This document shows positions 1-64,000 of a stretch of DNA of 64,000 bases, piece by piece. Position 1 is the first letter of the stretch. Every line of letters starts with the position of its first letter. The notes under the pieces are model-generated. The model saw only the letters and a list, made by a program, of their open reading frames with translations, did not search any database and had not been told where the DNA came from. Position numbers and translations under genes: made by a program. The DNA comes from Loktanella atrilutea (GTDB taxonomy: Bacteria; Pseudomonadota; Alphaproteobacteria; Rhodobacterales; Rhodobacteraceae). The stretch spans positions 62,001-126,000 of the forward strand of contig NZ_FQUE01000009.1 in the NCBI RefSeq assembly GCF_900128995.1, written 5' to 3'.

Positions 1-646
1 CATAGGCCGGTCCCCGCCCGAGACAGTAAAGGGACGCCCGTTTGTCCAGCGCGGCGCGCAACTCCGGCCAGTCCAACACCACGGCACGGCTCAACGCCTC
101 TGGCAAATCGTGCAAGGCAGCAAGAAGCACCTTGTCCTGCGCCCATTCCGCCAGCAGCCACAACGCCGCTACGCAGGAGTTAACGAAGGTCTTGGTCGCG
201 GCCACACTGTGTTCCGCCCCCGCGTGCAGGTGCAGGGTCCGGTCACATGCGGCGGCAAGTGGCGAGTCAGCCTCGTTTGTCAGCGCAAAGGTCAGCGCCC
301 CGCCCCGCGCCGCCATCTGCGCCACGGCGACAATGTCAGGGCTTTGCCCCGATTGCGACACCGCCACGCAGGCGCCTCTGTCCAGCCGCATCTGCCGGCC
401 ATAGATCGACGATACCGACGGCCCAAGAGACGCGACCGGCACCCCCATCAGGATTTCGGTGGCGTATTTGAAGCAGGACGCGGCATGATCCGACGATCCC
501 CGTGCCGCCGTCAATAGAAAGGCCGGATCGCGATCGCGCAGCGCGGACCCGGCGTCAGCCATTGTCGTGCCGCCCGCGGCCAGCAGTTGCGCCACGGCCT
601 GCGGTATATCCCTGATCTCGCCGTACATCTTTGTCTGCAGCGCCAT
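1..646 (-). CDS. SIS-domain sugar isomerase/deaminase (GlmS/NagB-II-like), 3' part beyond window
   Basis: Leftward gene cut by the window edge; 215 residues are visible from an ATG at 646. Seen: a sugar-isomerase (SIS) core with ARGSSDHAA near residue 48, SQSGQSPD near 97 and EHSVAATKTF near 143. These are the phosphosugar-binding loops of the isomerase half of GlmS and of the free-standing NagB-II/AgaS deaminases. There is no N-terminal glutaminase domain, so it is more likely a glucosamine-6-phosphate deaminase/isomerase than a synthase (family knowledge). It starts 10 bp after the GntR gene, which follows the kinase in a 4-bp overlap, so all three form one leftward operon. Inferred role: last step of amino-sugar catabolism, to fructose-6-phosphate. 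Confidence 0.85.
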   Translation of the reverse strand, partial: MALQTKMYGEIRDIPQAVAQLLAAGGTTMADAGSALRDRDPAFLLTAARGSSDHAASCFKYATEILMGVPVASLGPSVSSIYGRQMRLDRGACVAVSQSGQSPDIVAVAQMAARGGALTFALTNEADSPLAAACDRTLHLHAGAEHSVAATKTFVNSCVAALWLLAEWAQDKVLLAALHDLPEALSRAVVLDWPELRAALDKRASLYCLGRGPAY

Positions 647-656
647 GGCGGCCCCT

Positions 657-1415
657 TCAATCCTGTGACAGTCGCAGTTCCGCGACGAAGTTATAGGCAT
701 CACCCCGGTAGACCGACCGCGTGAACTCCGCCACGCCCCCGTCCTCCAGATAGGAAATTCGCTCGATTCGCAGCCCGGCCGCGCCGGTCGCCACCTGCAG
801 CAGCGTTGCGTCCTCGGCGCCAAGGTTCACAGCCGAAATCTTCTGCAAGGCCCTGACCGGACGGTGACCGTCCTCTGCCAGAACGGCATAGAGCGAGGTC
901 GTCACCTGTCCGGGATCCGGCAGCAGGGCAAGCGGCAGGGTCGCCTGCTCGATCGCCAGGGGACGGTCATCCGCCAGCCGCAGGCGGGCCAACCGCGCGA
1001 CGCGGTCTTCCTGCCGCAGGCCGAGGGCAATGACCTCATCCGGGGACGGGTCATGCACACCACGCCCCAACCACCGGGTCGTCGTCGTCAAACCGCGCCG
1101 GGCCATGTCCTCGGTGAACGAGGTCAGACGTGACATGGATTGTTCAAGTCGGACTGGGGCGGCCGCCACGAAGGATCCCGCGCCCTGTTTTTGCACGATC
1201 AGACCGTCGCGAACGAGCATCTGCACGGCGCGGCGCACTGTCACGCGCGACAAGGCGGTCAGTTGCGCAATTTCGCGTTCCGGCGGCAGGGTGCTGCCGG
1301 GCGGCAAAAGGCCCTGCGTCATCGCTTCGGTCAGCCGCTGAAACAACTGCGCGTAAAGTGGCCCGTTGCGGACCGACTGCCACTGGTCCGGCGCGAGGAA
1401 GGCCGCGATGTTCAC
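657..1415 (-). CDS. GntR/HutC-family transcriptional regulator (wHTH + UTRA)
   Basis: About 252 residues. The GTG at 1415 is chosen because it overlaps the kinase stop as GTGA; the reading frame stays open further upstream, but that would run into kinase coding sequence. Residues about 15-75 are a GntR winged helix (LPPEREIAQLTALSRVTVRR), and the rest is a UTRA ligand-binding domain ending in a sheet-rich segment (FTRSVYRGDAYNF). HutC-subfamily members usually repress sugar or amino-sugar genes and bind a phosphorylated sugar (family knowledge). It lies between a BadF kinase and a SIS enzyme and faces murQ. The AGGTAT pairs at 2264-2280 and 2365-2381 are its likely operators (inference). Confidence 0.9.
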   Translation of the reverse strand: MNIAAFLAPDQWQSVRNGPLYAQLFQRLTEAMTQGLLPPGSTLPPEREIAQLTALSRVTVRRAVQMLVRDGLIVQKQGAGSFVAAAPVRLEQSMSRLTSFTEDMARRGLTTTTRWLGRGVHDPSPDEVIALGLRQEDRVARLARLRLADDRPLAIEQATLPLALLPDPGQVTTSLYAVLAEDGHRPVRALQKISAVNLGAEDATLLQVATGAAGLRIERISYLEDGGVAEFTRSVYRGDAYNFVAELRLSQD

Positions 1416-2260
1416 GCGGCCCCCTTCGCCAACAAAAATGCGCCGTCGAGGGCCGATCCCTGCGGCGCCACGAACTGCCGCCCGTCCCGCGCCAACAGAT
1501 CGTGGTAGCGGGGACCAAGCCCGCCGATCAGGCACAGCGGCATGCTGTCATCATGGCCAAGGGCCAAGAGAGCGCGTTCCAACCAGTCCGCCCCCTGCGC
1601 CACAATCGCCCGCGCCGCCGGATCGTCGGCCTCCAGTACGACCGGCGCCAGTTTGCCGTAGTCCGCGGGACGGGCGGTCGCGGCGAAACGGACGATGGCG
1701 GTGGGGTCGTCGTCGAACCGGGCCAGCAGCGCCTGTGCCATGGCGCCGCGCGGTGTCAGGCCATCCACCGCTTCCAGCGTCGCGGCCAGCCCCGCCCGGC
1801 CGATCCAGGCGGCGGACCCATTGTCCGACACCTGCAGCCCCCAACCGCCGACGGAGGTCACGACGCCGTTCCGCTTCAGACCCACGAAGCTCCCAGTCCC
1901 GAGCGCCAGCACCGCGCCGTCCTGCGGACCCAGCGCCCCCGCGACCGTCGTCGGCATGTCGCCGGTCACGGTACAACGTTTCATCGGCATCCGCGCCGCC
2001 ACGGCCCGGCACACATCGTCAGAGATCGCCCCCGCGAGGCCCAGGTGACCGATCGCCTCGGGCAAGGCACCGGAAACAGCATCGGAAATAAGCGACAGGG
2101 CATTCAGGATGTTTGCGCAGGCCCCATCGAAGTCCGAGGTCACGTTGGAGGGCCCGCCCTCTGCCCGCGCTAGAACCGCGCCGTCCGCGGACCACAGGGC
2201 GACGCGGCAGCCGGTTCCGCCACCGTCCACGCCAAGGTAAAGAGGTTCGCTCGCCGTCAT
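1412..2260 (-). CDS. BadF/BadG/BcrA/BcrD-family amino-sugar kinase (GlcNAc/MurNAc kinase-like)
   Basis: 282 residues of the ASKHA fold. The phosphate-1 motif LGVDGGGTGCRV is at residues 9-20, and a second glycine-rich loop (LALGTGSFVGLK) lies near residue 117. The family includes mammalian-type N-acetylglucosamine kinase and bacterial MurK, which phosphorylates MurNAc and GlcNAc (family knowledge). Beside murQ and an ABC importer rather than a PTS, the likely job is ATP-dependent phosphorylation of imported MurNAc/GlcNAc in the cytoplasm. First gene of the leftward operon; its ATG at 2260 lies at the edge of the shared divergent promoter region. Glucosamine kinase is an alternative. Confidence 0.85.
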   Translation of the reverse strand: MTASEPLYLGVDGGGTGCRVALWSADGAVLARAEGGPSNVTSDFDGACANILNALSLISDAVSGALPEAIGHLGLAGAISDDVCRAVAARMPMKRCTVTGDMPTTVAGALGPQDGAVLALGTGSFVGLKRNGVVTSVGGWGLQVSDNGSAAWIGRAGLAATLEAVDGLTPRGAMAQALLARFDDDPTAIVRFAATARPADYGKLAPVVLEADDPAARAIVAQGADWLERALLALGHDDSMPLCLIGGLGPRYHDLLARDGRQFVAPQGSALDGAFLLAKGAA

Positions 2261-2263
2261 GCC

Positions 2264-2280
2264 ATACCTTTATAATACCT
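2264..2280. promoter_or_regulatory. Candidate operator pair on the kinase side
   Basis: ATACCT occurs at 2264-2269 and 2275-2280, exactly 11 bp apart and immediately upstream of the kinase ATG. It is the reverse complement of the AGGTAT pair on the murQ side. One-turn spacing suits cooperative binding by a dimeric GntR protein. The repeats are seen directly; the regulator assignment is inference. Confidence 0.5.
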
Positions 2281-2364
2281 TTGGCGGCGAACAAATCCCA
2301 ATTCGGCCCCCAGAACCGGATTTTCGAAGCGACACGTCGCACGATCAGAAAGAATCTGGACAAG

Positions 2365-2381
2365 AGGTATCTGAAAGGTAT
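2365..2381. promoter_or_regulatory. Candidate operator pair on the murQ side
   Basis: AGGTAT at 2365-2370 and 2376-2381, again 11 bp apart and inverted relative to the pair at 2264-2280. It sits just upstream of the AAAGGAG ribosome-binding site of murQ, where a bound repressor would block the rightward transcript. Confidence 0.5.
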
Positions 2382-2406
2382 TACTGACCACAAAGGAGAG
2401 TGTCAC

Positions 2407-3294
2407 ATGGCCCTGCCCCGGACCGAAGCCCGCACGACCGACGAGACCGCGATTGACCGTCTGGATGGGGCCGCCGCGCTGACACGCATGATCGACGTTC
2501 AGATCGAGAGCCTCGCCACGTTACGCGCGGTCCTGCCTGCGCTTGATGCTGCCGCCGACCTGGTGGCGGAAACCCTGCGCGGCAGCGGCCGGCTCGTCTA
2601 TGCCGCGGCAGGATCTTCGGGCCTGATGGCGCTGGCTGATGCCAGCGAACTGCCGGGTACCTTTGGAATCGATCCCGATCGTATCGCCATCCGCATGGCG
2701 GGCGGCATCCCGACCGATGCCCGGATGCCCGGCGATACAGAGGATCTGGTCGACGCCGGTCTGACGCTCCGTCCCGGTGACCTGCTGATTGCCATATCGG
2801 CCAGCGGCAGTACCCGCTGGGCGGTCGATGCCGCTGCGCGGGCCCGCGCCGATGGCGTGCCAGTGATCGGCATCGCGAACAATCCGGATACCCCCCTCTT
2901 GCAAACGGCGACCGTCGCAATTTGCCTCGCAACCCCGCCGGAGGTGCTGGCCGGATCGACACGCATGGGGGCGGGCACTGCGCAGAAGGCGGCGCTGAAC
3001 CTGATCTCGACCCTTGCAGGCGTGCGGCTGGGCCATGTGCACGACGGCGATATGGTCAACCTGCGCGTCGACAATGCAAAGCTGCGAAACCGGGCAGCCC
3101 GGATCGTCGCCCATATCGCGCGCGTCAGCGATGCTGTGGCGACCCAGTCCCTGAACGCCGCCCGTTACGACACCAAGACGGCCTGTCTTATCGCCGCCGG
3201 GGCCTCGCCTGCCGCGGCCATTGAACTTCTGACCCGACACCAAGGCCACCTGCGACCGGCGCTGGCGGCCCTGCAAGACCAAGATGCCCGCTAG
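2407..3294 (+). CDS. murQ: N-acetylmuramic acid 6-phosphate etherase
   Basis: 295 residues. The ATG at 2407 follows AAAGGAG with good spacing; the open frame extends further upstream but is not needed. MurQ hallmarks: AAGSSGLMALADASELPGTF (residues about 63-82) with the catalytic-type Glu, SASGSTRWAVDAA in the second SIS loop, and PPEVLAGSTRMGAGTAQKAA. It cleaves the D-lactyl ether of MurNAc-6-P, giving GlcNAc-6-P and D-lactate in the cytoplasm. It heads an operon with the ABC importer that follows 36 bp downstream, so imported muramic acid is the probable substrate. nagA is not in this window. Confidence 0.92.
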   Translation: MALPRTEARTTDETAIDRLDGAAALTRMIDVQIESLATLRAVLPALDAAADLVAETLRGSGRLVYAAAGSSGLMALADASELPGTFGIDPDRIAIRMAGGIPTDARMPGDTEDLVDAGLTLRPGDLLIAISASGSTRWAVDAAARARADGVPVIGIANNPDTPLLQTATVAICLATPPEVLAGSTRMGAGTAQKAALNLISTLAGVRLGHVHDGDMVNLRVDNAKLRNRAARIVAHIARVSDAVATQSLNAARYDTKTACLIAAGASPAAAIELLTRHQGHLRPALAALQDQDAR

Positions 3295-3330
3295 AACGGG
3301 CCTGCCATCTTCAACACCTGGGAGACGACA

Positions 3331-4584
3331 ATGAACTACCGTACCTTCACGGCCACGCTGCTGGCCTCGACCTTGCTTGCGGGCTCCGCCATGGCGCAGG
3401 ACGTCACGCTGACCATCGAAAGCTGGCGCAACGACGACCTGTCGATCTGGCAGGACCAGATCATCCCGGCGTTCGAGGCGAGCCACCCCGGCATCAAGCT
3501 GAATTTCGCCCCCTCCGCGCCCGCGGAATACAACGCCGTCCTGAACTCCAAGCTCGACGCCGGATCGGCGGGCGACCTGATCACCTGCCGGCCCTTCGAC
3601 GCCTCGCTGGCGCTTTACGACGGCGGCAAGCTGGCCGATCTGACCGATCTGCCGGGCATGGCCAACTTCTCTGACGTGGCGAAATCCGGCTGGTCCACCG
3701 ACGACGGCAGTGCCACCTTCTGCGTGCCGATGGCGAGCGTGATCCACGGCTTCATCTACAACAAGGACGCCTTCGCGGAGCTGGGGCTGCAAGAGCCCAA
3801 AACCGTCGACGAGTTCTTCGCCGTGCTCGACAAGATCAAGGAGGACGGCACCTACATCCCGATGGCGATGGGCACCAACGACCAGTGGGAAGCCGCCACG
3901 ATGGGCTACCAGAACATCGGCCCGAACTACTGGAAGGGCGAGGACGGCCGCACCGCGCTGATCAAGGGCGAGCAGAAGCTGACCGACGCCGACTGGGTCG
4001 CCCCGTTCGAGCAACTGGCCCGCTGGAAGGGCTACCTCGGCGAGGGGTTCGAGGCACAGACCTACCCCGACAGCCAGAACCTCTTTACCCTCGGCCGTGC
4101 TGCAATCTATCCCGCCGGTTCGTGGGAGATCTCGGGCTTCAACGGCCTCGCCGATTTCGAGATGGGGGCTTTCCCGCCGCCCGTTCCGAACGAGGGCGAC
4201 GAGTGCTACATCTCGGACCATGTCGACATCGCGATCGGCATGAACAAGGCCACGGAACACCCCGAAGAGACGAGGACGTTTCTAGATTGGGTCGCGTCGC
4301 CCGAGTTCGCCAAACTCTATGCCAACGCCCTGCCTGGCTTCTTCCCGCTGTCCAACGAGGCGGTGGAACTGGACGACCCGCTAGCGCAGGAGTTCGTGAG
4401 CTGGCGTGACGAGTGCAAGTCGACGATCCGGTCCACCTACCAGATCCTGTCCCGCGGCACCCCGAACCTGGAAAACGAGACTTGGAACGCCTCCGCCCAG
4501 GTGATCAAGGGCGAAGAGTCGCCGCAGGACGCCGCCGCGCGCCTGCAGCAGGGCCTTGAGTCCTGGTATACGCCCGGTCAGTAA
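3331..4584 (+). CDS. Sugar ABC transporter substrate-binding protein (family 1)
   Basis: 417 residues with a Sec signal peptide (LLASTLLAGSAMAQ, cleavage about residue 22). It has the architecture of family 1 extracellular solute-binding proteins: VTLTIESWRNDD at the mature N-terminus, an early hinge strand, and a ligand-cleft segment near RAAIYPAGSWEISGF. It delivers sugar to the two permeases that follow. Co-transcription with murQ suggests an amino sugar or muropeptide sugar (inference). A strong hairpin follows the stop codon before the permease genes. Confidence 0.9.
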   Translation: MNYRTFTATLLASTLLAGSAMAQDVTLTIESWRNDDLSIWQDQIIPAFEASHPGIKLNFAPSAPAEYNAVLNSKLDAGSAGDLITCRPFDASLALYDGGKLADLTDLPGMANFSDVAKSGWSTDDGSATFCVPMASVIHGFIYNKDAFAELGLQEPKTVDEFFAVLDKIKEDGTYIPMAMGTNDQWEAATMGYQNIGPNYWKGEDGRTALIKGEQKLTDADWVAPFEQLARWKGYLGEGFEAQTYPDSQNLFTLGRAAIYPAGSWEISGFNGLADFEMGAFPPPVPNEGDECYISDHVDIAIGMNKATEHPEETRTFLDWVASPEFAKLYANALPGFFPLSNEAVELDDPLAQEFVSWRDECKSTIRSTYQILSRGTPNLENETWNASAQVIKGEESPQDAAARLQQGLESWYTPGQ

Positions 4585-4593
4585 GTGCACCCC

Positions 4594-4617
4594 GGCCCCG
4601 GCGTCTGCGCCGGGGCC
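4594..4617 (+). other. Intercistronic RNA hairpin after the binding-protein gene
   Basis: Perfect 9-bp arms GGCCCCGGC (4594-4602) and GCCGGGGCC (4609-4617) around a 6-nt loop, directly between the SBP stop and the permease ATG. There is no U run, so it is more likely an RNA-stabilising or partial-termination element raising SBP expression over the permeases than a full terminator (inference from SBP operons generally). Confidence 0.65.
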
Positions 4618-4636
4618 ATCTATCCGAAAGGCCCCA

Positions 4637-5554
4637 ATGACCGATCGCCCCCGCCGCCGCTGGCACATCGCCGTGTTCCTGGCCCCCGCGGTGCTGGTCT
4701 ACACGGCCATCATGATCATCCCTTTGTTCGACACGCTGCGGCTCGCGCTTTTCAACAAGGGTGATGACGGCGCCGTCTTCGTCGGCCTGCGCAATTTCGC
4801 CACGCTCTTCGGCGATCCCAACTGGTCGCGGCAGTTCTGGAACGCGCTGATCAACAACTGCTGGTTCTTCGTGATCCACATGCTCGTGCAGAATCCCATC
4901 GGCATCGCGCTGGCGGCGATCCTGTCCAATCCCCGGCTGCGGTTCGCGGGCCTTTACCGCACCGCAATCTTCGTCCCCACGATCCTGAGCTTCGTCATCG
5001 TGGGCTTCGCGTGGAAGCTGATCCTCTCACCCATCTGGGGCATCGCGCCGAACATGCTGGACGCGGTGGGGCTGAAATCCCTGTTCTCGCCTTGGCTGGG
5101 CAAGGAAAGCTCGGCCCTGACTACGCTCGCGCTGATCTCGGTCTGGCAGTTCGTCGGCATCCCGATGATGCTGATCTACGCCGCCCTGCTGTCGATCCCC
5201 GACGAGGTGCTGGAGGCCGCGGAATGCGACGGCATCACCGGCTGGGCGGCCTTCTGGAAGATCAAGCTGCCACTGATCCTGCCCTCCATCGGCATCATCT
5301 CGATCCTGACTTTCGTGGCGAACTTCAATGCCTTCGACCTGATCTATGCCGCGCAGGGCACACTGGCGGGGCCGGATTTCTCCTCCGACATCCTCGGCAC
5401 CTTCCTCTACCGCACCTTCTTCGGCTTCCAGCTGCAGCTGGGCGATCCCTACATGGGATCGGCCATCGCGAGTGCGATGTTCGGCGTCATCCTGATCGGC
5501 GTGTGCCTGTATCTCTTCGGGATCCAGACGCGCATCCGCCGCTACCAGTTCTGA
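4637..5554 (+). CDS. Sugar ABC transporter permease (MalF type)
   Basis: About 305 residues from the ATG at 4637; a longer upstream frame overlaps the SBP gene and hairpin and is rejected. Six predicted membrane spans, starting HIAVFLAPAVLVYTAIM. The EAA loop for ATPase contact is EAAECDGITGWAAFWKIKLP around residues 193-212. It pairs with the next permease, 7 bp downstream, to form the inner-membrane channel of the importer. Confidence 0.9.
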   Translation: MTDRPRRRWHIAVFLAPAVLVYTAIMIIPLFDTLRLALFNKGDDGAVFVGLRNFATLFGDPNWSRQFWNALINNCWFFVIHMLVQNPIGIALAAILSNPRLRFAGLYRTAIFVPTILSFVIVGFAWKLILSPIWGIAPNMLDAVGLKSLFSPWLGKESSALTTLALISVWQFVGIPMMLIYAALLSIPDEVLEAAECDGITGWAAFWKIKLPLILPSIGIISILTFVANFNAFDLIYAAQGTLAGPDFSSDILGTFLYRTFFGFQLQLGDPYMGSAIASAMFGVILIGVCLYLFGIQTRIRRYQF

Positions 5555-5561
5555 GAGGCCC

Positions 5562-6401
5562 ATGAGCACCGCGCGCAGCCATCCCCTGAACACCGCCGCC
5601 GCCCATGCGGCGCTGATCATCTACACGCTGATCGCGCTGTTCCCGGTCTTCGTCATCGTTGTCAACAGCTTCAAGGCGCGCAAGGCGATCTTCCGCGAAC
5701 CGCTGGCGCTGCCCGATGCCGAGAGCTTCTCGCTGATTGGCTACCAGACGGTGATGAAGCAGGGCGACTTCTTCGGCTACTTCCAGAACTCGATGATCGT
5801 GACCGTGGTCGCGCTGTTCTTCATCCTGCTGTTCGGCGCCATGGCCGCGTTCGCGCTGGCGGAATACCGGTTCAAGGGCAACACGCTGATGGGGCTCTAC
5901 CTCGCGCTCGGCATCATGATCCCGATCCGCATCGGCACGGTGGCGATCCTGCAGATGATGGTGGCGACGGGGCTGGTGAACACGCTCTGGGCGCTGATCC
6001 TCGTCTATACCGCGCAAGGTTTGCCGCTCGCCGTCTTCATCCTGTCGGAGTTCATGCGCCAGGTCTCGGACGACCTGAAGAACGCCGGCCGCATCGACGG
6101 CCTGTCCGAATACGCGATCTTCTTCCGCCTCGTGCTGCCGCTGGTGCGGCCCGCGATGGCGACGGTGGCGGTCTTCAACATGATCCCGATCTGGAACGAC
6201 CTCTGGTTTCCCCTGATCCTCGCCCCGGCGGAGGAAGTGAAGACCCTCACCCTCGGGTCCCAGGTCTTCATCGGGCAGTTCGTCACCGACTGGAACGCGG
6301 TGCTGTCGGCGCTGAGCCTCGCGATCCTGCCGGTCATGGTGCTCTACGTCATCTTCTCGCGCCAGCTGATCCGGGGCATCACATCGGGAGCCGTGAAATG
6401 A
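5562..6401 (+). CDS. Sugar ABC transporter permease (MalG type)
   Basis: 279 residues and six predicted spans. The EAA-type loop is NAGRIDGLSEYAIFFRLVLP near residues 170-190. Second half of the inner-membrane channel. Its stop overlaps the ATG of the Gfo/Idh gene by 4 bp (ATGA), which indicates translational coupling. Confidence 0.9.
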   Translation: MSTARSHPLNTAAAHAALIIYTLIALFPVFVIVVNSFKARKAIFREPLALPDAESFSLIGYQTVMKQGDFFGYFQNSMIVTVVALFFILLFGAMAAFALAEYRFKGNTLMGLYLALGIMIPIRIGTVAILQMMVATGLVNTLWALILVYTAQGLPLAVFILSEFMRQVSDDLKNAGRIDGLSEYAIFFRLVLPLVRPAMATVAVFNMIPIWNDLWFPLILAPAEEVKTLTLGSQVFIGQFVTDWNAVLSALSLAILPVMVLYVIFSRQLIRGITSGAVK

Positions 6402-7426
6402 GAGTGCTGATCGCCGGTCTGGGCAACATGGGGCGCTGCCACGCGCTGGCCCACCATCACCACCCCGACGCGCAGATCGTGGGGCTCGTTAACCGATCGC
6501 CCGTCGATCTGCCCGCCGAGTTGCGAGAGTATCCCCTGTTCAGCGACTACGCGGAGGCCTTGGCGCAGACCCGGCCCGATCTGGTCGTCGTCGCCACCTA
6601 TTCCGACAGCCACGCCGACTATGCCATCGCTGCGATGGAGGCGGGGGCGCATGTCTTCGTCGAGAAACCCCTCGCCACCTCCGTCGATGACGCCCGGCGG
6701 GTCGTCGCTGCGGCAGAGCAGCTGAACCGCAAGCTGGGCGTCGGCTACATCCTGCGGCACCATCCCAGCTGGCAGCGCCTGATCTCAGAGGCGCGGGGTC
6801 TGGGCGGGCCCTACGTGTTCCGCCTGAACCTCAACCAGCAATCCACCGGCCCCACGTGGGAGACGCACAAGGCGCTGATGCAGACGACCTCGCCCATCGT
6901 GGACTGCGGCGTGCACTACGTAGACGTCATGTGCCAGATCACCGACTCCCAGCCCGTCCGCGTCAACGGCATGGGCCTGCGCCTGTCGGACGAGCTGCCG
7001 GAGGGGATGTACAATTACGGCCAGTTCCAGGTCGTCTTCGACGATGGCTCCGTCGGCTGGTACGAGGCCGGCTGGGGCCCGATGATGAGCGAGACGGCGA
7101 GTTTCGTGAAGGACATCGTCTCGCCCACCGGCTCCGTTTCGATCACCGAGGGCAACAAGGGCCGGTCCGACGACGTGGACGGCCACACGAAGGTCGGCGC
7201 GATCCTCGTCCACCGTCCTGCAGGCGACGAGACGATCCAGATGCCCGACGAACCCGGCCACCAGGCGCTCTGCGACGCGGAACAGGCATGGATCATCGAC
7301 GCCATCGCCCAAGACGTCGACCTGACCCGCCACATGGCCGACGCCGTGCAATCGCTGGCAATCTGCCTTGCTGCCGACCATTCGATCCGCACGGGCTATC
7401 CCGTCGCCCTCAAGGATGCCCCATGA
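6398..7426 (+). CDS. Gfo/Idh/MocA-family NAD(P)-dependent oxidoreductase
   Basis: 342 residues. N-terminal Rossmann fold with AGLGNMGRCHALAH at residues 6-19, the family EKP motif (FVEKPLATSVDDA) near residue 88, and a C-terminal alpha/beta substrate domain with IVDCGVHYVDVMCQ supplying the usual Asp/His pair. Such enzymes oxidise, reduce or epimerise sugars and inositols. Lying between the permeases and the ATPase, in 4-bp overlaps on both sides, it probably acts on the imported sugar or its lactyl/keto derivative; the exact reaction cannot be read from the sequence. Confidence 0.85.
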   Translation: MRVLIAGLGNMGRCHALAHHHHPDAQIVGLVNRSPVDLPAELREYPLFSDYAEALAQTRPDLVVVATYSDSHADYAIAAMEAGAHVFVEKPLATSVDDARRVVAAAEQLNRKLGVGYILRHHPSWQRLISEARGLGGPYVFRLNLNQQSTGPTWETHKALMQTTSPIVDCGVHYVDVMCQITDSQPVRVNGMGLRLSDELPEGMYNYGQFQVVFDDGSVGWYEAGWGPMMSETASFVKDIVSPTGSVSITEGNKGRSDDVDGHTKVGAILVHRPAGDETIQMPDEPGHQALCDAEQAWIIDAIAQDVDLTRHMADAVQSLAICLAADHSIRTGYPVALKDAP

Positions 7427-8424
7427 CCGAAACCAGCCTGAAACTCGACCGCGTCAGCAAGGCCTTCGGTACCGTCAAGGTGCTGCACGACATCGACCTC
7501 GACGTCCAGAAAGGCGAGTTCGTCGTCTTCGTCGGCCCCTCCGGCTGCGGCAAGTCCACACTGCTGCGCGTCATAGCGGGGCTGGAGGATGCGACCTCCG
7601 GCACGGTCGAGATCGCAGGTCAGCGCGTCAACACCGTGCCGCCCGCGAAACGCGGCATCGCGATGGTGTTCCAAAGCTACGCGCTCTATCCCCACCTCAA
7701 TGTCGCCGACAACATGACGCTGGGGTTGAAGCAAGAAGGGGCGTCGAAGAGCATGATCACCGAACGGCTGGCCGAAGCGGTGCGGATCCTTAACCTCGAC
7801 CCCTACCTCATCCGCCGTCCGGCGGAACTGTCCGGCGGCCAGCGCCAGCGCGTCGCGATCGGGCGGGCCATCGTGCGCCAGCCGCAGCTTTTCCTCTTCG
7901 ACGAACCGCTGTCGAACCTCGACGCGGCCCTGCGGATGAACACCCGGATCGAGATCGCGCAACTGCACCGCACACTGGGGACGACGATGATCTACGTCAC
8001 CCATGATCAGACCGAGGCGATGACCCTCGCCGACCGCATCGTCGTCCTGCGCGACGGCCGAGTCGAACAGGTCGGATCGCCCATGGAGCTTTACAACAAT
8101 CCCGCCAATCGCTTCGTGGCCGGTTTTCTGGGTGCGCCGGCGATGAACTTCCTGACCCCGCCAGACGACGCCCCGGACGGGGCAGAACTTGGAATCCGAC
8201 CGGAGGATTTGCGCCTCGACCCCGAAGGTGCGCTTCAGGGCACTGTCACCCACGTCGAACGGCTGGGCGGCGACACCAATATCGTCGTGCAGACCCGCCC
8301 CGAAGAGATGGCGACGATCCGCGTCTTCGGCCAGCACCCGGCCCGGGTCGGCGACACCGTGGGCCTCGCCTACGATCCCGCCAAGAGCTTCCTGTTCGCG
8401 CCCGACGGACGCCGCCTGCGCTAG
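7423..8424 (+). CDS. Sugar ABC transporter ATP-binding protein (MsmK/UgpC type)
   Basis: 333 residues from the ATG at 7423, overlapping the previous stop (ATGA). Walker A GPSGCGKST (about residues 37-45), Q-loop VFQSYALYPHL, signature LSGGQRQRVAIGRA, Walker B LFLFDEPLSNLD, switch His in YVTHDQTEA, and a C-terminal OB-fold (TOBE) domain. It energises the importer encoded upstream and is the last gene of the murQ operon. Confidence 0.93.
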   Translation: MTETSLKLDRVSKAFGTVKVLHDIDLDVQKGEFVVFVGPSGCGKSTLLRVIAGLEDATSGTVEIAGQRVNTVPPAKRGIAMVFQSYALYPHLNVADNMTLGLKQEGASKSMITERLAEAVRILNLDPYLIRRPAELSGGQRQRVAIGRAIVRQPQLFLFDEPLSNLDAALRMNTRIEIAQLHRTLGTTMIYVTHDQTEAMTLADRIVVLRDGRVEQVGSPMELYNNPANRFVAGFLGAPAMNFLTPPDDAPDGAELGIRPEDLRLDPEGALQGTVTHVERLGGDTNIVVQTRPEEMATIRVFGQHPARVGDTVGLAYDPAKSFLFAPDGRRLR

Positions 8425-8718
8425 GGGGGTCCTGCGCCATCGACGACACTGGCTGCAGGTCCGCCCGCGATTGACGTCCCCTACCGGCCGAATCGAAGGT
8501 CGGATCGTAGCAGGGTTCGTGCCGATCGAACGAAGCCATACCATGCAGACGCTTCGACTGGAAAACGTTCGGAATTATTCCCGCCTGCCACAGGTGAAGG
8601 ATGTGCCGCAGTCCCTGCAGATCGTTCTTGCGGATCAGGTCATCGCCCGCAGCAAACACTTTACAAAAGTATTAAAGTATTACTTAATCGCCTCACATTA
8701 TGTTTTGGGAGGAACACC
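8425..8718. other. Intergenic region before ytfQ
   Basis: About 294 bp between two rightward operons. The last 60 bp turn markedly AT-rich and contain the candidate operator and a promoter-like tract. No strong terminator was seen for the upstream operon. Small frames cross the region on both strands, but none has a recognisable domain or a good ribosome-binding site. Confidence 0.5.
8667..8685. promoter_or_regulatory. Candidate operator upstream of ytfQ
   Basis: An 11-bp perfect palindrome AAGTATTACTT (8675-8685) preceded by an overlapping direct half-site AAGTATTA at 8668-8675, inside the AT-rich promoter region 34 bp before ytfQ. A dimeric GntR/FCD regulator is encoded at the end of this operon and is the natural candidate to bind here (inference). 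Confidence 0.45.
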
Positions 8719-9672
8719 ATGTCTATCAGATCAGCATTACTCGCCAGCGCCGTCGCTCTGTCCCCGCTCGCTGCCGCGGCGCAGGACATGACCATTGGTT
8801 TTTCGCAGATCGGCTCTGAATCCGGCTGGCGCGCGGCCGAAACGACCGTAACGAAGCAGGAGGCTGAAAAGCGCGGTATCGACCTGAAGTTCGCGGACGC
8901 GCAGCAGAAGCAGGAAAACCAGATCTCTGCACTGCGGTCGTTCATCGCGCAGGGTGTCGATGCGATCCTTCTGGCCCCGGTCGTGGCAACGGGCTGGGAC
9001 GGCGTGTTGGAGGAAGCCAAGGATGCCGACATTCCCGTCATCCTGCTTGACCGCACGGTCGACGCCCCGGAAGATCTTTACCTGACTGCCGTGACGTCCG
9101 ATCTGGTGCACGAGGGCGAAGTCGCAGGCCAGTGGCTGGTGGACGAAGAGGCTGGCAACGACTGCCGGATCGTCGAACTGCAGGGCACGACCGGGTCGTC
9201 CCCCGCGATCGATCGCAAAAAGGGCTTCGAGAACGCGATTGCAGGCCACGACAACCTTGAAATCGTACGGTCCCAGACCGGCGACTTTACCCGCAGTCAG
9301 GGCAAGGTCGTCATGGAAAGCTTCCTCAAGGCCGAAGGCGGAGAGAACATCTGTGCGCTTTACGCCCATAACGACGACATGGCCGTCGGCGCCATTCAGG
9401 CAATCAAGGAAGCGGGTCTGAAGCCGGGCGAAGATATCAAGATCGTCGCGATCGACGGCGTGCCGGACGCGCACCTTGCCATCGCTAACGGCGAGATGAA
9501 TGCGACGATCGAACTGACCCCGGACATGGCCGGTCCTGCGCTGGACGCCCTCGCCGCCTACAAGGCGGATGGCACCATGCCGCCGAAATGGATCCAGACG
9601 GAATCGCGGCTCTATACCGCGGCCGATGACAATCAGGCCGTCTACGAAACGAAAAAGGGCTTGGGTTACTGA
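8719..9672 (+). CDS. ytfQ: Galactofuranose-type ABC transporter periplasmic binding protein
   Basis: 317 residues, signal peptide ending near AAAAQ (about residue 22). The mature start MTIGFSQIGSESGWRAAET, then QQKQENQISALRSFIAQGVD and IDRKKGFENAI, track E. coli YtfQ closely along the whole length, a periplasmic-binding-protein family 4 fold. E. coli YtfQ binds galactofuranose; the same or a similar furanose is likely here. RBS GGGAGGA precedes the ATG. It heads a four-gene importer operon plus regulator. Confidence 0.92.
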   Translation: MSIRSALLASAVALSPLAAAAQDMTIGFSQIGSESGWRAAETTVTKQEAEKRGIDLKFADAQQKQENQISALRSFIAQGVDAILLAPVVATGWDGVLEEAKDADIPVILLDRTVDAPEDLYLTAVTSDLVHEGEVAGQWLVDEEAGNDCRIVELQGTTGSSPAIDRKKGFENAIAGHDNLEIVRSQTGDFTRSQGKVVMESFLKAEGGENICALYAHNDDMAVGAIQAIKEAGLKPGEDIKIVAIDGVPDAHLAIANGEMNATIELTPDMAGPALDALAAYKADGTMPPKWIQTESRLYTAADDNQAVYETKKGLGY

Positions 9673-9708
9673 CGCAGGCCGGCCACCGCGGCCGCCGATC
9701 TTCCGGAC

Positions 9709-9735
9709 GACACCCTGCGCTGGCCGCAGGGTGTC
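9709..9735 (+). other. Intercistronic RNA hairpin after ytfQ
   Basis: Perfect 11-bp arms GACACCCTGCG (9709-9719) and CGCAGGGTGTC (9725-9735) with a 5-nt loop, between ytfQ and ytfR and without a U run. Same position and style as the hairpins after the other three binding-protein genes in the window, probably protecting the ytfQ message. Confidence 0.7.
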
Positions 9736-9765
9736 GCGCCCGCCTTTCTGCCCGAGGACATTTCC

Positions 9766-11283
9766 ATGACCGACACCCCGCGCCCGGTGCTGCATGCCAA
9801 AGGCATCTCGAAATTCTTCCCCGGCACCGTCGCGCTCGACAACGTCGACCTGACGCTGCACGCGGGTGAAATCCATGCCCTGCTGGGCGAGAACGGCGCT
9901 GGCAAGTCGACACTGATCAAATGCCTGACCGGCGTCTATCGCCGCGATGGAGGAGAGATCCTGCTAGACGGCACATCCGTAGACCCGAAATCGACGCATC
10001 ACAGCCAGATGCTGGGAATCGGAACGGTTTACCAAGAGGTCAATCTACTGCCGAACCTGACCGTGGCCGAAAACCTCTACCTTGGTCGTCAGCCGATGCG
10101 CGGGCCTTTCGTGGACCGTCGCAAGATGAACGCCGACGCCGCCGTGTCGTTGCGCGGCTTCGGGATCAACGTTGATCCGACTCAACCGCTTTTCAGCTAT
10201 TCCGTCGCGATCCAGCAGGTCGTGGCCATCGCCCGCGCGGTCGAGATGTCGGGCAAGGTCCTGATCCTCGACGAGCCGACCGCCAGCCTCGATCATGACG
10301 AGGTGCAGCTGCTGTTTGGCGTCATCCGAAGGCTGAAGACACGCGGTCTGGCGGTCGTCTTCATCACCCATTTCCTCGATCAGGTCTTTGACATCTGCGA
10401 CAGCGCCACAGTGCTCCGCAACGGACAGGTCGTGGGGCGGCGCGATCTGGCCGAAACGACCCGCAACGATGTCATCAGCCTGATGCTCGGCCGCCAGCTG
10501 GCCGCCCGCGTGCGGGCGCCCGCCCCCGCCGTTGGCGGTCGCACGCTTCTTCAGATCGAGAGCCTGCAAAAGACCGGGATGCTCGACCCTTTCACGCTCG
10601 ACCTGCACGAAGGCGAGGTCGTGGGGCTGGCGGGTCTGCTGGGTTCGGGTCGGACAGAAACGGCAAACCTGATCTTCGGTGCAGTAAAGGCGGATCAGGG
10701 GCGGCTGCGCCTACGGGGGCAGGACATCCAGGTTCGCAATCCCCGCGATGCGGTCGCCCACGGCTTCGCGCTTTGCCCTGAGGATCGCAAGACCGAAGGG
10801 ATCGTCGGCGATCTGTCCGTCCGCGACAATATCGTGCTTGCGCTGCAGGCCCGGCAGGGCTGGATGCGCCCCGTCCCCCGCAAGAAGATCGACGCCATCG
10901 CCCAGCATTACGTCCGGACGCTCGACATCCGGCTGGCGAACCTCGACATGCCGATCCGCCTGCTGTCGGGCGGCAACCAGCAGAAGGCCCTGCTGGCCCG
11001 CTGGCTGGCGACCGATCCCGATGTCCTGATCCTCGATGAGCCGACCCGCGGCATCGACATCGGCGCCCATGCCGAGATCATCGCCCTGATCGGACGGCTT
11101 CAGCAGGACGGCATGGCCTTGCTGGTCGCATCGTCTGAAATGGAAGAGCTCGTCGCTTACGCCAACCGCGTCGTCGTCCTCCGAGATCGCAGGCAGGTCG
11201 GCGAATTGGTGGGCGAGGACGTGACCGCTGACAACATCGTCCGTGCCATTGCCGCGGACCCGGTCAGCGCGGCGGTGGCATGA
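9766..11283 (+). CDS. ytfR: Galactofuranose-type ABC transporter ATP-binding protein, two NBDs
   Basis: 505 residues, a tandem ABC ATPase of the RbsA/MglA type. NBD1: Walker A GENGAGKST (about residue 43), Walker B LILDEPTASLD. NBD2: a degenerate Walker A (LLGSGRTETA) with good signature LSGGNQQKALLARWL and Walker B LILDEPTRGID. NBD1 has a weak signature (FSYSVAIQQVVAIARA), so only one composite site is canonical, as usual in this class. Its stop overlaps the next start (ATGATG at 11280). Confidence 0.93.
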   Translation: MTDTPRPVLHAKGISKFFPGTVALDNVDLTLHAGEIHALLGENGAGKSTLIKCLTGVYRRDGGEILLDGTSVDPKSTHHSQMLGIGTVYQEVNLLPNLTVAENLYLGRQPMRGPFVDRRKMNADAAVSLRGFGINVDPTQPLFSYSVAIQQVVAIARAVEMSGKVLILDEPTASLDHDEVQLLFGVIRRLKTRGLAVVFITHFLDQVFDICDSATVLRNGQVVGRRDLAETTRNDVISLMLGRQLAARVRAPAPAVGGRTLLQIESLQKTGMLDPFTLDLHEGEVVGLAGLLGSGRTETANLIFGAVKADQGRLRLRGQDIQVRNPRDAVAHGFALCPEDRKTEGIVGDLSVRDNIVLALQARQGWMRPVPRKKIDAIAQHYVRTLDIRLANLDMPIRLLSGGNQQKALLARWLATDPDVLILDEPTRGIDIGAHAEIIALIGRLQQDGMALLVASSEMEELVAYANRVVVLRDRRQVGELVGEDVTADNIVRAIAADPVSAAVA

Positions 11284-12314
11284 TGGGCCGCGCGCTTCTG
11301 CGGCGGATCGCGCCGCAATTGGTCATTCTAGCAATCGTGCTGGCGCTGAATTTGATGGTCTTCCCTGATTTCCTGAAGGTCGAGTTGCAACATGGTCGCC
11401 TCTTCGGAAACCTGATCGACGTGCTGAATCGGGGTGCGCCGACGGCGCTGCTTTGCCTCGGCATGACGCTCGTCATCGCGACACGTGGCATCGACCTGTC
11501 GGTCGGCGCGGTCATGGCCATCGCCGGCGCCACAGCGGCATCGCTGGTGGTGGACGGACACCACTTTCTGACCGCCGTCGCCGGTGCGCTGGCCGTCGGT
11601 GCGATCTGCGGGATCTGGAACGGCATCCTCGTCGCTGTCCTGCGCATCCAGCCCATCGTGGCGACGCTCGTGCTGATGGTCGCAGGGCGCGGCATCGCGC
11701 AGCTGATCACCGGTGGCACCATCCTCACCTTCCTCGACCCCGGACTGATCCACCTCGGTGCGGGCACGATCTTCGGCGTGCCGACACCGATAGTGATCTG
11801 GCTCGCTCTCGGCACCTTCGTCGCAATCTTCGTGCGCCGGACGGCGCTGGGGATGCTGATCGAGGCTATTGGCATCAACGAGGCCTCCTCGCGGCTGGCC
11901 GGGATCAACAGCAAGGTGCTGCTGGTCTGCGTCTACATCGTGTCCGGCCTTGGCGCGGCCATCGCCGGCATCATCGTCGCAGCCGACATTCAGGGGGCGG
12001 ATGCGAACAATGCGGGCCTCTGGCTCGAACTCGACGCCATCCTCGCCGTAGTGATCGGCGGCAATTCCCTGCTGGGCGGTCGGTTTTCCATCGTTGCCTC
12101 GCTTCTGGGCGCGATGATCATTCAATCCGTCAACTCATTGATCCTGCTGTCCGGCCTGCCGCCCGAGTTCAACCTGATCATCAAGGCCCTTCTCATCCTC
12201 GCGATCCTCGTGATCCAGTCGCCGAAGGTCAGTCATCTGCTTTACATCCTGCGTGCCTCTGCCCCGCAAAGCGCGCGCAAACCTCTACCGCCGTTGAAGG
12301 AGGGTCAGCGATGA
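11280..12314 (+). CDS. ytfT: Galactofuranose-type ABC transporter permease 1
   Basis: 344 residues, BPD_transp_2 (RbsC-like) permease with about 8-10 spans. Family signature ATRGIDLSVGAVMAIAGA around residues 68-85 and EAIGINEASSRLAGIN in the cytoplasmic loop. The start may be 11280 or the adjacent ATG at 11283. It overlaps both neighbours by 4 bp, so it is coupled to ytfR and yjfF. Confidence 0.92.
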   Translation: MMGRALLRRIAPQLVILAIVLALNLMVFPDFLKVELQHGRLFGNLIDVLNRGAPTALLCLGMTLVIATRGIDLSVGAVMAIAGATAASLVVDGHHFLTAVAGALAVGAICGIWNGILVAVLRIQPIVATLVLMVAGRGIAQLITGGTILTFLDPGLIHLGAGTIFGVPTPIVIWLALGTFVAIFVRRTALGMLIEAIGINEASSRLAGINSKVLLVCVYIVSGLGAAIAGIIVAADIQGADANNAGLWLELDAILAVVIGGNSLLGGRFSIVASLLGAMIIQSVNSLILLSGLPPEFNLIIKALLILAILVIQSPKVSHLLYILRASAPQSARKPLPPLKEGQR

Positions 12315-13303
12315 TCCGGTCCACCCACCTGCCTCTGCTCGTCACGCTGGCGACCTTCGTGCTCGCCTACGCGCTTTGCGCCTCTCAGTATCCGGCGATG
12401 CTGTCCCTGCGGGTCGTGGCGAACCTGCTGACCGACAACGCCTTTCTGGGCATCGTTGCCGTCGGCATGACCTTCGTGATCCTGTCGGGCGGCATCGATT
12501 TGTCGGTCGGATCGGTCATCGCCTTCACCGGCGTCTTCCTTGCCGTGATCCTGCGCGACACCAGCATCCACCCGCTCGCGGCCTTCGCGCTGGTGCTTGT
12601 CATCACCGCGACCTTCGGCGCCGCGATGGGCGCGATCATTCATTATCTTGAGATGCCGGCCTTCATCGTGACGCTAGCAGGCATGTTCCTGGCCCGCGGT
12701 GCGGCTTATGTCCTGTCGACGGATTCGGTGCCGATCACGCATGAATTCTACAACACCCTGCAGCAGATCTACTGGAAAACCGCCAGTGGCGGGCGCTTTC
12801 GCCTGATCGGCGGCGTGATGATCCTGACCTTCATCGTCGGCGCATTGGTTGCGCACCGTACCCGCTTCGGTCAGAACGTCTATGCCCTGGGCGGCGGCGG
12901 CACGACGGCCCGGCTGATGGGCGTGCCGCTGGCGTCGACCACGATCGGCATCTACGCGATCTCTGGCGGTCTGGCAGGACTGTCCGGCATCGTCTTCTCG
13001 CTCTATACCTCTGCCGGCTATTCGTTGGCCACCGTGGGGGTAGAGCTTGATGCCATCGCCGCCGTCGTCATCGGCGGCACGCTGCTGACCGGCGGCTATG
13101 GATTCGTCGCCGGGACCTTCTTCGGCATCCTCATCATGGGGCTGATCCAGACCTACATCGTCTTCGACGGTTCGCTGTCGAGCTGGTGGACAAAGATCGT
13201 CATCGGAGGTTTGCTTTTCGCATTCATCCTTTTGCAAAAGGGACTGACGTGGGCATCGACGGCACGCAGAAAAGCAGCGACTGGCTTCGTCACGCCATCA
13301 TGA
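12311..13303 (+). CDS. yjfF: Galactofuranose-type ABC transporter permease 2
   Basis: 330 residues from the ATG at 12311 (ATGA overlap); a much longer upstream frame is only the shadow of ytfT. RbsC-like fold with LSGGIDLSVGSVIAFTGV and ALGGGGTTARLMGVPL. Pairs with YtfT as the heterodimeric channel, as in E. coli. The C-terminus overlaps the regulator gene by 4 bp. Confidence 0.92.
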   Translation: MIRSTHLPLLVTLATFVLAYALCASQYPAMLSLRVVANLLTDNAFLGIVAVGMTFVILSGGIDLSVGSVIAFTGVFLAVILRDTSIHPLAAFALVLVITATFGAAMGAIIHYLEMPAFIVTLAGMFLARGAAYVLSTDSVPITHEFYNTLQQIYWKTASGGRFRLIGGVMILTFIVGALVAHRTRFGQNVYALGGGGTTARLMGVPLASTTIGIYAISGGLAGLSGIVFSLYTSAGYSLATVGVELDAIAAVVIGGTLLTGGYGFVAGTFFGILIMGLIQTYIVFDGSLSSWWTKIVIGGLLFAFILLQKGLTWASTARRKAATGFVTPS

Positions 13304-14031
13304 ACTTCATACATTCCGGCGGTCGGGACGAACGGGCATCGAACCACACCACCTTCGTCGTCGATCAGTTGGGGCGGTCCATCGTGGCGGGCGAATACCC
13401 CGCCGGCACCATGATCCCGCTGGACCCGGACCTGTGCGAAATGTTCGGCGTATCGCGGACCGTCGTGCGCGAGGCCAAGAAGACCCTGATCGCCAAGGGG
13501 CTGATCCAGTCCAAGGCCAAGGTCGGCACCCATGTTCGCGCCGGTGATGACTGGAACATGTTCGACGAGGACGTGCTGATGTGGCACGCCGCGCAGAAGA
13601 ACCCGACTCAGTTCTACGACGAACTTTTCGAGATCCGCATGATCTTCGAACCCGCCGCCGCGGCGAAGGCCGCGACCATGGCGAACGTTGTGGATTCCGC
13701 ACGGCTGACCCAGCTGTGTGACGACATGGAAAGCGCGCGGGATCGTGCAGCCTTCGCCGTGGCCGACTACGAGTTTCACAAGCAGATCCTCAAGCTGTCA
13801 CGGAACCGGTTCCTGCACTCGCTGGGCGACATGGTGCAAACCGCGCTCTATTCCCTGTTCATGACAGAGGCGAACGACGCCTTTCCGCAAAGCAAGGTCG
13901 ACGTTGCCCGCAAGCACCGCGTCATCGCGACCGCCATCGCCCACGGAGAGGCTGCCCTCGCCCGCGCGGCCATGACGGAGGTCATCAGCGACAGCTTCAA
14001 TCGCACGCGTGTCCGCTGCGAGGTGCGCTGA
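13300..14031 (+). CDS. GntR-family regulator with FCD domain
   Basis: 243 residues from the ATG at 13300, which overlaps the yjfF stop (ATGA). Residues about 20-80 are a FadR-type winged helix (LCEMFGVSRTVVREAKKTL). The rest is an all-helical FCD ligand domain, with metal-ligand-like His/Asp residues in ADYEFHKQILKLSRN. Last gene of the ytf operon and probably its local repressor, binding upstream of ytfQ (inference). FCD regulators often sense sugar acids or carboxylates. Confidence 0.88.
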   Translation: MNFIHSGGRDERASNHTTFVVDQLGRSIVAGEYPAGTMIPLDPDLCEMFGVSRTVVREAKKTLIAKGLIQSKAKVGTHVRAGDDWNMFDEDVLMWHAAQKNPTQFYDELFEIRMIFEPAAAAKAATMANVVDSARLTQLCDDMESARDRAAFAVADYEFHKQILKLSRNRFLHSLGDMVQTALYSLFMTEANDAFPQSKVDVARKHRVIATAIAHGEAALARAAMTEVISDSFNRTRVRCEVR

Positions 14032-14241
14032 TCCGCCGGCCGCGGCGGTGCACCGATTCCTGCCCCTGCATGAGGCGGGTGCATGGCGGAAATGCACACT
14101 CAATCATTTACTCCGGCAGGTGCAAGACTAGGTTCTTGCGCGACACAGGGTCGCAGAACGGCTTTGCCGCAGGCGCGGTGATCACATTGCAGACCCTGCG
14201 TCCAATTTCGGCCCCGCGCCGGCCCCAGACTGGAGAGTCGC

Positions 14242-14598
14242 ATGTACTACATCCCTCATCGCAACCCGGCGGGCGGCGCGATGGTCGCCGTATCCGGACT
14301 GATTGCCGCGGTGATTGCCGCCTACGCCTTCCTGATGCCGCTGACTGGCGTGAATAACACCGCTGGTCCGTTGCTGGTCATTCTCGCCGGCGTCCTGCTG
14401 ATCATCGGTGGCCTGATCCTGCGGATGGCGGTCGGTCGGGGCCTGCGGATCACGATGCGCATCCTGATCCTGCTGGCCCTTGCGGGAACCGCTGTTGCCG
14501 GCCTGCTGCTGCATCAGAACCTGATCGCCCTCGCCATGATCATCGGCCTGATCGGCGTAATCATCGACATCATCCGCCCCGGAAGGACCGCTGCATGA
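14242..14598 (+). CDS. Small four-helix membrane protein coupled to PQQ dehydrogenase
   Basis: 118 residues with four predicted spans (about 14-34, 40-62, 70-90 and 95-112) and short polar ends. No soluble domain and no motif I recognise beyond the topology. Its stop overlaps the PQQ dehydrogenase ATG by 4 bp (ATGA). In classical membrane glucose dehydrogenase the quinoprotein domain follows an N-terminal multi-span anchor, so this protein could be that anchor encoded separately (inference). RBS GGAGAG precedes the ATG. Confidence 0.75.
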   Translation: MYYIPHRNPAGGAMVAVSGLIAAVIAAYAFLMPLTGVNNTAGPLLVILAGVLLIIGGLILRMAVGRGLRITMRILILLALAGTAVAGLLLHQNLIALAMIIGLIGVIIDIIRPGRTAA

Positions 14599-16511
14599 CC
14601 CGGACCCGCACAAGCCTTGCCAGCCTCGCGCTGATCGCCCTTGCACCGCTGGCACAGGCCCAGAACGCCGATGCCCGCTGGGACGGCTTTCACGGTCAGC
14701 TGAATGCCCAGAAATACTCCCCCCTGACCGAGATCACGGCCGACAACGTCGGCCAGCTGGAAAAGGTCTGGGATTACCACACCGGCGATCTGGCCGACGG
14801 CAAGGGCGATCTGCCGGCCACTGTCTGGTCAGCCACGCCCGTCATCGCCAACGACACGATGTATATCGGCACGCCGTTCTACCGGATCATCGCCCTCGAC
14901 CCTGCGTCAGGTGCCGAGAAATGGACCTTCGACACGCAGTCCGAACTGGCCGCCCTGACGCAGCCCGCCCTGAAAAACCGCGGCGTCGCCTATTGGCAGG
15001 ACGCCGAGGCCTCAGGCAATGCCTGCGACAAGACGGTCTACATCGGCACCATGGACGCCCGCCTGTTCGCCGTGGATGCGGATACCGGCAAACCCTGCAC
15101 TGAATTTGCGGACAACGGCGTGCTGGACGTCAACCAGTGGAACACCACCAACGACCGCTGGCCCCTGTCCCTGCTGCAACCGCCGACCGTCGTCGGCAAC
15201 CTGCTGATCCTCGGCTGGGCCGGCAAGGACTGGGAGTTCGAGCAGGCGCCGCCGGGGTCGGTCTTCGCCATCGACGCCCGTACCGGCGAACTGGTCTGGA
15301 CGTTCGAGACCCTGCCTGAATCCCTGCGCGACAAAAGCGGCACCGCCAACATCTGGACCGCCATGTCCGCCGACGTCGAACGCGGACTGATCTACCTGCC
15401 CGTCTCTTCGCCCTCGCCGAACTATTGGGGTGGCAACCGGACCGAGGAGGCACCCTATGCCACCTCGACCACCGCGCTCGACATCAAGACCGGAAAGGTC
15501 GTCTGGTCCCGCCAGTGGGTGCACCACGACATCTGGGATTATGACACCAATGCTGCCCCTACGCTGATGGACATCACTGTGGACGGAAAGACGATCCCGG
15601 CGCTGATGCAGTCCATGAAACAGGGATTCCTCTTCGTCGTGAACCGCGAAACCGGAGAGGACGTCTGGCCGATCGAGGAACGCCCTGTCCCGCAAGGCGA
15701 CGACAGCGTGAACGGAGAGGTCTATGCCCCCACCCAGCCGTTCCCGACAATGCCGAAGCCCTTGCTGGATCAAGCCGAAAAACCCGAGATCTGGGCTTTG
15801 GCAGACGCGGTCGGTCTGGGGTCCTGTTCACGGCTGTGGAACGACCTGTGGTACGAGGGCATGTACACACCGCCCACGACCCGCGGGTCCGGTGCGATGG
15901 CTTATCCGGACAGCGCCGGTGGCGTCCAATGGGGCGGCGTGGCGTTCGAACCTGACAGTCAGATTGCAGTCGTGAACACGTCTCACCTCGTGCAGTACAT
16001 CAAACTTTACGACCGAGGGGCCTATGAGAAGGCCAATAATGGTTCCGGCAACGAAAGTGGCTTTGCACCGCAGACCGGATCGCCTTACGGAATGCAGCTG
16101 GAAGTGGCACGCAACTGGCTTGGCATGCCGTGCTGGGTGCCGCCTTACGGCGAGCTCGTGGCCCTTGACATGCATACGGGAGAGGTCAAGTGGCGCAAGC
16201 CGGTCGGGGCCTCTCAGCAATACGGCTTCTTCATGCCCGAAAGCTGGGGTTCGCCCACCATCGGCGGGCCCGCCGTCACGGCAGGCGGCGTGATCTTCAT
16301 CGGGGCTTCGATGGACGCCAAGGTGCGGGCCTACAGCCTTGAAACGGGGCAAGAGCTCTGGTCCGATCAGGCCATGGCCCCGGCCGTCGCGAACCCCGCC
16401 ATCTATGAGTATCAGGGCCGGGAATACGTCGCCTTCGTCGCTGGCGGAAATACCATCCTGAAGGATCAGGTCGGCGATCAGGTCGCCGTCTACGCCCTGC
16501 CCCGGGAATGA
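14595..16511 (+). CDS. PQQ-dependent membrane-GDH-type dehydrogenase (secreted quinoprotein)
   Basis: 638 residues. A Sec signal peptide (SLALIALAPLAQAQ, cleavage about residue 22) replaces the membrane anchor of classical mGDH. The rest is an eight-bladed quinoprotein propeller: repeated blade motifs (RIIALDPASGAEKWTF, AIDARTGELVWTF, ALDMHTGEVKWRKP), the active-site region WVHHDIWDYDTNAAPTL and the C-terminal GDQVAVYALP. It should oxidise an aldose or alcohol in the periplasm and pass electrons to quinone; PQQ synthesis genes are not in the window. Glucose is the default substrate of the subfamily but is not proven here. Confidence 0.88.
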   Translation: MTRTRTSLASLALIALAPLAQAQNADARWDGFHGQLNAQKYSPLTEITADNVGQLEKVWDYHTGDLADGKGDLPATVWSATPVIANDTMYIGTPFYRIIALDPASGAEKWTFDTQSELAALTQPALKNRGVAYWQDAEASGNACDKTVYIGTMDARLFAVDADTGKPCTEFADNGVLDVNQWNTTNDRWPLSLLQPPTVVGNLLILGWAGKDWEFEQAPPGSVFAIDARTGELVWTFETLPESLRDKSGTANIWTAMSADVERGLIYLPVSSPSPNYWGGNRTEEAPYATSTTALDIKTGKVVWSRQWVHHDIWDYDTNAAPTLMDITVDGKTIPALMQSMKQGFLFVVNRETGEDVWPIEERPVPQGDDSVNGEVYAPTQPFPTMPKPLLDQAEKPEIWALADAVGLGSCSRLWNDLWYEGMYTPPTTRGSGAMAYPDSAGGVQWGGVAFEPDSQIAVVNTSHLVQYIKLYDRGAYEKANNGSGNESGFAPQTGSPYGMQLEVARNWLGMPCWVPPYGELVALDMHTGEVKWRKPVGASQQYGFFMPESWGSPTIGGPAVTAGGVIFIGASMDAKVRAYSLETGQELWSDQAMAPAVANPAIYEYQGREYVAFVAGGNTILKDQVGDQVAVYALPRE

Positions 16512-16608
16512 CGGGGCAGGCGACGGGGCCATCATGGCCCTTCCAGCCGGGCCGCGCATCTGACAAGTGTGCGGCACCCGATCCGTTGACAGAAGCCCGA
16601 CGCCCTTC

Positions 16609-18015
16609 GTGACCGCCCCCAGAGAGTCTCGCATCTTCGGTCTGGCCGGCATCCTGCCGGCGGGCGTCGTCCTTTTGATGATCGCCTTCGAATACACGGG
16701 CCAGACGGGCTTTGCTCTGGCCGCCTCCGTTCTCGCCATCATCGCCGTCGCGATCTTCAGTTTCGGCGTTCGTGCCTCTCGTGTGGCTTTCGTGGTGATC
16801 GCCATCGGGCTGGTGTTCTGGGCTGCCCTGACCCGGTCGGACTGGGCCGCGGCCACCGCCACGGCGGCACAACGGGGCGCGATGGTCATGGCCCTGTTCG
16901 CTGCGCTGACGGCGATCCGCAACGCCGCCATGACTGCCCCGGAAATCGTCGAATGCGGCCGGTTCCTTGCCCGGCAACGACCGGGCTTGCGCTATACCGC
17001 CCTGACCATCGGCGGGCACCTCTTCGCGCTCATCCTGATCTACGGCTCGATCTCACTGCTCGGCACGCTTGCTACCGAAAGCGCGGTGCACGAGCGCGAC
17101 CCCGAGATTCGCCGCCAGCGCACCCGCCGGATGATGATCGCGATCCAGCGCGGCTTTGCCTCGACGCTGTGCTGGTCGCCGCTCGGGTTCTCGATGATCA
17201 TCAGTGTATCCGTTGTGCCGGGTGCCAGCTGGGCCGCCGCTGCCCTGCCCGGTATCGCCAGTGCCTTGATGATGCTGGTGATCGGCTGGGGTCTGGACGC
17301 CTTGTACAAAACCAAAGGCACCCCGCAGATGCGCCCGAAAGAAACCGAGCGCTGGCTGGTCCAACTCCGCCCCCTGCTGATCCTGCTGGGGGCCGTGATG
17401 ATCGGTGTCGCCCTGTTGCACGCCGCGGCAGGGGTCGAGGTGATCGGCGCCGTGATGTCGCTCGTACCGGCCATCGCCGTGCTATGGGTCGCGGCACAGA
17501 CGCCGCCCACAGGGTTGACCCGCCTTGCCCATGTCCGGCTCAGGACGTCACGCTTCGTCATGGAGGAATTGCCCGGCTATAGAGGAGAGATCGTGCTCTT
17601 GTTCATGGCGGGTTTCATCGGCAGCCTCGGTGCATATCTGCTGGTGCCCTTGGTTCAGGCCCAGGGACTGGACATGACATCGATCCCGCCGTGGGTCATT
17701 ATCGCAGCCATGGTCTGGATCATTCCCCTGACCGGGCAACTGGGCATGAACCCGATCCTTGCGGTGTCTTTACTGGTGCCGATCCTGCCTGCGCCGGATG
17801 TCATGGGCATCCCGCCCACCGCGATGGTCATCGCGATCACGTCGGGCTGGGCACTCAGCGGGGCGACCTCGCCCTTCACCGCGTCCGTCATGCTGGCCGC
17901 ATCCTTGGGTGGCGTATCCCCGATGCGTGCCGGTCTGGGCTGGAACGGCGTCTATATCCTTGTTGCCGGGGCCGTGCTGACGCTGTGGTCACTGCTTCTC
18001 ATGTCGTGGCTCTGA
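16609..18015 (+). CDS. Polytopic membrane protein, ion-transporter (anion permease)-like
   Basis: About 468 residues; starts at GTG 16609 (or GTG 16567), neither with a strong RBS. About 11-12 spans. Two similar re-entrant-like segments, RGFASTLCWSPLGFSMI and SGWALSGATSPFTASVMLAA, recall the ion-transporter superfamily (DASS/CitM/TRAP-large type); I cannot name the substrate. It follows the PQQ dehydrogenase by about 100 bp on the same strand and could import or export the aldonic-acid product, but that link is only positional. Its 3' end is convergent with the PPC-domain gene, 10 bp apart. Confidence 0.7.
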   Translation: MTAPRESRIFGLAGILPAGVVLLMIAFEYTGQTGFALAASVLAIIAVAIFSFGVRASRVAFVVIAIGLVFWAALTRSDWAAATATAAQRGAMVMALFAALTAIRNAAMTAPEIVECGRFLARQRPGLRYTALTIGGHLFALILIYGSISLLGTLATESAVHERDPEIRRQRTRRMMIAIQRGFASTLCWSPLGFSMIISVSVVPGASWAAAALPGIASALMMLVIGWGLDALYKTKGTPQMRPKETERWLVQLRPLLILLGAVMIGVALLHAAAGVEVIGAVMSLVPAIAVLWVAAQTPPTGLTRLAHVRLRTSRFVMEELPGYRGEIVLLFMAGFIGSLGAYLLVPLVQAQGLDMTSIPPWVIIAAMVWIIPLTGQLGMNPILAVSLLVPILPAPDVMGIPPTAMVIAITSGWALSGATSPFTASVMLAASLGGVSPMRAGLGWNGVYILVAGAVLTLWSLLLMSWL

Positions 18016-18025
18016 CCGGGCGAGG

Positions 18026-18835
18026 TCAATCCAGAAGCACCAGCAGTTCGAAGGTGACGCAGACCCGGTTCGCCCCCGGCACCAATGCCCCCGCCACGGG
18101 CGGTCCGTCGAACCCGACGCTGACCACGTCGAGGACCGACGGCGCACCGCCGGTCAACAGCACTTCTGTCGCATGATCGTCAAGCCCGGCCTGACCTTCC
18201 AGCGCTGTGCCCACGAGGCTGCCAAGTCCCTTGACCGTAACGCGCGACGCGCCGGCCCCGATGGTCCTGATAGCATCGTCGATCACCTCGTTCGGTTTGA
18301 CACAGGACAGCACCGCGTTGGGCCGCATGACAGGCTGGGTCGGCTTCGGCACAAACAGCGTGAACCCGGTTTCCTCATCGTATCCGCTCTCCATCCGCGC
18401 GCCTGAAAGCGTCCAGACATCCACCTCGTGGTCGGCCCCAAGGACCGTCACCTCCGCCAGCAGGTGCCCGGCGTGGACCCTGCCGTCCTGCGCCGTCCAC
18501 TGGCCGTGGACGTGGGCGAAGGGTGACCCGTCACGCCACCCCAGATGCGCGCCGGCCACGACGACACGAGCATGCTCCAGAACGGTCGTGTCGCTGTACC
18601 ACGCCACATGCGCCGCATCGTTGGCCGGCGCTGGCCGCACGAAAGACAGCGTTCGGACGGGCACGTTCCGCAAGTCAAACCACGCGCCCCACGCGCCGAC
18701 CGCATTGACCATTGCTTCCAAGAGCGTCAGTCCCGCCCGCAATGTGACCCGTCTGCGGGTGGCGAAACAAGGTACGGCGGTCATCCGCGCCGCCGCGACG
18801 GGGCCGGGGTGGATCAGGGTGCGCGCCTCAGACAC
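18026..18835 (-). CDS. PPC/DUF296-domain protein, probable tandem PPC
   Basis: About 269 residues; GTG at 18835 (or TTG 18841), overlapping the ligase gene by 8-14 bp. The central stretch HVHGQWTAQDGRVHAGHLLA followed by AEVTVLGADHEVDVW is the His-rich core of the plants-and-prokaryotes-conserved (PPC) fold. The C-terminal third repeats similar secondary structure without the His triad. Bacterial PPC proteins are usually about 140 residues and of unknown function. As last gene of the IclR-thiolase-ligase operon it may act on a CoA-linked or aromatic intermediate (inference). Confidence 0.7.
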   Translation of the reverse strand: MSEARTLIHPGPVAAARMTAVPCFATRRRVTLRAGLTLLEAMVNAVGAWGAWFDLRNVPVRTLSFVRPAPANDAAHVAWYSDTTVLEHARVVVAGAHLGWRDGSPFAHVHGQWTAQDGRVHAGHLLAEVTVLGADHEVDVWTLSGARMESGYDEETGFTLFVPKPTQPVMRPNAVLSCVKPNEVIDDAIRTIGAGASRVTVKGLGSLVGTALEGQAGLDDHATEVLLTGGAPSVLDVVSVGFDGPPVAGALVPGANRVCVTFELLVLLD

Positions 18836-20387
18836 CGGCAAGGTCGCCGCGGGCGATCAGCTCGGCGCGGATTAATTTCTTGGTGATCTTGCCGTAGCCC
18901 GATTTCGGCATCTCCTCCCAGAACACCACCGCCTTCGGCATCTTGTAGCGCGGCACCTTTGCGGACAACCAGTCCAGCAACGCCCCCGCCTCCGGTGCCG
19001 CGCCGCGCGCGACGCAGACGGCGACGCCGACCTCGCCCCATGTCGGATCGGGCATGCCCAGCACAGCGCATTCGCTGATCGCGGGGTGCAGCAGGATCTT
19101 CTCCTCGATCTCGCGCGGATAGATGTTGGACCCACCCGAGATGTACATGTCCGACGCCCGGTCGGTCAGGTAGAGGAACCCCTCCGCATCCATGTGGCCG
19201 AGATCGCCCGTGAGGAACCAGCCGTCGCGGAAGGCCTTGGCATTGGCCTCCGGGTTGTCATGGTATCCGGCAAAGACCGCAGGCCCGATGACGGCGACCT
19301 CGCCGGTATCACCCGGCGCGACCTCGCGACCTTCGGCATCCTGCACCTGCACCTGCATTGCCGTCCGGGCAAAACCGCAGGTGCCGATCCGCATGACGGC
19401 ATCGTTGGCCGAATGATGCGCCGGCGGCAGCACGGTGATGTTGCCCGTCACCTCTCCCAACCCGAAATATTGAACGAGGACCGGCCCCAGCACCTCCAGC
19501 GCGCGGACCTGGTCGGCGCGATACATCGGCGCGCCCGCATAGATCATGTATCGCAAGCTGGCGTGATCGTATTCGTGCACCGCCGGGTGTTCCACCAGCA
19601 GCTTCACGATGGTCGGCACGGTGAAGGCGTTGGTCACGCGCCACTCTTCGATCAGCCGCCAGACTTCGCCCGCGTCGAACTTCGTGCCGCCGGGCAGGAT
19701 CGTCTTCACCCCATGCGCCACCTGCGCCAGCTGGTGGATCCCCGCCCCATGCGACAGCGGCGCCACGACGATCGACGCATCCTCCGGCCCCGTCCCCGGC
19801 ATCAGGTCGCAGAGGTGGTTCGTCACGACGAAGGCCATCTGCCCGTGCGTCAGCACGGCGGCCTTAGGCTTGCCCGTGGTGCCCGAGGTGAAGAAGAACC
19901 ACGCGGGATCGTCGCGGTCCACGGCCGCCGGGATGACCTCTCGCCCCATGTGTTCTGCGACGAGCGTGTCGTAGTCGTCGGAACCCTCTCCGCCTATGGT
20001 CACCGTGAAGCCGACGTCGCAGGCCGCGATGTGGTCCGCGAACTCCGCCCCCGCCAGCAGACCCTTCGCCCCCGACGATCCTGCCAGCCACGCCACGTCC
20101 TCGGGCGTCTGGCGAAAGTTGGCGGGCACCCAGACACAACCCAGCTTCCAGCAGGCGAAGGCGGCCTCGAACATCTGGTTGCAGTTGGCGGATTGGACCA
20201 GCAGACGGTCGCCCTTCACCATGCCGTAGCGGTCGCGCAGGGCGGCGGCGAAGGCCGTCGCGCGCGCCTCGATCTGGTCCCAGGTCCAGGTCGCCTCGCC
20301 CCAGACGAGACCTATGTCGTCCCCGTACCGCCGCGCGGACTCCGTCAGGAACTGCGACAGGTTCATCACCCGGGTCGAGACGGGCAT
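18828..20387 (-). CDS. AMP-forming acyl-CoA synthetase
   Basis: 519 residues from ATG 20387 (GTG 20390 is also possible). ANL superfamily: P-loop FFFTSGTTGKPKAAVLTHG near residue 170, A5-type YFGLGEVTGNIT, DGWFLTGDLGHMDAEGFLYL, hinge DRASDMYISGG, and the catalytic Lys in KSGYGKITKKLIRAEL near the C-terminus. It activates a carboxylic acid to its CoA thioester through an acyl-adenylate in the cytoplasm. Between a thiolase and a PPC protein and opposite a TRAP carboxylate importer, it is probably the entry step for the imported acid. Chain length or aromatic preference cannot be read. Confidence 0.92.
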   Translation of the reverse strand: MPVSTRVMNLSQFLTESARRYGDDIGLVWGEATWTWDQIEARATAFAAALRDRYGMVKGDRLLVQSANCNQMFEAAFACWKLGCVWVPANFRQTPEDVAWLAGSSGAKGLLAGAEFADHIAACDVGFTVTIGGEGSDDYDTLVAEHMGREVIPAAVDRDDPAWFFFTSGTTGKPKAAVLTHGQMAFVVTNHLCDLMPGTGPEDASIVVAPLSHGAGIHQLAQVAHGVKTILPGGTKFDAGEVWRLIEEWRVTNAFTVPTIVKLLVEHPAVHEYDHASLRYMIYAGAPMYRADQVRALEVLGPVLVQYFGLGEVTGNITVLPPAHHSANDAVMRIGTCGFARTAMQVQVQDAEGREVAPGDTGEVAVIGPAVFAGYHDNPEANAKAFRDGWFLTGDLGHMDAEGFLYLTDRASDMYISGGSNIYPREIEEKILLHPAISECAVLGMPDPTWGEVGVAVCVARGAAPEAGALLDWLSAKVPRYKMPKAVVFWEEMPKSGYGKITKKLIRAELIARGDLAGV

Positions 20388-21556
20388 CACGCGACCCGTT
20401 CGAGGATCGAGGCGTAGGAGGCGACCGCCGCCCCGCCCATGTTGAAGACACCGGCGAGTTTGGCGTCGGGGATCTGCATTCCCCCGGCCTCGCCCATCAG
20501 CTGCATCGCGGCCATGACGTGCATCGACACGCCGGTGGCGCCTATGGGGTGTCCCTTGGACTTCAGCCCGCCAGAGGGGTTCACCGGCAGCCGCCCGTCC
20601 TTCGCCGTCCAGCCCTCGCGGATCGCGCGGCCGCCCTGCCCCGGTTCGGCCAGCCCCATGGCCTCGTATTCCAACAGCTCGGCCACGGTGAAACAGTCGT
20701 GGGTCTCGACAAGGCTCAGGTCGTCCAGCGTCACCCCGGCAGCGGCATAGGCCTGATCCCAGGCGCGCTTCGCGCCGTCGAAGCGGGTCATGTCGCGGCG
20801 GGACAAGGCCAGCGGTTCGTTGGTGTGGGTCCGGGCACGGAAGCGGATCGCGCGGTGCAGCTCCGCCGCGACCTCGGGTGCGGCCAGCACCAGTGCCGCC
20901 GCGCCGTCGGAGACCAGCGAACAGTCCGTGCGCCGCAGGGGGCCGGCGACAAGTGGGTTCTTCTCGGACACCGTGTTGCAGAACGCCACGTCGAAGTCGC
21001 GCCGCATGTGGGCGAAGGGATTCTGCATCCCGTTGTGGTGGTTCTTGGCGGCGATCATCGCCAATTCCTCGGACCGGTCGCCGTAGCGCTGGAAATAGTT
21101 CGACGCGATCTGACCGAAGAGCCCGGCAAAGCCGCCGCCGACCCCCGACTCCTCGCGCCGGTAAGAGGCGCCGAGGAGAATGTCGCCCACCTCCACCCCC
21201 GGGGTCGCGGTCATCTTCTCCGCCCCCACGACCAGCGCCACCTTGCCGCGCCCGCTGGCGATGAAATCCATCGCCCCGTGCAGCGCGGCGGAGCCTGTGG
21301 CGCAGGCGTTCTCGTAGCGGGTCGCGGGCACGCGGCTCAGGGCGTCGTTGCCCATGCCGACCAGCGCGCCGTGGAAGTCCTGCCCCGAGAAGCCGTTGTT
21401 GAAGACGCCGACGAAGATGCCGTCGACATCCTCAGCCACGACGCCGGCGTGGTCCAGCGCGGGGCCGGTCACCTCGGCCATCAGGGCCTCGGTATCCTCG
21501 GCAGCACTTCGGCCAAAGGCGGTGTGGGCCCAGCCCACGATATAGGGATCGGTCAT
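20387..21556 (-). CDS. SCP2-type thiolase / acetyl-CoA acetyltransferase family protein
   Basis: 389 residues of the thiolase fold. Nucleophile Cys in YENACATGSAALHGA near residue 86; the His of GHPIGATG is present near residue 340. The usual second catalytic Cys near the C-terminus is replaced: the loop reads FNMGGAAVAS. This is typical of SCP2/lipid-transfer-type thiolases, which degrade branched or ring-containing acyl chains. It overlaps IclR and the ligase gene by 1-4 bp, hence the same operon. Probable role: C-C cleavage of the CoA-activated substrate. Confidence 0.88.
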   Translation of the reverse strand: MTDPYIVGWAHTAFGRSAAEDTEALMAEVTGPALDHAGVVAEDVDGIFVGVFNNGFSGQDFHGALVGMGNDALSRVPATRYENACATGSAALHGAMDFIASGRGKVALVVGAEKMTATPGVEVGDILLGASYRREESGVGGGFAGLFGQIASNYFQRYGDRSEELAMIAAKNHHNGMQNPFAHMRRDFDVAFCNTVSEKNPLVAGPLRRTDCSLVSDGAAALVLAAPEVAAELHRAIRFRARTHTNEPLALSRRDMTRFDGAKRAWDQAYAAAGVTLDDLSLVETHDCFTVAELLEYEAMGLAEPGQGGRAIREGWTAKDGRLPVNPSGGLKSKGHPIGATGVSMHVMAAMQLMGEAGGMQIPDAKLAGVFNMGGAAVASYASILERVA

Positions 21557-22386
21557 CTTGCGTCCTCCGTTGCGGTGCGCGGCATGCGCCGGGCCAACCG
21601 TGTCTCGATTTCGCGCGCCTCGCGCGTCAGCATTGCCGCCAGTTCCGCGTCGCGCGGCGGCTGCATGCGGCTGTCGATGGCGGCGATCGACAGCGCACCG
21701 GCAACCGTGCCGTCGGGCCGCCGCAGGGCGACGCCCACGCCCCAGCTGCCCGCCACGATCCGCCCGGGGTTCAGCGCGAATCCCCGCGCCCGCGTCGCCG
21801 CCACGTCGCTGCGCAGCAGCGCGGCGTCGTAACTCGGATAATCGGCGGCCATCCGGTCCGCGTTGTCAGCCAGCACCACCTCGACCTCCGCGTCGGGCAG
21901 GGCGCTCAGCATCGCCAGAGACCCAGCACCGATACCGAGGGGATGCTGCGCGCCGGTTTCCAGCGCGAGGGTGCGGATGGGGAACGATCCCTCCTCCCGG
22001 TGCAGGCAGACCGCCGCCGCCCCGCGCCGCATGTTGACGAAGGCGGTGTCGCCGCTGGCCTTGGCCAGCCGCACGACCGCATCGGCGGCAATCTCCAGCA
22101 GCCCGTGGCGGGGCGTCGCCAGCGTGCCCAGCACATAGGCCTCCTCCCCCAGATGGTAGGCCCGCGTGGCCACGTCCTGTTCGACCAGCCCGCGCCGGAT
22201 CAGCGCCAGCATCAGCCGCCGCACCGTGGGCTTGCCGAGGCCGGAGGCCGCGATGAGATCGGACAGCGACACGCCCCGCCCGGCCGCCTGACCGGTGATC
22301 TGCAACAGCAGCAGCGCCCGGTCCACCGCCTGGCTGCCGCTGGCCTGGGTCGCATCGCCAAGATCTTTCACGATATGGACCGCCAT
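21553..22386 (-). CDS. IclR-family transcriptional regulator
   Basis: 277 residues from the ATG at 22386; the longer frame upstream has no support and would cover the divergent promoter. N-terminal winged helix (residues about 18-80: LSDLIAASGLGKPTVRRLML), then the GAF-like IclR effector domain with GIGAGSLAMLSALPDAE. IclR proteins sense small organic acids. It leads the thiolase/ligase operon and is divergent from the TRAP genes, so it likely controls both. A CAAGA-N4-TCTTG palindrome lies in between. Confidence 0.9.
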   Translation of the reverse strand: MAVHIVKDLGDATQASGSQAVDRALLLLQITGQAAGRGVSLSDLIAASGLGKPTVRRLMLALIRRGLVEQDVATRAYHLGEEAYVLGTLATPRHGLLEIAADAVVRLAKASGDTAFVNMRRGAAAVCLHREEGSFPIRTLALETGAQHPLGIGAGSLAMLSALPDAEVEVVLADNADRMAADYPSYDAALLRSDVAATRARGFALNPGRIVAGSWGVGVALRRPDGTVAGALSIAAIDSRMQPPRDAELAAMLTREAREIETRLARRMPRTATEDAR

Positions 22387-22449
22387 CTCTGAAATCCTCC
22401 CGAAACCTCGGGCCTTTCCCCAAAGACCTGCGCATTTTCGCATGTAATG

Positions 22450-22463
22450 CAAGAAATATCTTG
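22450..22463. promoter_or_regulatory. Candidate IclR operator between divergent operons
   Basis: CAAGA-N4-TCTTG at 22450-22463, with a further GCATT/AATGC inverted repeat just left of it (22432-22436 and 22446-22450). The 14-bp size suits IclR-family sites; binding by the adjacent IclR protein is inference. Confidence 0.45.
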
Positions 22464-22516
22464 CCCGACGCGGCGTTCTCTGTTCCACATTATGACGAAC
22501 TGAGGGAGGAACCATC

Positions 22517-23521
22517 ATGAAGACCATCACCAAGGCCGTCCTGGCCGCCATGCTTGCCACCACCGTCCTGTCCGGCGCCGTCCAGGCCGAGACCCTGCGC
22601 CTTTCCCACAACACCGGCGACACGACGACTTGGCAGAAGGGCGCCGACAAGTTCGCCGAACTGCTGAAGGAGAAAACCGACGGCGCCTACGACGTCCGCG
22701 TCTTCCCGAACGCCCAGCTGTCCGGCGGCGACCAGATGAAGCAGGCCGAGATGGTGGGCCGCGGCGCGCTCGACCTCGTCGTGACCTCCGCGATCAACGT
22801 CACACCGCTGGTGCCCGAGATGGCCGTCTTCTCGCTGCCCTACCTCTATGCCGACTACGCGCAGGTCGACGCGACCACGCAGGGCGAACCCGCCAAGCTG
22901 CTGGAGGACATCCTGCGCGACAAGGGGATCGAAGTTCTGGCCTGGGGCGAGAACGGCTTCCGCGAGGTCACCAACAACGTCCGCCCGATCACCAAGCCCG
23001 ACGACATGAAGGGCCTGAACATGCGTGTGGCGGGGCCGATGTACATCGACGTGATGAACGCCCTCGGCGCCAATCCCCAGCAGATGCAGTGGGGCGAGAC
23101 GATGACCGCCCTGCAGCAGGGCGTGGTCGACGGGCAGGAGAACCCGATCGGCGCCGTCATCATCCCGCAGCAGGTCTTCGAGGTGCAGAAATACCTGACG
23201 ACCTGGCATTATTCCTACGACCCGATCTTCCTCGGCGTGTCCACCAAGGTCTGGGACGGCCTGGATGCCGAGACGCAGGAGGAGATGCGTGCCGCCGCGA
23301 CCGAGGCGATGGAATACCAGCGCGAGATCACGCGTGACAGCACCGCCGAAGGCGTCGACCTGCTGCGCGAGAAGGGCATGGAGATCTACGAGCCCTCGCA
23401 GGAAGAGCTCGCCGCCTTCCGCGAGGCGACCCAACCCGCCTTCGACACCTGGGCCGAGAAGGTCGGCACCGACATCGTCGGCAGCTTTCAGGATGCCATC
23501 GCGACCGTGCCCGCGAACTGA
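22517..23521 (+). CDS. dctP: TRAP transporter substrate-binding protein
   Basis: 334 residues with a Sec signal (cleavage about residue 24, VQAET). DctP-family features: LRLSHNTGDTTTWQKGADK at the mature start, the carboxylate-binding Arg in GLNMRVAGPMYIDVMNALGA, and QQMQWGETMTALQQGVVDGQ. It binds an organic acid in the periplasm for the DctQM permease. RBS GGGAGGA. IclR and acyl-CoA ligase genes divergently upstream suggest the ligand is the acid activated there. Confidence 0.93.
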   Translation: MKTITKAVLAAMLATTVLSGAVQAETLRLSHNTGDTTTWQKGADKFAELLKEKTDGAYDVRVFPNAQLSGGDQMKQAEMVGRGALDLVVTSAINVTPLVPEMAVFSLPYLYADYAQVDATTQGEPAKLLEDILRDKGIEVLAWGENGFREVTNNVRPITKPDDMKGLNMRVAGPMYIDVMNALGANPQQMQWGETMTALQQGVVDGQENPIGAVIIPQQVFEVQKYLTTWHYSYDPIFLGVSTKVWDGLDAETQEEMRAAATEAMEYQREITRDSTAEGVDLLREKGMEIYEPSQEELAAFREATQPAFDTWAEKVGTDIVGSFQDAIATVPAN

Positions 23522-23528
23522 AGACTGC

Positions 23529-23556
23529 GGCGCGGCCCCGCCACCGGGGCTGCGCC
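23529..23556 (+). other. Intercistronic RNA hairpin after dctP
   Basis: Eleven-pair stem with one G-U pair (arms 23529-23539 and 23546-23556, 6-nt loop), starting 7 nt after the dctP stop and ahead of dctQ, without a U run. Same placement as the hairpins after the ABC binding-protein genes. Confidence 0.6.
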
Positions 23557-23575
23557 GATCCGGGGAGGGGATCAG

Positions 23576-24067
23576 ATGCGCTTCGTCCTGCGCGAATTCG
23601 AGAAGATCGTCTGCGCCGTGCTGTTCCTCGGCATGACGCTGATCGGCTTCATCAACGTCGTGGTGCGCTACGCCACGCACTATTCCTTCGCCGCGTCGGA
23701 GGAGGTGCTGACCAACGGCTTCCTGCTGCTGACCGTCTTCGGCGCCGCCATCGCCGCCCGGCGGGGCGAGCATCTGGCCGTGACACTGGTGCAGGACGCC
23801 CTGCCCCGCCGCGCGGCGCAGGCGGTCTTCGTCCTGTCGGTCATCCTCTCACTGATCCTGCTGGCGGCATCGGCGTGGTTTTCGTGGGTCACGGCGATGA
23901 ACCAGATCGAAAGCGGCATGCGCAGCTATGCCCTCGGCCTGCCCGCCTGGTGGTATCAGATTGGCCTGCCCTTCGGCTTCGCCCTCATCATTATCCGCTA
24001 CTTGCAACACGCGGCCGAAACATGGCACGCCCCCCGCGCCGAACCGCAGGCGACGCCCAGTGTCTGA
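23576..24067 (+). CDS. dctQ: TRAP transporter small permease subunit
   Basis: 163 residues with four spans. Typical DctQ opening (RFVLREFEKIVCAVLFLGM) and the family segment INVVVRYATHYSFAASEEV around residues 25-43. RBS GGGGAGGGG precedes the ATG. Forms the inner-membrane complex with DctM. Confidence 0.9.
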   Translation: MRFVLREFEKIVCAVLFLGMTLIGFINVVVRYATHYSFAASEEVLTNGFLLLTVFGAAIAARRGEHLAVTLVQDALPRRAAQAVFVLSVILSLILLAASAWFSWVTAMNQIESGMRSYALGLPAWWYQIGLPFGFALIIIRYLQHAAETWHAPRAEPQATPSV

Positions 24068-25376
24068 CCTTCTTGGCATGAGTGCCGGCACCCAGATGAT
24101 CGTCGTCTTCTTCCTGCTGATGGCCCTGCGGGTGCCCGTGGCCTTCGCGCTTGGCCTGTCGGCGATGTATGCCATGTGGCAGATCGGCTTCGGGTTCGAG
24201 CTCGCCGGCGACCTCATCGCCACCGGCATTGCAAAATACGCGCTGCTCGCGATCCCCTTCTTCATCCTCGCCGGCACCCTGATGGGCACGCTGGGCATTG
24301 CAGAGCGGATGATCCGCTTCTTCCGCATCCTGATCGGCAATCTGCCCGGCGGCATGGGCGTCGTCGGCACCGTCGTCTGCCTGTTCTGGGGCGCCGTTTC
24401 CGGCTCCGGTCCCGCCTCCGTCGCCGCCATCGGCCCGATGATCATCAAGGGCATGCAGGAGGACGGCTATCCCCGCGCCGCCGCCGCCGCCCTCGTCTGC
24501 ACCGGGGCCGCCTTCTCGATCGTGATCCCGCCCTCCATCGGCCTCGTGATCTATGGCGTGATCGCGGAAACCTCGATCTCCGCCCTCTTCACCGCCGCCA
24601 TCGTGCCGGGCCTCTTCATGGGCCTGCTGATGCTGGTGGTCCTGCCCTTCATCAAGCCGCGCGGCCGTGACGGGCTCGACCGTCTGGCCCCCGCTGCTGC
24701 CAGCGACGGCTACTGGTGCGACCTCGGCCGCAGCTTCCGCGCGTCCTTCTGGGGCCTGATGACGCCGGTCGTGATCCTCGGCGGCATCTACTCCGGCATC
24801 TTCACCCCGACCGAGGCGGCGCTGGTCGCCACCGTCTATGCCATCGCCGTTGGTGCCTTCGCCTATCGCACCCTGACCCTCCGCACCCTCTACGACGCGC
24901 TGACCGAGGCCGCGGCCTCCTCCGCCGTCGTCATGCTGGTCGTGGCCTATGCCAGCCTTTTCGGATGGGTCGTGACGGTTGAGGACCTGGTGGGTCAGTA
25001 TTCCGGCCAGCTGCTGGGCCTGTCGGACAACGGCGCGGTGATCCTGATGGTCATCATGCTGATCCTGCTGATCGCGGGGATGTTCATGGACCCTGTGACG
25101 GTCATGTTCATTTCCCTCCCGATCTTCATGCCGGTGGTGCGGGAACTGGGCTGGGATCCGGTTTGGTTCGGTGTGCTGGTCATGGTGAACCTCGCCATCG
25201 GCCTGATCACGCCGCCCGTCGGGATCAACCTCTATGTCGCGGCCAACATCACGCGGCTGCCGCTGGAACGCATCGCCCGCGCGGCGCTGCCGTTCCTGGT
25301 GGTCAGCATCATCGGCCTCGCCATCGTGGCGGCCATGCCCGCCCTGTCCCTGTTCCTGCCGGAGATGCTGAAATGA
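24060..25376 (+). CDS. dctM: TRAP transporter large permease subunit
   Basis: About 438 residues from GTG 24060, an 8-bp overlap with dctQ; ATG 24078 is the alternative. A longer frame upstream shadows dctQ. Hydrophobic throughout with roughly 12 spans. Conserved DctM segments: LMALRVPVAFALGLSAMY, FWGAVSGSGPASVAAIGPMI (residues about 108-127) and GLITPPVGINLYVAANIT near the C-terminus. Sodium-coupled translocation subunit of the TRAP importer. Confidence 0.92.
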   Translation: MSDLLGMSAGTQMIVVFFLLMALRVPVAFALGLSAMYAMWQIGFGFELAGDLIATGIAKYALLAIPFFILAGTLMGTLGIAERMIRFFRILIGNLPGGMGVVGTVVCLFWGAVSGSGPASVAAIGPMIIKGMQEDGYPRAAAAALVCTGAAFSIVIPPSIGLVIYGVIAETSISALFTAAIVPGLFMGLLMLVVLPFIKPRGRDGLDRLAPAAASDGYWCDLGRSFRASFWGLMTPVVILGGIYSGIFTPTEAALVATVYAIAVGAFAYRTLTLRTLYDALTEAAASSAVVMLVVAYASLFGWVVTVEDLVGQYSGQLLGLSDNGAVILMVIMLILLIAGMFMDPVTVMFISLPIFMPVVRELGWDPVWFGVLVMVNLAIGLITPPVGINLYVAANITRLPLERIARAALPFLVVSIIGLAIVAAMPALSLFLPEMLK

Positions 25377-26122
25377 CCGACACCGTCGCCCTGATCACCG
25401 GGGCCGCCCGCGGCATCGGGCTGGCCACCGCGACCCTGATGCAGGCCGAAGGCCGCCGCGTCGTCATGCTTGACCGCGACGCCGAGGAGCTGGAACAGGC
25501 CGCAGCCACCCTGCCCGGCGCGCTGGCGATCCCCTGCGACGTCGCGGTGCCGCAGCAGGTTGCGCAGGCGGCGGCCGAGATCGAACAGACCTGCGGTCGC
25601 CTCGATATCCTCGTGAACAACGCGGGCGTCGCGGACTTCGGCCCCTTGGCCGAGACCGACTTTGCCCGCTGGCGCCGGGTGATGGAAACGAACCTCGACG
25701 GCGTCTTCCTGATGAGCCAGGCCTGCCTGCCGCTGCTGTCGGCGCAGGGCGGGGCCATCGTCAATATCGCCTCGATCTCCGGCCTGCGCGCCTCCACCCT
25801 GCGGATCGCCTACGGCACGTCAAAGGCCGCCGTCATCCATCTGACCAAGCAACAGGCGGCGGAACTAGGCGAGGTCGGCATCCGCGCCAACTGCGTCTGC
25901 CCCGGCCCGGTGAACACGAAGCTGGCCCTTGCCGTTCACTCGCCCGAAATCCGCGCCGCCTATCACGATGCGATCCCGCTGAATCGCTACGGCACGGAAC
26001 GCGAGATCGCGGAGGTCATCTGCTTTCTGGCCGGTTCCCGCGCAAGCTACGTGACCGGTCAGGTCGTGGCCGCCGACGGAGGTTTCGAATCGACAGGCGT
26101 CGGTCTGCCCGCCCTGCGCTAA
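25373..26122 (+). CDS. Short-chain dehydrogenase/reductase
   Basis: 249 residues from the ATG at 25373, overlapping the dctM stop (ATGA). Classical SDR: cofactor loop TGAARGIG (residues 9-16), NNAG near residue 80, and catalytic Ser with YGTSK near residue 146. Acidic residues after the second strand (MLDRDAEEL) favour NAD over NADP. Probably oxidises a hydroxyl on the TRAP-imported substrate or on an intermediate before the ligase/thiolase steps (inference). Confidence 0.9.
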   Translation: MTDTVALITGAARGIGLATATLMQAEGRRVVMLDRDAEELEQAAATLPGALAIPCDVAVPQQVAQAAAEIEQTCGRLDILVNNAGVADFGPLAETDFARWRRVMETNLDGVFLMSQACLPLLSAQGGAIVNIASISGLRASTLRIAYGTSKAAVIHLTKQQAAELGEVGIRANCVCPGPVNTKLALAVHSPEIRAAYHDAIPLNRYGTEREIAEVICFLAGSRASYVTGQVVAADGGFESTGVGLPALR

Positions 26123-26227
26123 CTGGCGAAAATTCAGGCGCCATCGATCAGGAATTCCAGCCAAAAAGCTCGGAGTGCAGCGCCGCTGAAAGGCAGCCAA
26201 GCCGCGAATGCAACTTGTCAAACGCCT

Positions 26228-27877
26228 TCAGTTGGCCCGCGTCGGGTCCGTCATCGGATCGCCGGCTTCATGGCCGCCCGGCACATGTTCCGACGAAGCA
26301 GAGCCGACGGGCCGCTCGATCATCCGGTGCACACGCGGCGTGTGACCCTCGACATGAAGCGCACGGATTTGCCTTGAATTGTCCTGGTCCGCCCGGGTCC
26401 GCCGTTGCCGGTCGCGGATGTATTCCAGCCACGTCGCGACGTGATAGCGCTCGATCCACAGGTCGGTTTCGGCCAGATCGCGCAGCAGGGTCCAGCGTTG
26501 CGCGCCGTCGCGGCGCAGGATGCGCCGCCTTTCGTTCATTGCGGCAACGAAGGCCGGAATGTTCGCCTCGGGCACGCGATGTTCGATGGTGATGACGATG
26601 GGGCCGGACCGGGCGTGGACCGGCACCGCGGTCTCGGGCTCGCCCAGATTGTCCATCGGTTCGAGGTCCGCATCGCCACCCGCGGGCAATGGCAGCACAA
26701 GCCCGGCCAGCCCGCCCGCCGCCTGCAGTGCCGCCGCGGCAAGCAGACCGAGGGTCACACCATGACGTTCCGCCACCGCGCCGAAACCCCAGGCTCCGGC
26801 TGCCATACCGCCGAAGGTCGCCATCTGGTACAACGACAGTGCGCGTCCGACGACCCAGCGCGGCGTCGACAGCTGCACCGTCACGTTGAATGTGGACAGT
26901 GCCAGCACCCACCCTGCTCCTGCCAGCATCAGCGCGGGCAGCGTCAGAATGAGAGTCCGACTGAGGCCTGTGGCGGCACCGCCCAGCACGATCGCGACGG
27001 ATGCAACCCTTACGATCCCCTCGGTCGTGAGCCGCGCACGCAGCCTTCCGCTGGACAGGGCACCGCCGACGGCACCGATGCCGAAGGCCCCCAGCAGGAC
27101 GCCATAGGTCAGCGGCCCGCCAACGATCAGGTCGCGTGCCACGATCGGCATCAGTGCCGGGATCGCCGCCGCGGCTGCGCCGAAAAGGCACCCACGCAGC
27201 AGCACGACGCACAGGTTCGGCGACATGGCGACATAGCGCAGCCCGGCGGCCATGGCGACGTCGATCCGTTCCCGCGGCAGCGTGCGCGGCTTACGGTCCG
27301 GATGCCAGCGCAACAGAACCACGATCAGTCCGATGTAGCTGACGGCGTTGGTCAGGAACGCGCCCGCGGCCCCGGCCACGGCGACGATCGCCCCGCCGAT
27401 CGCTGGCCCGACTGACCGCGCCATGTTGAACCCCATGGAATTCAGCGCTACCGCGCCGGGCAAGGCACTGCGCGGCACCATGTCCCCGACAGAGGCCTGC
27501 CACGCCGGATTGTTCAGCGCCGTGCCGCAGGCGATGGCAAAGGTGAACCCCAGCAGCCCCCAGGGCGTCAGCCAGTCGTTCCATGCGAAAAACGCCAGCA
27601 GCAGGGACATCACCACCATGTAGGTCTGCGCGCACAGCATCACGATGCGCCGGTCGAGGTTATCTGCGATCGCTCCCGCCGCGAGTGAAAAGAGCATGAT
27701 CGGCAAGGCGGTCGACGCCTGCACCAGCGCCACTTCCTGAGATGAGTTCGACAGCGAAGTCATCAGCCAGGACGCACCCACGGCCTGGACCAGACCGCCG
27801 AAGTTCGACGACATCGACGCGAGCCAGATGGAGCGGAAGATCGGCACCGAGAATGGAGAGATGGGTTGACCGGGCAG
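26228..27877 (-). CDS. MFS transporter with C-terminal soluble extension (MFS_3/EntS-like)
   Basis: About 549 residues. Twelve spans up to about residue 405, opening PIFRSIWLASMSSNFGGLVQ. They are followed by a soluble tail of about 140 residues (from PIVITIEHRVPEANIPAFVA) resembling a ferredoxin-like monooxygenase (ABM) fold, as in the 'transmembrane secretion effector' MFS_3 family. A strong AGGAGG lies at 27884-27889 and sits 6 nt before an in-frame CTG at 27877; the first GTG (27847) is 36 nt from that site. I favour the CTG start. Family members export siderophores or drugs. Not clearly in an operon. Confidence 0.8.
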   Translation of the reverse strand: MPGQPISPFSVPIFRSIWLASMSSNFGGLVQAVGASWLMTSLSNSSQEVALVQASTALPIMLFSLAAGAIADNLDRRIVMLCAQTYMVVMSLLLAFFAWNDWLTPWGLLGFTFAIACGTALNNPAWQASVGDMVPRSALPGAVALNSMGFNMARSVGPAIGGAIVAVAGAAGAFLTNAVSYIGLIVVLLRWHPDRKPRTLPRERIDVAMAAGLRYVAMSPNLCVVLLRGCLFGAAAAAIPALMPIVARDLIVGGPLTYGVLLGAFGIGAVGGALSSGRLRARLTTEGIVRVASVAIVLGGAATGLSRTLILTLPALMLAGAGWVLALSTFNVTVQLSTPRWVVGRALSLYQMATFGGMAAGAWGFGAVAERHGVTLGLLAAAALQAAGGLAGLVLPLPAGGDADLEPMDNLGEPETAVPVHARSGPIVITIEHRVPEANIPAFVAAMNERRRILRRDGAQRWTLLRDLAETDLWIERYHVATWLEYIRDRQRRTRADQDNSRQIRALHVEGHTPRVHRMIERPVGSASSEHVPGGHEAGDPMTDPTRAN

Positions 27878-27996
27878 GACGGGCCTCCTTGGGGTATGAT
27901 CGGCAGGTCTCGCGCCGCGCCGGAATGCTGCAGGACATGGCCCCCACTACGCCAAGGTCAATGCGATTCAGCGGGCGGGCACGCCGCATGGAATCG

Positions 27997-29067
27997 TCAG
28001 TCGGTGCGCAGGGACAGGCCGCTTTCGGTGTCGAACAGATGGATCTGCGCAGGGTCGGCACCGATGGTCAGCACTTCGCCCGTACCGGCGCCGGCCTGAC
28101 CGGGCAGATGCAGCGCGATTGCGCCGCCATTGCCAAGGGTGCCGTAGATATAAGATTCGCCCCCCAACTGCTCCACGCTGGCGACAGTCATGCGAATCGG
28201 GCCGTCGTCGCCGACGGTGACGTGGTTGGGCCGGATCCCCAGCGTGACCGCCTGTCCCGGCTGATAGCGGAACCCCGTGGCGGGCAGCGACATCCGCTCG
28301 CCGGTGTCCAGCGCCAGCGTGTCGCCATCGATCCGCCCCGCGACGAAGTTCATCTTGGGTGACCCGATGAAGCCCGCGACGAACAGGTTGCGCGGCCGGT
28401 TGTAAAGGTCGAGCGGTTTCCCGAACTGTTCCAGCTCGCCGAGCCGAAGGACCGCGATCTTGTCGGCCATCGTCATCGCCTCGACCTGATCGTGCGTCAC
28501 GTAGATCATGGTGTTTTCCAGCCGCCGGTGCAGGCCCGTGATCTCCTTGCGCATTTCGACCCGCAGCTCCGCATCGAGGTTCGACAGCGGCTCGTCGAAC
28601 AGGAAGACGCGCGGCTCGCGCACAACGGCCCGCCCGATCGCGACCCGCTGGCGCTGACCGCCGGATAGGTCCTTGGGGCGCCGGTCCAGCAACGTGTCGA
28701 TCTGCAGCATCTTCGCCACCTGATCGACCTTGGCCCTGATCTCGGCCTTCGGCGTGTTGATGTTTTCCAACCCGAAGCTGAGATTCTGGCGCACGGACAT
28801 GTGCGGGTAAAGCGCATAGGACTGGAACACCATCGCCAGCCCCCGGTCGGCGGCGGGAATGTCGTTGACAACCTCGTCGCCAATGACGACGTCGCCGTCG
28901 CTGATCGGCTCCAGCCCCGAGATCATGCGCAGCAGCGTGGACTTGCCGCAGCCCGAGGGGCCGACGAAGACGCAGAACTCGCCCTGCTGCACGTCGAGGT
29001 CGATGCCCTTGATGACCTCCACCTCTCCATAGGACTTGCGGACCCGCCGCAGCTCAACTCTGGCCAT
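27997..29067 (-). CDS. Sugar ABC transporter ATP-binding protein (AglK/UgpC type)
   Basis: 356 residues. Walker A GPSGCGKST near residue 37, Q-loop VFQSYALYPHM, signature DLSGGQRQRVAIGRAV, Walker B VFLFDEPLSNLD, and a TOBE domain at the C-terminus. Last gene of a seven-gene leftward operon; energises the two permeases just upstream. Confidence 0.93.
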   Translation of the reverse strand: MARVELRRVRKSYGEVEVIKGIDLDVQQGEFCVFVGPSGCGKSTLLRMISGLEPISDGDVVIGDEVVNDIPAADRGLAMVFQSYALYPHMSVRQNLSFGLENINTPKAEIRAKVDQVAKMLQIDTLLDRRPKDLSGGQRQRVAIGRAVVREPRVFLFDEPLSNLDAELRVEMRKEITGLHRRLENTMIYVTHDQVEAMTMADKIAVLRLGELEQFGKPLDLYNRPRNLFVAGFIGSPKMNFVAGRIDGDTLALDTGERMSLPATGFRYQPGQAVTLGIRPNHVTVGDDGPIRMTVASVEQLGGESYIYGTLGNGGAIALHLPGQAGAGTGEVLTIGADPAQIHLFDTESGLSLRTD

Positions 29068-29085
29068 CTTGTTTCCTATTCGTCG

Positions 29086-30147
29086 TCATTTGCCGCCGGT
29101 CGAGGCGATGCCTGTAGCGATGTATTTCTGCAGGAACATGAACACCGCCGCGATCGGCAGCAGCGTCAGAACGGTCATCGCCAGCAGGCTGGGCCAGTCG
29201 GTCTGCAACTCGCCTTGGAAGGAGTTCAGTGCAAGCTGCAATGTGAAATTCTCGGTCCGGGTCAGCACGATCAGCGGCCAGAGGAAGTCGTTCCAGCGCC
29301 ACATGATCGCAAGGATCGCCAGCACCGCGATGGCGGGGGCCGACAGCGGCAGGATGATCCGCCAGAAGATCTTCCACTCGCTGGCCTTGTCCATGCGCGC
29401 GGCGTCAAGGATCTCGTCCGGGATCGTGATCATGTACTGCCGTAGCAGGAACACCCCGGTCGGCGTCGCGGCTCCGGGAATGATGACGCCCCACAGGCTG
29501 TTGAACATGCCCAGTTTCGTGACGATCAGGAACAGCGGCACCAGCACCACGGTCTGCGGGATCATCAATGTGCCGATGACGATCAGCAGCACCGCGTTGC
29601 GCCCCCGAAACTGGTATTTCGACAGGGCGAAGGCGGCCATCGCGTTGACCAGCAGCATGATGACCGTGGCGGCGATAGTGATGAAGGTCGAGTTCCAGAA
29701 ATACCGCAGGAAATCGAACCGCGCGAAAAGCTGGGTATAATTGTCGGTGGCAAAGGCCACCCCTTCGACCGGTTGCAGCATGTCCGTGGTCAGACGCACA
29801 CGATCCTCCGGCGCGTCGGGCGACACGACCTCGGCCCGGCCCGCGGCGCGGCGGGTCTGGCCGACGACCTGTCCCGCCAGATCGCCCTCCGTCACGGTGA
29901 AGGCGGGCAGCGGATCGTCGTAGCCCGGCACCGTCAGCACCTCCTGCGCATAGGGCAGGAACCGCGGCGGAAACCGGTCGAGCTCGTTCTGGTCCTTGAA
30001 GCTGGACAGCACCAGCCAGACCACGGGGCCAAACATCAGGAAGACGCCAAGGAAGAGGTAGCCGTAGGACACCCAGTCGGTCCAGTGCAGCCGCCCCCTG
30101 CCCCGCGTCGCGGTCAGAAAGCCCGTGACGCCACTGCGGTCAGCCAT
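29086..30147 (-). CDS. Sugar ABC transporter permease (AglG-like, large periplasmic insert)
   Basis: 353 residues, longer than the usual 280. The extra length is a soluble insert of about 80 residues after the first span (from SSFKDQNELDRFPPRF to about QLFARFDFLRYFWNS), as in AglG-type alpha-glucoside permeases. Five further spans and the EAA loop DAARMDKASEWKIFWRIILP. Overlaps its partner permease by 8 bp. Confidence 0.9.
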   Translation of the reverse strand: MADRSGVTGFLTATRGRGRLHWTDWVSYGYLFLGVFLMFGPVVWLVLSSFKDQNELDRFPPRFLPYAQEVLTVPGYDDPLPAFTVTEGDLAGQVVGQTRRAAGRAEVVSPDAPEDRVRLTTDMLQPVEGVAFATDNYTQLFARFDFLRYFWNSTFITIAATVIMLLVNAMAAFALSKYQFRGRNAVLLIVIGTLMIPQTVVLVPLFLIVTKLGMFNSLWGVIIPGAATPTGVFLLRQYMITIPDEILDAARMDKASEWKIFWRIILPLSAPAIAVLAILAIMWRWNDFLWPLIVLTRTENFTLQLALNSFQGELQTDWPSLLAMTVLTLLPIAAVFMFLQKYIATGIASTGGK

Positions 30148-31108
30148 CGACGTTCCTCCTGTTGGCCCACAACTGCGCCAGCGTCAGCACCACCAGCACA
30201 CCCGCCACCAGCAGCGATGCGGCCGCGGCCAGCCCGAACAGCCGCGGCGCACCTGCAAAGCCGCGTTCATAGATATATTGAATGATGAAGGTCGTAGCCG
30301 TCCCCGGCCCGCCCCCGGTAAAGGCATAGATCTCGTCGAAGGTCTGCACGCCGCGGATCAGCGCCAGCACCAGCACGACCAGCATGGTGGGCGCCAACAG
30401 CGGCAGGGTGATGCGCCGGAACGTCCGCCAGCCTGACGCGCCGTCCATCGTCGCCGCCTCGTAGACATCCCGCGGGATCGCCTGCAGGCCCGCCAGCAGG
30501 ATCAGCGTATAGAACCCCATATGCGCCCAGACCGAGATGAAGACCGACCAGCCAAAGGCCCATTGCGCATCGACCAGCCAGTTGATGCCGCCAAGCCCGG
30601 TCCAGTCGAGGAAGGCGTTCAGCACCCCCTCGCGCTGCAGGATCCATTTCCAGATCAGCGCCACGACGACCGGCGACAGCAACACCGGAAAGAAGAACAC
30701 CGACCGAAAAAAGCCCCGCGCCCGGATCCTGCCGTTCAGGATCACCGCCGTCAGCAGGGCGAACCCCACCATGAAGCCGGCCTGCAGCGTCACGAAGGTC
30801 ACGGTATTCCAGACCGCGCGCCAGAACTTGTCCTCGCGGCAGGAATTGGCGTCGATGTAGTTGCCGCAGTCCAGCAGCTGACCGAAGTTCTGCCCGCCCA
30901 CGAAGGGCCGGTTCTGAAGCAGCACGTTGTCGCTGCCAGAGGTCGCGTAGAACACGTTTAGTATTACCGGCAGAAAGGCGAAGAGTCCGAAAAGGATCAG
31001 GTTCGGCAGCAGGAACGCCCAGGCCAGCCGGTTGATCCCCAGCAGCCGCTGCAGGGCCAGCATCGGGATCTCGATGATCCGCATGAGCGGTGTGATGACT
31101 GCCAGCAT
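30140..31108 (-). CDS. Sugar ABC transporter permease (AglF-like)
   Basis: 322 residues, six spans, with a periplasmic loop after span 1 carrying two Cys (LLDCGNYIDANSCRED) that could form a disulfide. EAA loop EAATMDGASGWRTFRRITLP. The MalF-type half of the channel, paired with the gene at 29086-30147. Confidence 0.9.
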   Translation of the reverse strand: MLAVITPLMRIIEIPMLALQRLLGINRLAWAFLLPNLILFGLFAFLPVILNVFYATSGSDNVLLQNRPFVGGQNFGQLLDCGNYIDANSCREDKFWRAVWNTVTFVTLQAGFMVGFALLTAVILNGRIRARGFFRSVFFFPVLLSPVVVALIWKWILQREGVLNAFLDWTGLGGINWLVDAQWAFGWSVFISVWAHMGFYTLILLAGLQAIPRDVYEAATMDGASGWRTFRRITLPLLAPTMLVVLVLALIRGVQTFDEIYAFTGGGPGTATTFIIQYIYERGFAGAPRLFGLAAAASLLVAGVLVVLTLAQLWANRRNVDG

Positions 31109-31125
31109 GGACGCCCCCCGAAAGT

Positions 31126-31149
31126 CCCCGCCGCAGGGGTGCGGCGGGG
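31126..31149 (-). other. Intercistronic RNA hairpin after the binding-protein gene
   Basis: Perfect 9-bp arms CCCCGCCGC (31126-31134) and GCGGCGGGG (31141-31149) around a 6-nt loop, in the short gap between the binding-protein stop and the first permease start on the minus strand. Fourth such element in the window. Confidence 0.65.
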
Positions 31150-31159
31150 TGTCGTCCTG

Positions 31160-32422
31160 TTATTGCGACCCTTCGGCCGCGGCCTTCAGGTCGTCTTCCA
31201 TGCGGGTCATCGCGTCGTCCACCGTCAGCTCTCCGACGATGGCCTGGCTCAGACGCTCGACCGTGATGCCGAACATCGCCCGGTTGCCCGCATAGCCCTG
31301 ATAGGCGAAGGCGGTGGGCGACACGTTCTTCAGGTCGGCGGCAAAGGCGCTCAGCGCCTCCTGCGCGGCTGGCGTCACGTCTTCGAAGGTCACGCCCTCG
31401 GCGGCGACGCCCTGATGCGCGGGCAGGTTGCGTGTCCGCGCGGCGGCCTCGGCATAGATGTCCTTTTGCGCAAGGAAGTCGATGATCTTCGCCACCAGTT
31501 CCGGGTGCTCGGTCTGCTCGAAGCCGACGATGCCGGCACCACCCGGCATGCCGGTGCATTCACCCGTGGGACCGCAGGGCGACCCGATGACCTTCCAGTC
31601 GAAGAAGTCGCCCACCTGCTCGTCCAGCCGCGCGACCTGCCAAGAGCCGGAGTAGTAGAGCACGACCTCGCCGTTGATGAACTCCTGCGCGGCGTCGGCA
31701 TAGGTGGCGCCGCCCTGGCTGGCCCAGACGTCGCGCGCCATGGTGCCGTCCTCGTTCCAAGCGACGAACTGCTCGGCAAAGGGCTTGAAGCCGTCGAAGG
31801 TGCCCTTGCCCTCGGCATCGAGGAACTTGGCGCCGTAGGAGATCGCGGGCCCCGCGACGCGGTGGCCCGACCGGTCGACCGCCATCGGGAAGTCGGCGTC
31901 GGTCGCCTCGGCCACGGCCTTGGTCGCCGTCGCCCAGTCGTCCCATGTCGCGCCTTCGCCGGGCATCTCGACGCCCGCCTGCTCGAACAGGGTCGCGTTG
32001 ACGAAGCCGCCGGTGATGGTCAGCTGCGTGTGCAGGCCATAGTATCCCTGACGGTCGCCGGCGCGATACCAGTCCAGCGTGTTGCCGAAGGCCTCGTCCC
32101 AGGCGGCGGTGTCGATGTAGGGCGCAAGGTCGAGGTAATACTGGTTCAGACCGCCAAGGTCCGTGACCTTCGCCATGTCCGGCCCGTTGCCGGCTGCCAG
32201 CTGCACCGGCAAATTTTCGAGGATCGCCTGATAGGGCACCACGTCCACGGTGATGTTGACGCCCTGGTTTTCGGCCTCGAAGCGCGACAGCAGGTCGTCG
32301 TAGACCTCGCATTCGTTGCCGTCGGAATAGCACTGGAACCGGATGTCCTGCGCCATGGCCGCCCCGGCCGTCATCCCAAGTCCCGCCGCAAGCGCGGTCG
32401 TCCGCAAAATCGTCTGTCTCAT
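31160..32422 (-). CDS. Sugar ABC transporter substrate-binding protein (AglE-like)
   Basis: 420 residues with a Sec signal (GLGMTAGAAMAQ, cleavage about residue 24). Mature start DIRFQCYSDGNECEVYDDL has a Cys, and a second Cys pair (GSPCGPTGECTGM) lies near residue 285. Family 1 sugar-binding fold with YYSGSWQVARL in the ligand region. With AglFG-like permeases, an alpha-linked or modified disaccharide is a reasonable guess. GGAGGAGCC precedes the ATG. Confidence 0.9.
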   Translation of the reverse strand: MRQTILRTTALAAGLGMTAGAAMAQDIRFQCYSDGNECEVYDDLLSRFEAENQGVNITVDVVPYQAILENLPVQLAAGNGPDMAKVTDLGGLNQYYLDLAPYIDTAAWDEAFGNTLDWYRAGDRQGYYGLHTQLTITGGFVNATLFEQAGVEMPGEGATWDDWATATKAVAEATDADFPMAVDRSGHRVAGPAISYGAKFLDAEGKGTFDGFKPFAEQFVAWNEDGTMARDVWASQGGATYADAAQEFINGEVVLYYSGSWQVARLDEQVGDFFDWKVIGSPCGPTGECTGMPGGAGIVGFEQTEHPELVAKIIDFLAQKDIYAEAAARTRNLPAHQGVAAEGVTFEDVTPAAQEALSAFAADLKNVSPTAFAYQGYAGNRAMFGITVERLSQAIVGELTVDDAMTRMEDDLKAAAEGSQ

Positions 32423-32466
32423 TGGTCAGGCTCCTCCCAGATGCCGTGTGCCGGATGTTGGTCGCC

Positions 32467-33531
32467 CTAGCTTACGGGCGGCATCCAGCCGTTGTAAAAC
32501 TCTGAATCCGGCGCGAGGGGCAGGTCGATGGTCCGCCCCCCCCGGATCGCCGCGTATATCGCCGTCACAAGTTCGATGGACCGGCGTCCGGCTGCAAGGT
32601 TGACCTCGCGCCCCGGTGCGCCGTCCAGTGCATCGGCCACCGCGTCGAGGTATCCGGCAAAGCCGCCGTGTCCCTCGGGCACCGCCTGCGTCACCGCGTC
32701 GATCTGGTCCTGCGTCGTGGGCGCCCGCGCGATGAAGCGCCAGTCGGACTGCGCGGGGGTATAGGGCGCGCTGCCGCTTTCGGCTGTGAAGCCCTGAAAG
32801 CAGAACCGCAGCCGCGTGGTGTCGTCGCCGCCGCCCAGCGTGACCGAACTGGTCGCCAGCGCGCCGCTTTCCATGCGAAAGGCGAGCGCGGCGCAATCCT
32901 CGGTCTCGATTGCGTTCACGCGGGTGTCGGCCATGGCCGAGACGGCGGCGACGGGCCCGAGGATGTGGCACAGCAGGTCGTGGGCGTGGATCGCATGGCC
33001 CAGCAGGGCGCCGCCGGATTCGCCGGCCCATGTGCCGCGCCACGGAATGTCGTAATAGGCGGTGCCGCGGTTCCAGTGCGTCTCGATGCTGGCAACGAAG
33101 GCCTTGCCCGCCAGCCCCGCCTCCTGAAGGGCCACCAGCTGCTGCATCGCGCGGCCGAAGCGATATTGGAACACCGGAAACACCTGCCGGTCGGCGGCCA
33201 GCGCCGCGCGTTCCAGCGCATCCGCCTCGGACAGGGCGCGCACGATGGGCTTTTCGCAGATCGCGTGCTTGCCCGCCTTCAGCACCCGCAGGGTGATCGG
33301 GAAATGCAGATGCGGCGGCAGGCAGACGTCGATCAGGTCGATGGCCGGGTCCGCCAGCACCGCGTCCAGATCGCCGGTGACGGCGATGGCGGGGTCGCCG
33401 CCGGTGGCCTTTTCGGCGCGGGCGGTGTCCAGATCGCAGAAGGTCGTCACGGCAAAACGGTCGGGCAGCGCCCGGTAGCCCGCCAGATGCTCGGCCCCGA
33501 TCCCGGCGCCGACGATGGCGACCCGGATCAT
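32467..33531 (-). CDS. Gfo/Idh/MocA-family oxidoreductase, third in series
   Basis: 354 residues from the ATG at 33531, overlapping the upstream gene's stop (ATGA); the longer frame upstream shadows that gene. Rossmann motif IVGAGIGAEHLAGY, CEKPIVRALSEAD for the conserved EKP, and GGALLGHAIHAHDLLCHILG for the substrate-side His/Asp. NAD(P)-dependent dehydrogenase on a sugar or cyclitol. Third of three paralogues led into the SBP gene. Confidence 0.88.
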   Translation of the reverse strand: MIRVAIVGAGIGAEHLAGYRALPDRFAVTTFCDLDTARAEKATGGDPAIAVTGDLDAVLADPAIDLIDVCLPPHLHFPITLRVLKAGKHAICEKPIVRALSEADALERAALAADRQVFPVFQYRFGRAMQQLVALQEAGLAGKAFVASIETHWNRGTAYYDIPWRGTWAGESGGALLGHAIHAHDLLCHILGPVAAVSAMADTRVNAIETEDCAALAFRMESGALATSSVTLGGGDDTTRLRFCFQGFTAESGSAPYTPAQSDWRFIARAPTTQDQIDAVTQAVPEGHGGFAGYLDAVADALDGAPGREVNLAAGRRSIELVTAIYAAIRGGRTIDLPLAPDSEFYNGWMPPVS

Positions 33532-34538
33532 GCCTGCGCCGCCTCTGCCATGGCCTGCGCCCGCAGGGACAGTTCGCAGACCTTGAAGACATGCGTCTGC
33601 GTCATCGCCGTCTCGGTCCGGTCGCGGACATCCGCCGCCAGCCGCGCAAAGAACGGCAGACCGGCGCCGGAGGCGTCGATCCGCTCGCACCGGTCGCCGT
33701 TGACAAGGATCAGGTGATCGGTCCCCGGCTGGCCCACGTCCACGTACTTGCGCAGGTCGATATAGCCCTCGGTCCCCAGAATGGTCAGCCGCCCGTCGCC
33801 CCACGTCGGCAGCGCGTCGGGCGTGTACCAGTCGACGCGGATATAGCCGTGACCCTTCGGGCTTTGCAGGGCGATCTCTCCGAAATCCTGCAGGCCGGGA
33901 TCGTCCGGGTTGGCGTAGTTGGCGACGCGGGCGAGCGTCACCTCGGCGTCGGTCGATCCGGTGAAGAACAGGAACTGGTCGATCTGGTGGCTGGCGATGT
34001 CGGTCAGGATGCCGCCATAGGCGTCGCGTTCGAAGAACCAGTCGGGCCGCGTCGCCCGGTTCAGCCGGTGCGGCCCGATGCCCAGCGTCTGGATCACCCG
34101 CCCGATGGCGCCCTCGGCCACCAGTTCGGCCGCGCGGGTGACGGCAGGCACCTCGAACCGTTCGGAAAAGTCGATGGACCAGATGCGGCCGGTGCGGGCG
34201 ACGGTGTCCCGCAGCGTCGCCAGCTGCTCCTCGGTCGTGCAGCCGGGCTTGTCGCTGAGCACGTCCTTGCCGGCCTCCATCGCGCGGACGGCCCAACCAG
34301 CCCTGTCGCGGGGGATGCCCGACAGCAGGATCAGGTCGACGGCGGGATCGTCCAGCAGAGCCTGCGCGTCGCGGCGCGGCACGTCGGGGAACCGTTCGAC
34401 AAAGCCGTCCTCGGTATTGGGATGCCCCTCGGTCGCCCAGCCGACGAAGGTGCAGCCCGCGTCGATCATGTTGGCGGCCATGCCGTAGATGTGGCGGTGG
34501 TCGATGCCGATGGCGGCAAAGCGCAGGGGCGTGGTCAT
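33528..34538 (-). CDS. Gfo/Idh/MocA-family oxidoreductase, second in series
   Basis: 336 residues. The Rossmann N-terminus is atypical: AAIGIDHRHIYGMAANMI lacks the usual GxGxxG, while SDKPGCTTEEQL takes the place of EKP. Substrate domain with YGGILTDIASHQIDQFLFF. 4-bp overlaps on both sides tie it to its neighbours. The changed cofactor loop makes NAD(P) binding less certain than in the flanking paralogues. Confidence 0.85.
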   Translation of the reverse strand: MTTPLRFAAIGIDHRHIYGMAANMIDAGCTFVGWATEGHPNTEDGFVERFPDVPRRDAQALLDDPAVDLILLSGIPRDRAGWAVRAMEAGKDVLSDKPGCTTEEQLATLRDTVARTGRIWSIDFSERFEVPAVTRAAELVAEGAIGRVIQTLGIGPHRLNRATRPDWFFERDAYGGILTDIASHQIDQFLFFTGSTDAEVTLARVANYANPDDPGLQDFGEIALQSPKGHGYIRVDWYTPDALPTWGDGRLTILGTEGYIDLRKYVDVGQPGTDHLILVNGDRCERIDASGAGLPFFARLAADVRDRTETAMTQTHVFKVCELSLRAQAMAEAAQA

Positions 34539-35584
34539 TGCGGTATCTCCTCGGGGCGGCCGCTGCGGGCCGACCGGATGGTTGCGTCGATCAGGTCGTG
34601 GGCGGCCAATGCGGCCTCTCCCGTCACCAGCGGGTCGCGGCCGGTGGCGATGGCTTGCGCGAAATCCGCGATGACGTCCCGGTGCCAGTCGGAGGTAAAG
34701 GCCATTGGATCGGCCCCGCCGCCGGTGCCGCCCGTGGCACCTTCCTTTTCAACCCGGCCATCGCGCCACTGCGTGACCAGCTGGCCGGAGGCGAGGTGCA
34801 GGCTGGCGCGCTCGAAATGCAGGGTGATCGATTCCGCCCCGCCGGGAAAGCTGGCGGTGCTGGCGACCATGGACCCCACCGCGCCGTTGGCGAAAGTCAG
34901 GCCGGCGGTGACGAAATCCTCCGCCTCCATGGCGTGAAAGCGGGTCGTCGCGGCCATGGCCCGCACCGCCGTCACCGGCCCCGCGAGGCTCAGCGCCAGA
35001 TCCATCGTGTGGATCGCCTGAGAGATCAGCACCCCGCCGCCGTCGCGGGCATAGGTGCCGCGCCCCGGCTCGTCGTAATAGCTTTGCGGCCGCCACCAGG
35101 GCACGGAAATCTCCACCAGCCCCAGCGCACCCAGATCGCCGGTGGCGATGCGCGCGGCGGCGGCGCGGGAAGCCGCGCGCACGCGATGCTGGAACACCAC
35201 GCCCAAGGTGACACCGGCATCGCGGCAGATCGCCACGACCTCGCGCGCTTCCTCTGCCGTGCGGCCCATGGGCTTTTCCAGCAGGATGTGCTTGCCCGCC
35301 TGCGCCAGCGGCCGGATCACGTCGGCGCGGGCGTCGGGCGGGGTCAGCACGATGGCAAAGGCGATGGCAGGATCGGCGGCCACGCTGGCCAGATCGGTCG
35401 TCGCGGCGACGGGGTGGCCCATGCGCTCTGCGGCCTCTGCCGCCAGCGCCGCGGCCCGTTCTGGGCGGCGGGCGCAGATCGTGGCCAGTTGCACGGCGTC
35501 CGTATCGGCGATCGCGGCAACGTGGGTCCGTGCCACCATGCCGGCGCCGATCAGTGCCGCCCGCGCGCCTGTCGTCTGAGCCAT
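34535..35584 (-). CDS. Gfo/Idh/MocA-family oxidoreductase, first in series
   Basis: 349 residues from the ATG at 35584. Rossmann motif LIGAGMVARTHVAAIADT, LLEKPMGRTAEEAREV for EKP, and GGGVLISQAIHTMDLALSLA for the substrate pocket. First gene of the leftward operon Gfo-Gfo-Gfo-SBP-permease-permease-ATPase. Its promoter must lie in the 82 bp after emrB, because no divergent regulator is present. Confidence 0.88.
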   Translation of the reverse strand: MAQTTGARAALIGAGMVARTHVAAIADTDAVQLATICARRPERAAALAAEAAERMGHPVAATTDLASVAADPAIAFAIVLTPPDARADVIRPLAQAGKHILLEKPMGRTAEEAREVVAICRDAGVTLGVVFQHRVRAASRAAAARIATGDLGALGLVEISVPWWRPQSYYDEPGRGTYARDGGGVLISQAIHTMDLALSLAGPVTAVRAMAATTRFHAMEAEDFVTAGLTFANGAVGSMVASTASFPGGAESITLHFERASLHLASGQLVTQWRDGRVEKEGATGGTGGGADPMAFTSDWHRDVIADFAQAIATGRDPLVTGEAALAAHDLIDATIRSARSGRPEEIPQ

Positions 35585-35666
35585 GACGTCCGGTCCCCCA
35601 CCCCTCTTGCCGCTTGGTGTGCATGGCACCGGACGCATCGTCAAGGGCGCGGGGGCCCCGCGGGCG

Positions 35667-37253
35667 TCAACTCTTGCGCGTGCGCAGCAGCAGGATCAGC
35701 GGCAGCATGAAGACGACCAGCAGCATCAGGACGTGGAAAAGCTCCACATAGGCCATCATCGCCGCCTGCCGCTGCGCCTGTTGGTACAGCGTCGCCAGCC
35801 CCGCATCGCGGCTGCCGACCTGTCGCGTCAGCGTGTCGAGCGCATCGACAAAGATAGGGTTCAGATCGTTCAGCCCCTCGGTCATCCGCGCCTGCTGCAC
35901 CTGTTCGCGCCGCGCCAGCAGCGTCTGGCAGAGGGATATCCCGAATGCCCCACCGAGATTGCGAAAGAAGTTCAACAAGGCCGACGCCTTGTCCGACTCG
36001 CCCTGCTTCAACCCGACGTAGGCGGCAGAGGTGATCGGGATGAAGATGAACGGCAGCCCCAGAGAGATGAAGAACCGCCCCCATGCCGCATCGGCAAAGG
36101 TGCTTTGCAGGCTGAACCCGCTGAACCACCAGAACGACACCGCCTGCGTGACGAAGGCGGGCAGGAGCAGCAGCCGCAGGTCGACCCGCCCCGACAGCGC
36201 CCCGGCCACGGGCATCAGCAGCAGCGAGATCACCCCGCCATAGGTCAGCGCCAGCCCCGCGTCATAGGCGGTATAGCCAAAGACCTGCTGCAGCATCTGG
36301 GGGATGATCTGGATCGTGCCGAAGACCAGCAGCCCGGTGATCATGATCAGCACGGTGCAGATCGCGAAGTTGCGGTTCGCCAGCAGCCCGATGGGCACGA
36401 TGGGGTCCGGGTGGTTCAGCTCCCACGCGACCATGCCGCCAAGGCCCACGACGGCCATCGCGGTCATGGTCAGGATCAGGTTGCTGGAAAACCAGCCCTC
36501 CGCCTCGCCCCGGTCGAGCATCACCAGCAGGCCCGCCAGACCGATGGCGACAAGGATGAAACCGATGTAGTCAACCTTCAGCCCGCCGGCGCGCAGCTTG
36601 CGCGTCTCCTCCACCAGCGCCTTGGGTTCGTTGACCACGGCGCCGACGGTGAACAGGGTGAATATGCCCACCGGCACGTTGATCAGGAATATCCAGTGCC
36701 ACGAGATGACATTGGTGATCCAGCCGCCGATGGTCGGCCCGATGATCGGGGCCACCACCACGACGATGCCGAAGACCGCAAAGGCCTGCCCCCGCTTCTC
36801 GGGCGGGAAACTGTCGGCCAGCATCGACTGTTCCACCGGGGCCAGCCCGCCGCCACCGACGCCCTGCAGCACGCGGGCGAGGATCAGCGTCCCCAGCGAC
36901 GTGGACACGGCGCAAAGCAGCGAGGCCGCCGTGAACAGCGCGATCGAGATCATGAAGTAGCGCTTGCGCCCGATCGCCTTGGACAGGAACCCGCTGATCG
37001 GAATGATGATCGCGTTGGCGACGAGGTAGCTGGTGACGATCCACGTCCCTTGACTGGTCGAAACGCCCAAACCGCCCGAGATGTTGGCCAGCGCCACGTT
37101 GGCGATCGAGGTATCGAGGATCTCCATGAAGGTCGCGGCAGAGATCACGATGGTCATCAGCCACGGCCCGCCGACCCCGGCGGCCGAGCGGGGCAGGTCC
37201 GGCGTGTCGTCCCGCGCGCGGTCCCCTGCCCCGGCGGTGGCGGCCCCCGCCAC
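35667..37253 (-). CDS. emrB: DHA2-family drug efflux MFS transporter (EmrB type)
   Basis: 528 residues with 14 predicted spans. DHA2 signatures LDTSIANVALANISGGLG (span 1), GRKRYF loop and GPTIGGWITNVISWHWIFLI (motif C). GTG start at 37253, one codon after the emrA stop. With the adjacent membrane-fusion protein and an outer-membrane channel it exports hydrophobic drugs across the envelope. Confidence 0.92.
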   Translation of the reverse strand: MAGAATAGAGDRARDDTPDLPRSAAGVGGPWLMTIVISAATFMEILDTSIANVALANISGGLGVSTSQGTWIVTSYLVANAIIIPISGFLSKAIGRKRYFMISIALFTAASLLCAVSTSLGTLILARVLQGVGGGGLAPVEQSMLADSFPPEKRGQAFAVFGIVVVVAPIIGPTIGGWITNVISWHWIFLINVPVGIFTLFTVGAVVNEPKALVEETRKLRAGGLKVDYIGFILVAIGLAGLLVMLDRGEAEGWFSSNLILTMTAMAVVGLGGMVAWELNHPDPIVPIGLLANRNFAICTVLIMITGLLVFGTIQIIPQMLQQVFGYTAYDAGLALTYGGVISLLLMPVAGALSGRVDLRLLLLPAFVTQAVSFWWFSGFSLQSTFADAAWGRFFISLGLPFIFIPITSAAYVGLKQGESDKASALLNFFRNLGGAFGISLCQTLLARREQVQQARMTEGLNDLNPIFVDALDTLTRQVGSRDAGLATLYQQAQRQAAMMAYVELFHVLMLLVVFMLPLILLLRTRKS

Positions 37254-37255
37254 GG

Positions 37256-38371
37256 TCAGTCGTCCAGATGGATGCGGGGCAGCACCGACATGCCCGGCCC
37301 GATGGGGTAATCCGCAAGGCTCGGCTTGTCGATCGAGATCCGGACCGGCACCCGCTGCACGACCTTGACGAAGTTGCCGGTGGCGTTCTGCGGTGGCAGC
37401 AGTTGGAACGCCTGCCCTGCCCCGTTCTGGATCGAGACCACGGTGCCGCTGAAGTCCACGTCGGGAAAGGCGTCGATGGTGATATCGACCGCCTGCCCCG
37501 GATGGATGTCGGCAATCTGCGTTTCCTTGAAGTTCGCGGTCACGTAAAGGTCGTTCGGTACGATCGCCATCAGTTGCGTGCCCGCCGCGACATAGGACCC
37601 GAGGTTCACATTGTTTTGCACGACCTGACCGTCGATCGGCGCCGTGATCGTCGTATGATCCACGCTGACCTGCGTCGCCGCGACATTGGCTTCAGCCGCC
37701 TTGATATTCGCCTTGGCGGATGCAGCCTGCGCCTCGGCCGCCGCAACCCGGCTTTCGGCAGTCTTGACCTGCGTCGCAGCAGCCGTTGCTGCGGCTTCGG
37801 CCTCGTCCGCCGCAGCCTGCGTGTCGTCGTTGGTCTGGCGTGAAATCGAGGTCTGCCCGGTTTCGTCGACCAGTGCCGCGTAGCGGTCTGCCTTGGTGCG
37901 TGCGTTCTGCGCCGTGACCTGGGCGCCCGCCGCATTGCTTTGCGCCCCCGCTAGGGCCGCCTGCGCTTCGGCGATGCCGGCCTCCGCCTCACCCATCGCG
38001 GTGCGCGCCTGCGCCAACTGCGCCTGCCGTAGCGCCAATTCAGCCTGCAGGGCTGCATCGTCGATCCGCGCCAGCACATCGCCCGCCTGCACCTGCTGGT
38101 TGGACGTGACGGGCACCGCGATCAGTGCGCCCGCCTCCTGCGCCGAGACCCGCACCACGTCGCCACCGATAAAGGCATCGTCGGTCGTCGCGAATTGCCG
38201 GGCGTGCAGGTACCACAGAACGCCGCCAACCACCGCGGCCACGACGACGATCGCCACGATGATCAGCGTGATCCGCTTGCGGCGCGACGACCCTTTCGCT
38301 TCGTCTGATGTATCGCCGCTGTCTGGCGCGGTCTCGGCCGCATCGGCCGGTCGGTCTTGATGTTCGGACAT
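37256..38371 (-). CDS. emrA: HlyD/EmrA membrane-fusion protein
   Basis: 371 residues. One N-terminal span (ITLIIVAIVVVAAVVGGVLW) and the biotinyl-lipoyl half (FIGGDVVRVSAQEAGALI). A long Ala/Gln-rich coiled coil follows (about residues 90-225), then DHTTITAPIDGQVVQNNVNL and a beta-barrel. The charged cytoplasmic N-terminus ends in SSRRKR. Periplasmic adaptor for EmrB, co-transcribed. Confidence 0.92.
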   Translation of the reverse strand: MSEHQDRPADAAETAPDSGDTSDEAKGSSRRKRITLIIVAIVVVAAVVGGVLWYLHARQFATTDDAFIGGDVVRVSAQEAGALIAVPVTSNQQVQAGDVLARIDDAALQAELALRQAQLAQARTAMGEAEAGIAEAQAALAGAQSNAAGAQVTAQNARTKADRYAALVDETGQTSISRQTNDDTQAAADEAEAAATAAATQVKTAESRVAAAEAQAASAKANIKAAEANVAATQVSVDHTTITAPIDGQVVQNNVNLGSYVAAGTQLMAIVPNDLYVTANFKETQIADIHPGQAVDITIDAFPDVDFSGTVVSIQNGAGQAFQLLPPQNATGNFVKVVQRVPVRISIDKPSLADYPIGPGMSVLPRIHLDD

Positions 38372-38481
38372 CTGCGAACCTCGCCCTGGTAAACCGTCCG
38401 GGCAGGCCGCCTGTCATGCTGGTCGTCCCGAAGCCTGCCACAGCTTAGGCTGGCAGTCCCGGTCATCAAGGCTGCGCCACC

Positions 38482-40974
38482 CTAAAACACCGCGTCGGGG
38501 TCGAGTCCCCGCTTTTCGGCACTTGCCCGGACAGCCTCTTGCAGCCCGCTGCTGGCCTGCAGCAGCCGGCGAAACCGCACCTCGTCCAGCACCAGCAGTG
38601 TCGAGGGCGCGATCGCCCGCACCTCGGCCCGCCGGGGCCGCCGCGACAGCAACGCCAACTGGCCGAACATTTCGCCCCGCCCAAGGCGCAGGGGCTGGCC
38701 CGCCGCTTCCATCTCGACCGCGCCAGAGGCGATGAAGAAGACCCGCGTGGCGATGCTGTCGCGCGGCACAATGACCTGACCCGCATCGACGTATTCCGTC
38801 TGCAGCGCCCGTCCCAGCCGGGCCAGCGCTGCATCGTCCAGATCCTTGAAGACTGGAAATTGCCGCACCAGATCCGTGCGCTGCAATGCAATGTCGAGCT
38901 TCGGGCGGTCCTCGGCACTGGCCCGCCGCGCGCCCAGTTCCTGCATCAGCGCGGTATAGACCTCCGACCCGATCAGGCCGTCCTCTCGCATCGCGTTGTA
39001 TTCCCGCTCTTCCAGCCGCAACGCCGTCCTCCGGATGAAGCGCCGCTCCAGTTCCTCGGCATAGCCCGGATATTGCAGGCGCAGCCCCTCCAGTGCGGTC
39101 TCCGCCGCTTCGATCCTGCGCGACAGCAGCTCGTGCAGCAGGTCCGCGACCCGCCGTCCGTGAATGCGCCTGATCCGCCCGTCGATGAATCCGCCCAGAT
39201 CCCGCAGGATCAGTCGCTGCGACAAAAGCAGTTCGAACCGGTCCGCCGTCATCCGGGCCAGCGGCCCCGACAGCCCCAATCGCCGCTGCAGCGAGACGCC
39301 CGCCTGAAACGCCGGGCCATAGGCCACGTTGCGCCGCGCGGCCCGCTGATACCCGCTGCGCCCGCCAGACCGGGCGCCCTCGATCAGCTGGTCCGCATCC
39401 AGCAGCACCCGCTCCGCCATCCGGGCAGAGATCGTGCGTTCCCGCACCCGCGCGAGAATCGTGTCCCGCTCGTGACCCGCCAACGCGATCAGCCCCAGCG
39501 TGATCCGATCCCGGTCGAGGATGTCGGCATTCGCCTCTGCCGACACGACGGCGGCATCAAGCCGCTCGCCGAACCGCTTCGCCTCTGACCGTACGATGTC
39601 GCGGGACAGGTCGTAGTTCTCTGTCGTGCGGGCGACATCCTCTCTCACCGTCTGCAGTGCGACGGCGACGACCTGCCGCGACAGCGCGTCATCGATAGGC
39701 GACAGCCGGTCCAGCCCCAGCCAGCCGATCACCATCCGCAGGGTCGACCCCTGCACGATCAGGGTGAAAACGGTGAAACCCGTCGCAAGGATGCCGACGA
39801 TGCGCTTGACCTCGACCGGCACTCGCAGGCTCTCGGTCACCGCCAGCGCTAGCGCCAGCGTCACCGCCCCCCGCAATCCCCCCCATAGGATCGCCGCGCG
39901 ATAGGGGCGTTCCACGACAGGCGACAGCCGCAGCAGGCTCAGCAACGGCAGCAATCCGAACAGAATCACCGCCCGCGCCGCGACGGCGGCCAGAATGACG
40001 ACGCCGATCAGGGCGATATCGCTCAGGCGCACCGCCTCCAGCAGACGCGGGATCAGCAGCGCGGCGAGGATAAAGATCAGCGCCCCGGCCCAATGCGCCA
40101 GCAGGTCCCAGACCTCTTGCAGCGAGGTCCAGGCCTGCGGCGGCAGCCGCCCCGGCCCGGTCAGGTTCAGCGTCAGGCCGGCGGTCACGACCGCGATCAC
40201 GCCCGAGGCGCCGACGCTTTGTTCGGCGATGATGTAGGCCAGATAGGGCAGCGCGATGGAGACGGTGATCTGCGCCCGCTCGTGCCGCGCGAACATGCCC
40301 ATGATCCAGACCGCCAGCCGCGCCGCGACCCAACCCGCCAGGGCCCCGCCCGCGATCAGCATCGGGAACCGGCCGATCGCGTCGGAAAAGGTCGGATCCG
40401 GCACGCCCAGCATGACAAATCCCATGAACAGGCCAAACAGCGCGATCGCCGCGGCGTCGTTCAGCAGGCTCTCTCCTTCGATGATCCGCGCCAGCCGTCG
40501 CGGGGCCGAAATCGAACGGAAGATCGAGACCACCGCCGAGGGGTCCGTGGTCGACACGATCGCGCCGATCAGCAGGCAGGCCGCCAGCGGCAACGTGCTG
40601 GCCCATGACAGGGCGTAACCCACCGTGATCGTCGCCACGACGACGGCAACCACAGCCAGCGTCAGGATCGGCACCCAGTCATCCAGCATTCGCCGCAGGT
40701 TCATGCCCAATGTGGCCTGAAACAGCAGGGTCGGCAGAAAGACGTAAAGGAACACGTTTGACCGGATCGGCAGGCCGAGGATCGCCTCGGCCACCGGGTT
40801 CAGCGCGTCGGTCAGCGTCGTGCGCAGAAAGAACGTGGCCCCGGCCGCGATGGTGACGCCCAGCACGGCGAGGATCACGCTGTAGGGCAGCCGCAGTCGG
40901 GCCGCTAGCGGCTCTGCGAGGCCGATGACCAGAAAGAGCGAGGCGATGACGGTCGTGACGAGAATGATGTCCAT
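38482..40974 (-). CDS. CPA1-type Na+/H+ antiporter with C-terminal cyclic-nucleotide-binding domain (SOS1-like)
   Basis: 830 residues. About 12 spans in residues 1-410, with the exchanger motif TDPSAVVSIFRS (about residue 145) and GESLLNDAAAIALF. A helical cytosolic region of about 280 residues follows, then a CNMP-binding beta-barrel (about 700-815: VRQFPVFKDLDDAALARLG, GEMFGQLALLSRRPRRAEV). This is the layout of plant SOS1 and its bacterial relatives. Likely role: Na+ extrusion under salt stress, gated by a nucleotide or by the domain itself. Single-gene unit. Confidence 0.9.
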   Translation of the reverse strand: MDIILVTTVIASLFLVIGLAEPLAARLRLPYSVILAVLGVTIAAGATFFLRTTLTDALNPVAEAILGLPIRSNVFLYVFLPTLLFQATLGMNLRRMLDDWVPILTLAVVAVVVATITVGYALSWASTLPLAACLLIGAIVSTTDPSAVVSIFRSISAPRRLARIIEGESLLNDAAAIALFGLFMGFVMLGVPDPTFSDAIGRFPMLIAGGALAGWVAARLAVWIMGMFARHERAQITVSIALPYLAYIIAEQSVGASGVIAVVTAGLTLNLTGPGRLPPQAWTSLQEVWDLLAHWAGALIFILAALLIPRLLEAVRLSDIALIGVVILAAVAARAVILFGLLPLLSLLRLSPVVERPYRAAILWGGLRGAVTLALALAVTESLRVPVEVKRIVGILATGFTVFTLIVQGSTLRMVIGWLGLDRLSPIDDALSRQVVAVALQTVREDVARTTENYDLSRDIVRSEAKRFGERLDAAVVSAEANADILDRDRITLGLIALAGHERDTILARVRERTISARMAERVLLDADQLIEGARSGGRSGYQRAARRNVAYGPAFQAGVSLQRRLGLSGPLARMTADRFELLLSQRLILRDLGGFIDGRIRRIHGRRVADLLHELLSRRIEAAETALEGLRLQYPGYAEELERRFIRRTALRLEEREYNAMREDGLIGSEVYTALMQELGARRASAEDRPKLDIALQRTDLVRQFPVFKDLDDAALARLGRALQTEYVDAGQVIVPRDSIATRVFFIASGAVEMEAAGQPLRLGRGEMFGQLALLSRRPRRAEVRAIAPSTLLVLDEVRFRRLLQASSGLQEAVRASAEKRGLDPDAVF

Positions 40975-41083
40975 GACCGTCAGATACCGCCCATCGCTCC
41001 CCGGTGGAATGCTGCGCTGCGCGAATTATGGTGATCGGACGGACAATTGCCAGTGCAGCATGGCACCGGCCAAATCCGTCACG

Positions 41084-41650
41084 TCATCCCTCGGCAAGTT
41101 CCGGTGTGGCGCTGTCAGGCGGCGTTACGCCGAAGATGTTGATGGTCAGCGAGATCAACGTGTAATAGCCCAGCAGGCCGACCAGATCGACCAGACGATC
41201 CTGTCCCAGCACGGCCATCGCACGGGCGTAGAGCGTGTCATCCAGACCCCGGTTCAGATGCGCGGCGCGAGCAACGTCGTGTACGACGCTCTCCTCTTCT
41301 GTTTCGAACGCAGGAACCAGGTTTAGGCGAATCGCCTCGACCGTCTCGGGCGGCAGACCGGCGGCAAGGGCATGGTCCTTGTGGGCGAACCATTCGTATT
41401 CCGACCCGAACACCCGGCCCGTCACGAGGATCGCGAGTTCCGACAGGCGCGGTTCCAGTGACGTGCCATAGCGGCAGTAGGCCCCCAGTGCCTGCGCGGT
41501 ATCCGCCAGCTGCGGCCGGTGCAGCCAGATCGCCAGCGGGCCGGCGACGACCCCGCGTGGTCCGCTTGCGATCGCGGCCGCAATCTGCTGCTGTCGCGCA
41601 TTGTAATCGGCGGGCTGCGGCGGTGCCAGACGGGGGGTGGGCCAAGTCAT
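41084..41650 (-). CDS. Carboxymuconolactone decarboxylase (CMD)-family protein
   Basis: 188 residues from the ATG at 41650; the longer frame upstream crosses the divergent promoter region and is rejected. Helical CMD/AhpD-like core RLSELAILVTGRVFGSEYEW followed by FAHKDHALAAGLPPETVEAI. The CxxC pair of the AhpD peroxidase branch is absent, so it resembles the decarboxylase branch, although no protocatechuate genes are nearby. Function unknown. Confidence 0.8.
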   Translation of the reverse strand: MTWPTPRLAPPQPADYNARQQQIAAAIASGPRGVVAGPLAIWLHRPQLADTAQALGAYCRYGTSLEPRLSELAILVTGRVFGSEYEWFAHKDHALAAGLPPETVEAIRLNLVPAFETEEESVVHDVARAAHLNRGLDDTLYARAMAVLGQDRLVDLVGLLGYYTLISLTINIFGVTPPDSATPELAEG

Positions 41651-41819
41651 CGGATGTCCTTTCACGTTGCTGCGCGGGGTCCGTGCGTGACACCGTGCTT
41701 GACCAGTCATGCGACGCTTTGCGCCCCGCCGCCAGACCGCGGTTCGCGTGGCAGGTCGTCCCAGTCGGGCAAACAAGGTCGTAAACTTGGGTTGATGGTC
41801 CTAGGTAGCAGGATGATCG

Positions 41820-41834
41820 GGTGCAATATGCACC
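41820..41834. promoter_or_regulatory. Inverted repeat upstream of the PepSY genes
   Basis: GGTGCA-ATA-TGCACC, a perfect 6-bp inverted repeat with a 3-nt spacer, about 90 bp upstream of the first PepSY-like gene and in the shared region with the divergent CMD gene. Plausible operator for the LuxR-type regulator encoded downstream (inference). Confidence 0.4.
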
Positions 41835-41920
41835 TCTGGGCAATGGCCCCGGCGACGGCAACGCGCCTTTCTGAGGTCAGGGCCCGGCACGACGCGGGGC
41901 CAGCCAGAGAGGAACCCGAC

Positions 41921-42490
41921 ATGTCCATCCGCACCACACTCGCCTGCGCCACGATCCTGACGACGATCGCCATTGCAGGTCACGCCCAATCCATCAGTCA
42001 GCAGGTCGTCGACCAGCTGACCGAACAGGGATACTCGCGCATCGAGGTCAAGACCCGCGACAATCAGGTCAAGGTCGAGGCAATTCGCGGTGACCGCCAG
42101 CTCGAGGTCACCTATGACGCCACCACCGGTGACATCCTCAAACAGGAAGTCAATTCCGTCGAAGATCGTGACGGCATGATGAACGGCACGCCGCGCGATG
42201 ACGAACATGCGAACGAGGCTTCAGACGATCACCGTGGTCAGGGCCGCGGTCGGGGCCGTGGCGGGGATCATGCCGAAGACGATGACGATGACGGCATGCA
42301 GGGCGACGATGACGATCATGGCCGTCACGGTGGAGATCGCGCATCCGATGACGATGGCGACGATCACGAGCCCGGCAATCATGGCGGCCGTGGCGGTGAC
42401 AATGCGTCCGGCGGCGATGACAATGGCGGCAAATCCGACGGCGGTCGTCACGGCGGCCGCGATGACAACGACGACAGCGATGACGATTGA
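41921..42490 (+). CDS. Secreted PepSY-like protein with Asp/Gly/His-rich tail
   Basis: 189 residues from the ATG at 41921 after AGAGAGGAA. Signal peptide to about residue 22. A PepSY-type unit of about 60 residues follows (ISQQVVDQLTEQGYSRIEVK, then LEVTYDATTGDILKQE). From about residue 85 on comes a low-complexity acidic tail of Asp, Gly, His and Arg. PepSY units inhibit proteases or bind the envelope; the tail could bind cations such as Ca2+ (speculative). Paralogue of the next gene. Confidence 0.8.
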   Translation: MSIRTTLACATILTTIAIAGHAQSISQQVVDQLTEQGYSRIEVKTRDNQVKVEAIRGDRQLEVTYDATTGDILKQEVNSVEDRDGMMNGTPRDDEHANEASDDHRGQGRGRGRGGDHAEDDDDDGMQGDDDDHGRHGGDRASDDDGDDHEPGNHGGRGGDNASGGDDNGGKSDGGRHGGRDDNDDSDDD

Positions 42491-42534
42491 TCTCGGTAGT
42501 CCGGGAAAATTCGTGATAAACATCATGAACAGCG

Positions 42535-42558
42535 GGCCCCTGCATCGGTGCAGGGGCC
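42535..42558 (+). terminator. Hairpin between the two PepSY genes
   Basis: Perfect 10-bp arms GGCCCCTGCA (42535-42544) and TGCAGGGGCC (42549-42558) closed by a TCGG tetraloop, 22 nt before the next start. No long U run, so it may be a leaky terminator or attenuator rather than a full stop. Confidence 0.55.
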
Positions 42559-42580
42559 TCTACACGCAGAAAGTATTGCT

Positions 42581-43141
42581 GTGCTGAAACATCTGATCCT
42601 GCCTTGCTTGTGCCTGCTTCCGTCCCTTGCCGCTGCGGAAACCGTGCAGGAATCGATCCTGTCCCAGTTGCGCGATCAGGGCTTTACCCGGATCGAGGTC
42701 AGCCGCACCCTCCTTGGCCGGACGCGGCTGGAGGCGACGAGCGACCGTCTTGAACGGGAAATGGTCTTCAATCCCCAGACCGGAGAGATCCTGCGCGACT
42801 ACTGGCAGGAACGGAACGACGACGGCCGTGCAGCACCGCAAATCATGGATCCGCAGGGTGGCCGCGAAGATCGCTCCGGACGCGGGTCCGACGATTCCGG
42901 TGGTCGCGGCGGATCGGGATCGGGCAAGGGCGGTGACGACGGGGGCGGATCCGGTAACAGCGGTCGCGGCGGAGGTGACGACGGTGACCGCGGCGGCGGC
43001 AGCGACGATGGCGGCGGCAACAGCGGACGGGGCGGCGGTGACGACGGCGGCGGTGACCGCGGCGGCAGCGATGACGGTGGCAAGGGCGATGGCGGCGGCC
43101 ATGGCGGACGCGGTGGCGGCGACGACGGGGACGACGACTGA
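42581..43141 (+). CDS. Secreted PepSY-like protein with Gly/Asp-rich repeat tail
   Basis: About 186 residues from GTG 42581, which starts right before the signal peptide (VLKHLILPCLCLLPSLAAAE); the frame is open further upstream through the hairpin. PepSY-type unit ESILSQLRDQGFTRIEVSR ... MVFNPQTGEILRDYW is clearly related to the previous protein. The tail from about residue 90 is Gly/Asp/Arg/Ser with GRGGGDDG repeats, encoded by a 63-bp tandem duplication. The stop overlaps the LuxR-type gene's ATG by 1 bp. Confidence 0.75.
   Translation: MLKHLILPCLCLLPSLAAAETVQESILSQLRDQGFTRIEVSRTLLGRTRLEATSDRLEREMVFNPQTGEILRDYWQERNDDGRAAPQIMDPQGGREDRSGRGSDDSGGRGGSGSGKGGDDGGGSGNSGRGGGDDGDRGGGSDDGGGNSGRGGGDDGGGDRGGSDDGGKGDGGGHGGRGGGDDGDDD
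42952..43080 (+). repeat. 63-bp imperfect tandem duplication in the Gly/Asp tail
   Basis: Units begin with GGTAACAGC at 42952 and GGCAACAGC at 43015, giving a 63-bp period, and both encode NSGRGGGDDG followed by a DRGG and SDDGG segment. Third-position changes between the units show it is not a sequencing artefact. Confidence 0.7.
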
Positions 43142-43689
43142 TGCGCGCCCGCCGGCGCCTTGGACGCCGCGGCGCCGGCGTGCTGGCGATCCTCGTCGTT
43201 CAGATCATCTGCGCGATGTTCTTCCTCGCCAACATCCTGTCATCGGTCCTCGGCCTCGTCCCGATCAGTTGGCAGATCAGCGAATACATCGAACTTGGCG
43301 CCGCCCTCGGCCTGCTGCTGGGCGTCGTGCTTGGCGTCATCGTCCTGCAACGCACCCTGCGCCGCTCGGCCGAGATCGAGGATCAACTTCGCCGCGCCTC
43401 GGGCGCCTTCATGCAGATGCTGGAGGATCGTTTCGACAGCTGGCGCCTCACCCCGGCGGAGCGTGACGTCGCCCTCTTCGCGATCAAGGGCCTGTCCGGC
43501 GCCGATATCGCCCGCCTGCGCGGCGTCAGCGAAGGCACGGTGAAGGCGCAAAGCAACGCCATCTACCGCAAGGCCGGCGTCAGTGGCCGGGGCCAGTTGC
43601 TCAGCCTGTTCCTCGACGACCTCATGGTCCTGCCGGAACCGGAAAGTGATTGGTCAAAGGACGACCCGCGGGACAAGGCCTCTGCCTGA
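43141..43689 (+). CDS. Membrane-anchored LuxR-type HTH regulator
   Basis: 182 residues. Two predicted spans (about 13-35 and 50-70) joined by a short loop, a helical linker (RTLRRSAEIEDQLRRASGAF), then a GerE/LuxR helix-turn-helix (LTPAERDVALFAIKGLSGAD, then VSEGTVKAQSNAIYRKAGV). There is no receiver or autoinducer domain, so the signal is probably sensed in or at the membrane. Its ATG overlaps the second PepSY gene by 1 bp, so the secreted proteins may be its signal partners or targets (inference). Confidence 0.85.
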   Translation: MRARRRLGRRGAGVLAILVVQIICAMFFLANILSSVLGLVPISWQISEYIELGAALGLLLGVVLGVIVLQRTLRRSAEIEDQLRRASGAFMQMLEDRFDSWRLTPAERDVALFAIKGLSGADIARLRGVSEGTVKAQSNAIYRKAGVSGRGQLLSLFLDDLMVLPEPESDWSKDDPRDKASA

Positions 43690-43722
43690 CCCGCCCCGTG
43701 ACGCTATGCGCCACGGGGCGGG
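43690..43722. terminator. Bidirectional terminator between convergent genes
   Basis: Perfect 11-bp arms CCCGCCCCGTG (43690-43700) and CACGGGGCGGG (43712-43722), 11-nt loop, lying exactly between the LuxR-type gene and the convergent molybdenum hydroxylase gene. Confidence 0.75.
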
Positions 43723-43726
43723 CCGG

Positions 43727-45967
43727 TTAGTCCAGCAGATCCTCGATCCGGATCGGAAAGCGGCGCGCGCGCTTGCCTGTCGCGTGCCAGATCGCGTTCG
43801 CAATGGCGCCGACCGTTCCGGTGACGCCAATCTCTCCGACACCCTTGATCCCAAGGGCGTTCACGTAGGGGTCGTCCTCGTGGATCGTCAGCACCTCCAG
43901 CCCGCGCACGTCGGCGTTGACCGGCACATGATACCCCGCCAGATCGGCGTTCATGATCCGGCCGGAACGCGGGTCGTGCTTCGCCTCCTCGTGCAGGGCG
44001 AAAGAGATGCCCCAGATCATGCCGCCCATCAGCTGGCTTTCCGTCAGCCGGGGGTTGATGATCCGGCCCGCGGCAAAGGCGCCGACCAGCCGCGTCACGC
44101 GGACCTGACACAGGTCCGGATCGACCTTCACCTCTGCAAAGACCGCGCCGTGAGAGTTCATTGCATGGGCCTCCGCATCCGCGGCCGGCCTTGACGCAGA
44201 CCCCGCACCGGTCAGGTCCACCGCCCCGGCCCGCGACAGGATCGCCGCGAAATCCTCGCTGCGACTGTCGTCGCCTGCGACGTAAAGGCGCCCGTCACGC
44301 GCGGTGAAATCCGCGTTGCCGCTACCGTGAAGGGGCGAATCCGGGTCGGCCGCCGCGATCTCGCCCAGCTTGCGGATCGCGTCGCGACCGGCCGCATGCA
44401 GCGCGCCGCCCGCGGTCGCCGTATGCCCCGACCCGCCCGCGATGCCCGCGTTCGGAAGGGACGAATGGCCGGCCCGGAACTCCACCCGGTCCATCGGCAG
44501 GCCCAGACTGTCCGCCGCGATCTGCGCCAGCGCCGTCCAGGCCCCCTGCCCCATGTCGATGGCAGAGGTTTCGACCAGCGCGGACCCGTCGGCGCGCAGC
44601 GTCGCCGTCGCCTCCGCCTCGAACATCGGGCAGCCGAACAGCGCCGTGCCCATGCCCCAGCCGGTCAACAGCCCCCGCGCGTCACGCATCCGGCCCGGCT
44701 CCATCGGCCGGTCCGCCCAGCCGAACCGCTTTGCACCCTCGGCATAGCACGCGCGCAGGGCCTTCGACGAATAGGGCTTGCCGGTCCCCGGCTCCACCTC
44801 TGCATAGTTGCGCAGCCGGAACTTCAGCGGGTCGAGGCCTGCAAGCAGCGCCATTTCGTCCATCGCGCATTCCAGCGCCGCCGACCCCGACGCCTCTCCG
44901 GGCGCGCGCATCGGTCCGGGAGTACCGACGTCCAGACGTACCGCGCGGTGCGCCGACCGCAGCGCCTCTGCCGCGTAAAGGCCCTGCGACGCGTTCGCCG
45001 CGGGCTCGATGAAATCGTCGAAGCGGGACGTGGCCGCCGTGCCTTCGTGATCCAGAACGGTCAGCGCCGCGCCACCGTCGATCCCCAGCCGCAGCCGCTG
45101 ACGCGTTGCACCACGGTGCCCGACGGGGCCGAACATCTGCGCCCGTGTCAGCATCAGCTTCACCGGCCGGCCTGCCGTCCGCGCCGCAAGGATCGCCAGC
45201 ACCTGCGGCCCCGTCGGAAAGGCCTTCGATCCGAACCCGCCACCGATATAGGGGCAGCGGATCGTCACGTTGTCGGCGGGAATCCCGAAGAAATAGGCAT
45301 AGCTTGCACAGGACAGGCTCAGCGCCTGACTGGGCAGGTCGAGGTGCAGTCGGTCGCCGTCCCATGCGGCCACCACCGCGTGGGTTTCCATGGCATTATG
45401 ATACTGGGCCGGTGTTTCGTAGACGACATCGATGGCACTGACGGCGGCTGCATGTCCCGCCGGGACATCGCCATGCTCTGCCCCGCCGGGACGTCCGAAG
45501 GCGCCCGGTTCCACCGCTTCACCCCCCTGCCCTGCCAGTGTCGTCTCTGAATCGGCAACCTCGTAGCGCGGCGCCAGCAGGCGCGCGCCTTCCGTCGCCG
45601 CCTCCAGCGTCTCGCCCACCACCAGTGCGATCGGCTGCCCGGCATAGCGCACGCCATCGTTCTGCAGGACATCGACGATGAACGAAAATCCGTTCGGCTT
45701 CGCCTCCGGGTCGCCCTGCAGCGGCGGACGGTTCTGTGGCGTCATCACGTGGGTCACACCGGCGACGGCGGTGGCAGCTTCGACATTCAGATGCACGACG
45801 CGCCCCCGTGCGATCGCGGCGGGCACATAGACGGCATAGAGCAGTCCCTCGGGCGTATTGTCGGCAGCGAAGGTCGCCGTGCCGGTCACCTTCGCCAAGC
45901 CGTCACGCCGCGTCAACGGCTGGCCGGCGTTCGACCCATAGCGTTGCGGTGTCATCGTATCAGACAT
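43727..45967 (-). CDS. Molybdenum hydroxylase large subunit (xanthine dehydrogenase family, PaoC-like)
   Basis: 746 residues from ATG 45967 (ATG 45973 also possible; both follow GGAG). Aldehyde-oxidase/xanthine-dehydrogenase molybdopterin-binding fold: PLTRRDGLAKVTGTATFAAD start, GGGFGSKAFPTGP (about residue 255), PMRAPGEASGSAALECAMDE and the catalytic Glu in IKGVGEIGVTGTVGAIANAI near residue 710. Hydroxylates an aldehyde or N-heterocycle with water. It overlaps the FAD subunit by 8 bp and is the last gene of the operon. Confidence 0.92.
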   Translation of the reverse strand: MSDTMTPQRYGSNAGQPLTRRDGLAKVTGTATFAADNTPEGLLYAVYVPAAIARGRVVHLNVEAATAVAGVTHVMTPQNRPPLQGDPEAKPNGFSFIVDVLQNDGVRYAGQPIALVVGETLEAATEGARLLAPRYEVADSETTLAGQGGEAVEPGAFGRPGGAEHGDVPAGHAAAVSAIDVVYETPAQYHNAMETHAVVAAWDGDRLHLDLPSQALSLSCASYAYFFGIPADNVTIRCPYIGGGFGSKAFPTGPQVLAILAARTAGRPVKLMLTRAQMFGPVGHRGATRQRLRLGIDGGAALTVLDHEGTAATSRFDDFIEPAANASQGLYAAEALRSAHRAVRLDVGTPGPMRAPGEASGSAALECAMDEMALLAGLDPLKFRLRNYAEVEPGTGKPYSSKALRACYAEGAKRFGWADRPMEPGRMRDARGLLTGWGMGTALFGCPMFEAEATATLRADGSALVETSAIDMGQGAWTALAQIAADSLGLPMDRVEFRAGHSSLPNAGIAGGSGHTATAGGALHAAGRDAIRKLGEIAAADPDSPLHGSGNADFTARDGRLYVAGDDSRSEDFAAILSRAGAVDLTGAGSASRPAADAEAHAMNSHGAVFAEVKVDPDLCQVRVTRLVGAFAAGRIINPRLTESQLMGGMIWGISFALHEEAKHDPRSGRIMNADLAGYHVPVNADVRGLEVLTIHEDDPYVNALGIKGVGEIGVTGTVGAIANAIWHATGKRARRFPIRIEDLLD

Positions 45968-47015
45968 GGGCATGATCTCCGTTCTGGTCAGCAAAGGGTG
46001 AGGCAGGCAGCGCCGGCATCCGTTCGGGCGTGCCGGCGGCGGCCAGTTCCAGCGCCCGGATCGCCGTGCGCCGCGCAAGCGCAATCTTCCAGCCGTTGTC
46101 GTTCGATGGCACGGCCCCGTCCAACGCGCGCGCCGCTGCCTGATCGAAGGGCGCCGCATCCGGCGCATGGCCAACCAGCAGCGCCTCGGCCTCCGTCACG
46201 CGCCATGGCTTTGCCGCGATGGCACCCAGCGAAAGCCGCGCTTCCGCGATCACGCCACCCTCGACCCGCAGCGCGGCGGCGGCAGAGGTCGTCGCAAAGG
46301 CATAGGACGTCCGGTCCCGCACCTTGAGGTAGCGGGCATGGGCCGCAAACCCCTTGGCGTCCGCTGGCAGACGCAGGGCCACGATGATCTCGCCCGGCTG
46401 CAGCGCCGTCTCACGCTCCGGCGTCTCTCCGGGCAGCAGGTGAAAGTCGCGCAGCGCAACCTCGCGCGCACCGTCCGGGCCCTGTACCTCGACCACCGCA
46501 TCAAGTGCAGCCAGCGGCACGCAGAAGTCCGATGGATGGGTGGTGATGCAGGCATCGCCAAACCCCAGCACGGCGGTATGGCTGTCCACCCCGCCCCGCG
46601 CATCGCATCCGGTCCCCGGCTCTCGCCGGTTGCAGGCGGCGGTGGTATCCTGAAAATAGGCGCAGCGGGTGCGCTGCATCAGGTTGCCCGCCACCGTCGC
46701 CGCATTCCGCAACTGGCCGGACGCGCCTGACAACAGCGCCTCTGCCACCATCGGGAAATCATGGGCAAAGCCGGTGTCATCCGCCAGTTCGGCGTTGCTG
46801 ACCAGCGCACCGATCCGCAGTGACCCGTCGTCCAGCGTCGTGATACCGCGCAGATCGGCCAGCCGGTTGATGTCGATGACCGTGTCGGGCAGCATCACGC
46901 CGCCCTTCATCAGGTCCAGCAGGTTGGTCCCGCCCCCCAGCCAGACGGCACCGGGATGCCAGACCTGCAGCGCCTCTGCTACGCTGGCGGGCTGGACGAA
47001 ATCGAACCGCTTCAT
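45960..47015 (-). CDS. Molybdenum hydroxylase FAD subunit with extra Cys motif (PaoB-like)
   Basis: 351 residues from the ATG at 47015, overlapping the upstream stop (ATGA). FAD-binding loops LGGGTNLLDLMKGGV (about residue 26) and ASGQLRNAATVAGNLMQRTR. It then carries CAYFQDTTAACNRREPGTGC, the Cys-rich insert that holds a 4Fe-4S cluster in E. coli PaoB. That makes the complex PaoABC/YagTSR-like, an aldehyde oxidoreductase, rather than a classical xanthine dehydrogenase. Confidence 0.9.
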   Translation of the reverse strand: MKRFDFVQPASVAEALQVWHPGAVWLGGGTNLLDLMKGGVMLPDTVIDINRLADLRGITTLDDGSLRIGALVSNAELADDTGFAHDFPMVAEALLSGASGQLRNAATVAGNLMQRTRCAYFQDTTAACNRREPGTGCDARGGVDSHTAVLGFGDACITTHPSDFCVPLAALDAVVEVQGPDGAREVALRDFHLLPGETPERETALQPGEIIVALRLPADAKGFAAHARYLKVRDRTSYAFATTSAAAALRVEGGVIAEARLSLGAIAAKPWRVTEAEALLVGHAPDAAPFDQAAARALDGAVPSNDNGWKIALARRTAIRALELAAAGTPERMPALPASPFADQNGDHAHV

Positions 47016-47509
47016 GCTGCGTCTCCTCGTTCGGCGGCAGCCATGCGACGCGTCGCCTCCTGCACCGCCCTGGTGATGCCGTGATAGGCGGCACACCGGC
47101 AGATGTTGCCGCTCATACCTTCGCGGATACGCTCCGGATCGTCCCCGGCGCGGCCTTCCGCGATCAGGCCCACCGCACTCATGATCTGGCCCGGGGTGCA
47201 GTATCCACACTGGAATCCGTCGTTTTCCAGAAATGCCGTCTGCACCGGGTGCAGTGCATCGCCATCGGCCAGCCCTTCGATCGTCGTGACCGTGGCACCG
47301 TCGAGTGTCGCCGCCAGCGTCAGGCAGGCATTCATCCGCTTGCCGTTCAGCAGCACCGTACAGGCCCCGCACTGGCCGCGGTCGCAGCCTTTCTTCGTTC
47401 CCGGCAGGGCCAGACGCTCGCGCAGCAGGTCCAGCAGCGTCACGCGCGGGTCATCCAGCACGATGTCGCGGACGACACCGTTCAGGGTCAGAGAGATAGA
47501 AAGTGACAT
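47012..47509 (-). CDS. Molybdenum hydroxylase 2Fe-2S subunit (PaoA-like)
   Basis: 165 residues. Two 2Fe-2S centres: plant-type GCDRGQCGACTVLLNGKRMN (about residues 41-60) and the helical CGYCTPGQIM ... GNICRCAAYHGI. Unlike E. coli PaoA there is no twin-arginine leader; the protein starts directly in the ferredoxin fold, so the complex is probably cytoplasmic. First gene of the leftward operon, divergent from a TetR regulator. Confidence 0.92.
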   Translation of the reverse strand: MSLSISLTLNGVVRDIVLDDPRVTLLDLLRERLALPGTKKGCDRGQCGACTVLLNGKRMNACLTLAATLDGATVTTIEGLADGDALHPVQTAFLENDGFQCGYCTPGQIMSAVGLIAEGRAGDDPERIREGMSGNICRCAAYHGITRAVQEATRRMAAAERGDAA

Positions 47510-47619
47510 GCGTCCTTCCCTTCCGTGCTATTTTGCGGAAAGCAGGGCACATGCGCCCTGCCGGGTGGCGATCCCCCGCACCAATCGGGGCCTTGGTGGA
47601 TCGTTCAGAAACCGTTATA

Positions 47620-47634
47620 CGGAGGAACCCTCCG
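47620..47634. promoter_or_regulatory. Candidate TetR operator
   Basis: CGGAGG-AAC-CCTCCG, a 15-bp perfect inverted repeat in the divergent region, 26 bp before the TetR start. Local operators of this size are usual for TetR proteins; it would control both directions. Confidence 0.55.
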
Positions 47635-47659
47635 CTTTGCAAGTGAAAGGTGGTTGCCC

Positions 47660-48229
47660 TTGGAAACGCGCAAACGCAAGCCGCGGTCCGACGCCCTGCG
47701 CAACCGTGAAAGACTGATCGCGGCAGCCAAGGACGTGCTGGGCAAGGGCGGCCCGGACGCAAGCCTCGAGGCCGTCGCGCGCGAGGCCGGTGTCGGGATC
47801 GGCACGCTCTACCGCAATTTTCCCGACCGGGCGGCGTTGTTCCATGCGGTCTTCCTGCGCGAGCTCGAACAGCTCGTGACCACCGCCGACAGCCTTGACC
47901 GGACCGACGATCCGGTTGGGGCCCTGCGGCACTGGCTTCACGCCAATGTCGCGACGGTCGAGACGAAGCGTGGCATGCTGGGTGCGCTTTCGCTGGTGAT
48001 GTCCGACGACCTCAAGCGCCCCCTCGCACCGCTGTCAGACCGGATCAACGCCGCCGTGGCGCGGCTTCTGGAAGCGGCGGCCTCGCAGGGACAGATCAGG
48101 GACGACGTGACGGCGGATGATGTTTTGCAGACGATGTATGCACTCTGCTACGCCCGCCCGCCCGGCCCGGACTGGCGGGCGCAGGTGTTGCGCCTGCTGG
48201 ATATCTTCGTCGACGGTCTGCGGCGCTAG
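47660..48229 (+). CDS. TetR-family transcriptional regulator
   Basis: 189 residues from a TTG at 47660, preceded by AAAGG at suitable spacing; the frame upstream crosses the operator and is not needed. N-terminal helix-turn-helix (LEAVAREAGVGIGTLYRNFP, about residues 32-51), then an all-helical ligand domain. Divergent from the molybdenum hydroxylase operon and probably its repressor, induced by an aldehyde or heterocycle (inference). Confidence 0.88.
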   Translation: METRKRKPRSDALRNRERLIAAAKDVLGKGGPDASLEAVAREAGVGIGTLYRNFPDRAALFHAVFLRELEQLVTTADSLDRTDDPVGALRHWLHANVATVETKRGMLGALSLVMSDDLKRPLAPLSDRINAAVARLLEAAASQGQIRDDVTADDVLQTMYALCYARPPGPDWRAQVLRLLDIFVDGLRR

Positions 48230-48446
48230 AAGGCGATGCGCAGGTCACCAAAGCTGACACCCCTTCGCGCCGCATAAAGGGCTGATACCGCTTTTTTCGG
48301 AACAATATCCCCCTCCGTCCGCTTTGATCACAAGACCGTGTGGCAAAAACTGCTGCACGACTGCTCCGCGCAGGCCATTGCGGCGCAGCCATCAGAAGCA
48401 CCGACCGGACGCAAAGCGCCGGATGCGGACCGAGGAAAGGATAACG

Positions 48447-50105
48447 ATGCAGGATCACATGGACCGGATGAAACAGCAGCGACTACTGATCTTTCCCAAG
48501 GTAAATGTCAGGGTCTTTTCGGTCTCGGCGATCCTGATCCTGGGCTTCATCATCCTTGGCGCCGCGTTCAGCGAAACGGCGGGCGCGGTGTTCTCGGGCA
48601 TGCAGGACTGGCTGGCGAATACCTTCGGATGGGCCATGATCATCCTCGTCAACGTCATGCTGGTCGCCGTCGTATATCTCGCCTTCGGCCGGTTCGGGGA
48701 CATCCGCCTGGGACGCATGGACGAGGCGCCGGAATACAGCCTGTTCGCCTGGGTCGCGATGCTGTTCTCTGCCGGCATCGGGATCGGCCTGATCTACTGG
48801 GGCGCCGCAGAGCCGCTCTACCACTTTTTCGCCCCCCCGGTCGGAGAAGCCGAGACCGTCGAGGCCGCCAAGCAGGCGATGACGATCTCTTTCCTGCACT
48901 GGGGTTTCCATGCCTGGGCGGTCTATGCCGTCGTGGCGCTCAGCCTCGCCTACTTCCACTTTCGCAAGGGGTTGCCGCTGACGATCCGCTCGGCGCTCTA
49001 CCCTCTGCTGGGGGACCGGATCTATGGATTCTGGGGCGATGTGGTCGACATCCTCGCCGTCTTCGGCACCATGTTCGGTATCGTGACCTCGCTGGGCCTT
49101 GGCGCGATGCAGATCAATTCGGGCCTCGATACCGTCTTCGGCCTGCCGCAGAACGCCTTCGTGCAGATCGCCGTCATCGCCGTCATCACCGCAATGGCGA
49201 CCCTGTCGGTCGTCGCGGGCCTGGACGGCGGCATCAAACGGCTGTCGAGCATCAACATCGGCCTGTCGCTGGTCTTCCTCGTCTTCATGGTCATCGTCGG
49301 CCCCACCCTCTTTATCTTCGATACCTTCGTGCAAAGCTACGGAGCCTACGTGCGCGACATCGTATCCTGGGGGACATGGACGGAGGCATGGACCGACGGC
49401 GGCACATGGCAGAACAACTGGACGATCTTCTATTGGGCATGGTGGGTCAGCTGGGCACCCTTCGTCGGCGTCTTCGTCGCCCGGATCAGCCGCGGCCGCA
49501 CGATCCGCGAGTTCATCCTCGGCGTCATGCTGATCCCCGCTTCGATCATGTTCTTCTGGTTCTGCGCCTTCGGCGGCACGGCGCTGTCGATCTCTCTCGG
49601 TGGCGACCCAACGCTGGTCGAGGCGACACAGAACGCCTATGGCGATGCGATGTTCGCCCTGCTGGATTACTTCCCCTTAGCCAGCATCACCTCGGGCTTC
49701 GCCATCATCCTGATCGTGATGTGGTTCGTGACATCCTCCGATTCCGGGTCCTTCGTGATCGACATGCTGACTGCCGGCGGCGACCCGGATCCACCCAAGG
49801 TGCAGCGCATCTTCTGGGCGATCAGCGAAGGCGCCGTGGCATCGGTCCTGTTGCTGGCAGGCGGTCTGTCCGCGCTGCAGGCGGCAGCGGTCGTGGCGGG
49901 CTTTCCCTTTGCCATCGTCGTGGCACTGATCCTGATCGGCCTGATCAAGGCGCTGCGCTGGGACCCGCTGATCGTCTACAGGCACAACCAGAAATACCGC
50001 AACGACGCGGAAGCGGACCACGCGATGCCACCGGAACTGCCCGGCGAGCTTTACGGTGAAAGACCCGCCGACCCGGCGGACGTTGCCCCCCAGCCGGCGG
50101 AGTAA
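48447..50105 (+). CDS. BCCT-family betaine/carnitine/choline-type transporter
   Basis: 552 residues from the ATG at 48447 after GAGGAAAGG; the longer open frame upstream lacks support. Twelve spans. BCCT signatures: WGAAEPLYHFFAPP near residue 118 and the Trp-rich span NWTIFYWAWWVSWAPFVGVF, followed by ARISRGRTIREFI. Sodium- or proton-coupled uptake of a quaternary amine or DMSP-type osmolyte. Single gene with its own terminator; the C-terminal tail is acidic and Pro-rich. Confidence 0.92.
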   Translation: MQDHMDRMKQQRLLIFPKVNVRVFSVSAILILGFIILGAAFSETAGAVFSGMQDWLANTFGWAMIILVNVMLVAVVYLAFGRFGDIRLGRMDEAPEYSLFAWVAMLFSAGIGIGLIYWGAAEPLYHFFAPPVGEAETVEAAKQAMTISFLHWGFHAWAVYAVVALSLAYFHFRKGLPLTIRSALYPLLGDRIYGFWGDVVDILAVFGTMFGIVTSLGLGAMQINSGLDTVFGLPQNAFVQIAVIAVITAMATLSVVAGLDGGIKRLSSINIGLSLVFLVFMVIVGPTLFIFDTFVQSYGAYVRDIVSWGTWTEAWTDGGTWQNNWTIFYWAWWVSWAPFVGVFVARISRGRTIREFILGVMLIPASIMFFWFCAFGGTALSISLGGDPTLVEATQNAYGDAMFALLDYFPLASITSGFAIILIVMWFVTSSDSGSFVIDMLTAGGDPDPPKVQRIFWAISEGAVASVLLLAGGLSALQAAAVVAGFPFAIVVALILIGLIKALRWDPLIVYRHNQKYRNDAEADHAMPPELPGELYGERPADPADVAPQPAE

Positions 50106-50152
50106 ACCGGTCGCACCCCCGACGATCGGCCAACCCGCCGGTCAAAATGAAA

Positions 50153-50189
50153 AGACCTTCCCCTTGGTGAGATGCCATGGGGAAGGTCT
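50153..50189 (+). terminator. Terminator after the BCCT gene
   Basis: Perfect 11-bp arms AGACCTTCCCC (50153-50163) and GGGGAAGGTCT (50179-50189), with inner TGG/CCA pairing in the loop. It separates the transporter gene from the partition locus. Confidence 0.75.
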
Positions 50190-50217
50190 ACTTCGTTTGC
50201 TGATGGCGGTTTCGGAA

Positions 50218-50247
50218 TTCAAACCTTATCCGCGGATAAGGTTTGAA
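50218..50247. repeat. Partition-site palindrome 1 (parS-like)
   Basis: Perfect 30-bp palindrome centred at 50232/50233 containing the core ACCTTATCCGCGGATAAGGT. One of four copies clustered around parB, parA and the initiator; inferred ParB-binding centromere site. Confidence 0.8.
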
Positions 50248-50330
50248 GGCTACGCGAGAGAAATACCTGCTATATCGTTGTTATAAAACATCTTTATGGA
50301 GGGCACTGCGCAAACCGCTTGCCATCGTAA

Positions 50331-50366
50331 GGGCCAAAACCTTACCCGCGGATAAGGTTTTGGCCC
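50331..50366. repeat. Partition-site palindrome 2 (parS-like)
   Basis: 36-bp palindrome with a single mismatched pair (C45/A52 counted from 50300), centred at 50348/50349 and lying just downstream of the parB stop. It has the same core with one change, and the longest arms of the four. Confidence 0.8.
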
Positions 50367-50374
50367 CTGCCCCG

Positions 50375-51484
50375 TCAGTCCAGCCCATCGATCAGCGCCG
50401 CAATCGCGCGTTCCAGCCGCGCGCGGTCCATGGTCGAGAAGTCGCGGTCGATCTTGATTTCCAACCGCCCCACGGCGGCGGTGCATTTCACGCGGCCACG
50501 CCCGGTGCGGATGTCGAAGGTCGTCTTGGTCTTGCCCCGGTCGGCCTGCGCCTTTCGGGTCGGCGCATCACGGGCCGGCAGGACGGGGCCGTCATCCATA
50601 TAGCGGTCGACGCCCACGCAGCGGCGCAACACTTCGAGTTCGTCGTGAATCGATCGACTGTCCCAGTCCCGCAAGTCGTCTCTGATACGACCGATAAGTT
50701 CTGGCCGGTCTTCAAGCTCGCGCGCAAGATCGACGCCCAGCTTGCGAGGGATTTCCGTCGGATACATCAGATAGTTGCCGATCAGATCGAGCATCCGGGC
50801 AAAGGCACGGATGTAGCTGCGCTTGGAATAGGGCGCCGACTGGAACAACGCCTTGACCGCGCCCTGCAGGTCATGGACCGGCGTCGCAGGGTCGGCCGCG
50901 TAGTTCTGGGCGGCATTGGCCATCTCTGCAAACGACAGGTCCTTCCGCACCACGTTCTCGTCCACCATCCGACGGTAAAGGCCCGCGATATCTTCCCCGC
51001 GGGGAAGGACCAGCGCGGGCACCCTGCCCCACCTCTCGGGATCTTCTTCGGCCAGTACGCGATATGCAGACAGCCGACGAAAGCCTTGGATCAACTCGTA
51101 ACCCGTGCCGTCGGTGCGCGCCTCCACCCGGATCGGGTTCGACAGGCCCACCTCGCGGATCGAAGTCACGAGATCATCGAGCTCGGGATCGTCGCTGCCC
51201 AGCCGTTCGCGCGTCAGCAGGTAGGTGTGGACCTGATCGAGGGGGATCTCCTCGACGACCTGGCCCGCGGCCCTCATGGCCACGAAGGCATGCGCCAGTT
51301 CATCATTCTCTGCGCGGATCGCGGCGGCGGCGGCGTTGCGGGCCTGCAGCGCAGAGGCGTTTTCCGAAATCGCGCTCGCCATTGGCCCACGTCGCGCGGT
51401 GGTTTCGGGCTCCGCCGGCGCAGGCGCAACCTCTGGCGTGTCATCTGGCATCTCGACATCGAAGATACGTTTCTTGCGGGTCAT
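50375..51484 (-). CDS. parB: ParB-family plasmid partition protein
   Basis: 369 residues. ParB/Srx N-domain around residues 80-190, with the conserved box GFRRLSAYRVL and ENVVRKDLSFAEMANAA. A helix-turn-helix-rich middle follows (PYSKRSYIRAFARMLDLIGN), then a C-terminal dimerisation end. Binds the palindromic sites around it and couples them to ParA for plasmid segregation. RepB-like order, but there is no RepC; the initiator is a separate DnaA-like gene. Leftward with parA, separated by 60 bp holding palindrome 3. Confidence 0.9.
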   Translation of the reverse strand: MTRKKRIFDVEMPDDTPEVAPAPAEPETTARRGPMASAISENASALQARNAAAAAIRAENDELAHAFVAMRAAGQVVEEIPLDQVHTYLLTRERLGSDDPELDDLVTSIREVGLSNPIRVEARTDGTGYELIQGFRRLSAYRVLAEEDPERWGRVPALVLPRGEDIAGLYRRMVDENVVRKDLSFAEMANAAQNYAADPATPVHDLQGAVKALFQSAPYSKRSYIRAFARMLDLIGNYLMYPTEIPRKLGVDLARELEDRPELIGRIRDDLRDWDSRSIHDELEVLRRCVGVDRYMDDGPVLPARDAPTRKAQADRGKTKTTFDIRTGRGRVKCTAAVGRLEIKIDRDFSTMDRARLERAIAALIDGLD

Positions 51485-51509
51485 GGTCGGTCCCCTTCAT
51501 GGTCTGGTG

Positions 51510-51533
51510 AAACCTTATCCGCGGATAAGGTTT
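51510..51533. repeat. Partition-site palindrome 3 (parS-like)
   Basis: Perfect 24-bp palindrome with the same core, between parA and parB. In this position ParB binding could also damp parB expression. Confidence 0.8.
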
Positions 51534-51544
51534 GCGGGATTGGG

Positions 51545-52849
51545 TCAGTCCTGCGTGCCCATGGCTGTCCAGTGTGGCAGCATGGTGTCGTGGAATTCAT
51601 CGTAGGCCTGGTCGAAGCTGGCGCGCGCACGGCGCCACGTCTCGCGGGTCATATCGCGGTAGTCCATCTCGTAGATCGAGGCGAGGAACCGGCCGGACTG
51701 TTCGACGGCACGGGTCATCTCGACGGGATGCTGCGCCAGTTTGTCACCGAAGACCTTGCCAAAAGCATCCTGCATCGCACGGTGCAGTTCATTGCCCGGC
51801 TCGAACCGGGTCAGCAGAAACCGGATGTCGGCAAAGGCCTTGGGCAGCGTCATGCCGTCTTCCGGCAGCGACCCCTGAAAGCCATGCGCCAGATCGCCGA
51901 GCGCTTCGGCCAGCTGACCGATGAAGGACGTGGTGCTGTCATACTCCCAATAGCCGGGGCCGGAGGGGATGTAGAGCATATCTGCCGCGAAGACGGCGTT
52001 CATCGACTGGTAGCCGATGGCGGGCGGGCAATCGAAGAAGATCAGGTCCCACTGGTCGTCCGGCAACTGGTCAAGGTAGCGGGACACGGCCGCAAAGAAC
52101 GACCACTCGGGGTTCAGATGGCGATACTGGGCGCTGGCAAACTCGACGAAGGCCGCGTTGGCGCAGCTGGGAATGATGTCGATGGTCGGCCAGGCCGTCG
52201 GCTGGATGAAGTCCGCGATCCGCAGATCCTGCAGGCCAAGGTCGGTGATGCTGGACGGGATGGTGCGGCGGGGCAGGGCGGTCCCTGACGCGGCGGCGGC
52301 GGGGGCATTGTTCGCGGCTTCCGTTTCCCGCACCAGGTCGCGGGCCATGATGCCCCAGACGGTCTGCTCCTCGCCCACGTCCGTCAGACCCATGGAGTGA
52401 GACAGCGTCGCCTGCGGGTCGAAGTCGACGCAAAGGACACGGTAGCCCTCCAGCGCCGCGGCGTGGGCGAAGTGCAGGGCGACGGTCGACTTGCCGGCGC
52501 CGCCCTTGAAATTGGCTATGGCCGTCCGAAACGCTCGCCCCTTGGGGCGGGGCGGCATCAGGGACTTGCCCTTGACCTTCAGCTTGCGGCGGAGGGTATT
52601 CACCTCCTCCAGCGTGAACCACCGCTGACGGCCGTCGGGTTCGACCAGACCGGCCGGCAGGGCAGGGTCGGCCGCCATGCGGCCCCGGAACGTCGACTGA
52701 TTCATATGCAGGATCAACTCCGCCACCTCCCAGCTAGAGAACCGGCGCAGGGTCTTCGTATTCTCCGGAGAAAAGGTCTGCTGCCGGATCCAGCCCTGCA
52801 TCTTCAGCGAGCGCGTCTGGATATCGCGCAGATCGTGGTGAGTGAACAT
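51545..52849 (-). CDS. parA: ParA/RepA-family partition ATPase
   Basis: 434 residues. N-terminal helix-turn-helix region (RRFSSWEVAELILHMNQSTF, about residues 35-54) typical of plasmid ParA proteins that autoregulate. Deviant Walker A FKGGAGKST near residue 114, LCVDFDPQATLSHSMG, and Walker B DLIFFDCPPAIGYQS. Drives partition by ATP-dependent nucleoid binding. Transcribed leftward from the origin region; the TTTACGCGTAAA palindrome 35 bp upstream is its likely operator. Confidence 0.92.
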   Translation of the reverse strand: MFTHHDLRDIQTRSLKMQGWIRQQTFSPENTKTLRRFSSWEVAELILHMNQSTFRGRMAADPALPAGLVEPDGRQRWFTLEEVNTLRRKLKVKGKSLMPPRPKGRAFRTAIANFKGGAGKSTVALHFAHAAALEGYRVLCVDFDPQATLSHSMGLTDVGEEQTVWGIMARDLVRETEAANNAPAAAASGTALPRRTIPSSITDLGLQDLRIADFIQPTAWPTIDIIPSCANAAFVEFASAQYRHLNPEWSFFAAVSRYLDQLPDDQWDLIFFDCPPAIGYQSMNAVFAADMLYIPSGPGYWEYDSTTSFIGQLAEALGDLAHGFQGSLPEDGMTLPKAFADIRFLLTRFEPGNELHRAMQDAFGKVFGDKLAQHPVEMTRAVEQSGRFLASIYEMDYRDMTRETWRRARASFDQAYDEFHDTMLPHWTAMGTQD

Positions 52850-52883
52850 GATGCCTCGGACGTTATTTCAGTGGTTGTGACGA

Positions 52884-52895
52884 TTTACGCGTAAA
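52884..52895. promoter_or_regulatory. Candidate ParA autoregulatory operator
   Basis: TTTACGCGTAAA, a perfect 12-bp palindrome about 35 bp upstream of the parA start codon. Confidence 0.5.
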
Positions 52896-52932
52896 ATGAC
52901 GGTTTTGTCGAGAGCTGGTTCCATGCTACAGA

Positions 52933-52952
52933 ACCTTATCCGCGGATAAGGT
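52933..52952. repeat. Partition-site palindrome 4 (parS-like)
   Basis: Exactly the 20-bp core ACCTTATCCGCGGATAAGGT, in the origin region upstream of parA. The four copies span 2.7 kb. Confidence 0.8.
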
Positions 52953-52998
52953 CCGGCTAGGCAAACTGGTCCGCACATAAACGCCCGAAGGGGCTTCA

Positions 52999-53025
52999 GT
53001 GATTCGGACGCCGGGGTGATTCGGA
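52999..53025 (+). repeat. Direct repeat GTGATTCGGA in the origin region
   Basis: Two identical 10-mers at 52999-53008 and 53016-53025, 17 bp apart, just upstream of the GGGGAC units. Confidence 0.5.
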
Positions 53026-53047
53026 GGACGAGATACCCTCGATTTGG

Positions 53048-53106
53048 GGGGACGCGAATTGGCCGATACCAACCATTGAGGGGACATTGCGTCGCTTTAG
53101 GGGGAC
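53048..53106 (+). repeat. Iteron-like GGGGAC repeats
   Basis: GGGGAC at 53048, 53080 and 53101, each in a T-then-G-rich context (TTTGGGGGGAC, TTGAGGGGAC, TTTAGGGGGAC), spaced 32 and 21 bp, about three and two helical turns. Similar G-rich iterons occur in other alphaproteobacterial plasmid origins (general knowledge). Confidence 0.55.
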
Positions 53107-53347
53107 ACCATGGGCGGCCCCCTATACCAATCTCATACCGTTTCTTTCAGATTGAATTGGGAGGGGATGCTATCCACAGCGACGAATCCTTGACACAGGC
53201 CGGCAATCCAACGCTAATCAGCCACAGGTTGGCAAAAGCGTTGTTAAGACGATGCCGCGGCGAAGGTCGTAGCAAGACATGCCCGCCGGAGGTGGAACGA
53301 GGAAAAGGTCCAGTGGTCAGGCAAGGCCCTTGGGCGAGGAGCGGGTC

Positions 53348-54031
53348 ATGCAGATCAGATCAGCGGCAGGTCCGCAGGCAGGTGCCCTGAAATACGATGT
53401 GCTGACGGCGCTGCTGACGCTCGCAGCCCAAGGTTCGCCGGTTCAAGGCCGACTGGCGCTGCGGCTGTCGCTCCTGATCACCGCACGGTTCAATTGGCGG
53501 ATGGGGCAGTTCTGTGTCGGCCAGCGCGAGATTGCGCGCATGTGGGGCGTCACCGAACGGACGGCGAAACGGGACCTTGCTCAGATGCGCAATCTTGGCT
53601 GGATCAGCGTGACCATCCCCGCGGCGCGCGGCAGGGTCGCGACGCATGCCATCCATTTCGATGCGGTGCTGCCGGACACCATGCCCTACTGGACTGCGGT
53701 CGGACCGGACTTTACCGCGCGCATGACCGGCGCCGCGGCGATGCCAGAGGCAGCCGTCAGCAACGTCGTGCCACTGCGCCCTGCACCGGTCGTCACCGGC
53801 GACGACGGGATCTGGGCCGCTGCGATCCAGCGGCTTCAGCAGGATGCGCCCGCATTGTTTCAGGCGTGGTTCAGCGGTCTGCGGATGCGGACCTGCGACG
53901 GCGGGGTGCTGCGGCTGGTCGCACCGACCCGGTTCATCGCGGATTACGTCCGCAGCCACTATACCGGACACCTAATGGCCGCCTTGCTGGCCTGCGACCC
54001 GACCATCAAGCGGGTGGAGATCGAAGCCTGA
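53348..54031 (+). CDS. DnaA-like plasmid replication initiator
   Basis: 227 residues from the ATG at 53348. Residues about 15-110 are a winged helix (QREIARMWGVTERTAKRDLA, then RNLGWISVTIPAARGRVATH). Residues about 155-225 resemble DnaA domain I (IWAAAIQRLQQDAPALFQAW ... LRLVAPTRFIADYVRSHYTG). There is no AAA+ ATPase core, so it is not chromosomal DnaA. This two-part build is that of the DnaA-like replicases of Rhodobacterales plasmids and chromids. It should bind the adjacent iterons and recruit DnaB helicase. Confidence 0.85.
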   Translation: MQIRSAAGPQAGALKYDVLTALLTLAAQGSPVQGRLALRLSLLITARFNWRMGQFCVGQREIARMWGVTERTAKRDLAQMRNLGWISVTIPAARGRVATHAIHFDAVLPDTMPYWTAVGPDFTARMTGAAAMPEAAVSNVVPLRPAPVVTGDDGIWAAAIQRLQQDAPALFQAWFSGLRMRTCDGGVLRLVAPTRFIADYVRSHYTGHLMAALLACDPTIKRVEIEA

Positions 54032-54103
54032 GAGAGCCTGTCGCCTTCGTTCTGCGCCCCATTCTCCGCTCCATTGTCGTAGCAGCTTGATCACACGTCC
54101 TTC

Positions 54104-54797
54104 GTGCGTCTGCCGGATAGGGGGCTGACGGTAGACGCGCGCGACGAACATCTGCGCATTGCCGGGCTAACCCATGGACAAGAGATCGCCGTCACCCTGC
54201 GGCGCGACCTTCCGGCTGCCAACGGCGAGATCTTGGCGCGTGACGATGCGATCAGCGGCTACATCCGCGACCGCAGCCCGGCAGTGCGGTTTCCGGGGCG
54301 CGTCTACGTCCTGCCGTAGGGCGGTGACCAAGGGCTGGCGATGACGACGGTAAACCTTGATCAAGGCGATCTTAAGCTGATGCAGATGTCGGACCGCCAT
54401 TTGGTCGCGGCGTGCAGGATGATCTGTTCGCACGCCCGCTGGACGTCTGGTCGGCGTTTCAATGCCGCGTGCGCGACCGAGGTCTGGCGGGGCAGCGCCA
54501 CTGTGCCGGGGCAGGGGGCATGAACGTCGATGTGACGACCCGGCTTGTGATTTCGGACGAGGCAGGGCCGCTGGCGACCGGGTTAGGGCGGTGGACGGCT
54601 TGCCGGTCACCGCGATCCAATATCGCCCCGACGGGCTCGAGGCTGATCGCCAGATGCCGGAGGGTGCCGGAGATGGCGGATACGTGGTATATCTGCCTTT
54701 GGCGTCGAAAACTAATCTTAGAACGTGGCACGTTGATATAATGAATGGATCGAAGGGACGTGAACTTGCAAGTGCCCGGGCGTTGGTCGAGGATTTC
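54104..54797 (+). pseudogene. Decayed alpha-2-macroglobulin (yfhM-like) fragment
   Basis: Recognisable A2M stretches: LRIAGLTHGQEIAVTLRRDL, IRDRSPAVRFPGRVYVLP, then a TAG stop at 54317 where Arg is expected. The same frame continues GGDQGLAMTTVNLDQGDLKL. Further pieces (DDLFARPLDVWSAFQ, EVWRGSATVPGQG, GMNVDVTTRL) alternate between frames, and RTWHVDIMNGSKGRELASAR with ALVEDF lie in a third frame. An intact protein is about 1800 residues; only about 230 from the N-terminal third remain. At about 54797 it passes in frame into PBP1C sequence. Non-functional. Confidence 0.75.
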
Positions 54798-55070
54798 GCG
54801 CACCGGGCTGATGTCGGCGGTAATCGCGATGTGCTGGTCGTAGGCTTCCACAGGACGCATGTCGCGGCGGTCTGGCGGGGACGCCCGGACGGAACGCCGG
54901 TGCCGGGGGCCTTTGGCGGCGATCTGGCCGCGCCGGTGCTGTTTAACATTTTTGCAGTCCTGCCAGCGGTCCCCCTGCCGCCACAGCCGAACGGGCGGTG
55001 ACGGAAATGAATGGTCAGTTGCCGGCAGCCTTGCGCCGCTTCGTGCCGCCCGGAGAGGTCAGCGCGCTGG
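54798..55070 (+). pseudogene. pbpC: Decayed penicillin-binding protein 1C C-terminal fragment
   Basis: GGNRDVLVVGFHRTHVAAVW followed by RGRPDGTPVPGAFGGDLAAP is the end of the PBP1C transpeptidase domain. After a TGA (54999) and a shift of frame, LPAALRRFVPPGE continues the typical PBP1C linker. pbpC normally lies just downstream of the A2M gene, so one deletion spanning most of both genes produced this remnant. The glycosyltransferase half and the catalytic Ser region are missing. No cell-wall function is expected. 55071-55245 holds nothing recognisable apart from the hisD RBS. Confidence 0.75.
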
Positions 55071-55245
55071 AAGTGGTGGCCACGGATCTTCTGGGTGCGT
55101 CACGATCAGCGATGCGGCTCGATCGGGTCTTGTGATGGATCGAAATCTGACGTTGCGTCAGCAAGTGGCGCGCTGTATTGAATACGTATGCAAGCAATAT
55201 GCGCGGCCGCGTTTGACGGGCTGCAGACCGGTAAGGAATCCTCTC

Positions 55246-56535
55246 ATGGTGCAATTCAACGATCTTCCTCGGGGCGTCACACAACTCCGGGCGCCGGCGC
55301 GCAGTGCGGCGGGGGATACCGGTTCCGTGGCGGAACTCGTGACCGAGATCCTCGACGCCGTTCGGACGCGCGGCGATGCCGCGGTGGCGGACTACGCGCG
55401 CCGTTTCGACAAGAGCGAACTTGCGGTCTTCGAGGTTACTGACGCTGAAAGGACAGCCGCGCTGGCGGGTCTGGACCAGCAGACACGCGCCGACACGGAA
55501 TTTGCCATCGCCAACGTGCGCCGTTTTGCAGAGGCGCAGCTTGCGACCATGTTGCCGCTGGAGATGGAGGCGCTGCCGGGGGTCCACATGGGGCACCGGG
55601 TGATCCCGCTGGAAACGGTCGGCTGCTACGTGCCGGGCGGGCGTTATCCACTGCTGTCGGCGCCGATCATGACGATCGTGCCGGCCAAGGTGGCCGGGGT
55701 CGATACGGTGATCGCCTGCCTGCCGCCCAATGCGCATCCGGCGATGATTGCGGGCTGCCACCTGTCCGGAGCCGACCGCATTTTCCGCATCGGCGGCGCG
55801 CAGGCGATCGCCGCGATGGCCTATGGCACCGAGACCGTGCCGCAGGTGACCAAGATCGTGGGCCCCGGCAATGCCTTTGTGAACGAGGCCAAGCGGCAGG
55901 TCTTTGGCCCCGTGGGCATCGACCAGCTTGCCGGCCCGTCGGAGATCTATGTCCTCGCCGATCACACCGGCGACGCCGAGATGATCGCCACGGACCTGCT
56001 GGCGCAGGCGGAGCATGACGTCCGGACGCGGGTGGGGCTGATCACGACGGATGCCAAGCTGGCCGCGGCGGTCGAGGCGGAGGTCAAGCGGCAACTGACC
56101 GAACTCGCGACGGCCGAGACGGCGGCGCAGGCTTGGCGTGACTACGGCGAGATCGCGGTCTGCGACAGCGAGGAGGCAATGATCGCCTATTCCGACCTCA
56201 TCGCGGCGGAGCATCTGCAGGTGCACACGCAGGACGCGCAGGCCTTCGCCAAGCGGCTGCGGAACTATGGCTCGCTCTTCATCGGGGAGCTGGCGAGCGT
56301 GGTCTATTCGGACAAGTGTTCCGGCACGAACCACACGCTGCCGACGATGGCGGCGGGGCGCTATACCGGTGGGCTGTGGGTCGGCGCCTACGTCAAGATC
56401 GCGACGCACCAGTGGCTTACGCCGGAGGGCGTGAACGCGGTGGCGCCCCCCGCCGTGCGACAGAGTGCGAGCGAGGGGCTTGACGGCCACCGCCGCGCGG
56501 CGCAGCTGCGGCTGGACAGGCTTCAGGCCAGGTAG
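55246..56535 (+). CDS. HisD-family dehydrogenase, probably catabolic (HpsN-like)
   Basis: 429 residues from the ATG at 55246 after TAAGGA. Histidinol-dehydrogenase fold: zinc-site QAEHD (about residue 254), catalytic EH in [26 protein letters not shown], and [17 protein letters not shown] at the C-terminus. All HisD catalytic positions seem kept, but no his genes are near and the replicon is extrachromosomal. In Roseobacters such paralogues oxidise alcohols to acids (for example sulfopropanediol dehydrogenase HpsN). Its 3' end overlaps the convergent amidase gene by 13 bp. Likely two-step NAD-dependent alcohol oxidation in the pathway encoded opposite. Confidence 0.85.
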
Positions 56536-57902
56536 GGCGGGCGTTGCACCGCGTGGTCGGTGGCCGCCTCGAAGGCGGCGCCGACCTGCAGCAGCCGGGC
56601 CTCTTCGCCATGGCGGCCGATGATTTGCAGGCCGACCGGCAGGCCGTCCACGAATTCCATGGGCACCGACAGGGCCGGGTGGCCCGTGGCGTTGAAGGGC
56701 AGGGTGCGCATTGGCGTCCAGACCGCACGACCGCCCGCGAAGGCCGAGAACGACGGGGCGGGCGTGAGTGTGGTGGCGGTGATAATGACATCGCAGGTGT
56801 CGAGCACGGTGTCGATCCCGGCCCGCAGACGCACCGCCGCGGCCCGGGCGCGGGCAACATCTTCTGACGTCAGGGCCGCGCCGGCGATCAGGCTTTGGTA
56901 GGCCATGCGCCCGGTCGGGCCGCCGGTGCCGGTGACGTCGGCGGCGTGGGTGTCCAGCGCCTCGGCGTGGATGATGACGGCGCCGGCAGCCTCCATCAGG
57001 GCGATGTCGGGCAGGGTGACCAGTGCGAACTGTGCCCCGATCTGCGACAGGGTGGCCACCGCGTCATCGAGCCGGTCGAGGAGGGCGGGCGTGGTCTCTG
57101 ACCCCTCTGCCCAGTGCCGGGCGTAGCCGACGCGCAGTCCCTGCAGGTTGCCTGACAGATCGGGCGGGGCGGTGCCGGTCAGGGCGGCGAAGACGAAGGC
57201 AGCGTCTGCGACCGTGCGGGCGATGGGGCCGAGGTGGTCGAGCCCGGGCGCGAGCGGCTGCACGCCGTCAATCGGCACCGCACCGAAAGTCGGCTTCAGC
57301 CCGACCACGCCGCAATAGGCGGCGGGACTGCGGATCGACCCGCCGGTGTCTGTGCCGAGCGCCACGCGCACGAGCCCCGCCGCGACGGCGGCGGCAGAGC
57401 CGGAGGAGGACCCGCCGGTGATGTGGTCGGTGTGCCAGGGATTGCGGGCGGGTGGATAGGGGCCGTCCTGCGACGGGCCGACGAGGGCCAGGTCATAGGT
57501 CGCCACCATCCCCAGCGGCACGGCGCCCGCGTCCAGCAGCCGCTGCACGGCGGTGGCGGTTGTCGTGGCGGTGCGATCTGCGTGGCGCAGCGCGCCGAAG
57601 GTGACGGTGGCGCCCGCCACGTCGATCAGGTCCTTGATCGCGAAGGGGATGCCCTGCAGCGGGCCGCGGTCGATGCCCCGCGCAAAATCCGCATCGGCCT
57701 GCGCGGCAGCGGCCGTGGCGCGGTCGGCGGTCAGGTGGACGAAGGCGCGCACCTGCGGGTCGCGGCGGGCAATCAGGTCGAGATGCGCGCGGGTCAGACG
57801 GGCGGAGGTCAGTGTGCCGTCGCGCAGGGCGGCGGCGGCTTCGGCGACGGACAGCTCCGGCAGGGCCGCGTCGGAGGTGGTTACGTCATTCTCCTGCATC
57901 AT
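56523..57902 (-). CDS. Amidase signature-family hydrolase (AtzE-like)
   Basis: 459 residues; ATG at 57902 or 57899. Ser-cisSer-Lys triad: Lys in [16 protein letters not shown] (about residue 92), [17 protein letters not shown] (about 168) and nucleophile Ser in [20 protein letters not shown] (about 190). Hydrolyses a C-N amide bond in the cytoplasm. The preceding overlapping 60-codon gene encodes an AtzG/GatC-like partner, so a heteromeric amidase like AtzEG is expected. Last gene of the leftward operon. Confidence 0.9.
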
Positions 57903-58068
57903 GGTCCGGCGTGTCGTCCGGCGCCTCTGCCTTCAGGCGGCGCGTGCAGTCGTCGAGGAAGCGGGCGATGGTCAGGGCCGCATCCCGGTCCGCCGCATCC
58001 GGCGCGATGCCCCGCGCGGCGAGGGCGGCGTCGAATTGCGCCGCGGTCAGTCGGGGCCCTTCCGTCAC
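57886..58068 (-). CDS. AtzG-like small amidase partner (DUF4089 type)
   Basis: 60 residues from GTG 58068, which overlaps the RraA-like stop (GTGA). It ends 17 bp inside the amidase gene. Sequence begins VTEGPRLTAAQFDAALAARG and continues with DRDAALTIARFLDDCTRRLK: a short helical protein of the AtzG/GatC-like type that wraps the amidase and stabilises it (family knowledge). Easily missed by gene finders because of its size and GTG start. Confidence 0.7.
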   Translation of the reverse strand: MTEGPRLTAAQFDAALAARGIAPDAADRDAALTIARFLDDCTRRLKAEAPDDTPDHDAGE

Positions 58069-58763
58069 GTCCGGGCCTTTTCGAAGGCGGTCCAGGCCGC
58101 TTCGAAGGCGGCGAAATCGAAGCCCTCCGCCTGGGCGGGGTCGAGGACGAGGCGCTCGGTCTCCTGCATCTTCGTGATGGCGGCAGAGAGTTGCGGCAGG
58201 ACCTCCGGCGGGATGACGACGGCGCCGTGGCGGTCGGCGTGGACCAGATCGCCGGGGGCCACGGTCAGGCCGAAGACGGTGACCGGCGTGCCAATGCTGC
58301 GGACGTGGACGAAGCCGTGGCTGGGCCCGATGGACCCCGCGATGACCGGAAAGTCGGGCGCCATGTCGCCCAGGTCGCGCATGACGCCGTTGGTCAGGGC
58401 GCCGGACAGGCCGAAGCCCTTGTGGATCGTGGTGTTCACCTCGCCCCAGTAGGCGCCGATGGCGTGGGGCACGTCCAGATCCTCGACCACCGCGAGGGAC
58501 GGCTTGGGTCCATCGGCCATCGCCTTGTAATAGGCCATGCGGCGGGCGCGGATCACCTCCGGGGTTTCCGTCGGGGGCTCCACCGCGGCGATCTGCGCGG
58601 TGACGGCATAGCCCACCACGGCGCGGCTGGTGTCGGAGGCGAGGACGGTGCCGCGGGTGAAGGCGTCGAAACCCCGCTTGCCCTGCGCCACCTCGATCGC
58701 GTTGCAGACGGTGGGGGTGTCGACGCGCTGCAGCAGCGCCAGAAGGTCGGGATCGAGGGTCAT
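58065..58763 (-). CDS. RraA-like aldolase/decarboxylase family protein
   Basis: 232 residues. Fold of the HMG/CHA aldolase and RraA family: MRDLGDMAPDFPVIAGSIGP and PGDLVHADRHGAVVIPPEVL with the metal-binding Asp. Some members cleave 4-hydroxy-4-methyl-2-oxoglutarate-type keto acids or decarboxylate oxaloacetate; others are RNase E inhibitors. In this operon a retro-aldol or decarboxylation step is more likely. ATGA overlap with the hydrolase upstream, GTGA with atzG-like downstream. Confidence 0.85.
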   Translation of the reverse strand: MTLDPDLLALLQRVDTPTVCNAIEVAQGKRGFDAFTRGTVLASDTSRAVVGYAVTAQIAAVEPPTETPEVIRARRMAYYKAMADGPKPSLAVVEDLDVPHAIGAYWGEVNTTIHKGFGLSGALTNGVMRDLGDMAPDFPVIAGSIGPSHGFVHVRSIGTPVTVFGLTVAPGDLVHADRHGAVVIPPEVLPQLSAAITKMQETERLVLDPAQAEGFDFAAFEAAWTAFEKART

Positions 58764-59455
58764 GCATCCTCCAGCCAGCGGCGCAGGGCCGCCGTGGTGT
58801 CATCAGGTTTTTCGAGGGTCGGCAGATGCCCGGCGCCGGCGATGACGGTCAGGGTCGATCCCGGCATCAGGTCGTGCATCAGGGTGTGGCGGTGGAGGGG
58901 GCAGAGCGCGTCCTCGGCCCCGCACAGGATCAGCGCGGGGACGCGGGCGGCGCGCAGCGTGTCCTGCTGGTCGGGGCGGTCGCGCAAGGCTCTGGACTGG
59001 CGGACGAAGACCTCGGGCCCCAGCGTCAGGGCCATGTTCATGCACAAATCGAGGATCGCGGGCTTGTCGGGGCCATCCGCCAAATAGTTCGGCTTCATCT
59101 CATCGCGCATCACCGCCGCCAGACGCCCCGCCTGCGCCGCCGCGATCTGGGGCGCGCGCATCTCCTGCACGGCGGGAGCCTCTGCCTTGGGGTTGGTGTC
59201 GAGCAGGGCGATGCGGTCGACGCGGTCGGGGGCCTGACGCAGCACCTCCATCGCGACGATGCCACCCATGGACAGCCCGCACAGGGCAAAGCGGGGCGGG
59301 GCGGCGGCCAGCACGGCGGCGGCCAGCGCCTGCACCGTGTCGTGATCCGTCACCGGCAGGACGTGCACGTCGCGCGGTCCCGACAGGGCTGTAACCTGCG
59401 GGCCGTAAAGGCGGGCGTCGCACATCATGCCGGGCAGGAGCACGAGAGGGATCAT
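58760..59455 (-). CDS. Alpha/beta hydrolase
   Basis: 231 residues from the ATG at 59455 (ATGA overlap with the MetE-like gene). Nucleophile elbow GLSMGG near residue 83, Asp in LILCGAEDALCP near 180 and His in IAGAGHLPTLEKP near 208 complete the triad. Oxyanion region LVLLPGMMCDARLYG. Probably hydrolyses an ester, lactone or C-C bond of a pathway intermediate. Confidence 0.9.
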   Translation of the reverse strand: MIPLVLLPGMMCDARLYGPQVTALSGPRDVHVLPVTDHDTVQALAAAVLAAAPPRFALCGLSMGGIVAMEVLRQAPDRVDRIALLDTNPKAEAPAVQEMRAPQIAAAQAGRLAAVMRDEMKPNYLADGPDKPAILDLCMNMALTLGPEVFVRQSRALRDRPDQQDTLRAARVPALILCGAEDALCPLHRHTLMHDLMPGSTLTVIAGAGHLPTLEKPDDTTAALRRWLEDA

Positions 59456-60570
59456 GCCAGCGCCGCCCCCTCCGCAATGGCGGCGAGCTTGGCGTAGGCA
59501 ATGTCGGGATCGACCGCGCCGAAACCCGCGAAGGTGCCGAAGCCGCAGTCGCTGCCGGCGATCACCCTGTCGTGGCCGACGATGTCGGTGAAGCGCTGCA
59601 AGCGCTGCGCGACCAGCATTGGGTGTTCGACGAAGTTCGTCGTGGTGTCCACGACGCCGGGAACCAGCACCTTGTCGTCGGGGATTTCCGTCGCGCGGTC
59701 GCGGAACACGGTCCATTCGTGGGCGTGGCGGGGGTTCGAGGTCTCGAACAGCAGATACTGGGCCTTGGCGGACATGAGGGTGCCGAACATGCGATCCATG
59801 GGGATGTCGCAGACGTGCGGGCCTTCGTAATTGCCCCAGCAGATGTGGATGCGGACCTTTTCGGCCGGGATGTCGCGCAGGGCGTGGTTCAGGGCGTCGA
59901 CGTGCGACTGCGCGACCTTCACGAATTCCGCCTCGGACAGGTCGTTGAACAGCATGTGCCGCGACAGGGCGAGGTCGGGACAGTCCAGTTGGAGGTCCAG
60001 ACCGGCGGCGACGATGGTTTCGTATTCCGTCTTCATCGCGTCCGCGAGGGCGGCGAGGTAGGCGTCGCGGGTGGCGTAATATTCGTTCTGCAGGAACAGC
60101 GAGATCACGCCGGGAGAGGCGGCGTTCATGAAGCCGCGCCGCGCACCATGCTCTGCCATCGCGGCCTCGAGGTTGGCGATGTCCTTTTCCAGCTCGCCCT
60201 GACCCTTGGACCTGACCTCGCCCACGCAGACCGGGCGGGCGTATTTGGGCGTGCCGCCTTCCGCCGCGACGCGCTTGAGGAAGCTCGGAAACAGCTTGAG
60301 GTCGGCGGGGGCGTTGCGGGGGCCGTCGCCGGCAAAGCCGGTGTAGCGGTCTTTGACGTAAGTGGCATAGCTGATCTTCGACGTCTCGCCGTCGGACACG
60401 ATGTCGATCCCCGCGGCGACCTGCTTGCGCACGGTTTCCGCCACCGCCGCGGTCATGGCGGCATCGAAGGCGGCGGCGTCGTAGGGCTCCTCGCGCTCGC
60501 GGGCGAAGATGAAATCCACGACCTTTTGCGTGCGGGGGAGGGAGCCGGTGTGGGTGGTCAGCACGGGCAT
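59452..60570 (-). CDS. MetE C-terminal-like / CoM-transferase-like zinc protein
   Basis: 372 residues. Single UROD/MetE C-domain barrel: TTHTGSLPRTQKVVDF at the start, zinc ligands in IHICWGNYEGPH and in GSDCGFGTFAG. It lacks the N-terminal half of MetE, as do the epoxyalkane:CoM transferases and MetE2-like proteins. Such enzymes use zinc to activate a thiol for alkyl transfer. In this operon it may demethylate or transfer an alkyl group from the substrate; an unusual step to find next to an amidase. Confidence 0.85.
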   Translation of the reverse strand: MPVLTTHTGSLPRTQKVVDFIFAREREEPYDAAAFDAAMTAAVAETVRKQVAAGIDIVSDGETSKISYATYVKDRYTGFAGDGPRNAPADLKLFPSFLKRVAAEGGTPKYARPVCVGEVRSKGQGELEKDIANLEAAMAEHGARRGFMNAASPGVISLFLQNEYYATRDAYLAALADAMKTEYETIVAAGLDLQLDCPDLALSRHMLFNDLSEAEFVKVAQSHVDALNHALRDIPAEKVRIHICWGNYEGPHVCDIPMDRMFGTLMSAKAQYLLFETSNPRHAHEWTVFRDRATEIPDDKVLVPGVVDTTTNFVEHPMLVAQRLQRFTDIVGHDRVIAGSDCGFGTFAGFGAVDPDIAYAKLAAIAEGAALA

Positions 60571-60573
60571 GGG

Positions 60574-61572
60574 TCAGCCTTTCCAGGTCGGGCCGGCAGG
60601 GTCGGCGGTGGCGACGACGTGGAACAGCGAGGCTTCGCCCGTCATCGACGGCACGGCGGTGTGGGGCAGGTGGGCTGGCACGCTCATCGTGTCGCCGGGG
60701 GCGAGGGTGGCGGCGCCGCCGTCCCAGGTCACGCGCCAGTGGCCGCGCATCGGCATGAGGACCGAAGGCACGTCGTGACTGTGCATCTCTTCGGTCGCGG
60801 ATCCGCGGGTCAGGAAACCGACCTCGAACCCCGGGCGGTCGGGCAGCATGCCGTTTTCGCCGATCACGAGGGCGGGTTTCTTCTGCGCCATCGCCATCAT
60901 GTCCCAGTAGCGGGCGACGTGGCGCGGCACGACGTCGGCGGCCTGAGGCTCGGGGTAGTCGGCCAGCTGCGCGTCGGTCAGGGTCGGCATCGGCTTCACG
61001 CCCTCGGGCAGGGTCTGGCCCTTTTTGCTATCGTAGAGCTTCCCGTTCTCGCCCAGCACGAGGCCATGGGCGGCGGCGTCCTCGATTACCTGCGGCGCCC
61101 AGATCACGCCGCCGCCGGCATCGTCGCCGCCCAGCACGGCCATGATCATGCCGTAGTCGGTGCCGATGTTCTCGAACCCGCGGAAGATGCCGGTGGGGAT
61201 GTTGATGATATCGCCTTCCTCCAACACGACCTCTCCCGCATTGCCCCAGCGGCCCCAGAAGAACCGCCAGCGGCCCGAGAGGACGAAGAACACCTCTGCC
61301 GTGCGGTGGCTGTGCAGCGAGTTCCGGCATTTCGGCGGCTGGCCCGCGGCGCCGATGTTGAAACCGTGCGGGATCGTGATGTGGACGTGCTGGTCGGTGG
61401 ATTCCGACACGCCACCGCCGATGATGGTAAAGTTCTCTTTCTGGTCGGACCCGGGCGTATGGGCGTCGATGAAGGCGGTCTTGCAGGGCTGCAGATCGCC
61501 GTAGCGAACGATGCGGGCCTCCATCTCGGCGGCGGTGATCGTGGCGGGGCGGGCGGCGGTGGCGGTTGTCAT
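60574..61572 (-). CDS. Bicupin protein, gentisate-dioxygenase-like
   Basis: 332 residues with two cupin barrels: HSHRTAEVFFVLSGRWRFFW (about residues 105-124) and EEMHSHDVPSVLMPMRGHWR (about 265-284), each with His metal ligands. Overall length and double cupin recall gentisate/salicylate dioxygenases, but substrate residues cannot be checked here. Either an Fe(II) ring- or C-C-cleaving dioxygenase or an isomerase. Ends 3 bp before the MetE-like gene. Confidence 0.8.
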   Translation of the reverse strand: MTTATAARPATITAAEMEARIVRYGDLQPCKTAFIDAHTPGSDQKENFTIIGGGVSESTDQHVHITIPHGFNIGAAGQPPKCRNSLHSHRTAEVFFVLSGRWRFFWGRWGNAGEVVLEEGDIINIPTGIFRGFENIGTDYGMIMAVLGGDDAGGGVIWAPQVIEDAAAHGLVLGENGKLYDSKKGQTLPEGVKPMPTLTDAQLADYPEPQAADVVPRHVARYWDMMAMAQKKPALVIGENGMLPDRPGFEVGFLTRGSATEEMHSHDVPSVLMPMRGHWRVTWDGGAATLAPGDTMSVPAHLPHTAVPSMTGEASLFHVVATADPAGPTWKG

Positions 61573-61596
61573 GGGATGCTCCTGAGAGTGATGCGG

Positions 61597-62601
61597 TCAG
61601 TCGTGGGCGCCGGTGTGGATCAGGATCTGCTTCCAGATCGCGGTTTCGTCGAACAGGGTCCACTCGCGCCGGATGCTGTGGTCGGTGCCATGGGCGCGGT
61701 CGGTGAAGGGACCGAATTCCGCGTGGGTGACGGCCATGACGTGCACCGGTGCCCCGGTGGGTGGACCGAAGGCGCCCCAGCCGGAATGGGTGCCGGTCAG
61801 CGACCAGCGCAGGGCGGCGCGGGGCGGCATCAGGGGATCCTCGCGCCCGATGGTATGGTGGATTTCAAACCGGGCATCGGGAAAGGCGGCGCGCAGGCCG
61901 GTCCAGAAGCGGTCGACGTCCACATGCGAGTGGCCGTTGAAACCGCCGGGATAGGCCAGTTCGCAGGCACGGTCCCACAGCACCGGGATCGCGGCAAGGT
62001 CGGCGTCCATCAGGCGGGTTACCGCCTCGGCCAGTCGGGTGCCCCAGATGTTGTCATTGCCGGCGCCTGTGTAGGGGCCGGGCAGGTCGGCTTCGGGCGT
62101 GAAGGGCCTTTTGCAGGCCTTTGCGCCGCCTTCGCTGGCGATCTGGTCGCGGGCAAAGTCGGCTGGGTCGAGGCCCAGTTGACGCACGATGGCACCCTGA
62201 TCGCGGATCAGCCATTCGTCGGTGATCGCGTTGTCGATGGCGTAGCAGTCGGCGATGATGCGGTATTTCAGGCGCTTGCCCGTCGCCTTGCCATAGACGC
62301 CGTCGCCCAGGTGGGTCGCGGTAGAGAAGAGGCGATGCGACGACAGCATCCCGTCCTCCGGCGTGCCGGACCAGATCACGTCCTGCCCCAGAAGGGTGCG
62401 GTCGGGAAATTCCGCCAGCGTCGCCAGCGTCGCGGCGATCACGCCGGTGTTGCCCGTGACGACGCCCGAGGGGGAGCGGACGACGATGTCCTCGCCGTAA
62501 TACTGGTGCAGCGTGGCGATGCCGCGGTCTTCCCAGATCTCTTTCGTAATGCCGATGATGTAGTCGGGGAAGTCGCGGAACTTGGGGTCGAAACCCTTCA
62601 T
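61597..62601 (-). CDS. Tandem SnoaL-like (NTF2 fold) protein
   Basis: 334 residues made of two SnoaL-type halves. The first has IIGITKEIWEDRGIATLHQY and VVTGNTGVIAATLATLAEFP. The second has DRACELAYPGGFNGHSHVDV and HHTIGREDPLMPPRAALRWS, then THSGWGAFGPPTGAPVHVMA. Family members are polyketide cyclases, hydrolases or isomerases that work by acid-base chemistry without cofactor. Overlaps the LacI gene by 4 bp. Role in the pathway unknown. Confidence 0.8.
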   Translation of the reverse strand: MKGFDPKFRDFPDYIIGITKEIWEDRGIATLHQYYGEDIVVRSPSGVVTGNTGVIAATLATLAEFPDRTLLGQDVIWSGTPEDGMLSSHRLFSTATHLGDGVYGKATGKRLKYRIIADCYAIDNAITDEWLIRDQGAIVRQLGLDPADFARDQIASEGGAKACKRPFTPEADLPGPYTGAGNDNIWGTRLAEAVTRLMDADLAAIPVLWDRACELAYPGGFNGHSHVDVDRFWTGLRAAFPDARFEIHHTIGREDPLMPPRAALRWSLTGTHSGWGAFGPPTGAPVHVMAVTHAEFGPFTDRAHGTDHSIRREWTLFDETAIWKQILIHTGAHD

Positions 62602-63626
62602 GGCGTGTCCTTTGCGGGGTGGGTCGAGCCGCGGGCGATCAGCTGTCCCGACAGCTTGTGTTTGCGGGGCATCACCGCGTCGTCGGCGATGCGTTCCATC
62701 AATGTCTCGACGGTGGCGGCGACCATGGCGTTCAGGGGCTGGCGAAAGCTGGTCAGGTCGTAGGCGGCCCAGGCCGAGATCGGCACGTCGTCGAATCCCG
62801 CGACGGCGACGTCGCCGGGCACGTCGAGGCCCAGCTTGCCGCGCAGCACGTCCATCACCGCAAAGGCCATATGGTCGTTGCAGACGAAGACGGCATCGGG
62901 CCGGTCGCGGCCGGCGAACATCTCGAGCGCCGCGGCGCGGGCCTGGTCGTGCAGGAAGTTGCCGACGCCGCGGTCCTGCAGGCTGGCCCCCGCCTCTGCC
63001 AGCCCCTTGAGGAATCCCGCCTCGCGGTCGATCTGGGTCGAGGCGCCCTCGAACCCTGCGATATAGCCGACGCGCTGCGCGCCGCCCGCGATCAGGTGGT
63101 GGGCGATCTGCCGGCCGCCTTCGACGTTGTCGGTCGTGACGCTGGCGAGGCGCGTGTCGGGCTGGGTCCGGTTGAAGAGGACGACGGGAATGCCAAGATC
63201 GTCGCAGCGCGCGGCGAGGACCGAGGACATGGAGACGGAGGCGAGCACGATGCCGTCGACCTGATAGTCGAGGATTTCCTGCATCACGGTTTCCACGTCG
63301 CCCACGGTGTTCGACGCCATGAAGACGAGGACGTGGTAGCCTTGCTTCTGCAACTCGACCGACAGGCGTTCGACGGCGAGCGGATAGAAGTAGTTGTCGA
63401 GGTATGCCACCACGAGGCCGATGATCCGGCTTTTCCCGGTGATCATCGCGCGGGCGAGGATGTTGGGGCGGTAGCCCAGTTCCTCGGCCGCCTTGCGGAC
63501 CTTTTCCACCGTGCGCTTGGACGCGGAGGCGCCGGGGGTGAACACGCGGCTGACCGCGGACTGGCTGACGCCCGCCAGCCGCGCCACGTCGAGCGATGTG
63601 ACCTTGGAGGGGGTGTCGTTCGCCAT
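62598..63626 (-). CDS. LacI-family transcriptional regulator
   Basis: 342 residues from the ATG at 63626, which overlaps the SDR stop by 1 bp; an in-frame start 15 bp upstream is less likely. N-terminal helix-turn-helix VTSLDVARLAGVSQSAVSRV and hinge YRPNILARAMITGKSRII, then a periplasmic-binding-protein-like effector domain (CNDHMAFAVMDVLRGKLGLD). Embedded as second visible gene of the operon, it presumably represses it until a substrate-derived ligand appears. Confidence 0.92.
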   Translation of the reverse strand: MANDTPSKVTSLDVARLAGVSQSAVSRVFTPGASASKRTVEKVRKAAEELGYRPNILARAMITGKSRIIGLVVAYLDNYFYPLAVERLSVELQKQGYHVLVFMASNTVGDVETVMQEILDYQVDGIVLASVSMSSVLAARCDDLGIPVVLFNRTQPDTRLASVTTDNVEGGRQIAHHLIAGGAQRVGYIAGFEGASTQIDREAGFLKGLAEAGASLQDRGVGNFLHDQARAAALEMFAGRDRPDAVFVCNDHMAFAVMDVLRGKLGLDVPGDVAVAGFDDVPISAWAAYDLTSFRQPLNAMVAATVETLMERIADDAVMPRKHKLSGQLIARGSTHPAKDTP

Positions 63627-64000
63627 CAGTGCGCCGTCCATCCGCCGTCGATCATCAGCGCGGTCCCGGTCACGAGGGCGGAGGCGTCGGAGGCAAGGTA
63701 GGCCACCCCGCCCATGATGTCCTCGACCTCTCCCACGCGGCCGAGCTTAATCATGCCCTCGATCCACGCCCTTTTCTCGGCATCACGCAGGGTGACGTCG
63801 CCCAGAGGCGTGCGGATGAAGGTGGGGCAGAGCGTGTTGATGCGGATGCCATGCGGGCCCCATTCGATCGCCATGGCCTTCACCATGCCTTCGAGGGCGT
63901 GTTTCGAGGCGCAGTAGACCGCCCGGTCAATGCCGCCGACATGGCCCATCTGGCTGGAGATGTGGATGATCGACCCCCTGATGCCCGCGGACTGCATCGC
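63626..64000 (-). CDS. Short-chain dehydrogenase, C-terminal part (start beyond window)
   Basis: About 125 residues visible, entering from the right edge. Catalytic Ser in IIHISSQMGHVGG and YCASKHALEGMVKAMAIEWG with Tyr and Lys, then NTLCPTFIRTPL and the SDR C-terminal SALVTGTALMIDGGWTAH. NAD(P)-dependent alcohol oxidation; first visible gene of the leftward operon, which may extend further right. Confidence 0.88.
   Translation of the reverse strand, partial: AMQSAGIRGSIIHISSQMGHVGGIDRAVYCASKHALEGMVKAMAIEWGPHGIRINTLCPTFIRTPLGDVTLRDAEKRAWIEGMIKLGRVGEVEDIMGGVAYLASDASALVTGTALMIDGGWTAH

Follow-up and report, generated by a model that had tools for sequence, protein, structure and literature searches.

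The window, 64,000 nucleotides long, lies on contig C25 of a genome of 4.2 Mb and holds a three-gene unit that we read as an autoregulated one-component envelope-signalling module, in which an exported PepSY protein (PepSY-A) would dock on the loop of a membrane-tethered LuxR-type regulator and serve as its likely feedback inhibitor; our confidence in this reading as a whole is modest, lying slightly above even. The regulator would be anchored in the inner membrane, its two ends cytoplasmic and the short loop between its helices periplasmic, and the T-x-L-G-R face of PepSY-A, the regulator-proximal of two PepSY proteins, would dock on the loop motif P-x-x-W-x3-E. Binding or release of PepSY-A would then be relayed by a continuous helix (residues 44-100), through the second membrane helix (TM2), to the cytoplasmic DNA-binding domains, and the regulator would bind the palindrome TAAAC-N4-GTTTA upstream of the operon and mainly control that operon. 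An envelope condition, perhaps divalent or polycationic ligands or damaged envelope components, would draw the polyanionic PepSY proteins away, free the regulator and cause more PepSY protein to be made. The operator palindrome, the PepSY-A-linked W44/E48 loop motif and the single-helix path in the predicted structure are features newly described here.

Reading frames and translations place all three open reading frames (ORFs) in one direction (Table 1), and the ORFs, Pfam, a joint profile and a fold model agree with the sequence-only reading that two paralogous exported PepSY-like proteins are encoded beside a two-span LuxR protein. The ATG of the regulator shares one base with the stop codon of PepSY-A (TGATG), for which GTG 42581 is the most likely start and a further in-frame GTG lies at 42548. 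The genes flanking the trio run in the opposite direction, with a CMD-family gene before it and a molybdopterin-binding dehydrogenase gene after it. A promoter scan of the locus returned one promoter-like site, within PepSY-B, and a terminator scan of the locus called none, the hairpin between the two PepSY genes included. In 11 of 34 loci the DNA between the PepSY genes can form a perfect, short-looped stem of 8 pairs or more, against 0.46 expected by lenient mononucleotide shuffling with gene starts estimated from domain position; the stem sequences differ among loci, and the hairpin may determine how abundant the PepSY-B transcript is relative to the rest. An Rfam scan of 40.9-44.0 kb gave a single sub-threshold match, regarded as chance. 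Further upstream, 38482-40974 (-) encodes a sodium/hydrogen exchanger of 830 aa with a C-terminal cyclic-nucleotide-binding domain.

Table 1. Features of the PepSY/LuxR locus, in window positions.
Feature	Position	Strand	Description or basis
PepSY-B	41921-42490	+	Signal peptide (residues ~1-22), PepSY_2 unit (to residue 76), Asp/Gly/His-rich tail (~42149-42487)
PepSY-A	42581-43141	+	Signal peptide, divergent PepSY unit (~42635-42799), Gly/Asp tail (~42800-43138)
Membrane-tethered LuxR/GerE regulator, 182 aa	43141-43689	+	Helix 3-37 (TM1), helix 44-100 (TM2 and linker), helix-turn-helix 105-162 in the model
GerE/LuxR-type helix-turn-helix	43447-43626	+	Residues 103-162; Pfam and predicted structure
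Periplasmic loop motif P41-x-x-W44-x3-E48 of the regulator	43261-43284	+	Alignments of regulators
T-x-L-G-R motif of PepSY-A	42707-42721	+	Modelled at the strand 1-strand 2 turn; would form the contact face
Predicted operator TAAACTTGGGTTGA	41782-41795		Matches TAAAC-N4-GTTTA at 9/10 positions; 125 bp upstream of the PepSY-B start
Hairpin between the two PepSY genes	42535-42558	+	Perfect 10-bp stem, without a T-tract

The two PepSY proteins differ in how readily they are recognized. PepSY-B marginally passes the cut-off of PepSY_2 (PF13670; 24.5 bits against 24.3), whereas PepSY-A fails that of PepSY (PF03413; 13.3 bits for the whole protein and 15.8 for the domain alone, against 24), and among 46 A-type units 14 match PF03413 and 6 match PF13670 at E <=0.1. 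The description of PepSY-A as PepSY-like rests on these weak Pfam matches, on its similarity to PepSY-B in the joint profile and on a confident model of the unit, predicted as a helix and four strands (mean pLDDT 89.7). A PDB sequence search with PepSY-A gave no meaningful match and a PDB fold search with the model gave nothing at E <=0.001. The top fold match was 4exr, a lipoprotein of C. difficile (TM 0.61 on the query), and the fold matches, with VIA Z values of at most 7.6 in a range where chance matches are common, are taken as consistent only. The A type is the regulator-proximal protein with T-x-L-G-R and the B type the distal one without this pattern. As the A-type rows were chosen by T-x-L-G-R, invariance of T, L, G and R among them is by construction; R38, after the motif, and the near-final D52 are kept in 44/44 rows independently of the selection pattern. 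The B type is the less conserved (mean column identity of 46% vs 55%).

Co-occurrence of these genes elsewhere, the absence of which had been named beforehand as refuting, was found from both search directions. Loci were examined around the regulator, namely 75 from public genomes, 30 from relatives and then 20 further stretches. Upstream of 125 regulator ORFs, a count that takes in duplicates, split ORFs and contig ends, there are 83 cases of PepSY-A, 15 of a short PepSY with cytochrome b561, five of a short PepSY, two of a cytochrome only and 20 in which none of these was found. In the reverse search, a PepSY-A profile searched against 61 relatives found 20 matches at E <=1.2e-17 in 18 genomes, window included, and a same-strand regulator match adjoins 20/20 of them. 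In one of these genomes PepSY-A and the regulator form one ORF (G029), and in two the regulator is split over two ORFs (G018, G013). Among 240 genomes of the class, the profile at E <=1e-8 matches only the genome of the window (G000) and two genomes of another family, both with the regulator downstream. The PepSY-A/regulator pairing in Rhodobacteraceae therefore exceeds chance. Conservation of the trio in this family, which the sequence-only reading had suggested as a check, held for that recurring pair but not for the second PepSY, which was detected in just 36/75 PepSY-A loci. On a regulator tree of 108 rows, for which bootstrap support is not settled and the root serves for drawing only, the PepSY-A state needs three changes, compared with 27.3 under shuffling; five PepSY-less rows are nested inside the PepSY-A rows and the PepSY-cytochrome modules fall outside. 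Some PepSY-less regulators (L056, L059, L066, L026/L152) are preceded by another small exported protein, and a Pfam scan of the two examined, in L056 and L152, gave no family match. Single ORFs running from PepSY to regulator occur at L109 5410-6273 and L024 1012-1971, the former probably a decayed copy since its membrane part is missing. L033 and L156 have the regulator in two ORFs and may be broken copies or sequence errors.

The regulator passes the GerE cut-off (PF00196; 27.7 bits against 23.5). Through their helix-turn-helix part, 53/53 regulators also match NCBIfam NF047608, the LIC13292 family transcriptional regulator, at E <=0.001; that of the window (P0003) scores 53.3 bits, below the cut-off of 200, and we found no literature on the LIC13292 family in open-access papers. 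Among 15 of 16 records of relatives on plasmids, the annotation is a LuxR or helix-turn-helix regulator, apart from one hypothetical protein and three places where no gene is listed. A single-chain AlphaFold2 model (pLDDT 89.3, pTM 0.67) has one unbroken helix, 44-100, running from W44 through TM2 to the linker towards the DNA-binding domain. Over 79 rows, the 20 residues that follow TM2 hold on average 4.9 Lys and Arg, compared with 1.6 for the loop and 2.2 for the short N-terminus, and from this charge distribution we infer that both ends are cytoplasmic, with a short periplasmic loop.

In the short stretch between the membrane helices, an alignment of 53 regulators shows no variation at E48 and more than 90% conservation at P41 and W44. 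For the wider comparison, ORFs without W-x-L-[ST]-x-[AS]-E, with a short N-terminal part or with identical letters were dropped, reducing 125 to 108 rows for the tree and 113 for the loop, and the labels of L105, L148, L159 and L024 were assigned by hand. Among the 113 rows, regulators paired with PepSY-A have W44 in 77/78 (one has Y) and E48 in 78/78, whereas those beside a short PepSY and/or cytochrome b561 have W44 in 0/19 and E48 in 0/19. W44 is also absent from all five PepSY-less regulators that fall inside the clade (L026, L056, L059, L066, L096), E48 surviving among them in L066 only, with F replacing W. The motif is present in L018, which is cut by a contig end. An extra sample of 249 genomes of the phylum, not fully independent as some rows are close to loci already used, added five PepSY-A partners with W-x3-E and two with F-x3-E, window and repeats excluded. 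In this sample W-x3-E is also present in L216, whose PepSY lies outside the strict pattern, and absent from seven rows without PepSY-A; three rows were dropped as the motif was not found (L214, L215, L217) and two yielded no regulator ORF (L219, L225). Two genomes of another family with a T-x-M-G-R PepSY keep W-x3-E although their regulator is otherwise far diverged. It should be noted that membrane anchoring could be what preserves W44 and E48, their loss along with PepSY-A then reflecting descent, and that the PepSY-A regulators, falling largely into one clade, offer few independent events.

The predicted operator TAAAC-N4-GTTTA emerged from a count of gapped palindromes in upstream DNA. Of 75 PepSY-A loci, 41 match it at 9/10 positions or better in the 300 nt that precede the first PepSY, 35 of them perfectly and many ~140 nt from a PepSY start estimated from domain position; mononucleotide shuffling, a lenient control, expects 0.40. 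The better control is a downstream comparison, in which the operator lies within 2.2 kb upstream of the regulator in 66/82 PepSY-A rows and downstream in 1/82, the single downstream match preceding a second copy of the module in L081. These 82 rows leave out the duplicates L039, L152, L157 and L162 and retain near-copies and split ORFs; 16/82 have no site in the upstream DNA examined, which for part of these is shorter than 2.2 kb. Many of 71 aligned sites are followed at fixed distance by two half-sites, GGTTTATGG near +29 (each base 51-68%) and TAAACC near +47 (58-77%). The operator also occurs in 4/14 PepSY-cytochrome rows, 2/5 short-PepSY rows (L024 and L159, by hand assigned to the A kind), 0/2 cytochrome-only rows and 4/18 rows with none of these genes (L056, L059, L066, L109). 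Because the PepSY-cytochrome rows and the PepSY-less L056, L059 and L066 share it, the operator is independent of PepSY-A.

How widely the palindrome is used bears on which protein binds it. If it were the site of another, global regulator, with the tethered LuxR controlling something else, many sites would be expected, yet 16 of the 30 perfect sites in 37 genomes of the own family lie at the module by coordinates (one, in G012, at the cytochrome kind). A reversed control pattern has 93 matches in the same genomes, so the operator is not a common site. The own genome has no perfect operator and 7 sites at one mismatch or fewer, against 20 for the control, and G017 carries a perfect site at both of its module copies. 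A large regulon, looked for by strict motif in the own and family genomes, was not found. We consider the global regulator quite improbable, although the operator-binding protein is one that we infer, the site is shared by L027 and L030, which have the order PepSY-cytochrome-LuxR, and both G000 and G005 have a 9/10 match close to where a NarX-like kinase gene begins. These operator-like sites (L203 near 2932, L204 near 2909) do not align exactly with each other, G005 is the only other genome of nine in the genus having the kinase, and the site may be a second target or chance.

A dedicated autoregulator, bound to the palindrome as the co-encoded protein, would be the simplest reading of these sites, and the main target of the regulator is probably its own PepSY operon. 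The secreted PepSY proteins would consequently be output and feedback in addition to input. The sequence-only reading had proposed a tight sensing unit in which the secreted proteins report to the tethered factor: the linked unit is conserved and such reporting is plausible, strengthened by the PepSY-A-associated loop motif, but that reading missed the PepSY operon as the regulator's probable main target. Against our preferred reading, a single main target is unusual for a regulator meant to drive a response.

The tails of the PepSY proteins had been described as fast-changing, and comparison with G005 bears this out. Between G000 and G005, PepSY-A keeps 49/50 domain positions but 73/113 tail positions, and PepSY-B 47/49 but 82/114. 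The DNA of tail A contains imperfect tandem repeats. Net charge of the PepSY-A tail is -5 or lower in 68/75 and positive in one. The tails drift in sequence, the conserved property apparently being negative charge rather than sequence, and they would represent a natural case of selection on charge. Some tails have just 17-36 residues (L054, L080, L083, L057), so the tail probably modulates rather than forms the core contact. Tails A and B of the same operon correlate in D, E, G and length (Spearman 0.61-0.70, or 0.57-0.61 with G+C removed; n=36), a correlation set aside as evidence since relatedness is uncontrolled. In L048, L052 and L063 a short YL[TN]GG-type motif replaces the plain acidic PepSY C-terminus, on both paralogues of one operon in L048 and L063.

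The conserved charge would also fit if the PepSY proteins were only a regulated output, such as a protease inhibitor or a polyanionic periplasmic buffer taking up metals or cationic peptides, and the tethered LuxR sensed the membrane without touching them. The position of the operator upstream of the PepSY genes would fit this, as would the metal binding described for the PepSY proteins LanP and UipA in reviews (PMC11845868, PMC8963506). However, the loop motif accompanies PepSY-A and the sister regulators lack it, PepSY-A and the regulator are joined by translational overlap or a short gap, and DbfQ (below) offers a precedent for contact, which together make an output-only role rather unlikely in our view. 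A stronger form of the preferred reading, which we put forward only tentatively and with some doubt, is that the exported PepSY proteins gate the tethered LuxR via its single helix and that the main job of the regulator is homeostasis of the periplasmic polyanion pool formed by the PepSY tails, such that partner, feedback and output would be one set of molecules.

PepSY proteins beside sensors are widespread. The only worked-out PepSY-sensor case that we found, DbfQRS of Vibrio cholerae, uses a histidine kinase: DbfQ is a small periplasmic PepSY protein, its gene lies upstream of dbfRS, and it attaches to the DbfS sensor domain (dissociation constant ~30 nM) and biases DbfS (PMC12714742). The same report notes that BqsRS of P. 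aeruginosa has two PepSY genes in front of it (PA2659-PA2658-BqsRS), of which only the proximal product is predicted to bind (PMC12714742). Such modules resemble ours in encoding one or two small exported PepSY proteins just upstream of a membrane sensor, and the principle of a proximal PepSY acting on the sensor in the periplasm would be the same here. They differ in their histidine kinase and response regulator, replaced here by a single tethered LuxR protein, in the long polyanionic tails, a feature of the present module, and in that direct PepSY-sensor binding is demonstrated for DbfQRS and proposed for ours. On the contig, the nearest HATPase_c and Response_reg matches are ~40 kb away or more, with none within four genes, so the present module is not a DbfQRS member. 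Here the principle seems present with the shortest wiring, from periplasm through one helix to DNA, and the predicted operator and named contact residues make each step testable in marine Rhodobacteraceae with simple constructs. No paper on an exported PepSY combined with a tethered LuxR was found in the open-access literature, most subscription journals lying outside its scope. The earlier statement that no such system has been described thus stands for the combination, but the principle of DbfQRS (PMC12714742) is very similar.

The sign of the PepSY-A effect is a separate matter. ToxS, with ToxR, exemplifies a co-activator or folding partner, and PepSY-A could play such a part in an otherwise identical module, the linkage and loop evidence fitting either sign. 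We think this somewhat unlikely, given that in the only worked-out case the proximal PepSY, DbfQ, lowers pathway output (PMC12714742), and that exported products of the same operon would suit a feedback brake. A feedback inhibitor is accordingly the role that we favor for PepSY-A.

LanP and UipA, already mentioned, are likewise exported or membrane PepSY proteins and have acidic, metal-binding surfaces; each has two PepSY domains, and the passages on them in the reviews do not mention a tethered LuxR partner (PMC11845868, PMC8963506). Nothing was found in the open-access literature on modules of the order PepSY - cytochrome b561 - LuxR, which were seen here in one direction and also outside the family (L144-L148, L150, L151, L153, L027, L102, L106, L107, L111). 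These sister modules share with ours a related two-span LuxR regulator and an exported PepSY in the same direction. They differ in the cytochrome b561 gene between PepSY and LuxR (PF01292, one member scanned), in a short PepSY without tail or T-x-L-G-R and in a regulator without the loop motif, and they are possibly a redox counterpart of the present module.
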